Of a stretch of DNA of 34,860 nucleotides, positions 1 through 34,860 are shown in pieces; the stretch's first letter is position 1; every line of letters begins with the position of its first letter. Under the pieces are notes generated by a model. The model was not told the DNA's origin. It was given only the letters and a program-made list of their open reading frames with translations, and ran no database searches. The position numbers and the translations under genes are program-made. The stretch comes from Candidatus Yonathbacteria bacterium CG_4_8_14_3_um_filter_46_25. Lineage in GTDB: Bacteria > Patescibacteriota > Minisyncoccia > Phycocordibacterales > UBA1539. Location of the stretch: NCBI GenBank assembly GCA_002788135.1, contig PFQT01000051.1, positions 1 through 34,860 on the forward strand, in the 5' to 3' direction.

Positions 1-302
1 GCGTTGCTGTTGAGGACCATCTGGAGTTGACGCACGTCTTCTCCCGTGTCGCCTACCGTAAGGTTGCGGGTGAAGGTGTAGCCGGTCGTTGCCGGTGTTC
101 CTCCTCCTTGCATGGTCGCGAGTTGCGCTTGGAGGGCCGAAATGGTCGCCAACAAGCTGTTGATCTGAGCGGTGAGATCGTCAACGGATTGAGCTGAAGC
201 GGTTCCTACCGCCGCTCCTCCCATCATAAGGAGAGCCGTTGTCAAACCCACAAAACCCGAGATCGCTTTCGCTGTTCTGGATTTCTTGAATTTATTACTC
301 AT
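1..302 (-). CDS. Secreted protein with N-terminal signal peptide, coiled segment and start of a peptidoglycan-binding-like domain (partial, runs off window)
   Basis: Manual reverse translation gives MSNKFKKSRTAKAISGFVGLTTALLMMGGAAVGTASAQSVDDLTAQINSLLATISALQAQLATMQGGGTPATTGYTFTRNLTVGDTGEDVRQLQMVLNSN. It has a signal peptide and a 'GDTGEDVRQLQMVLN' PG_binding_1-like motif. Absent from the ORF track because it is truncated at the window edge. Confidence 0.8.
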   Translation of the reverse strand, partial: MSNKFKKSRTAKAISGFVGLTTALLMMGGAAVGTASAQSVDDLTAQINSLLATISALQAQLATMQGGGTPATTGYTFTRNLTVGDTGEDVRQLQMVLNSN

Positions 303-970
303 AATATTTCCTATTAATGATAGCCCGCTCTCGCCTGTTACTGATAAAGTTTGGCGAAGCAAGACTATCGACGCGCGGGCAATCCTAGCTCGACTTCAAA
401 CTAGCTGTCCCGCGCAATTATTCACCAACTCGCGCCGCGACCGCATAATGCGCGATCTGCGATGCGAGGTAGCTTACTTTACAATTGCGATACGTCCGCG
501 ATGACGCACCGCGTCTCTTCTGTCGATTCCGTATATGATTACTTCTTCGACCACAAAGAAACATACATTGCCAACAATCTTGATTGGTTCGAAATATCCG
601 AACCAATCAAACCACTATTTTGTTGTCAATGATCTGTTCCCTTGCTACAGAATCTCTCGATCTCAGATATAAATAGATTGGTGAAACGCGAAAAATTCGC
701 ACGACACCAATCTACGCACAATTATATCGCTTACGGCAAAAGCTGCAAAGCGAAATGTGGATAACTTGCCTACCGCGCCGCGTGCGCGATACATAAAAAC
801 CACCCGATAGATAATACTGTTTTCAAGCTCCGAATGCAAGAGCTTCCTTTATAAGGTATGAGGGAACGGGAATCCAAAGTTACACCTGCCTTCTCTTTTA
901 CCAATAAAAACACTCGCGAGAAACTTATCTCACTAAACGATCTCCATAAAGACACCTGTTCTATAACGTA

Positions 971-1927
971 TCACTTGAGGATGTACCTGCTCCATCTTCT
1001 GTCTCCTGTCCTTATAAGCGTCCCCGCCAAAACAAGAGCTGCAAGCTCGCGTTGAATAGTCTTGGCACTGCATCCTGAAACATTCTCGGATATATCCCGT
1101 ATCGTAAATTCAGTTCCTTTATTCTTTTTGAACATATCAAGTATCGTGTCTTTTCTATCATGTCCTTGTCGTGGTGATCTATCAACAAAGTTTTTTGGCG
1201 GTTCTTTTTGGGACGGCGCCATCTTTCCCTGAATTGTTCCCAAGGGGAAGATGTGTCCTTTTGATTGTTGTCCTTTACCATGTCCTTTATAAGACCCCTT
1301 TGCCGCGTCTGCTCTGGGAGGTGCCCCTCGCACGGATGCCGGCTCGTCAAAAAAGGATACCGCGGATACTGGCCGATCATGCTCACCGGTGACACTATCA
1401 TCAGCGACGAAAAAATTATCCAGAAACAACACCCCACCATGTTTTTTTTCATACGCACGCACTGATCGAAACACATCAAGGGCATGAAAACACTCTCGTT
1501 TTAACACGGAATAATTCATATCCGAAACCATGCCACTCAATGACGCAATCTCGAGGAGCGCGACGATCTCGTGCGATACACGCATAAACGAGTCTTCTCT
1601 ATCGGACACATTTTCTCCTTCATCGATTGCGCCTTTCGCGTAATCAAGGAGAACAATCGCTTTGTCCCTTATTTTCCATTTGAGCGGTTCTTTATCGGAC
1701 AGAAGACCGGAAACAAGGTATAGCGCGAGTGTTAATTTTTCTGTCTTTTTATTTAAAAGGACATTATTGTCTTTTTGTGTCGGTGTCCTTAATAATGTGT
1801 CTTTTATCTGATTAACACCAGTATTGATTTGAGGAATAGCACTTTTTCTTTCAATTTCTTTTCTCGCTTTCCACGAAAGATTCATGCGATTGCCATATTC
1901 ATTTTTGTCCTTTTTGTATTGATCCAT
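971..1927 (-). CDS. Hypothetical protein with C-terminal winged-helix/DeoR-like HTH domain
   Basis: C-terminus DTILDMFKKNKGTEFTIRDISENVSGCSAKTIQRELAALVLAGTLIRTGDRRWSRYILK looks like a winged helix. Start taken at the ATG of MDQYKKDKNEYG (1927) rather than the ORF-track start at 2002. Confidence 0.7.
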   Translation of the reverse strand: MDQYKKDKNEYGNRMNLSWKARKEIERKSAIPQINTGVNQIKDTLLRTPTQKDNNVLLNKKTEKLTLALYLVSGLLSDKEPLKWKIRDKAIVLLDYAKGAIDEGENVSDREDSFMRVSHEIVALLEIASLSGMVSDMNYSVLKRECFHALDVFRSVRAYEKKHGGVLFLDNFFVADDSVTGEHDRPVSAVSFFDEPASVRGAPPRADAAKGSYKGHGKGQQSKGHIFPLGTIQGKMAPSQKEPPKNFVDRSPRQGHDRKDTILDMFKKNKGTEFTIRDISENVSGCSAKTIQRELAALVLAGTLIRTGDRRWSRYILK

Positions 1928-2197
1928 AAGACAATATATTTTGTCCTTTTTAAGGACTCCCGCGACCGCTCGCGCGGTCGATCGCGCGAGAAAGATGTTC
2001 ACCTATTTTGTCCATTATATGCAAACAAAATCTATAAGTCAAAGAATCATTCGCCTCTTAAAAACAGCGGCTATCAAAGATTTTACTCGCGAGCGCGCCA
2101 TATCGTTTGATCCCGACGCCATGCGGGTCGCTGTTATGCGTTTATCACCAATGGTGCTATTATTAGCGATGTAAATTTGATAAAAACGATACGTTTC

Positions 2198-4426
2198 ATG
2201 AAGAAAAAAAAGAAACGAAAAGACACAGGCACAGGGATTATGGGGACACTCAAAGAAGAGACGCGCCATTTCATGCTCTCCATACTTTTTTTCGTTGGCG
2301 CCATCTTTTTCGCGCTGGCAAGCTTGGGCAAGGCGGGCATTGCCGGGACTAATTTTTACCGCTGGTTTGAATTCGCGTTTGGCGTGGGATATTTTTTGAT
2401 CCCCATCTGCCTCGCGATGCTCGGCGTACTTTTTTTGCGAAATACTCGCCCCAATATCGCCCTTCCGGCGATTGTTGGAGCAACATTATTCTTTGTCTCA
2501 GGTCTTGGCATTATCGACCTTCTTGCCGGAAAGAATGCCGGGGGCATCACTGGAGAAAAGATCGCGGCACCGCTTGTTTTCTTATTCGATTTTTGGATCA
2601 GCGTCATTTTACTTGCCGCCTTGTTCATAATTTCTTTTTCGATAATCTTTGACTGGAAGCCCGCTTTCAGTATTCCTTCATTTTTTAAACGCTCGCCAAA
2701 AAACAAGAGTGATAATGTTGATAATTCTATTAAAGGCACCAATGATGATGATGATGGTGATGATGATGATGATGATGCGCAAGAGGAAGCTGAAACTGAG
2801 GAAGAGAATGAGGAGCCTGAAGAGGTTGTCCCAAAGGCGAAAAAGGCGAAATCAAGAAAAACCGCCACCGAAGCGGTTCTCGACGGAGAAGGAGACGATC
2901 TTTCGCGCATGTACGCTACACAATCCGAATACACCCCTCCTCCGCTCTCGCTCCTCGCGGGAGACAAAGGAAAACCGGGAGTGGGAGACACCAAAGCAAA
3001 TTCCAATATCATTAAACGAACGTTGCAGAGCTTTGGCATTCTCGTGGAAATGGATGATGTCGAGATAGGACCATCAATCACCCGCTACTCGCTCAAACCA
3101 GCCGAAGGGGTGAAACTTTCGCGAATTGTCGGATTGCAGAACGACCTCGCCCTCTCACTCGCCGCTCACCCGATACGGATCGAAGCGCCTATTCCGGGCA
3201 AATCGCTTGTCGGCATAGAGATACCCAACAGCACAAAAACGACCGTCGGACTCGGCACTCTGCTCTCGACCGAAGAATACAAAAAATCAGCCCGTCCGCT
3301 TCTGCTCTCTCTCGGTCGCGGAATATCCGGAAAATCACACTTTGCCGACCTCGCAAAAATGCCGCATCTTCTTATTGCCGGAACCACCGGATCAGGGAAG
3401 TCGGTGGCCATTCATACCATCATCACATCCCTCCTCTACCGCAACCATCCAGCAAACCTGCGTTTCATTATGATCGACCCGAAACGCGTCGAGCTTACCG
3501 CGTACAATAAGATCCCCCACCTTCAAACACCAGTGATCACCGATGCGGGGAAAGCGATCAAGGCGCTCAAGTGGGCGGCGAACGAAATGAACAGGAGATA
3601 CGACATACTCGAGGCGGAAAAAGTACGCGACATCGAATCGTACCATAAGAATATCCTCATCCCCGCGCTTGAAGGGAATACCCATGCGAATGAAGAAGAT
3701 TCCGACTTGCCGGAATCAATGCCCTACATCGCTATCGTCATTGACGAGCTCGCCGATATTATGACAAGCTATCCGCGAGAAATGGAGTCGGCGATCGTGC
3801 GCCTCGCTCAGATGAGCCGTGCTGTCGGAATCCACCTTATTCTTTCAACTCAGCGTCCTTCGGTCAACATCATCACCGGTCTTATCAAGGCGAACATCCC
3901 CTCTCGGATCGCTCTCCAGGTCGCTTCGCAGATCGACTCGCGCACCATTCTCGATACGGGAGGGGCGGAAAAATTGCTCGGATCGGGAGATATGCTTTAT
4001 ATGTCGGGCGAGATGTCAAAACCAGTGCGATTGCAGTCGGCGTTCATTTCTGAAAATGAGGTGAAAAAAGTAGTGAGCTACCTTGTCGGGAAATTCGGCG
4101 ACACCATTCCCGAGGATATCACCCTCGCCTCGCCGAACAGCGAGAAAAACGCCTTATTTGAATCACTGGACGACAACAGCGCGAATGATGATCTATATGA
4201 GGAAGCGCGCGAGGTTGTTATCAAGGCACAGAAAGCATCAGCGTCATATCTGCAAAGAAAGCTCCGTGTCGGTTATGCTCGAGCGGCGCGGCTTTTGGAT
4301 ATCCTTGAAGAACGCGCCGTAATCGGCCCCGGAGAAGGTTCAAAACCACGAGACGTTCTTATTAAAGACAAGGAAGGGTACGGCATAGAGGAAACCGAGA
4401 ACGAAACAGCCGAGACAAACGCGTAA
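2198..4426 (+). CDS. ftsK: DNA translocase FtsK/SpoIIIE
   Basis: N-terminal TM helices, acidic linker, Walker A (GTTGSGKS), Walker B-like (IVIDELADIM), C-terminal gamma-like winged helix (SASYLQRKLRVGYARAARLLDILEERAVIGP). The ORF-track start at 2177 is TTG; the ATG at 2198 is preferred. Confidence 0.95.
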   Translation: MKKKKKRKDTGTGIMGTLKEETRHFMLSILFFVGAIFFALASLGKAGIAGTNFYRWFEFAFGVGYFLIPICLAMLGVLFLRNTRPNIALPAIVGATLFFVSGLGIIDLLAGKNAGGITGEKIAAPLVFLFDFWISVILLAALFIISFSIIFDWKPAFSIPSFFKRSPKNKSDNVDNSIKGTNDDDDGDDDDDDAQEEAETEEENEEPEEVVPKAKKAKSRKTATEAVLDGEGDDLSRMYATQSEYTPPPLSLLAGDKGKPGVGDTKANSNIIKRTLQSFGILVEMDDVEIGPSITRYSLKPAEGVKLSRIVGLQNDLALSLAAHPIRIEAPIPGKSLVGIEIPNSTKTTVGLGTLLSTEEYKKSARPLLLSLGRGISGKSHFADLAKMPHLLIAGTTGSGKSVAIHTIITSLLYRNHPANLRFIMIDPKRVELTAYNKIPHLQTPVITDAGKAIKALKWAANEMNRRYDILEAEKVRDIESYHKNILIPALEGNTHANEEDSDLPESMPYIAIVIDELADIMTSYPREMESAIVRLAQMSRAVGIHLILSTQRPSVNIITGLIKANIPSRIALQVASQIDSRTILDTGGAEKLLGSGDMLYMSGEMSKPVRLQSAFISENEVKKVVSYLVGKFGDTIPEDITLASPNSEKNALFESLDDNSANDDLYEEAREVVIKAQKASASYLQRKLRVGYARAARLLDILEERAVIGPGEGSKPRDVLIKDKEGYGIEETENETAETNA

Positions 4427-4453
4427 CTAAAAAGTCATCAGAAAGGAAACCCC

Positions 4454-4861
4454 ATGCAAGGAAACATGAAGTTGTTCGTCAGGATTGTAATCATTACCGC
4501 CGTATTCGTGGGTGTCGTCGGATACGCATATTACCAAAGCAAGGATTTTATCGCGGGTCCTATTGTTTTGATAACCGCACCGACAAATGGTGCCACAGTC
4601 AACGATCCGTTTCTTGAAATAACAGGGACTGCCAAAAACATATCGTTCATTGCCTTAAATGACCGCCAAATCTTTACTGATGAACATTATATTTTTTCTG
4701 AAAAATTGCTCCTCTACTATGGTTATAATATAATAACCATAGGCGCAGGAGACCAATTCGGACGAGTAATAAAGAAGACACTCGAGATTGTCTACCAGGA
4801 ACAGGAGAATACTCGAAACAACGTTTCGAGTAGCACGCAAAGAACCATTGAAAGCCAATAA
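4454..4861 (+). CDS. Membrane-anchored hypothetical protein with a bacterial Ig-like/glucodextranase-B-like domain
   Basis: N-terminal TM segment, then ITAPTNGATVNDPFLEITGTAKN...LNDRQIFTDEHYIFSEKLLLYYGYNIITIGAGDQFGR. AAGGA SD upstream of the ATG. Confidence 0.6.
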   Translation: MQGNMKLFVRIVIITAVFVGVVGYAYYQSKDFIAGPIVLITAPTNGATVNDPFLEITGTAKNISFIALNDRQIFTDEHYIFSEKLLLYYGYNIITIGAGDQFGRVIKKTLEIVYQEQENTRNNVSSSTQRTIESQ

Positions 4862-4873
4862 TCAACCATATCA

Positions 4874-5872
4874 ATGACCAAAAAAACAAAGAGAGAAGAT
4901 ACGAGAGGAAGCATCGAAGATACCATAAAAGCGATCCAGACAAAGTTCGGAGAAGGGTCCATCATGAAGCTCGGGGACCGGTCGCGGGTCGACGTTGGCG
5001 CAATATCAACCGGATCAATCGGGCTCGACCACGCACTCGGTGTCGGGGGGTTGCCGCAAGGAAGGATCGTTGAGATATACGGGCCTGAATCATCCGGAAA
5101 AACGACGCTCGCGCTCCACGCAGTCGCGGAGGCGCAAAAAGCGGGGGGGATATGCGCATTCATCGACGCGGAACACGCGCTTGATCCCGAATACGCAAAA
5201 CGGCTCGGTGTGCGTATCGACGAACTCTTGATCTCTCAGCCCGACACCGGAGAACAATCGCTTGAGATCACGGAAAGTCTCGTGCGGTCAAACAAGATCG
5301 CCATGATTGTCATCGACTCGGTCGCCGCGCTCACTCCGAAAGATGAAATCGAGGGGGAAATGGGAGCGCACCATGTCGGGAAACAAGCCCGTCTCATGTC
5401 TCAAGCGCTTCGCAAGCTCACCGCGATCGTCGACAAGAGCAATACTATCATCATCTTCATCAATCAGATTAGGATGAAGATCGGCGTTATGTTCGGGAAC
5501 CCGGAGACCACACCAGGCGGAAAGGCGCTTAAATTCTATACTTCTGTTCGTATTGATATACGCAGAATAGCTCAGATCAAAAAGGGGGAGGAGGTCATTG
5601 GCGGACGAGTTCGGGCAAAGGTAGTCAAAAATAAGGTTGCGGCTCCGTTCAAGCAAACAGAATTCGATCTTTTATACAATGAAGGAATATCAAAGGAGGG
5701 CGAGCTCCTCTCTCTCGGTGAAAAATTTGAGGTTATCAGCAAGTCTGGATCATCATACGCGTTTGGAGACACCAAACTCGGAAGGGGGTACGACTCCGCT
5801 CGCGCGTTCCTCAAGGAAAACCCGAAGGTGCAAAACGAGCTCAAAAAAGAGATCATAAAACATTTTTCGTAA
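4874..5872 (+). CDS. recA: Recombinase RecA
   Basis: [68 protein letters not shown]. Confidence 0.98.
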
Positions 5873-5944
5873 CCCGAGTAGCTCACTTTCTTCCCCTTCT
5901 TTACTCGCCAGACTAAGAAGTATATAGTACCGCTACGAAATAGC

Positions 5945-6517
5945 ATGTTGAACTACAATGAAATAACACAAAAGAAATACGTCGAGATTGACGGCGAACC
6001 GTTTGAAGTCATCAGCTCGCACGTTTTTCGCAAACAGCAACGGAAGCCGGTCAACCAGACAAAACTCAAAAACCTGATTACTGGTAAAGTGACGGAACGG
6101 TCATTCCATCAGGCCGAGAAGGTGAACGAAGCGAATATCGATACGCGGAAAATAAAATTCCTTTACGCGAACAAGGGAGAGCAATGGTTCTGCGAAGAAA
6201 ACACCCCGTCGAAACGTTTCAGCATGCCTGACACAACGGAGAACGCCACGATCAGAAATTTTGTAAAAGAAAACTCAATCATTGACGCAATTGTCTTTAG
6301 CGGAAATATTATCGGCATACGACCTCCGATCAAGGTTGATCTCGCGGTCACCGAAGCTCCTCCGGCCGTAAAAGGAAACACGGCGCAAGGAGGAACAAAG
6401 CAAATAACTCTTGAGACAGGCGTAACCGTCAATGCCCCCCTTTTCATCAACGAGGGCGACATTGTTCGCGTCAATACGGAAACGGGTGAATATACTGAGC
6501 GCGTGGAGAAAAAATAG
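5945..6517 (+). CDS. efp: Translation elongation factor P
   Basis: Three-domain EF-P architecture; TKLKNLITGKVTERSFHQAEKV; C-terminal VDLAVTEAPPAVKGNTAQGGTKQITLETGVTVNAPLFINEGDIVRVNTETGEYTERV. Confidence 0.95.
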   Translation: MLNYNEITQKKYVEIDGEPFEVISSHVFRKQQRKPVNQTKLKNLITGKVTERSFHQAEKVNEANIDTRKIKFLYANKGEQWFCEENTPSKRFSMPDTTENATIRNFVKENSIIDAIVFSGNIIGIRPPIKVDLAVTEAPPAVKGNTAQGGTKQITLETGVTVNAPLFINEGDIVRVNTETGEYTERVEKK

Positions 6518-6523
6518 ATAGTC

Positions 6524-6559
6524 AAAAAATCCGTCCAGAAATGTCCCCGCGGATTTTTT
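6524..6559 (+). terminator. Rho-independent terminator after efp
   Basis: AAAAAATCCG (6524-6533) pairs with CGGATTTTTT (6550-6559). Confidence 0.65.
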
Positions 6560-6588
6560 ATTGCCACAATGCGAAAACAAGCAACTCT

Positions 6589-6786
6589 TTAGCTTGAAAC
6601 GTACGGAAGAAGTGCCATAAAACGAGCGCGCTTTATCGCCGACGCGAGCATCCGTTGATGTTTTGAGCACACCATGGTGCGCTTTTTTGTCAAAATACGC
6701 GCATGCGGGTTCAAAAACTTCTTAAGAAGCTCGATGTCCTTATAGTCTACATATTTGATATTATTTGAAGAAAAGTAGCACTGCAT
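6589..6786 (-). CDS. rpsR: 30S ribosomal protein bS18
   Basis: YVDYKDIELLKKFLNPHARILTKKRTMVCSKHQRMLASAIKRARFMALLPYV; follows ssb and rpsF in operon order. Confidence 0.95.
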   Translation of the reverse strand: MQCYFSSNNIKYVDYKDIELLKKFLNPHARILTKKRTMVCSKHQRMLASAIKRARFMALLPYVSS

Positions 6787-6802
6787 AGTTTTTTAAACAT
6801 TA

Positions 6803-7255
6803 TTAAAACGGTATATCGTCCGGATTAATCTCCTCGTCGGGATACTCAATAGTATTAATCTCCTCTTTGCTTCCGTTCCCAGCCGCCTTCGGTGGCGAAG
6901 AATGACCAGCTTCATCGGTTCCTTGGAATTTTCTCGGACCGAACTGAATGCGATCGGCAATGATCTCCGTGCGATATTTCTTTACTCCATCAGCCCCCTC
7001 CCAGCTCCTCGTGGTCAATCTCCCCTCGACAAGTGCCGAACTCCCTTTTTTGAGATATTGCGCGACTGTCTCTGCTTGACGACCAAATACGACGATGTTG
7101 TGATAGTCGGTCCCTTCTTGTTTGGCACCATTCTTGTCGGTCCACACACGATTGGTCGCAAGGGAAAACGTCGTAACAGCCGTCCCTGACGGAATCGTCT
7201 TTAATTCCGGGTCGCGAGTGAGGTTTCCTATGATGAATACTTTGTTGAGATACAT
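6803..7255 (-). CDS. ssb: Single-stranded DNA-binding protein
   Basis: MYLNKVFIIGNLTRDPELKTIPSGTAVTTFSLATNR; acidic C-terminal tip DDIPF. Start corrected to MYLNK. Confidence 0.96.
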   Translation of the reverse strand: MYLNKVFIIGNLTRDPELKTIPSGTAVTTFSLATNRVWTDKNGAKQEGTDYHNIVVFGRQAETVAQYLKKGSSALVEGRLTTRSWEGADGVKKYRTEIIADRIQFGPRKFQGTDEAGHSSPPKAAGNGSKEEINTIEYPDEEINPDDIPF

Positions 7256-7271
7256 ACCAACCAATATTCCA

Positions 7272-7769
7272 CTATTCAATAACCAACTCTTCGATCGTTT
7301 TATCAAGCTCTTCCACTGAAAGAGCCGGAATATTCTCCACCGGAGTAGCTCCGCTTACGCTCTTTTTTTCGTCACCCGCCTTTTTCATACGCAATGGCGG
7401 ACGTTTTGCCAACGTGTCTTCTCTTACCGTCTTTATAATGATAAACCGAAAGACTTTATGATTGTCTTCGATGAATCCCTTTATCTTTGAAACACCACTG
7501 GGGGTGACAAAGAATTTGATCCAACCAAAATACGCGGAATCATAAATATTCTTTACATTATTTACGGCATGGTCAACCGCATAGGCAAGCCGAACCGATT
7601 TCGGATTTTCATCACTCAAAATCGCTCCTCCCGCAGATTCTATGGAATCTTTGAGCACACTTGCCTCAGCGGGAACGTCTTCTTCTGCAATGCTCGGAAT
7701 AAGATGATACCCAACCTCGTATATGCTCGGCTCTGAAACGTCTTCTTTTATGTTCTTTTCTTTTATCAC
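7272..7769 (-). CDS. rpsF: 30S ribosomal protein bS6 with C-terminal extension
   Basis: YEVGYHLIPSI...IESAGGAILSDENPKSVRLAYAV...AYFGWIKFFVTPSGVSKIKGFIEDNHKVFRFIIIK; GTG start; operon with ssb and rpsR. Confidence 0.9.
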   Translation of the reverse strand: MIKEKNIKEDVSEPSIYEVGYHLIPSIAEEDVPAEASVLKDSIESAGGAILSDENPKSVRLAYAVDHAVNNVKNIYDSAYFGWIKFFVTPSGVSKIKGFIEDNHKVFRFIIIKTVREDTLAKRPPLRMKKAGDEKKSVSGATPVENIPALSVEELDKTIEELVIE

Positions 7770-7779
7770 CGTGAGTTAG

Positions 7780-7808
7780 ATACTACCAAAACCGGTCAAT
7801 ATTGTCAA
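7780..7808 (-). promoter_or_regulatory. Sigma70-like promoter of rpsF-ssb-rpsR operon
   Basis: Minus strand TTGACA-N17-TAGTAT-N10-GTG. Confidence 0.65.
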
Positions 7809-7813
7809 AAATC

Positions 7814-8623
7814 TTATTGAGGGGTCTCTGTTTTACCTCCCTGTATGCCAAAGAGAAGGAGGGCATTTTTCACAAGGGTCTCAGCCATTTCACGCGAGTC
7901 GACACCCCTGATCTCGGCTATGCGCGCTACTATTTCGGTGATGAAAAAAGGTTCATTACGCTTGCCCCGATGCGGCAGGGGCGCCACATAAGGACAATCT
8001 GTTTCCGACATAATCCGATCAACCGGGGCAAATCGAACGACCTCGTCATAGTCATTTGTAAACGTTACGACACCCGGGAAAGAAACCGAAAAATCGAGAT
8101 CGAAATATTTTTTCGCGGTTTCCACGTCGCCGGTAAAAAAATGGATGTCGCCGCGAAGACGATCGCCGTGCTCCCGCTTTTTTGCGTCAAGGATCGCCTG
8201 CATATCGCTGTGCGCATCGCGACAATGGATCATCAGAGGCTTATTTTCTTTGATCGCAAATTCGAGTTGTCGCTCAAAAAGATATTTTTGTCGTTTCTTT
8301 TCAGCGGTATCGCGCGCGTCGATTCTTGAATAATCGAGTCCGCACTCGCCCACCGCAACAACCTTCGGCATGGTGACAAGTCTGTGAAAATAATCCTCAT
8401 CAAAATGATCGTCTTTGTTGTCTGAAGGATGGACCCCGATCGACGAGAATACCGCGTCATAAAAACTTCCGAGCTGAACGGCCGATTGCGAACTCTTGGC
8501 ATCCGTGCCAACGACAATGGTCCAAATGTTACCCGCGCGCATTCGCGTTATCGCTCCTTCAATATCGCCGCTGAACGCATCGTCATTAAGGTGTGAATGT
8601 ATATCGAAATATCTTGGTATCAT
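7814..8623 (-). CDS. TatD family metal-dependent hydrolase
   Basis: FDIHSHLND, GVHPSDN, VAVGECGLDYSR, PLMIHCRDA, SETDCPYVAPLPHRGKRNEP. Confidence 0.93.
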   Translation of the reverse strand: MIPRYFDIHSHLNDDAFSGDIEGAITRMRAGNIWTIVVGTDAKSSQSAVQLGSFYDAVFSSIGVHPSDNKDDHFDEDYFHRLVTMPKVVAVGECGLDYSRIDARDTAEKKRQKYLFERQLEFAIKENKPLMIHCRDAHSDMQAILDAKKREHGDRLRGDIHFFTGDVETAKKYFDLDFSVSFPGVVTFTNDYDEVVRFAPVDRIMSETDCPYVAPLPHRGKRNEPFFITEIVARIAEIRGVDSREMAETLVKNALLLFGIQGGKTETPQ

Positions 8624-8630
8624 ACGGTTG

Positions 8631-10181
8631 TCATTTTCTCGCAAAAAGCGGCGCGGAGGGCGATTCCGTTTTGAAAGCCCGCGGTTTCCCCTCTTTATCG
8701 AGAGAAGCGCGTAAAAATCCGCTGATACTGCCGGCTGTTCTTGGCATTACCGGAGCAAGAGCGGACGACACATAGTAAAGACCGTACAGAACTCCCCAAA
8801 TAATATTTTCTGTTTTTTCTTTGTCTGTCTTAATGAGCTTGAACGGCTCATAATCGGCTATGTACCCATCCAGCGTCCTGATAATCTTCCATATCTCATC
8901 CATTGCTCCGTTGATATCGAAAGATTCCATACTTTTGTGATACGCGGGCAGAAACATGTTGTCAATGACATACGGGATGCCATATCCTTCCCCGTTCGCG
9001 ACACAAGAGACTTTTTCAAGTTTTGTGCGAAGAGGAATGTCGCCGATCGTATTTTTCATCACACTGCCGGAAAAATACCGCTCTGCCATTTTCAATGTTC
9101 GTGAAACGAGATTCCCCAGACCGTTAGCGAGATTAGCGTTGTAAAGTTCGACAAATCGTTCATAGGTAAAATCACCGTCTTCGGTCGTCGGTATTTCTCG
9201 CGCAAGATAATATCGCATCGAATCGCTCCCGAATTCGGCTATATATTGATTCGGGTCGACAACATTCCCTATTGTCTTCGACATTTTCTTCCCCCGCGAA
9301 GTGATGAATCCGTGGATCAGAATCGTTTTCGGAAGCGGGATACCGGCCGAGAGAAGCATTGCCGGCCAGATCACCGTATGGAAACGAGAGATATCCTTGC
9401 CAATCACATGAACATCGGCGGGCCAGAATTTATCAAAATTTTCATGGTCGTCCCGACCGAATCCAAGCGCCGAAAGATAGTTTGATAACGCGTCGCACCA
9501 CACATAGATCATCTGCCCGTTATCGTTCGGAACCGGAATGCCCCACGGAATATCTCCTTCCGGCCTTGAAAAACTGACATCGACGGGATCATTCGAGAGC
9601 AACGCAAGAGTTTCGTTCCTGCGAGCTTGAGGAAAAATCGCGATATCCCCATTTTCTATTTTCTCACGTATCTCGTTCGTATACTTTGAAAGCCGAAAAA
9701 AATAATTTTCTTCTTCGATGCGCTCCGGAATCGTATCGTGAAGAGGACATTTCCCCGACACCAGCTCTTTTTCCGTTATGAACGTCTCGCACCCGACACA
9801 ATAAAGGCCTCGATACGTCCCTTTATAGATATCACCGGCGGCCACAAGCTTGGTCCATACCGCCTTTGCTCCAGGCCAATGATTCTCTTGATCGGATGTC
9901 CGTATGAAAAAATCATAAGAAATATCGAGAGATGAAAACAATTCCTTGAATTTGAGAACATTCGCATCGACGAACGCCTGCGGTCCTTTCCCTGTTGCGG
10001 TCGCCGAACGAATGATCTTATCGCCATGTTCGTCGGTACCGGTAAGAAAGAAGGTTTCCTTCCCAACCATTCGATGATATCGAGCGATAATGTCGGCGAG
10101 TACTGTTGTATAGATATGCCCCATATGTGGCGCATCGTTCGCGTAAAAAATAGGCGTCGTAACATAGAAAGTGTTTTTCAT
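8631..10181 (-). CDS. metG: Methionyl-tRNA synthetase
   Basis: YVTTPIFYANDAPHMGHIYTTVLADIIARYHRM; zinc knuckle CVGCETFITEKELVSGKCPLH; KMSKTIGNVVDP. Start corrected to MKNTFYVTTPIFY. Confidence 0.97.
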   Translation of the reverse strand: MKNTFYVTTPIFYANDAPHMGHIYTTVLADIIARYHRMVGKETFFLTGTDEHGDKIIRSATATGKGPQAFVDANVLKFKELFSSLDISYDFFIRTSDQENHWPGAKAVWTKLVAAGDIYKGTYRGLYCVGCETFITEKELVSGKCPLHDTIPERIEEENYFFRLSKYTNEIREKIENGDIAIFPQARRNETLALLSNDPVDVSFSRPEGDIPWGIPVPNDNGQMIYVWCDALSNYLSALGFGRDDHENFDKFWPADVHVIGKDISRFHTVIWPAMLLSAGIPLPKTILIHGFITSRGKKMSKTIGNVVDPNQYIAEFGSDSMRYYLAREIPTTEDGDFTYERFVELYNANLANGLGNLVSRTLKMAERYFSGSVMKNTIGDIPLRTKLEKVSCVANGEGYGIPYVIDNMFLPAYHKSMESFDINGAMDEIWKIIRTLDGYIADYEPFKLIKTDKEKTENIIWGVLYGLYYVSSALAPVMPRTAGSISGFLRASLDKEGKPRAFKTESPSAPLFARK

Positions 10182-10190
10182 ACAAAAAAC

Positions 10191-10218
10191 AGTATACACA
10201 AACACTGAAAAGTTTCAA
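10191..10218 (-). promoter_or_regulatory. Sigma70-like promoter of metG
   Basis: Minus strand TTGAAA-N16-TATACT-N9-ATG. Confidence 0.6.
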
Positions 10219-10244
10219 AAAAAGACACCTGATTCATCGCAACG

Positions 10245-11321
10245 TTACTTGCCAGTCGCGCGATTCTTTCTGGTAATGTCGTTGGTAATTTCAATGAGCG
10301 TGGCGGCAATGGGGACAGAGAGCAATATACCAAGAAAACCGGCAAGTTGGGCACCAATAATAAGAGCAAGCACAACAAGGATCGGAGGGACACCAACCAC
10401 CTTTCTCACCACAAGCGGATAGATAAGATGATTTTCAAACTGCTGAATGATAAGATAGAACCCAGCGACCACAAGACTAAGGGTCACACCACCAGTAATA
10501 AATCCGAGCAGTATCGCCGGAATGGACGCGAGAATAGGACCGAAAACGGGAATAAGTTCAAAAAGCGCCGCAAGAACCGCGAAGAGAAACGCGTACGGAA
10601 CTCTAATAATGGTCAAGCCGAGATACACCAAGACACCGATGATAAATCCGAGAATGAGCTGTCCTTGCATCCATAATCCTATTTTCAGCTGTGAACGCTT
10701 CCAGAGATCAACCACATAATCCCGATGCCGGAGCGGAATGATAAGCTTCAAGAAATTTTCAATCCCTCTATCCTGGACGGCAAGATAAAAAGAGACGACG
10801 ATAATAAGAAAGAAACTAAAGACACCCCCAAAAATCCGACTCATCGCCTCGAACGCGCCACCGGAAATGTCAGAAAATCGATTCATCAAACTCCGCAACC
10901 CTTCAAGAGTAGCCGGTATCGATAATCCTTTTGACAGACCATTGACAATATCCTGTCCTCCGCCAAGAGGCGCTTGCGCAACGACAGTATCTGACGCTCC
11001 GTTAATGACGTAGTCCGGCATAATACCAATAACCCCGCTCACTTCTTGCGCGAGAGAAGGAACAAGAAAATAAAAAATACCGGCAAGAGAGAACGCGATG
11101 ATCGCATACACAAAGATCACCGCTGGAATTCTTGGAATACGGTAACGAGCAAACCATTTTGTCGCCGGCTCGATTGCCGAAGCAATCACCACCGCGACCA
11201 ACACGACCAAAATAACATCAATGATCAGATACAGTGCGTAAAAAAACAGGAGAAACAACAGTGTCTTTATGATAGCACCGGAAGTGATAGTTATCGTTAT
11301 GTTGTTGCTATTATCGTTCAT
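10245..11321 (-). CDS. AI-2E family transporter-like permease
   Basis: Multiple TM helices; LFELIPVFGPILASIPAILLGFITGG and LVVRKVVGVPPILVVLALIIGAQLAGFLGILLSVPIAA are typical of PF01594 members. Confidence 0.88.
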   Translation of the reverse strand: MNDNSNNITITITSGAIIKTLLFLLFFYALYLIIDVILVVLVAVVIASAIEPATKWFARYRIPRIPAVIFVYAIIAFSLAGIFYFLVPSLAQEVSGVIGIMPDYVINGASDTVVAQAPLGGGQDIVNGLSKGLSIPATLEGLRSLMNRFSDISGGAFEAMSRIFGGVFSFFLIIVVSFYLAVQDRGIENFLKLIIPLRHRDYVVDLWKRSQLKIGLWMQGQLILGFIIGVLVYLGLTIIRVPYAFLFAVLAALFELIPVFGPILASIPAILLGFITGGVTLSLVVAGFYLIIQQFENHLIYPLVVRKVVGVPPILVVLALIIGAQLAGFLGILLSVPIAATLIEITNDITRKNRATGK

Positions 11322-11385
11322 GACTCCATGATACCACTCTGTCCCAAGTAAATGAAGCCCCACACGCGATTAACCATAAGGAAAA

Positions 11386-12657
11386 TCACATCTTAAGTAT
11401 CCGTGCAATACTCTTTTTGTCGGTATGCGGGCCGACCATCGCCATGTTTAACCGCTCATCAACAAACAGGCGATTGGCAACCCTTTTGATCTGCTGTGGT
11501 GTTACTTCTCTGACCTTTTTCATGATCTCGCGGGGTGTTATAACCGAATGTTTAAGAACATGCTGTACTCCATAAAATGTTGCCATCGAGTCGCTTGACT
11601 CAAGCTCAAGGGACATACTCCCCGCGATGTGATCTTTGACTTTTTTCAGCTCATCTTCTGAAACGGTTTCTTTTTTTAGCTTCCCGACCTCGTCGATAAC
11701 CGCTCGTATCACCTCGCGCACTCTTTTGTTGTCCACGCCGGCAGATATCTGAAATACCCCATGGTCGGTATGAAGCTCGTTGTACGCGCGAACATAATAG
11801 CCAACCCCCATCTCCTCTCGTATGCGTTGGAAAAGTCGCGAGCTCATACCGCTACCAAGAAGCGCCGCCATAACGTCAATAATGAAATTATCGCGATGAT
11901 GTATGCCGTAAGACCTAAAACCAAGCACAATATGCGACTGATCCGTTTTTTTTGCTTCAAGCAATACTCCAGGCGCTTTTTGCTCCTCGTTTACTTTTCG
12001 TTTATTATCTTTTTTCGTCGTAGCGACAACGTCAAATTTTTTTTCAATGAGAGATAGGATGTGTTTCTCGTTGAATTTTCCCGCAATAACAACCGTTGTC
12101 GCCGACGCGACATAATGCCGCTTTCGGTAATCAAGGAGCTGCTCCCGTTTGAAACTCGTTACGATTTTCTTCTCGCCGGCGATGTTCCACCCTGCCGGTT
12201 GGTTTCCATACAAAAGGTTCATAAAAAGATCCTGCACATGGCGAGCGGGCGTATCTTCGTACATATTTATCTCTTCAACAATAACGCCCTTCTCCTTCTC
12301 TATTTCTTCAACGCTAAAAACCGGGCCAACATAGATATCAGAGACAACATCAAGTATGCGATCAAGGTGCCGCGAATGAGACTTTGCAAAATACCCGGTA
12401 TATTCCTGGCTGGTGAATGCATTATATCCCGCACCGATCTCGTCTAACTCTTTGGCTATGTCGATCGCCCTGGGGCGCTTTACCGTACCTTTAAAGCACA
12501 AGTGTTCAAGAAAGTGCGAAATACCGTTTATATCCTTCGTTTCGTACTTTGAACCTGCCCGTACTAAAACAAGCGCAGTGGCTGTAATGCTTCCTTTCAT
12601 GGGAACAAGAATGACCGTGAGTCCGTTCTTAAATACTTTTTTTCTGAAAACTGCCAT
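11386..12657 (-). CDS. M16 family zinc peptidase (insulinase-like)
   Basis: HxxEH motif in NGISHFLEHLCFKGTVKRPRAIDIAKELDEIGAGYNAFTSQEYTGYFAK. Confidence 0.93.
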   Translation of the reverse strand: MAVFRKKVFKNGLTVILVPMKGSITATALVLVRAGSKYETKDINGISHFLEHLCFKGTVKRPRAIDIAKELDEIGAGYNAFTSQEYTGYFAKSHSRHLDRILDVVSDIYVGPVFSVEEIEKEKGVIVEEINMYEDTPARHVQDLFMNLLYGNQPAGWNIAGEKKIVTSFKREQLLDYRKRHYVASATTVVIAGKFNEKHILSLIEKKFDVVATTKKDNKRKVNEEQKAPGVLLEAKKTDQSHIVLGFRSYGIHHRDNFIIDVMAALLGSGMSSRLFQRIREEMGVGYYVRAYNELHTDHGVFQISAGVDNKRVREVIRAVIDEVGKLKKETVSEDELKKVKDHIAGSMSLELESSDSMATFYGVQHVLKHSVITPREIMKKVREVTPQQIKRVANRLFVDERLNMAMVGPHTDKKSIARILKM

Positions 12658-12660
12658 TGA

Positions 12661-14616
12661 TCAATTAACAACGTCTGATTCGTCGGGGCGGTATCGTGGA
12701 TCTGTCTTTGTTTCCGTGGTTATTTCACCTTCCTCATCCGTCAAAAGCCCTTTGGTAAAATCGTCCTCACCGGAGAGAACCGTCTCGGAAATAAGTTGCG
12801 GCGCGTCCCCGATATGTTTGATACTCGGGAGTAAACTGACCTGAAACGCGACCTCTCGCGGTTGTGCCGCAAACCCCGTTCCCGCTTTTATTTTCCCAAC
12901 ATTCCATACGACCTCTTTTGTCGACCCGTCGTAAGTGATATCTTCGTTATAGGGCGAAGTCAAACCGACCCAGTCGACATAAATCGGAAGCGAAGCGCGT
13001 ACGACAGCTGACGAAACATTATTGGAAACATTGGTGACCGTCCAGATGATCGTATACGTGGTCCGCTGTTCCGCTTTGGGAGGCATCGGCCCCGTGTTGG
13101 CAAACGGACCGACATAGTGTACCGCCCGAGCGACAAGATTGACAGCAGATCCAAATTTTACTTTCTGGACCACTGTTGAGTTGATCTCCTCGGGAACGCT
13201 GATATCGGACACGCGCAATCCTTTCGCTTTCACTTCGACGGTTATTACCGGATTCACAAAGACCGATCCATCCTTACCAAGTAATGGTTTTGAACCAAAA
13301 GAGAATGGGAGAAGCCCGCTTGAACCCGGCTCAACAACAGCAAGTGATCTAGTGCCGATCTTGTTCCAAATGATCGTATCGTTAATAGACTCGAAATAAC
13401 CGCCATTCCCTGGAGATACCGAAAACCTATTGAGAGTATCTCCTGAAATTTTTGCTTCGATCTGAACATCAAGTATGGTCGTCGGGACGTTGCTTTTCCA
13501 CGTTATCACGCCGGAAACATTCGTAGTATTACCGGCCGCAACGTACTCCCCCTGCGCATTAGTAGCGCCAAGTTTAACGTCAAGGCCAATGAACGGCTGG
13601 CTAACTATCACATTTCCGGAAATAAAATTGTAGACGACACCGATCTTTTCCTGCTCAGTTTTGTCCCCAACGCCAACCCGGACGTTGAATTCTTTTTTCT
13701 CTCCTTCATAGCCAGTGAGGTATCCTTTTATTTTTATGTTTCGTTTCCCCGCAACGGAAAGATCTCCGATCCGCCACACATTATTGTCGCTGTTCCGCGG
13801 AGCGGGAATAGCCGACTTAAATTGAAAGCCAAGAGGATAACCTATCGTGACAAACAAATTTTTAATATCTTCGGATGAATTTGAATTAACATCAACATTT
13901 ATCTCAAATTCTTCTTTTTGGCTTATCTCTTTAATCAAACCGAGAGTCACATTGAGCGGCGATGATATTATGTTTATTTCATATGGTTTTTCAATATTTT
14001 GGATCGCGTTTGACCCTTCGAATCTAAACTCAAGAGATGTTGTTATTGCCACTTTGCTATTCTCTTCACCGAAAATGATACCCGTTATCGTCTTTTCTAC
14101 GGTTTCATGCCTGCCGACCTTTTCAAAATGCTCTTTTGTTTCGGAAAGCTCATCCGATGAATCACGAGATATGTATGCCCCCGCGGGGAACGTGACGAAG
14201 AGGTCCGCGCCATCGATGTCACTATCATTATTATTGGTAATTTTTACGGTAATAGTGAAATCATCGCCCCCTTTTATCGATATCGGCCCTTCGATCGAGA
14301 TATCAACCTCATCAACGGATACGGTATTCCTCCCACTGTAAAAACTATAGAACATAAACGCAATCGCGCACAAAAAAAACAGGAAGGAGATGCCGAGAAG
14401 CGTCTTGATTATTCCATATTTATTCTTTCGCGTTTTCCCTATTTTCGATTGCATGGCAGGTATATCCCATTCTTTTCCAACATCATACGTCTGCTCGCTT
14501 AATATTCCAGTCATCACCGCCCGATCTTCGAACTGTTTCGCATATAAATCGCTCCTCAGTTTTTGTATTTTGTCATCTTGGACGGGTTCTTTTTTCTCCA
14601 ATTTTTTCTCTTCCAT
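12661..14616 (-). CDS. Large membrane-anchored surface protein with repeated beta-sandwich (DUF11/CARDB-like) domains
   Basis: N-terminal cytosolic segment, one TM (IIKTLLGISFLFFLCAIAFMFYSFYSG), long extracellular Thr/Val/Asn-rich region with recurring 'TITVKITNNNDSDIDGADLFVTFP' / 'TYTIIWTVTNVSNNVSSAVVRASLP' patterns. Confidence 0.65.
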   Translation of the reverse strand: MEEKKLEKKEPVQDDKIQKLRSDLYAKQFEDRAVMTGILSEQTYDVGKEWDIPAMQSKIGKTRKNKYGIIKTLLGISFLFFLCAIAFMFYSFYSGRNTVSVDEVDISIEGPISIKGGDDFTITVKITNNNDSDIDGADLFVTFPAGAYISRDSSDELSETKEHFEKVGRHETVEKTITGIIFGEENSKVAITTSLEFRFEGSNAIQNIEKPYEINIISSPLNVTLGLIKEISQKEEFEINVDVNSNSSEDIKNLFVTIGYPLGFQFKSAIPAPRNSDNNVWRIGDLSVAGKRNIKIKGYLTGYEGEKKEFNVRVGVGDKTEQEKIGVVYNFISGNVIVSQPFIGLDVKLGATNAQGEYVAAGNTTNVSGVITWKSNVPTTILDVQIEAKISGDTLNRFSVSPGNGGYFESINDTIIWNKIGTRSLAVVEPGSSGLLPFSFGSKPLLGKDGSVFVNPVITVEVKAKGLRVSDISVPEEINSTVVQKVKFGSAVNLVARAVHYVGPFANTGPMPPKAEQRTTYTIIWTVTNVSNNVSSAVVRASLPIYVDWVGLTSPYNEDITYDGSTKEVVWNVGKIKAGTGFAAQPREVAFQVSLLPSIKHIGDAPQLISETVLSGEDDFTKGLLTDEEGEITTETKTDPRYRPDESDVVN

Positions 14617-14623
14617 GTCGTTT

Positions 14624-14629
14624 ATTATA
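14624..14629 (-). promoter_or_regulatory. -10 box (TATAAT) of the surface-protein gene
   Basis: Minus strand TATAAT-N7-ATG. Confidence 0.55.
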
Positions 14630-14646
14630 CCATGAGCTCTGCCAAC

Positions 14647-15237
14647 TCAAAGATGCGCCGCGCTGATCGCTTGATTTATCCTCGCCACCAATTCTCGCCG
14701 AAGAGGACGCATTGACGCAAACGCGTCAATGCTCCACGAGTCTCCAGAGAAAAGCTCGCGATCAGAAGCGTGCGCTTCCCAATAGCCAAGGTGATAAAGT
14801 ATCTTTGACACGAAAAGAACTTCAAAATCGCGCAGTTCCTCTTTCAAGAAGATGCCTTTCTCAAGAAACGCCATACCACATATAACATCATCAAAGAGCC
14901 CGCTGTCAGCCGTTTCTCCGACGAACATTTTTTTCAAGAGAAGGAGCGGCGCGGCTATCGCTTCCCGTTTCTTCTCGTCGCCCATAATACTCGAGAACGA
15001 ACGTCGCGTTTCAGCGCTGATGATCCTCCATGACCCTCTTCCTCGCACCATATCGATATTGATCAACGAGAGAGAGCGAAGATTGTACCGTTGCTTTGAG
15101 CGCAACTCCCGCACTCCTTGCGCCCGTGCGAATACAATGCCAAATTCTTTGGTAAAAAGACGGAGTAAACGGCTCGATTCGCCAATATCAAAATATGTCA
15201 GAATGATTGCCGGTGATCTGTAAATATGATATGACAC
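14647..15237 (-). CDS. recO: DNA repair protein RecO (short form)
   Basis: SYHIYRSPAIILTYFDIGESSRLLRLFTKEFGIVFARAQGVRELRSKQRYNLRSLSLINIDMVRGRGSWRIISAE. Confidence 0.85.
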   Translation of the reverse strand: MSYHIYRSPAIILTYFDIGESSRLLRLFTKEFGIVFARAQGVRELRSKQRYNLRSLSLINIDMVRGRGSWRIISAETRRSFSSIMGDEKKREAIAAPLLLLKKMFVGETADSGLFDDVICGMAFLEKGIFLKEELRDFEVLFVSKILYHLGYWEAHASDRELFSGDSWSIDAFASMRPLRRELVARINQAISAAHL

Positions 15238-15256
15238 TTTCGGTTTTTTTCTTCAA

Positions 15257-18200
15257 CTACTCCTCGAGACAAAGCGATATCTGAAGACGAATATCGCCAA
15301 GATCAACATCTTGCTCCTGGTCTTCGCCTGAATAGCGGACTTCTTTTATTCCGCTCACGCGCTTCAGATTTTCGGTAAATTCTTTAACAAACGCCTTTCC
15401 TGACGTGTCGGTCTTTACCGTGAGGATCGCGCAATCGGTCGGAACAAAATTTTTTTGCTTGCGCCCATCTTGGATGGTTCGCATCAGCTCGCGAAACATC
15501 CCCTCTTTTTTGAGTTCGGGAGTAATGATCGTATCAAGTACCACTCTCGAACCATTGGCGCCGGCGCCATTAACGAACTCTATCTCCTTTACATTGATCT
15601 CATCGGCAAGAATTCCCTCGACTTTGTCCCACTCTTTCGGCTTTTCACCGCCATGCCCGATGGTTAGCTTCCGGAGCGGCTGACGAACCTTAATACCATG
15701 TCGCGCGCGCTCCATAAGCGCCATCGCCGCGAATGAACGTACGAATTTCATACTTACCAAGATTTCCTTATCGACAGAACCCTGTTTCGGCCACGCTTCC
15801 AGATGCACGCTCTCTTCCGTTCCTCCCACCCGCGCATACAGCTCTTCGGCAAGGAACGGCATGGTCGGCGCGATGATCATGGCGGTTTCTCCAAGCACAT
15901 ATCGAAGCGTTGCGAGTGCTTTGTTCTTTTCCTGAATATCATCGCTCTTAAACCGCGATCGCGATCGTCTTACATACCATGTCGAGAGATCGTCAACAAA
16001 TTCACCGATCGCCCTGATTGCTCGGTCAAGCAGGTAAGTATTAAACGCATCGTCAACGGCGGCAAGCAATTCACCCACGCGGGCAACAATCCACCGGTCG
16101 AGAGCATTGGAGCTCGTGTCAACCGCCTTGACCGCGGCATCGCGATAGAGATCATAAAATGAAAGGACATTCAGCAAACGAATGACTATTTTCTTTTGCG
16201 CCTCATCAACCCCTTTCTCGGAAAAGTTGAGCTCTTCGCCGTGCGACACGGGCGACGAAAGAAGATAATAGCGCAAGGCATCGGCACTGTAGCGGTTGAT
16301 AACGTTCATCGGCTCCGGGTAATTCTTGAGACGCTTGCTCATCTTCTGTCCATCCTCAGCGAGAATCATGCCATTGACGATCACGTTCTTAAACGCGCTC
16401 GTATCAAAAAGTCCGACCGAGAGCACCAGCATGTTATAGAACCATCCGCGCGTCTGATCCAATCCCTCGGCGATAAAATCGGCGGGGAAATTACGCTTGA
16501 AAATATCTTCATTCTCGAACGGATAATGAAATTGAGCATACGGCATTGATCCCGACTCGAACCAGCAATCAAATACATCCGTCACACGCGACATCTCGCC
16601 GCCGCACGCACATGTAAATTTCACTTCATCAATAAATGGCTTATGCAGGTCTATCTCGTAATGGTCATCATGCGGAAACGGAATAAACGGCAGTTCCATG
16701 ATCTCGCCGTTTTTGATGAAATACGTTCCCTCATCTTCTCGAAGCGCGGCGGCGCCTGCAGTATCGAGACCCCGGGACCCCGCAACAAGCATCCATGCCG
16801 GGCTTTCGTGGGTAACAATAACGATATTTTTTCCGATATATTTTTCATTCGCTTCAAAAAGAGCATCCATCGCGCGCCGCCTTACATTGGTCACGTTTTC
16901 CGCTCCTTGCGGAGCTTTGACGAACCGCTCGATCGTTGAAGAAAAATACCCTCGATACGCATCAACGCTTTTCCCCTCAAATTCACCGGCACCGATCTCA
17001 CCCAAACGGCTGTCGAAAATAACCGCCGAAGAAATACCCAGTTCACTTGCGAGGATAGTGGCGGTTTCTTTTGTGCGCACAAAGGGAGAAGAAATAATAA
17101 TGTCTATCTTTTTATCCTTGAGCTGTTTTGCTGAACGAAGAATGCTTGCTTTCCCATTCTCTGTCAGATGATGCTGATTGTCCGGCCGCGAGCTCATTAC
17201 GTTCATGGTGTTGTTCTCCGCCTCGCCGTGGCGCATAAGATAAAAATTGTTTTTTGCGCCGATTCTTTTTTTAATATCGTCAACCGAACCGATGATCTCT
17301 TGTTTTTCGCATGCACCGCATTTCCACACAGGCAGGGGCGCGCCCCAAAACCGCGCTCGCGATATCGCCCAATCACGAGCTCCTTCAAGCCACTTTCCAA
17401 ATCTGCCGTCCTTGATAGTTTCAGGAACCCACTGTACTGTTGCGTTTACTTCAAGAAGCCTGTCTTTTATCGCCGTAACTTTGACGAACCATGACGATGC
17501 CGCGTAGTTGAGGAGCGGCGTATCGCATCGCCAACAGTGCGGATACGGGTGTGTGATCTTTTCCTTAGAAAAGAGGAGGCCTTTCCCCGAGAGAAATTTT
17601 ATGATCTCGATATCCGTCTTTTGGTGATCGTCTTTTGGCTTCACCTGCTCTCCCGCAAAATCTTTCACTTCGGCGGCAAACTTTCCGTCCATGCTGACGT
17701 GTTGCACGAACGGCAACCTCTTCTTTTTTCCGAGCTCCATATCGTCCTCGCCGAACGCTGGCGCGATGTGGACGATACCGGTGCCGCTCCCGGTTGTTAC
17801 GAAGTCTGCCGGATATATTTTCCAACCATTCTCGCGATTTTCGAGAGAGATGTCGTTTGCGTAATAATCAAAAAGCGGTTTGTATCTTTTGCCGATCAAA
17901 TCTTTACCCTTGAGCTCCCGTACGATATCATACTCGCCGAGAGTAACACGTGCTCTGTCTTTGGCAAGAATAAAATGATCTTCCCGCGCGCCCCGAAGCG
18001 CGACTTCCACATACGCGACATCCTCTCCGACCGCAAGCGCGACATTCCCCGGCAATGTCCATGGGGTCGTCGTCCACGCAAGCATGTGTGTTCCCGGCTT
18101 GTCCTCAAGCTCAAACTTCACCGTCACCGAGATGTCGGTGATATCTTTATAACCGAGCGTCACCTCCGTGTTGGCAAGCGTCGTTTCACACCGCGGACAG

Positions 18201-18754
18201 ATGTGCATTGACTTGTACCCTTGATAGATGAGATCTTTATCATGGAGTGTTTTGAACGCCCACCAGATCGACTCGGTATAGCGCCAGTCCATCGTCCGGT
18301 AACTCGCATCCATGTCGATCCACCGCCCGATGCGCGGGATCGTTTTTTTCCACTCATTGTCATAGCGAAGCACGCTCTCGCGCGCCGCGGCGTTAAACTT
18401 CCCGATACCGAGCTTTTCGATGTCGCTTTTGTGCAAAAGTCCCAGTTCTTTTTCAATCAAGTTCTCAATCGGCAGACCATGGCAATCCCATCCCCAAATA
18501 CGACGAACATACTTCCCACGCATGGTTTCATAGCGCGGGATCGCGTCCTTGATGATTCCCGAGAGGATGTGCCCATAATGCGGAAGGCCTGTCGCGAATG
18601 GCGGTCCATCGTAGAAAACAAAATGTTCCTTGTTCTTCGTGTTCTTCGCAAGCGATTTCGCGAAAATGTCGCGCTCGTGCCAGAACGCGAGAATCTCTTC
18701 CTCTCTCTCCGCCAACGGTGATTTCCGCGAATCGCGCTCCGTAAGATTTTTCAT
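15257..18754 (-). CDS. ileS: Isoleucyl-tRNA synthetase with inserted histidine-phosphatase domain
   Basis: GLPHYGHILSG, TTTPWTLPGNVALAVG, WAISRARFWGAPLPVWKC, DCWFESGSMPYAQFHYPFEN, KMSKRLKNYPEP. Insert with LMRHGEAENN. Start taken at MKNLTERDSRKSPLAEREEEILAFW (18754). Confidence 0.96.
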   Translation of the reverse strand: MKNLTERDSRKSPLAEREEEILAFWHERDIFAKSLAKNTKNKEHFVFYDGPPFATGLPHYGHILSGIIKDAIPRYETMRGKYVRRIWGWDCHGLPIENLIEKELGLLHKSDIEKLGIGKFNAAARESVLRYDNEWKKTIPRIGRWIDMDASYRTMDWRYTESIWWAFKTLHDKDLIYQGYKSMHICPRCETTLANTEVTLGYKDITDISVTVKFELEDKPGTHMLAWTTTPWTLPGNVALAVGEDVAYVEVALRGAREDHFILAKDRARVTLGEYDIVRELKGKDLIGKRYKPLFDYYANDISLENRENGWKIYPADFVTTGSGTGIVHIAPAFGEDDMELGKKKRLPFVQHVSMDGKFAAEVKDFAGEQVKPKDDHQKTDIEIIKFLSGKGLLFSKEKITHPYPHCWRCDTPLLNYAASSWFVKVTAIKDRLLEVNATVQWVPETIKDGRFGKWLEGARDWAISRARFWGAPLPVWKCGACEKQEIIGSVDDIKKRIGAKNNFYLMRHGEAENNTMNVMSSRPDNQHHLTENGKASILRSAKQLKDKKIDIIISSPFVRTKETATILASELGISSAVIFDSRLGEIGAGEFEGKSVDAYRGYFSSTIERFVKAPQGAENVTNVRRRAMDALFEANEKYIGKNIVIVTHESPAWMLVAGSRGLDTAGAAALREDEGTYFIKNGEIMELPFIPFPHDDHYEIDLHKPFIDEVKFTCACGGEMSRVTDVFDCWFESGSMPYAQFHYPFENEDIFKRNFPADFIAEGLDQTRGWFYNMLVLSVGLFDTSAFKNVIVNGMILAEDGQKMSKRLKNYPEPMNVINRYSADALRYYLLSSPVSHGEELNFSEKGVDEAQKKIVIRLLNVLSFYDLYRDAAVKAVDTSSNALDRWIVARVGELLAAVDDAFNTYLLDRAIRAIGEFVDDLSTWYVRRSRSRFKSDDIQEKNKALATLRYVLGETAMIIAPTMPFLAEELYARVGGTEESVHLEAWPKQGSVDKEILVSMKFVRSFAAMALMERARHGIKVRQPLRKLTIGHGGEKPKEWDKVEGILADEINVKEIEFVNGAGANGSRVVLDTIITPELKKEGMFRELMRTIQDGRKQKNFVPTDCAILTVKTDTSGKAFVKEFTENLKRVSGIKEVRYSGEDQEQDVDLGDIRLQISLCLEE

Positions 18755-18760
18755 TCCGTT

Positions 18761-18789
18761 ATCATAGCGACTTTCCGACCCTTTTGCAA
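18761..18789 (-). promoter_or_regulatory. Sigma70-like promoter of ileS
   Basis: Minus strand TTGCAA-N17-TATGAT-N6-ATG. Confidence 0.6.
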
Positions 18790-18978
18790 AAATATCAACA
18801 CGCGCATAACGAGTTCCGCGCCAACCGCGCCTTTTCATGCGCTGTAATATGAGAAGGTCTGCGATAAGGATGCCCCGACGTCTCCCCCGCTTTTCCACAC
18901 GCAATCCCTACCGACCTTTTCTCCAGAGGTTCGTTTTAACAAACGAGATGACTTTTGCTTTCCCGCGTAGCCATGGAG

Positions 18979-19029
18979 CGCAAAAACCCTTGAGGCATAA
19001 TAGTATGACGGTGAAAAGGGGTTTTTTGC
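18979..19029 (-). terminator. Probable rho-independent terminator downstream of the TPR/PsbP-like genes
   Basis: GCAAAAAACCCC...CAAGGGTTTTTGC inverted repeat. Confidence 0.5.
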
Positions 19030-19087
19030 GGGAAGGACAAGCGGAAAACGAAAGTGGCGCATTTTTCGCTAACCTATGGGGAAAGGG

Positions 19088-19597
19088 TCAGTGGGGCACA
19101 ACTTCAAAGGTTCGATAGAACAGATCAAAATTGTCATACATCCCCGGTGCCGGCTGTGCATTATAAATCTTGTAGGTTATCACCCCGCGTTTCGTCTGCG
19201 CGCTCATGAGGATGTAATACCATCGATACCCGCGGTATTCCGGCTTATCAACTTCCACCACGATGACCTCTGCCGTAAACCCGCCGAGCCCCTTGATGTC
19301 TTTGACAATGCGCGCCTTCCCGCCATATTGCGGCGCGTCAAATTTTTTTTCTATCTCGCGAATCATCTGGTCTTGCGTCAAGCCGCGTCCGAGAGGATAC
19401 GCTTCTATGCGATAGGTCTCGTAGGATTCGTGCGTCTTGGAAGAAGGTGTGCTGATTTCCTCGCCAAAACTCATGAAATCGCTCTGGTCACCCTCGTCGG
19501 CAGATTCCGCGGAAGAAAACACTCTCCACTCATTCGGGTGTCTCACCGTATAGGAATACCGTTCGTTCATATACGTCCCCCAGGAAAGGAGCTTCAA
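19088..19597 (-). CDS. PsbP-like domain hypothetical protein
   Basis: WGTYMNERYSYTVRHPNEWRVFSS...YRIEAYPLGRGLTQDQMIREIEKKF...KIYNAQPAPGMYDNFDLFYRTFEVV. TTG start overlaps the upstream stop (TTGA), or ATG at MNERYS. Confidence 0.6.
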   Translation of the reverse strand: MKLLSWGTYMNERYSYTVRHPNEWRVFSSAESADEGDQSDFMSFGEEISTPSSKTHESYETYRIEAYPLGRGLTQDQMIREIEKKFDAPQYGGKARIVKDIKGLGGFTAEVIVVEVDKPEYRGYRWYYILMSAQTKRGVITYKIYNAQPAPGMYDNFDLFYRTFEVVPH

Positions 19598-20979
19598 TTC
19601 TTCTTTGATTCCCCGGCGTCCGGCGACCCCAAAGACAGAGCGATATCAAAATGCTCTTTGGCTTTCTCGCTTTCTCCGGTTCGCGCATATATAGTGCCCA
19701 TATTTTGATGCGGAAGATACCAATGTGCATCAATCTCGACCGCTTTCTCAAAATACTCAAGCGCACGGGGATACTCTTCCTTCTCTTTGAACAAAGCGCC
19801 CAGATTGTTGTACGCTTTCACGTAAGACGGGTCTCTCTCAAGCGCCTTATTCCAATACTCTTCCGCTTGCGGATAATCGCCCATCTCGCGATAAACTAAT
19901 CCGAGATTGTTGTACGATTGCGCATATTTCGGGTCAAGCTCAATCGCTCGTCGCAGTTCGCGGACGGCCGCAGAGTTATCCCCGTAGGCAAAATACGCGA
20001 GTCCGAGCGCATTTTGAATATGCGAATCCTGCGGGTCCATGGCGTTGGCAATCAGCGCTTCCATAAGCGCGCCCATTGGATCGTTCGCGTCTTCCCGATA
20101 AAATATGGAGAGGTTCATATGCGCGGTCGCGTTATGTAAGTCGACCTCAATCGCTTTTTTGTATGACGAAATCTCTTTATTCTTGTCCCCCGATTCGCCA
20201 TACACGATACCTTGGTAGTTGTAAAATCCGGAAAATCTCGGCTCCGTGGCGATTCCTTTGTCGATTGCAGCCTGCGCGGCGGAGAGAGCGCCATTATCGA
20301 CGACCTTCTCTATCTCGGCAAATTGTTGCCGAACGGTCCCGGCCATTAAAGAGATATGCCAGTTCGGCACGGTTCCATTGAGGGCGATAGTGGTCTTCCA
20401 CATCGCCACATCCGCAGAGTTTTTGTCGGGTGATTTTTCGCCGAGAATGTACGCCCGCCACACGTTATATATCTCCTCGCCGTCCGGAATCCCGTTGCCG
20501 TTGCTGTCGGCATTCTCCGGATCGGTCCCGTAAATATTCATCTCATCAATATTCGATATGCCGTCTCGATCGCGGTCGGGATCCTCGATATTTTGAACGC
20601 CGATTTTTATCAAGAAATCATGTGCGTCTAAAACGGAGTGGCAAAAAGAATTTTCGGGATCAAGCTCAAGCGCTGTAGTTAATTCTTGCCGTGCTCTCGT
20701 CAAGTAGTCTTCTTTTTGCGAAATACTCACCTCTTCCGATAATGTATACAGATAGGAACTCGCGAGATTGCACCGAAGTATTGCATGCTCACCGTTATGA
20801 GCGATTCCCTCTTGGAAAAGGGCGACGGCGCTGTCCGTGTTGCCTCGTCTGTTTTCAATCAGCCCCATTCCCCAATATACATCCGCGTTTTCCGCGTCAA
20901 GCAACCACGCCTGATTAAATCGCCGCATGGCGGCATCCGTGTCTCCCGCGTCAAAAAAGCTCCACGCTTGTTCAATCAC
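19594..20979 (-). CDS. Tetratricopeptide-repeat protein with thrombospondin type-3-like Ca-binding segment; possibly continuous with the 21015-21275 ORF through a -1 frameshift
   Basis: Multiple TPRs (YAQSYNNLGLVYREMGDYPQAEEYWNKALERDPSYVKAYNNLGALFKEKEEYPRALEYFEKAVEID); DPDRDRDGISNIDEMNIYGTDPENADSNGNGIPDGEE. GTG start in this frame. Confidence 0.85.
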   Translation of the reverse strand: MIEQAWSFFDAGDTDAAMRRFNQAWLLDAENADVYWGMGLIENRRGNTDSAVALFQEGIAHNGEHAILRCNLASSYLYTLSEEVSISQKEDYLTRARQELTTALELDPENSFCHSVLDAHDFLIKIGVQNIEDPDRDRDGISNIDEMNIYGTDPENADSNGNGIPDGEEIYNVWRAYILGEKSPDKNSADVAMWKTTIALNGTVPNWHISLMAGTVRQQFAEIEKVVDNGALSAAQAAIDKGIATEPRFSGFYNYQGIVYGESGDKNKEISSYKKAIEVDLHNATAHMNLSIFYREDANDPMGALMEALIANAMDPQDSHIQNALGLAYFAYGDNSAAVRELRRAIELDPKYAQSYNNLGLVYREMGDYPQAEEYWNKALERDPSYVKAYNNLGALFKEKEEYPRALEYFEKAVEIDAHWYLPHQNMGTIYARTGESEKAKEHFDIALSLGSPDAGESKKN

Positions 20980-21014
20980 CGTGGCAGAAACTGCTTCACG
21001 CGATGGTCCCCATT

Positions 21015-21275
21015 TTATCGCTCCTTCGATAAACTTTTCATCGGCTTTTTTTGCGCGGATGTTTTTTCCTTACCACCATACTTTGAAAGCAGACTGATGT
21101 CTTCGTATCCCTGATCTGTTTCCAATTCTTCATGCTTCGCTGTCGTATTTTCATAGAACTCCTGCAACACGCCATAAAAAGGGATGCCATTGGAAAACAT
21201 CGGGGCCATCACCATCACTGCTCCCAACACAAAACAGCCAAGAACAAGGAGCGCAATAATAGCCGATCTGTCCAT
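21015..21275 (-). CDS. Short membrane-anchored ORF (candidate N-terminus of the TPR protein)
   Basis: MDRSAIIALLVLGCFVLGAVMVMAPMFSNGIPFYGVLQEFYENTTAKHEELETDQGYEDISLLSKYGGKEKTSAQKKPMKSLSKER; one TM helix. Confidence 0.6.
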   Translation of the reverse strand: MDRSAIIALLVLGCFVLGAVMVMAPMFSNGIPFYGVLQEFYENTTAKHEELETDQGYEDISLLSKYGGKEKTSAQKKPMKSLSKER

Positions 21276-21297
21276 AAAATGAAAATGACTGATATTT

Positions 21298-21588
21298 TTA
21301 AGATACCCTCGCGCGCGTGGCATGGAATTCATCGTACGCCATCACGAGCGCATCGCCGTCTAGTTTCTTGAATCCGTCACAATCTTCTTCCGATATGACA
21401 CCATTCTTTACCAAAATCGCCAATTCTTCAAAAATCAATTCTTTCAGCTCCGGTTCGAGTGTATTGCTTCTCGCGCCAAACAACAACCTCCCGAGCAACG
21501 ACCTCTTCTTTTCCGGCGTGCTTCCATAACTCTTGTTTTGAGCGATGGATAAATATTTTTCCGCGAGTGTTTTGTGTTCAAAAGCCAT
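21298..21588 (-). CDS. Hypothetical protein, 96 aa
   Basis: MAFEHKTLAEKYLSIAQNKSYGSTPEKKRSLLGRLLFGARSNTLEPELKELIFEELAILVKNGVISEEDCDGFKKLDGDALVMAYDEFHA; plausible codon use, between same-strand genes. Confidence 0.55.
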   Translation of the reverse strand: MAFEHKTLAEKYLSIAQNKSYGSTPEKKRSLLGRLLFGARSNTLEPELKELIFEELAILVKNGVISEEDCDGFKKLDGDALVMAYDEFHATRARVS

Positions 21589-21666
21589 AACCCATTATGA
21601 TACATCGTATACAAAAAGTATACACGATTTTTCTCTTTGCAGGAATACTGTAAAAAAATATTGATA

Positions 21667-21709
21667 GCCGGTAATTTATTGGACATTCGGTGTCCAATAA
21701 ATTACCGGC
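21667..21709. repeat. Perfect 19-bp inverted repeat with 5-nt loop directly after argS stop (probable terminator hairpin)
   Basis: GCCGGTAATTTATTGGACA-TTCGG-TGTCCAATAAATTACCGGC. Confidence 0.85.
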
Positions 21710-21710
21710 A

Positions 21711-23285
21711 CTACATTTCGGCAGGCGCGGAGACGCCCATGAGCGCGAGCGCCTCCGAAATGGTTTGCTTGGCGACCTTCACCAGTTCAAGCGCGCCGCT
21801 GTTCACCTTGCCGCGGTCGTGTATGCGTACATCACGATAAAATTGACTAAACGCACTCGCAAGCTCGTAGGAATACGTCGTGAGTTTGTGCACTTGATAA
21901 TCCTCTGAAATATCTTTCACCACCTCGGAGAAACGCAAAATCTTCACGACAAGCGCCCGACCGGCAGGTTCTTTGATGGATTCGATAACGCCGCGCCCGT
22001 CCATATTCTCCCCCTCCGTTTTCTTGATGATTGAATGCGCGCGCGCGTGCGCGTACTGCGCATAATAGACCGGGTTCTTCGCTGACTGCTCACGTGCAAG
22101 CGCCAAGTCAAAATCCATGTGCGTGCTGATCGCTTTCTCCGCAAAGAACCAGCGCACCACGTCGATACCAAGCTCGTCAACAAGGTCTTCAAGTAAAATA
22201 ATCGTCCCCGCGCGCTTTGACATTTTTTTGCTCGTACCGTTTTCCTTGAGTGAAACAAGTTGAGTGATAAAAATGCGGAAATCACCCTCCCATCCGAGCA
22301 TATTCTTCACCGCCATCATTCGCTTCACGTGTCCGTGGTGGTCCGCGCCCCACACATCGATCACACTATCGAATCCGCGCGAGAACTTATCGGCGTGATA
22401 GGCGATATCAGAGATGAAGTAACTGTTGCTCCCGTCGCTTCGCACGATAACGCGCTTTTCATCGTCGCCCCCGCGAGAAGTATCGAGCCAAAGCGCTCCC
22501 TCTTCCTCAATCACCATCCCTTGGACACGCAGTTCGCCAATTATTTTTTCGGCCAATTGTTGCACTCGAATGTTGCCATCTTCGGAATACCAGCGGTCGA
22601 TTCTGATACCAAGCTTCTTTTCAATAAAATACTCGTTGGCTTTTTCGATCTTCCTGGCAAGGGCAAATCCTGCGTCTGCTTCGCTCATGCCGGAAAAGTC
22701 GGTCTCACCAATGAGCGCCTCGAGTTTTGTCGTCTTATACTGTTTTCCTTTCCCGAGCGCCGTTTTACCGAGCTCTCGTATCTGCACGCTCTCCCGCGAG
22801 TCGTTGATGTAATATTCACGCGTCACACTCGCGCCGGCGGCCTCAAGCACCCGCGCGAGAATGTCGCCATAAAACGCGCCACGCCCGTGGCCGATATGCA
22901 GATCACCAGTGGGATTTGCCGAAATAAATTCAATGTGTATCTTTTGCCCCAACCGAAAATCAAAATTTTTTCCGCGCCTGCGCGCGAACCGTTCGAATAA
23001 TCTCAAAAGTGCCGTCTCGTTCAATATGAAATTAATATACCCTGGCCCTTCAACGCCGATCTCAATATCGGCACAAGCCGATGTCCTCCGAAAAGCGGCG
23101 GCAAGTTCTTCCGCCAACACGCGCGGTGTTTTCCCCGCCTGTTTTGCAAAAATAAGCGCGGCGCTTGTCATATAATCCGCGCGCACTCCCGCCGGAGGTG
23201 CTCCCACACGAAAGCTTCCGTTCGGTGTTAAAATGAATTCTTCAAGTGTTTTTCGTATCAAATCTTCGAGTTCGTTTCGTGTCAT
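21711..23285 (-). CDS. argS: Arginyl-tRNA synthetase
   Basis: FISANPTGDLHIGHGRGAFYGDILARVLEAAG; KKMSKRAGTIILLEDLVDE; C-terminal anticodon-binding helices. Confidence 0.96.
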   Translation of the reverse strand: MTRNELEDLIRKTLEEFILTPNGSFRVGAPPAGVRADYMTSAALIFAKQAGKTPRVLAEELAAAFRRTSACADIEIGVEGPGYINFILNETALLRLFERFARRRGKNFDFRLGQKIHIEFISANPTGDLHIGHGRGAFYGDILARVLEAAGASVTREYYINDSRESVQIRELGKTALGKGKQYKTTKLEALIGETDFSGMSEADAGFALARKIEKANEYFIEKKLGIRIDRWYSEDGNIRVQQLAEKIIGELRVQGMVIEEEGALWLDTSRGGDDEKRVIVRSDGSNSYFISDIAYHADKFSRGFDSVIDVWGADHHGHVKRMMAVKNMLGWEGDFRIFITQLVSLKENGTSKKMSKRAGTIILLEDLVDELGIDVVRWFFAEKAISTHMDFDLALAREQSAKNPVYYAQYAHARAHSIIKKTEGENMDGRGVIESIKEPAGRALVVKILRFSEVVKDISEDYQVHKLTTYSYELASAFSQFYRDVRIHDRGKVNSGALELVKVAKQTISEALALMGVSAPAEM

Positions 23286-23287
23286 GG

Positions 23288-23617
23288 TTATCGGTTATCA
23301 CCACTGCCACCAAGCATCCCCCGCTCCTTGCGGGAAAAAAGTTTTTCTATGTTTTTTCGCGCGATGTCGTCAAGCTCAAGACCGAGTTCCGAAGCGACCT
23401 GCGCCACGTACCAGAGCACATCGCCGAGCTCTTTTTTAATCTCCTCGCGTTTTTCCGGAGAAACCTCTCCACCGTCATCGCGAATCACTTTTTTTATCTT
23501 CTCGGCAACCTCGCCCGCCTCACCAACAAGACCAAGCGTCGGGTAGATATAGTTCCCGCCAACATCTGGATACAATGCCGTTTTTCGCGATTCTTTTTGA
23601 TATTTACTAAAATCCAT
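23288..23617 (-). CDS. MazG-like nucleotide pyrophosphohydrolase
   Basis: LGLVGEAGEVAEKIKKVIRDDGGEVSPEKREEIKKELGDVLWYVAQVASELGLELDDIARKNIEKL (EExxE...ExxD pattern). Start at MDFSKYQKESRKTALYP. Confidence 0.9.
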   Translation of the reverse strand: MDFSKYQKESRKTALYPDVGGNYIYPTLGLVGEAGEVAEKIKKVIRDDGGEVSPEKREEIKKELGDVLWYVAQVASELGLELDDIARKNIEKLFSRKERGMLGGSGDNR

Positions 23618-23623
23618 ACGGCT

Positions 23624-23629
23624 ATTGTA
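23624..23629 (-). promoter_or_regulatory. -10 box (TACAAT) of mazG-like gene
   Basis: Minus strand TACAAT-N6-ATG. Confidence 0.5.
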
Positions 23630-23652
23630 GCACAGTAACCGGCGCAAAAGAA

Positions 23653-23683
23653 AAGCCCCGCCCTATTTCTAATAGGACGGGGC
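23653..23683 (-). terminator. Hairpin terminator between dcd-like and mazG-like genes
   Basis: AGCCCCGCCCTATT-TCT-AATAGGACGGGGCT, one mismatch in the stem. Confidence 0.6.
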
Positions 23684-23699
23684 TCGGAATAAGTAACCA

Positions 23700-24821
23700 C
23701 TATCCCGACCACGCGATTTCACGATCCTTGAAGTGTTTCGAGAGTGACGGACCGCCGCCTGTGTAATGCGAACCGGCACCTTGTCCATAGAGCCGGTTAG
23801 GCACTTCTTGCGTCCTCTCAAACACCATTCGACAAATACGCTGGCCGTCATAGAGACGCTGAGGAACGTCCCTGGCCCGCACTTCGAGCACAACATGCGT
23901 TCCCGCCTTACCGCCGAAACCATTATCGAAGAAGCCGGCATAATGACTGCGGAACTCTCCCGATGATACATCGTAGGGAACGATCTCCGCGCAACAGGTA
24001 GGTGGGATTCTTACCCGTTCTTTGGTTGTCAGTAAATAAAATCTGCCGGGCGTCAACACTAAATCATCATTCCGCGGCCGCTTGATCGGAATCCAGAAAT
24101 CTTCGACCTCGTGATGGCCGTTTCCCGAAAGATCAAGACAGGCAGTCGGATTTGCCTTTGCCTCGAAACCGACGACATCCCGGCTAAGATCAATATGAAA
24201 AAAGTACCCCCGATTAAAGATTTCAACATCGTCAAGCGGCATTACGCCGCCGTCTTTGCCGTGTATGACTCCATACTCCGAGTGAAGCGCCGCAAGCGCG
24301 CCATCCGAGAGCAACTCTTCCCGGTCACGCACGCGGAATTGCGTCATTTCAAGGCCGGGCGTGATAATCGTATTGAACGAGAGAGGCATGATCTCAAGAT
24401 ACAGCGGGCCGTTATATCCCGCCTCCGTGCGATCGTATTGCGTCTCATGATCAACAATGACCCGAACGAACGTATCGGTCCTTCCGATTGAACTTTTTGG
24501 AGAAGCAACCGCGGAGAACTGTTTCGCAAGCGCCAAAGACTCGTTGAGAGGAACAAGATAACACGCCCCGCGCGTCAGCATCGTTCCGGTCTCCTGAATC
24601 GCAAAATTAAACGGAGAGAAGCGATCGATTAAATCCGCCACTCGCTCGCCTTGCGATGGGAGCGCCGCCACATTCATGTGGTACACTCGATCACCAAGCG
24701 AGCAGTCAACCGTCGCCATCTGAATCTGCGCGTCGCTGATCGCTCCTCTTCGCGAGCGTATCATCGGGTCCTCGGCGACGCCTTGCGCGATACCTCGAAG
24801 TGTCTGCATGGGCAGTATCAT
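23700..24821 (-). CDS. Two-domain dCTP deaminase-like protein (DCD family)
   Basis: First half SPKSSIGRTDTFVRVI...GYNGPLYLEIMPLSFNTIITPGLEMTQFRV; second half FRSHYAGFFDNGFGGKAGTHVVLEVRARDVPQRLYDGQRICRMVFE. AGAAGGAGA SD upstream. Confidence 0.85.
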   Translation of the reverse strand: MILPMQTLRGIAQGVAEDPMIRSRRGAISDAQIQMATVDCSLGDRVYHMNVAALPSQGERVADLIDRFSPFNFAIQETGTMLTRGACYLVPLNESLALAKQFSAVASPKSSIGRTDTFVRVIVDHETQYDRTEAGYNGPLYLEIMPLSFNTIITPGLEMTQFRVRDREELLSDGALAALHSEYGVIHGKDGGVMPLDDVEIFNRGYFFHIDLSRDVVGFEAKANPTACLDLSGNGHHEVEDFWIPIKRPRNDDLVLTPGRFYLLTTKERVRIPPTCCAEIVPYDVSSGEFRSHYAGFFDNGFGGKAGTHVVLEVRARDVPQRLYDGQRICRMVFERTQEVPNRLYGQGAGSHYTGGGPSLSKHFKDREIAWSG

Positions 24822-24994
24822 TGAACATCTCCTTCTGTTGTGAAGTTCAAGTCTCCTTTCGTACTATCACAAAGCCATGAATAACGCAAAGTGTTGCCGA
24901 TGGCGCAACATTTGATCTTTTCGTCCCACTTCGTATACTCGACGGCAGAAGGTCATTGTCGTATCGTTATCAACCCTATAAGGGAGGCAGAGAA

Positions 24995-26374
24995 ATGCCC
25001 ATGTCAACTGAGAATTTGAAACATGTTGTTCGAAGAACGTCGAACGATGCGATGATACTCGTGCTCAACACGGGGGCGATCATCAATCCAGAAGCGGAAG
25101 CTATGCTCCAAGCGCTCCACTCGCGCTCGGCTGGAGGAATTGCGCGTCATCTTGAGGTACTCAAGAGAGAGGGTTCTGAGCGATTTATGTCCTTGTTCTA
25201 TGTCGGGTACGGACACAAGTCGATCGGCGACTGCGGCACGTGCACCATCTTCATCGAGGGTGTTTCGATGCTCGCCGCAAAAGCGATCCAGGATTGGCCG
25301 CTCTACTCGGGGCAAGAAGCGTCAACCCGATTCATTGATTTTGCCAAGCAGTCGTTTTTTGATCCAACAGATACGCCGGAAGGAACGGCGGTGCTCAATC
25401 GGTGGCGTTTGTTCTACCTGCGTGGAACCAGCGTTTTGCAAGATTTTCTCACGGAGAGATTTCCGAGACAAGCAGGCGAAAATGAGATTACCTACGAAAA
25501 AGCTATCAGGGCAAGGTCATTCGATGTTATGCGCGGATTTCTTCCGGCGGGAGCGGCGACCAATCTCGCGTGGCACACCAACCTGCGTCAGGCGGTCGAC
25601 CACCTTATGCTTTTACGCCACCATCCGCTTCACGAAGTACGCGACGTTGCCAATGCGATCGAAGACGCTCTCAAGGAAGCATTCCCAAGCTCGTTCGGTC
25701 AAAAGCGTCACGCGGAAATGGAGGAGTATAATGCGATGCTTTTGAGCGAACACATGTACTTCACTCGTAATAAGTGGCTCTGTAAGGAATTCGAGGTCGA
25801 GAGAGACGGTGTCGACAGAAGACAACTCGGACAGTACGAACACTTATTGCGCCGCCGACCGCCAAAAACCGAACTTCCGCGAATCGTTGGCGAATGCGGA
25901 ACACTGCAATTCGGATTCTGGCTTGATTTCGGTTCGTTCCGCGACGTACAACGACACCGGCCGGTCATTCAACAAATGCCACTGGTTGTTACGGACATCG
26001 GATTTGAACCGTGGTATCTTGACGAACTTCCTTCCGCGCTCAAGACGGAAGCGCAAAACCTCATTGAAGAACAAGATCGGGCGATCGCGCAGCTCAAGCG
26101 CGATGGAAATTTCCTGTCCCCTTTCGAGCGGCAGTATTACATCGCAATGGGATATCAAATCCCAAACCGTATCAGCGGGACCATTCCAGAATTCACTTAT
26201 CTCGTTGAACTGCGGGCGACGCGTTTTGTTCATCCGACACTCCGAAAACGTGCCCGGGAAATGGCGACGGCAATGCTTAAATTATATGGGGACTACGGGC
26301 TAGTCCTTCATCTGGATGACGACCACGATCGCTTCGATGTGCGACGCGGCGAACATGACATCGTGCAACGATAA
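24995..26374 (+). CDS. Double-domain ThyX-like (FAD-dependent thymidylate synthase-like) protein
   Basis: Half 1: QDWPLYSGQEASTRFIDF and LPAGAATNLAWHTNLRQAVDHLMLLRHHPLHEVRDVA. Half 2: VQRHRPVIQQMPLV and FTYLVELRATRFVHPTLRKRA. GGGAGG SD before the ATG at 24995. Confidence 0.8.
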   Translation: MPMSTENLKHVVRRTSNDAMILVLNTGAIINPEAEAMLQALHSRSAGGIARHLEVLKREGSERFMSLFYVGYGHKSIGDCGTCTIFIEGVSMLAAKAIQDWPLYSGQEASTRFIDFAKQSFFDPTDTPEGTAVLNRWRLFYLRGTSVLQDFLTERFPRQAGENEITYEKAIRARSFDVMRGFLPAGAATNLAWHTNLRQAVDHLMLLRHHPLHEVRDVANAIEDALKEAFPSSFGQKRHAEMEEYNAMLLSEHMYFTRNKWLCKEFEVERDGVDRRQLGQYEHLLRRRPPKTELPRIVGECGTLQFGFWLDFGSFRDVQRHRPVIQQMPLVVTDIGFEPWYLDELPSALKTEAQNLIEEQDRAIAQLKRDGNFLSPFERQYYIAMGYQIPNRISGTIPEFTYLVELRATRFVHPTLRKRAREMATAMLKLYGDYGLVLHLDDDHDRFDVRRGEHDIVQR

Positions 26375-26379
26375 CGGAA

Positions 26380-26411
26380 AACCCCCGCGAGGCAATAGCC
26401 TCGCGGGGGTT
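26380..26411 (+). terminator. Rho-independent terminator after thyX-like gene
   Basis: AACCCCCGCGAGGC-AATA-GCCTCGCGGGGGTT followed by CTTTATT; perfect 14-bp stem. Confidence 0.85.
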
Positions 26412-26442
26412 CTTTATTATGGTGAATCTAATCTTTTGAGCG

Positions 26443-26865
26443 TTATTTTATTTCAATGCCCATTGAGCGTGCCGTCCCTTCGATGATCTTTGCCGCGGCA
26501 TCAAGGTCGTGAGCGTTCAAGTCGGGCATTTTTTTCTCCGCGATCTCGCGTACACGCGCCGTGGTGATACTCCCCGCTTTCTTAACGAGATTCTTTCCGG
26601 ACCCCTTATCGACACCAGCCGCCTTCATGATGAGGTTCGCGGCAGGCGGCATTTTTAGTATAAAATCAAAACTTCGATCTTCATACACCGTTAATTCAAC
26701 GGGAATAATGTCGCCAATCATTTCTTTTGTCGCATCATTAAATCGTGTCATAAATTCGCTGATATTGACACCGGCCTGCCCAAGAACAGGACCGAGCGGA
26801 GGCGAAGGATTCGCTTTCCCCGCCGGCGCCTGCAGTTTGATCTTTTTCATTATTTTCTTCGCCAT
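26443..26865 (-). CDS. rplK: 50S ribosomal protein uL11
   Basis: [70 protein letters not shown]. Confidence 0.97.
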
Positions 26866-26967
26866 GGTTTTTCTTTTTTATTTATTTTGATACACGCAAA
26901 GTTCCATTCGATACTACCCCAAGTGCCGACAATTTGCAAATGAAGCCGACAAGAGGTACGCCATAGA

Positions 26968-27513
26968 CTATATTTTCTTAACCTGCAGGAAGTCAAGTTC
27001 AACCGGGGTCTCGCGCCCAAACATGGAAACAAGGACTTTAACCTTCCCCCGATCCTCATCAACCTCGCTGATCTTTCCTTCAAGTTCCTTGAATGGCCCA
27101 TCATTGATCGTGACCGGATCGCCGACCAGAAAGTCAATCTTATGTTTGACCGTGTCGCTTTTCATCCGTTTGAATATCGATTCAACCTCATTGGCATCAA
27201 GTGGCACCGGCACGACCCCCGCGCCGACAAAGCCGGTCACTCGCGGCGTGTTGCGCACCACATACCACGAATCGTCGGTAACAACCATGTCGACAAGCAC
27301 ATAACCGGGGTATATCTTCTCTTCGACCTCGGTCCGTTTGCCCCCTTTTATTTTAATCTTCTTTTCTATCGGCACAATAACATTGAAAATCTTGTCTTCC
27401 ATGTTGAGCGACTCGATGCGCTGTTTCAAGTTGCGCATGACCGCGTTTTCGTATCCGACATAGGTGTGGATTGCATACCAATTTCTCTCTTGTGATGGTT
27501 GTTGTTTTGACAT
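26968..27513 (-). CDS. nusG: Transcription termination/antitermination protein NusG
   Basis: [25 protein letters not shown]...[83 protein letters not shown]. Confidence 0.97.
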
Positions 27514-27535
27514 ATTTGTGTGCGTTTACGCTGCG

Positions 27536-27724
27536 CTATCGCGCCACTCCGATTATTTTTCCAAAGAAGACGATGAAAGCAAAGTCAAAGAAACCAAGGA
27601 ACGCCGCCGTCCCCACGGAAATAACAATAACAACAATCGTGAAATAGATTGTCTGGTGGCGCGTCGGCCAACTGACGTGCTTGAGTTCCCCTTTCGTATC
27701 CCTAAAGTAATCAATGACTTTCAT
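27536..27724 (-). CDS. secE: Preprotein translocase subunit SecE
   Basis: MKVIDYFRDTKGELKHVSWPTRHQTIYFTIVVIVISVGTAAFLGFFDFAF; upstream of nusG. Confidence 0.93.
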   Translation of the reverse strand: MKVIDYFRDTKGELKHVSWPTRHQTIYFTIVVIVISVGTAAFLGFFDFAFIVFFGKIIGVAR

Positions 27725-27819
27725 AACATTATCGTTCTTATTAAAAACCGCCCTCGGGGGCGAATATATCATCATCATACCCGAGCGGGGAAAAAAGTCA
27801 ATGTACGGATTCTTTCTTG

Positions 27820-27855
27820 CGCCCTATCGTAGTGCGGCCGCACTACGATAGGGCG
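27820..27855. repeat. 36-bp perfect palindrome, no loop
   Basis: CGCCCTATCGTAGTGCGG|CCGCACTACGATAGGGCG. Confidence 0.95.
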
Positions 27856-27895
27856 GATGGTTGCGCGGAGTACGCTCTCGCTTATCACGAAACAC

Positions 27896-27937
27896 ACCTA
27901 CCACTATTTTCCACGACCGTGGAAAATAGTGGTAGGT
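27896..27937. repeat. 20-bp perfect inverted repeat with 2-nt centre
   Basis: ACCTACCACTATTTTCCACG-AC-CGTGGAAAATAGTGGTAGGT. Confidence 0.95.
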
Positions 27938-28135
27938 TCTGCCAAGGTGAAGGAAAGGGTGAAAAAAGTGGTGAAGGAAAACACGCGAAAGGAACAATGG
28001 TGTCTCCTTGCGGTATTTCTTTGTGGTATTCATGCGCGGCGCATATCGATACCAAAAAAATTCCGGCGCACTCGCCCTTTGCGCTATCGCTTTGTGCGAC
28101 CGTATACAACGATGGCGGGGGACAAAAAGAAAACC

Positions 28136-28161
28136 CGCGTCCAGAAAACTTCCTGAACGCG
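28136..28161 (-). terminator. Rho-independent terminator of the NYN-domain gene
   Basis: Minus strand CGCGTTCAG-GAAGTTTT-CTGGACGCG followed by GGTTTTCTTTTT. Confidence 0.6.
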
Positions 28162-28170
28162 AGTGTCACA

Positions 28171-28644
28171 TCAACTATTCTTAACGGGAGCGATACGCAC
28201 AATATCAACCACCCGTTTCAAGGCGCCGGAAATTTCTCCGAGGCCGAAGAGTGTGACGGTCTTTCCTCGGTGCTGAAAGAACGTCACCAACGGAGTAAAG
28301 TCGCCGTCATTCGAGATGATAGCGATATCAGTAACATCGCTATGCTCGTCGAAGAGCTTCTTCGCGAGCGCGATCATCCGCGAATCGACCTTGTCCTTCT
28401 CTTTCCCTGTTCCCGCCACGTCATAGCGGGGACACGCGACACAATCAATTCCAACCTCGTCAAGGTTGCGAATTGTTTGATCTGAGAGAAATGCCCCGAG
28501 CGGGAGGAACGCCATCGCGACCTTCACGACCCCGATCTCATCGCGTATGGAACGCATCAGAGAATCGAAATCGATCACCTGGCCGGCGGGAACGCTAGCC
28601 AGTATCATGTTCTCGTAGTCAACGAGAACAGCAACCTTTCGCAT
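28171..28644 (-). CDS. NYN domain (LabA/DUF88-like) protein, putative nuclease
   Basis: KVAVLVDYENMI...KDKVDSRMIALAKKLFDEHSDVTDIAIISNDGDFTPLVTFFQHRGKTVTLFGLGEISGALKRVVDIV (conserved D/N/D/SxDxDF residues). Start at MRKVAVLVDYEN. Confidence 0.92.
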   Translation of the reverse strand: MRKVAVLVDYENMILASVPAGQVIDFDSLMRSIRDEIGVVKVAMAFLPLGAFLSDQTIRNLDEVGIDCVACPRYDVAGTGKEKDKVDSRMIALAKKLFDEHSDVTDIAIISNDGDFTPLVTFFQHRGKTVTLFGLGEISGALKRVVDIVRIAPVKNS

Positions 28645-28677
28645 TTTTCCCCTTTCTCCCCCCCCCCAAAAAAAAAT

Positions 28678-28715
28678 GCGCCCCGGCAGGCGCATGGTAT
28701 TACCTGCCGGGGCGC
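28678..28715 (-). terminator. Rho-independent terminator of the 28725-29825 gene
   Basis: GCGCCCCGGCAGG...CCTGCCGGGGCGC stem; on the minus strand followed by ATTTTTTTTT. Confidence 0.85.
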
Positions 28716-28724
28716 AGAAATAAC

Positions 28725-29825
28725 TTACTCCTCACACTCGCCGCACTCCGCGGCAAGCGCTTCCAGCCGCTTGCGCTCGCTATAGACCGGAGCGAGCGCC
28801 ATGTTGAGGTGGCGCGCGAGAAGAAGCGCCTGGGGCGGGAGCTTCTTGTTCTCCCGCACTCTTTGCGGGGAGAGGGATGTGAGATACCACTTCCCGGCCT
28901 CCTCGCGGGCGTAACTGCAAGCCCCGCTCCCGTCAACGGGTCGGATGACCTTAAAGTCATCACCGTTGCGCACCGGCGCGACGGAAACAACAAGGAAACC
29001 GCCTTGGATGCTCTTCCCGCGCAGGTTGCGCGGGGGAACATCGAAGCCATACAGGCCTTCGACACGGGAGAGGAAGTCATTCCCCTCCCTGTTGAGATCG
29101 GTGCGGGCGGAGAGATCGCGGTCGCTCCTCTTCCCGAGCGGAAGACGACGAAGCGCCTTCCGCACCTCGGTTTCGAGAGCGTACTGCGCCGCGCTCTTCT
29201 CCTCGCCCTCTTTGGGCTGGTAGGGAAAATACGTCTTCCTTGACAGCCAGAAGGCACCACTAGGAAGCGCGCCGCGATGCCCGGACTTATACCGCTGGAC
29301 ATCGTCCCGCGACGCGATCGTGTACCGACCGCTCGCGAGAAGTGTTGGGACAATCTCCCGCGCAAACCGCGCGACCCCGGCTTCATCCGAAGTGATGGCC
29401 CGCACGGCAGAGAGAAGCCGTGCGTACTCAACGTGACGACGAAGGTTCTCGTCGCCTGCTTGCGCAATTTCGTCCATTTTGGACAAGATTGCGCCAACCT
29501 CCTCCCCGAGCTTCCGGGAGAGGGACCAATCGGCGATCCCGTAGATCGCCGCGAGACGCGCCTGCGCCTTCTCGAGGAACGCGCCGGCGCCTTCCGCCCA
29601 CTCACGGCGCTTGTGCACCTCCGCCACCTCCGCGGCAATCTCCTCGGAAGAGAGCATGCTCTCTTCCCCGATCACGGGAAGCGGCTTGCTTCCCTGCAAC
29701 GGCGGCACCTTCGCCACGGCCGCCTTCTTCGTCATGGCCGCGAGCAAGGCGGCACCGAGCGGGTTGAAACCGCTCACCTCGATAACTTCGACGCTTTTGG
29801 CGCCGCCATCTCTCCAATTGTTCAT
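28725..29825 (-). CDS. Hypothetical protein (orphan, GC-rich gene)
   Basis: Long ORF with its own terminator and a GGAG SD before MNNWRDGGAKSVEVIEV. An upstream ATG at 29894 lies downstream of AAAGGAGGT. No family recognised. Confidence 0.75.
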   Translation of the reverse strand: MNNWRDGGAKSVEVIEVSGFNPLGAALLAAMTKKAAVAKVPPLQGSKPLPVIGEESMLSSEEIAAEVAEVHKRREWAEGAGAFLEKAQARLAAIYGIADWSLSRKLGEEVGAILSKMDEIAQAGDENLRRHVEYARLLSAVRAITSDEAGVARFAREIVPTLLASGRYTIASRDDVQRYKSGHRGALPSGAFWLSRKTYFPYQPKEGEEKSAAQYALETEVRKALRRLPLGKRSDRDLSARTDLNREGNDFLSRVEGLYGFDVPPRNLRGKSIQGGFLVVSVAPVRNGDDFKVIRPVDGSGACSYAREEAGKWYLTSLSPQRVRENKKLPPQALLLARHLNMALAPVYSERKRLEALAAECGECEE

Positions 29826-30175
29826 CTCTCTCTCCGTGCGGGTCTCATGCCCGCAAAAAAGTCTACCCTGCGCAGGATGCGCGGGGCAGTCCATCTTCTT
29901 TCCAGTCGGACCTCCTTTCTTTTAATTGTGATGTTCTGTGTGTCTAACCGCGCGCCGATCATTCCGATCAACACGCGATATTCTATGCTAGAGATTACAC
30001 AAAAATGTCTATTTGTCAATCCTTTCCTCCCTAATTCAACGTATAAATGCAACGCTTGGTAAAATATCGAGCGTATGACAAAAAGAAAAAGATTTGGCGA
30101 GAAAACTCCGCTTGAGGTATTATTGGAGAAAACAAGCGTTGCAATTACTTATTGAATGTACTATTTTTTGTCGCC

Positions 30176-30218
30176 TCTTCTCCCCACTTGGGAGTCGGAC
30201 TCCCAAGTGGGGAGAAGA
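30176..30218. repeat. 21-bp perfect inverted repeat with 1-nt centre directly after murD stop (putative terminator hairpin)
   Basis: TCTTCTCCCCACTTGGGAGTC-G-GACTCCCAAGTGGGGAGAAGA. Confidence 0.9.
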
Positions 30219-31670
30219 TTAGTTCTTTCTTAATCTTGATTTTGTCGCCACCTTTTTTCTCTTCACCAACCGGTTAAACTTCGCTCCACGATCAAATTCA
30301 TTTTTGAATTTCTCAAAACTCGCCGCGCCGGGCGAAAATATGATTATTCCCTTTTTGCCGTCAACGGCGCGTAACGCCTCATTGAAACATTCTTTGAGCG
30401 TTTCAAATCGTTTCGGCTTCCGTGTCGCGGTAAAATATTTTATCGCGTGGAGTTTTTGAACCAGTCTATCGGTCGCCGACCCGGCAAGCAAAATAAGTCG
30501 CGCCACGGGTATGTATTTTTTGATCTCGCGAGCAAGCGGCGCAAAATCGAGATTCTTGTCGGTGCCGCCGGTGATGAGCGCTATGTTTTGCAGACGGAAC
30601 CGCTTAATCGCCTGCACGACCGCATCGGGCGATGTCGCCGCGCTGTCGTTAATCACAATAATCTTCTCGTTGTGAAACACCGTCTCTTGGCGTAACGGAA
30701 CTTCTTTGAGCTCACGAAGCATTCGTGGCGTAACAACCATGCCGGAATCAAGAAGTGTCGCCGCCAACACGGCCGCCATGAGATTATCAACATTGTGTCC
30801 CCCGCGCTCCCTTTCAAAATTTTTCATATCTACCAAGATTCGCTCAACGCCGTTGGATCGATAGACAAGCGTTCCACCGTCACAATATATTCCATTTAAT
30901 GTCAGCGGAAGTTTTTTGCGAGAGAAAAAATAACACAGCGACTTCGGTTTGCGAGAGAGGAAAAATCGCGTCCATGAGTTATCATAATTAAGTATCAAAA
31001 AATCATCTTTCTTTTGATAGCGAAAAATATTCGCCTTTGCTCGCGCGTAGTCCTCCATATTCTTGTGCCGATTGAGATGATCAGGGTAGAGATTCGTGAT
31101 GACAGCGATACTCGGACAACGGCGCGCGCTCGGCAGAAATTCAAGTTGCCATGATGAAAGCTCAGCGACAACCGGTCGTTTTTTGCTTCCCCTTTTCCCG
31201 AACTCCCGTAAAAGCGGGTTTGCAGGAGTATTCCCGCATGGAATAATCGTTCCGTATTTCTCCGAGAGCAGTTGCGCTATGTAATTCGTGGTCGTCGTCT
31301 TGCCGCGCGTACCGGTAACCGCGATCACCGGGCGATCAATAAAACGAAAGAACAAACTGGCATCATTCTCAAGTTGTTTTTTGTTTCGTTTCGCTATTTT
31401 TAAAAAATCACTTTCACGCGGCACAGCCGGGCCGACAACGATAATATCGTTCTTCATAAAATCATCTGCCCTATGTTCCCCAAGAACCAATGTGACCTTG
31501 TTCAGTCCTTTTATTTTCTTAAGAGACCCTGCGAGTTCGAGCTTGTTTTTGAGATCGGTTATCGTAACATGGGCGCCCTGAGACAGGAGCCAACGCGCGG
31601 AAAACACTCCGCCGCCAAACATGCCAAGTCCCATCACTAAGACTTTTTTGTCTCTAAGTCCTGTCCCCAT
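30219..31670 (-). CDS. murD: UDP-N-acetylmuramoylalanine--D-glutamate ligase
   Basis: VLVMGLGMFGGGVFSARWLLSQGAHVTITDLK; VIAVTGTRGKTTTTNYIAQLLSE; ALITGGTDKNLDFAPLAREI. Confidence 0.93.
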   Translation of the reverse strand: MGTGLRDKKVLVMGLGMFGGGVFSARWLLSQGAHVTITDLKNKLELAGSLKKIKGLNKVTLVLGEHRADDFMKNDIIVVGPAVPRESDFLKIAKRNKKQLENDASLFFRFIDRPVIAVTGTRGKTTTTNYIAQLLSEKYGTIIPCGNTPANPLLREFGKRGSKKRPVVAELSSWQLEFLPSARRCPSIAVITNLYPDHLNRHKNMEDYARAKANIFRYQKKDDFLILNYDNSWTRFFLSRKPKSLCYFFSRKKLPLTLNGIYCDGGTLVYRSNGVERILVDMKNFERERGGHNVDNLMAAVLAATLLDSGMVVTPRMLRELKEVPLRQETVFHNEKIIVINDSAATSPDAVVQAIKRFRLQNIALITGGTDKNLDFAPLAREIKKYIPVARLILLAGSATDRLVQKLHAIKYFTATRKPKRFETLKECFNEALRAVDGKKGIIIFSPGAASFEKFKNEFDRGAKFNRLVKRKKVATKSRLRKN

Positions 31671-31691
31671 AGATCACGGAAATATCTCAGA

Positions 31692-32075
31692 CTATTCTTT
31701 TTCATCAAGAAGCACGTCGTCAATGCGACGCACAATATCATCAATGCTATAATCGGTTTTTACGATATACCCTTTGACACCAAGCTCGAGTCCTTCACTT
31801 ATTTTTTTGATGTCTGACATCTGTGAATTGATGAATACCGGAATGTCTGACAATTCCGGTATCGTTCTTAATTTTCGAAGAAATTGTATTCCGTCCATGC
31901 CGGGCATAACAAGGTCAAGAAGAATGAGACCGGGGTGTTCTTTTTTTACCTTCTCTATCCCCTCCTCTCCATCACGCGCCAACACAACTTCGTATTTTCC
32001 TTCTCCTTTGGCCGTAATACCATCCTTAAGAACCTTCGAAAAGATTTTATCATCATCAACGATCAAGATTTTCAT
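31692..32075 (-). CDS. Single-domain response regulator (REC)
   Basis: MKILIVDDDKIFSKVLKDG...LILLDLVMPGMDGIQFLRKLR...VKGYIVKTDYSIDDIVRRIDDVL. Start corrected to 32075. Confidence 0.94.
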   Translation of the reverse strand: MKILIVDDDKIFSKVLKDGITAKGEGKYEVVLARDGEEGIEKVKKEHPGLILLDLVMPGMDGIQFLRKLRTIPELSDIPVFINSQMSDIKKISEGLELGVKGYIVKTDYSIDDIVRRIDDVLLDEKE

Positions 32076-32083
32076 ACTATTAC

Positions 32084-32112
32084 AGTATAGCACCTTACTG
32101 TTTAATAGTGAA
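32084..32112 (-). promoter_or_regulatory. Sigma70-like promoter of response regulator gene
   Basis: Minus strand TTCACT-N17-TATACT-N8-ATG. Confidence 0.5.
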
Positions 32113-33837
32113 GTAAAACGTGCTCCCGACACCCTCCCGCGAATCAACGCCGATTTTGCCCTCATGCGCCTCGACGATCGCTTTGGCAATGACGAGACCA
32201 AGGCCGGTACCGCGCTTACTCGACTTTGCTGACGCTTCAAATTGTTTGAATTTATTGAAGAGCATCCCTTTGCTTTTTTCTGAAATCCCCTCTCCTGTGT
32301 CGGTAACGGCCATCACAATACAATCTGGATGATCCTTGAGCACGTCATCGCCATCTTTTACGAACCACTCTACTCCCGCCACGGATGCCTCAGCGGCAAC
32401 GTTGGTTCCCTTCCGATGAAACAATGTCTGAATCATAACTTTGCCGCCGGGAGCGGTAAACTTAAGCGCGTTCGATATTAAATTATTGAGCACTTGAGCG
32501 ATTCGGCCGGGATCGACAAACACCTCGTCGGGAACATGCTCACCAAAGAGCGAAGCGAGCTCGACTTCGTCACTCTTGGCGACCGTTTCAAAGAATTTTA
32601 TTCGCTCCGCGATAATTTGCCGCAGATTTGTCGGCCGAGGATCGATATCAAACTTTCCCGCTTCCGACTTTGCGACATCCAAAAGATCATTCACCAAATC
32701 GAGCATATCGGAAGAACTGTCGTATATCATGTGCATATACTCACGAAGAGCGCCCTCGTCTTTGCAGATCGCAGCATCGCTATTAATGAATTCCCCCATT
32801 TTTTTGATCCCATCGAGCGGAGAGCGCAGTTCATGAACCATCATGGAAACAAAATCCTCCCTCATTCTCTCGGCCGCCTTTTCTCCCGAGACATCGTGAA
32901 AAATGATAACACCGCCAAGAGCTTCAATCCCCTCTCCGACACCCGCCTTGACCGGCGCCACGAATATTTCAAAGACTTGATCTTTAACGAGTACATCGGC
33001 AATAGTAAACGTCCTACCGATCTTCATACTTTCCTCAAGTCGCCCGCGCACATCAATGCTCCCCTCGGTCGCTTTGATGATATCGAAGATGGTCAGCCGT
33101 TCCTCCTTCTTAAGACCGGCAAGCGCTTTTGCCGATGGATTTGCCACAATCACGCGATAATCCCTATCTGTCATTACGATCCCGTCCCGAATGGTTTCGA
33201 TCATAGCCGAGATCTTCTCTTCCTCTTTCATAACAGCCTCCCTGAGGCGGGAAACCGCACGCGATGCTTGAGCGACAATCTTATAAAGAATCGTCATTTC
33301 GTTCTCTTTGTAGAGTCCTCCTCTCCTATCGGCGACTGTCAAAACTCCGACAACTTCATCTCCAATCACGAGTGGTATGTTAAAGAACGATTGTACGATA
33401 TCCTTTTCCTCGCTTGAAACGATCGCCCCGGTGGTGACCTCTTCCCTCTTTGTCGCGGAAAAATCCTTTCCGAGAAGTGCCGAGACCGATTCGAACATTC
33501 GCTTTCTCATCTCGTTAATAAAATCGGCAGAAACAGGATTTTTTAAGTCGATATTGATGAATACCTTATCCGGCTCAAGTATCATGTACGCCGAAACATC
33601 ATATTCGATCAACTGCCCCAAAGAGCCGGTGATAATATCGGCGATTTTTTCGATATTGAGCGAGTAGCTTATCCGATCACCGAGTTCTTTGAGCACGGCA
33701 AGTTCGTACATTCGATGTTTCGTGTCCTCCTCCTTTCTATCAATCTCCTTTCTCAAACTAAAGTTCCACCAAAGAGAAAAGACTACGACAACAGTCGAGA
33801 ACAAAAAAATTATAAAAATAAGAGCGGTTCCTTGCAT
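32095..33837 (-). CDS. Membrane sensor histidine kinase (TM, GAF-like, PAS, HisKA, HATPase_c)
   Basis: N-terminal TM; IVSSEEKDIVQSFFNIPLVIGDEVVGVLTVADR (GAF); DGIVMTDRDYRVIVANPSAKALAGL (PAS); DFVSMMVHELRSPLDGIKKMGEF (H box); VLNNLISNALKFTAPGG (N box); TGEGISEKSKGMLFNKF; GTGLGLVIAKAIVEAHEGKI. Confidence 0.96.
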   Translation of the reverse strand: MQGTALIFIIFLFSTVVVVFSLWWNFSLRKEIDRKEEDTKHRMYELAVLKELGDRISYSLNIEKIADIITGSLGQLIEYDVSAYMILEPDKVFINIDLKNPVSADFINEMRKRMFESVSALLGKDFSATKREEVTTGAIVSSEEKDIVQSFFNIPLVIGDEVVGVLTVADRRGGLYKENEMTILYKIVAQASRAVSRLREAVMKEEEKISAMIETIRDGIVMTDRDYRVIVANPSAKALAGLKKEERLTIFDIIKATEGSIDVRGRLEESMKIGRTFTIADVLVKDQVFEIFVAPVKAGVGEGIEALGGVIIFHDVSGEKAAERMREDFVSMMVHELRSPLDGIKKMGEFINSDAAICKDEGALREYMHMIYDSSSDMLDLVNDLLDVAKSEAGKFDIDPRPTNLRQIIAERIKFFETVAKSDEVELASLFGEHVPDEVFVDPGRIAQVLNNLISNALKFTAPGGKVMIQTLFHRKGTNVAAEASVAGVEWFVKDGDDVLKDHPDCIVMAVTDTGEGISEKSKGMLFNKFKQFEASAKSSKRGTGLGLVIAKAIVEAHEGKIGVDSREGVGSTFYFTIKQ

Positions 33838-33886
33838 TTATTTTGCCGCCGCGACCTCAAACGCCGGTCGATGCCATGCGCAAAAC

Positions 33887-34165
33887 TCACTTGTAGCCAC
33901 CTGGCTTGTTGACTGAAGGATACTTTAAGAAGATGGTCCCAAGCGCATTCTTTACGATCTGTCCTGACAGTTCAACATAATTATCTATCAGTTGTTGCAG
34001 TGCTTTGTCTGGTTCTCCGTTTATCTCAGACACACTCCCATCATCGGAAACGGTGAGACTCGGGACATTCCTTGCTTTTAAAACAGCGATCTCCGGGCCA
34101 AGAATAACAATCTGCTTCGCGATAATCTCCGACATGAGATTTTTGTACTGTTCGGTATTATCCAT
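33887..34165 (-). CDS. Hypothetical protein, 92 aa
   Basis: Uninterrupted ORF in a same-strand gene string; MDNTEQYKNLMSEIIAKQIVILGPEIAVLKARNVPSL. Confidence 0.6.
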   Translation of the reverse strand: MDNTEQYKNLMSEIIAKQIVILGPEIAVLKARNVPSLTVSDDGSVSEINGEPDKALQQLIDNYVELSGQIVKNALGTIFLKYPSVNKPGGYK

Positions 34166-34173
34166 GATATTTT

Positions 34174-34572
34174 TTATTTTTGTTTCGTAACCGCAAAAAG
34201 CTTATTCCCCGCGGCGGCCATAATCACAAACCCGATAATATTGAGCACGCTATTGAGCATATCGGCGATATTCTCAGAAATGACCCCTGTCGCAAAAGAA
34301 AAGAGGAACCCTCCCAACATAAAGAGCATCCCGATGCCGAAAAAGTTCAAAACGGACCCAAGAACACCTCCTTTCATTCTCTTTCCATTGACGAGAACAA
34401 CAGCAGTGGTAACCAAGCCAACGACCATAGCGCTTACGAGCGAATAGAAATTGAGAAGCAAATACACATTATCGTATTCATTTATCGGGTTGGGAAAAGC
34501 GCCAAAAGCGAAACACGGCGCGATAATTCCACCAAGGATTAGAGCAACTAGTTTTTGTTGTTTACGACTCAT
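34174..34572 (-). CDS. Hypothetical integral membrane protein (about 4 TM)
   Basis: Hydrophobic helices LVALILGGIIAPCFAFGAF, YSLVSAMVVGLVTTAVVLV, FFGIGMLFMLGGFLFSFATGVI, VLNIIGFVIMAAAGNKLFAV. Confidence 0.7.
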   Translation of the reverse strand: MSRKQQKLVALILGGIIAPCFAFGAFPNPINEYDNVYLLLNFYSLVSAMVVGLVTTAVVLVNGKRMKGGVLGSVLNFFGIGMLFMLGGFLFSFATGVISENIADMLNSVLNIIGFVIMAAAGNKLFAVTKQK

Positions 34573-34614
34573 TTCCTATATTCTAACAAACCCCTCAGAA
34601 AAAAGTTACCCCCC

Positions 34615-34860
34615 TTATCCACATAAAAAGCCCTTGCTCCTCATGTTGTCCTTCTCGTGTGACCGTAAGGTGAACAATTCAACATCCCGTAGCCACACAT
34701 TGAGATTGCAAATACCACCACCAATCGACCCGATGAAAACGATGAGAGTAATACCGATGCGATCTTTCGTCGTATCATGCCGCTTTCCTAGACTTTCAGC
34801 AATAAGTTGTCGCCGCCACTTACCAAGAAATTCGAGTCGCGTGTCAAAGAAAAAATCGTT
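34615..34860 (-). CDS. Partial hypothetical membrane protein (C-terminal part, runs off window)
   Basis: Manual translation: NDFFFDTRLEFLGKWRRQLIAESLGKRHDTTKDRIGITLIVFIGSIGGGICNLNVWLRDVELFTLRSHEKDNMRSKGFLCG*; one TM helix. Not in the ORF track because it is truncated. Confidence 0.5.
   Translation of the reverse strand, partial: NDFFFDTRLEFLGKWRRQLIAESLGKRHDTTKDRIGITLIVFIGSIGGGICNLNVWLRDVELFTLRSHEKDNMRSKGFLCG

Follow-up and report, generated by a model that had tools for sequence, protein, structure and literature searches.

A tandem ThyX-like protein from a Patescibacteria genome with the canonical active-site residues divided between its halves

The locus and its two ThyX-like halves

The window, that is, the whole stretch of 34,860 nucleotides that was analysed, carries on its forward strand an open reading frame that encodes a protein of 459 amino acids, P0001, consisting of two ThyX-like halves. 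The frame, its coordinates, and both motifs are exactly as given by an earlier sequence-only reading of the same DNA. The parts of the locus are as follows (residue equivalents refer to M. tuberculosis ThyX unless stated otherwise).

24982–24987, + strand: GGGAGG, likely ribosome-binding site for the start ATG at 24995 (read from the sequence)
24995–26374, + strand: coding sequence of the tandem ThyX P0001, 459 aa (sequence reading, relatives, and AlphaFold2 model)
24995–25729, + strand: half 1 (residues 1–245), ThyX-like, with the dUMP-side and FAD-phosphate-side residues and without RHR
25220–25222, + strand: S76, equivalent of Ser71 (FAD phosphate, subunit B role)
25280–25282, + strand: K96, a conserved Lys one helical turn past the position of the lost Arg87 (M92)
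25292–25300, + strand: D100-W101-P102 at the half-1 RHR position
25322–25333, + strand: S110-T-R112-F113, equivalent of Ser105/Arg107/Tyr108 (T. maritima S88/R90/Y91)
25532–25534, + strand: R180 of RxxLP, equivalent of R172 (T. maritima R147)
25751–26371, + strand: half 2 (residues 253–459), ThyX-like, with RHR and R407 and without SxRY
25943–25960, + strand: D317-x-Q319-R320-H321-R322, the RHR motif, in half 2 only
26213–26215, + strand: R407 of ELR, equivalent of Arg199 (T. maritima R174), dUMP activation

The segment from Q99 to F113 in half 1 (25289–25333) reads QDWPLYSGQEASTRF, the RHR codons of half 2 lie at 25952–25960, and the N-L-R-Q..LLR helix and ELRATRFVHPTLRKRA are both present. 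Half 1 had been described as keeping the Ser, Arg, and aromatic positions and losing RHR, and it does contain S110, R112, and F113, with D-W-P in place of RHR; the reverse description of half 2 is likewise correct, R320-H321-R322 being present and the SxR part lost.

Direct searches gave a one-sided picture. The Pfam family Thy1 matches residues 48–232 of P0001 (E = 1.8e-14), half 2 (residues 253–459) alone had no match in direct family searches against Pfam and NCBIfam, and the score against the NCBIfam thyX equivalog TIGR02170 is 24.7 bits, below its cut-off of 87.9. A direct sequence search of P0001 against the PDB returned no ThyX match; the family profile matched ThyX there weakly.

In profile–profile comparisons, both halves are related to ThyX. 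Diverse first halves matched 22 canonical single ThyX sequences with 99.7% probability (E = 5e-26, 208 columns), diverse second halves matched canonical ThyX with 99.3% (E = 4e-20, 191 columns), and the two sets of halves matched each other with 95.8%. Half 2 of the window family reached only 58% against canonical ThyX directly, and 100% (E = 1e-43) against the diverse second halves. The AlphaFold2 model of full-length P0001 (pLDDT 83.2, pTM 0.82) retrieves ThyX in a fold search; for the model of half 2 alone (pLDDT 79.8, pTM 0.79), all 50 PDB matches listed are ThyX, with TM of about 0.5–0.7 and rmsd of 4–7 Å. Homology to Thy1 therefore covers the chain, by Pfam for half 1 and through intermediates and fold for half 2, and the objection that one half only is ThyX-like does not hold.

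Division of the active-site residues among tandem ThyX proteins

A genome scan yielded 55 relatives with 45–61% identity, most of them full-length; almost all carry Candidate Phyla Radiation or Patescibacteria names. In total, 119 tandem proteins were aligned, and 60 further stretches were fetched. Residue numbers such as R95 and Ser105 below are those of M. tuberculosis ThyX, and paired frequencies refer to the close family and to the diverse tandems, respectively, with the degenerate L130 and L146 left out.

The split is present with identical orientation in 117 of the 119 aligned proteins, almost all from Patescibacteria; once the two degenerate proteins are left out, this goes well beyond what chance would give. 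In half 2, R95 (R320) is kept in 100/100%, H96 (H321) in 98/96%, R97 (R322) in 100/100%, and R199 (R407) in 100/98% of the sequences; in half 1, Ser105 (S110), Arg107 (R112), and R172 (R180) are each kept in 100/100%, and Tyr108 (position 113) in 98/98%. The complementary loss between the halves, noticed earlier in the single protein, thus recurs across the family, each role group being kept at 96–100% in one half. The half-1 RHR position is D-W-x throughout the close family and, in the diverse set, D in 50% and then mixed, and the S-x-R-Y positions of half 2 are L-x-T-T, with Tyr (Y381) at the position of R172.

Other contact residues follow this division to different degrees. The equivalent of Ser71, S76, is Ser in 100/92% of first halves and is not kept in second halves. 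Arg190, which has a subunit B role, is present in half 2 of 70% and in half 1 of 60% of the diverse tandems, and by alignment it does not fall cleanly to one half across the wider family. R208, the half-1 equivalent of R199, is Arg in the close family, and only 17% of the diverse tandems retain it. P0001 has F113 where 98% of tandem first halves have Tyr; in the aligned PDB sequence, C. glutamicum ThyX also has a natural Phe at this position. When the interface partners are summed, all FAD and dUMP contact residues are present except Arg87, which is lost from most first halves and whose role is possibly taken over by K96, conserved in 100/82%.

We based no conclusion on a short RHR match alone. 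In a set of 129 tandems, SxR[YF] precedes an exact RHR by more than 120 aa in 120, stands with a changed RHR in 8, and is missing in one that has RHR only, and a true contiguous RHR..SxRY motif within one half was found in none. The canonical arrangement of RHRx7-8S and SxRY in one unit is likewise absent from P0001, where RHR and SxR[YF] are about 207 residues apart. One apparent RHR..STRF match, in L039, was rejected as a chance match inside half 2 and not a complete motif. These alignments indicate that the split is ancient and general, and is neither peculiar to the window gene nor a recent decay.

Tandem ThyX also occurs in the Vibrio phages Yong and BONAISHI, in phage Tunturi_5 (Tunturiibacter phage), and on plasmids of Parabacteroides, Miltoncostaea, Euzebya (with Actinomycetota among the hosts), Bacillus, and Paenibacillus. 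The detected phage and plasmid forms are 23–32% identical to P0001, and the polarity of the split was identical in 10 of 10 examined. Tandem Thy1 proteins of Patescibacteria, phages, and plasmids thus have the double architecture and split polarity of P0001 but fall into several sequence subtypes, and four Firmicutes plasmid forms have RHN instead of RHR in half 2.

Some further features of these proteins should be noted. L130 (without SxRY) and L146 (RQG for RHR) have degenerate motifs in one half, a possible loss of function. The Bacillus and Paenibacillus plasmids (L158–L161) are 200–260 kb long, a phage-like size, and carry the tandem ThyX with RHN, in some cases beside helicase genes. In the C-terminal tail of P0001 (residues 441–456, window positions of about 26315–26362), which lies outside the canonical ThyX core, R451-G452 is invariant in the close family, and R451 is present in 75% of the diverse tandems.

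Thymidylate supply in the window genome and its phylum

The window genome is 828 kb in size and 99% complete. P0001 is its single Thy1 match; ThyA and a dUTPase of the PF00692 type were not found in this genome, no thymidine kinase scored above the cut-off, and SHMT is present. The check for another thyA or thyX gene, proposed with the sequence-only reading, thus leaves P0001 as the only candidate for a dTMP synthase.

Across the window's phylum, 103 of 291 genomes have a Thy1 match; judged by open-frame length, it is a tandem in 74 genomes, an ordinary single ThyX in 22, and unclear in 7. Full or near full-length ThyA is present in 127 of the 291 genomes, and 63 have neither enzyme. We observed near mutual exclusion: ThyA occurs in 1 of the 74 tandem genomes (G155), where 32.3 were expected (Fisher p = 3e-21, inflated because the test ignores shared ancestry), and in 0 of the 22 single-ThyX genomes. 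ThyX of the tandem form thus replaces ThyA both in the window genome and phylum-wide. The absence of ThyA does not in itself prove activity of P0001, because some bacteria of this phylum manage with no thymidylate synthase at all.

Two genes lie on the opposite strand beside the tandem thyX:

23288–23647, − strand: MazG-type nucleotide pyrophosphohydrolase, candidate for the dUTP-to-dUMP step (Pfam MazG, E = 1.1e-13)
23700–24821, − strand: two-domain dCTP deaminase (makes dUTP), divergent neighbour (NCBIfam PRK07559, 333.8 bits, cut-off 283)

Together they suggest a route from dCTP through dUTP and dUMP to dTMP, in which the neighbouring MazG-type enzyme may convert dUTP to dUMP. A MazG gene is near the tandem thyX in 12 relatives. 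A conserved thyX–dcd operon was expected, but the deaminase gene is near the tandem thyX in only 3 relatives.

Several genomes contain a long unusual ThyA-like protein of Patescibacteria: open reading frames of 480–550 aa that match ThyA (PF00303) over profile positions 90–227 only (genomes G011, G200, G037, G001, G103, G142, and others).

A composite active site and the origin of the tandem form

In M. tuberculosis ThyX, subunit A contributes RHR 95–97 to the binding of FAD, and Arg95 and Arg199 to that of dUMP; subunit B contributes Ser71 and Arg190 for FAD; and subunit C contributes Arg87, Ser105, and Arg107 for dUMP, with its Tyr108 acting as a lid (PMC6514825, review). The PBCV-1 structure is concordant, Gln75 and Arg182 coming from one monomer and Ser88 and Gln89 from the other (PMC3498832), and in T. 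maritima R174 activates dUMP (PMC8316439). No subunit source of R172 was found in the literature searched.

A composite site requires just such a split, because RHR with the C-terminal Arg, on the one hand, and S-x-R-Y, on the other, come from different subunits in the solved tetramers. Since the same division is present in more than 100 relatives, the two halves very probably join into one working site, and since every role is retained by a single half, one full site is expected per pair of half 1 and half 2. The earlier proposal of composite sites between the halves thus gains support from M. tuberculosis ThyX, in which RHR and R199 of A and S105/R107/Y108 of C share one dUMP and FAD; as far as the published structures allow, the doubt whether these residues belong to a shared pocket is also removed (PMC6514825).

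We therefore consider it likely that P0001 is a tandem flavin-dependent thymidylate synthase with an active site assembled from both halves. Half 2 would play the role of subunit A, its RHR holding the FAD phosphates and the flavin and R407 activating dUMP, and half 1 that of subunit C, with S110, R112, the aromatic residue 113, and R180 around dUMP. The Ser/Arg/aromatic group of half 1 would sit over flavin N5 and dUMP, while Ser76 of half 1 would fill the subunit B role. Two tandem chains together would restore the four-unit ThyX ring, with two complete sites and not four, and this dimer would convert dUMP to dTMP with methylene-tetrahydrofolate and NADPH. The dimer, the two sites, and the thymidylate synthase activity are all probable; the two halves that form a given site could belong either to the same chain or to two chains.

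The sequence-only reading had left two options, a true thymidylate synthase with fewer active sites or a neofunctionalised flavoenzyme, and the first is now clearly favoured. A neofunctionalised enzyme would bind FAD and a pyrimidine nucleotide without forming dTMP, for example for another C5 modification of dUMP or dCMP. The loss of Arg87, the change of RHR to DWP in half 1, Phe for Tyr at position 113, and the presence of ThyA in the tandem genome G155 are consistent with it. Nevertheless, the summed halves keep every canonical dUMP and flavin contact except Arg87, the exclusion of ThyA is the same as for ordinary ThyX, and P0001 is its genome's only dTMP-synthase candidate, so we regard this reading as improbable. 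The natural Phe of C. glutamicum ThyX also speaks against it, a comparison qualified by the report that this enzyme is unnecessary for thymidylate synthesis (PDB titles 3ge9, 3fnn).

A poorer explanation still is that a single half, half 1 or conversely half 2, is the enzyme, the other being a degenerate structural partner whose kept residues serve only for folding. Pfam and NCBIfam recognise half 1 only, as it would predict, but half 1 has no RHR, and RHR and R407 of half 2 rank with the best-conserved residues of the family (96–100%), which is not required of a passive partner. The unusual length and the weak scores against standard models might also suggest a decaying pseudogene or an assembly artefact; with an intact reading frame, a ribosome-binding site, highly conserved catalytic residues, and 55 relatives of the same anatomy in independent assemblies, we give this almost no weight.

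The tandem flavin-dependent synthase proposed here resembles canonical ThyX (PF02511; T. maritima, M. tuberculosis, PBCV-1) in the fold of each half, RHR, SxRY, the RxxLP Arg, the C-terminal LR Arg, the exclusion of ThyA, and, by prediction, an active site at a subunit interface (PMC3498832, PMC5954106, PMC6514825). It differs in having two units per chain, in that RHR and SxRY are never in one half, and in its two predicted sites versus four. Canonical ThyX has four identical sites of three subunits each, while the fused form shares the residues out by subunit role. Tandem ThyX would thus offer a natural experiment on which residues cooperate within a site. It would be a clear case of subfunctionalisation within a single polypeptide and a ready asymmetric ThyX, in which any site residue can be mutated in just one half. 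It would also supply the missing thymidylate synthase of many Patescibacteria, where it can score under the standard annotation cut-off.

Databases already contain tandems, under the names "FAD-dependent thymidylate synthase" and "thymidilate synthase-like" and in PHROG 36506; no published description of a tandem or split ThyX was found in the literature searched, which covers few subscription journals. The chlamydial ThyX (CT632) is also about twice the usual length, and it is reportedly an active enzyme (Griffin et al. 2005, JBC). Should its residues be divided likewise, the activity of a tandem ThyX, and with it part of our finding, may already be known. The C. trachomatis enzyme has been assayed for NADPH oxidation (PMC3498832).

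The tandem could have arisen by duplication of one gene or by fusion of two diverged thyX genes. In a tree of the halves, the main type falls into one clade of first halves and another of second halves, and the second type (L140, L083, L081, L124, L090) makes up a pair of its own; a single origin of all first halves was not rejected (AU p = 0.274). Repeated origin, each time with SxRY going to the first half and RHR to the second, appears rather unlikely to us; it would comprise the main type of Patescibacteria, the second type with NSEQQSQRY, and the Firmicutes plasmid type. If it were true, division of a multi-subunit site between fused copies would be a predictable outcome.

Candidates for an unfused two-gene form were rejected, G256 being a tandem interrupted by a contig end and G030 and G192 a permuted single ThyX. 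Circularly permuted single ThyX proteins of 306–308 aa that match PHROG 85 are encoded in L163 (1910–2833, + strand) and L164 (1607–2524, − strand), with the Thy1 profile in the order 60–190 and then 12–58. A permutation of this type could naturally pass through a tandem ThyX as its intermediate.
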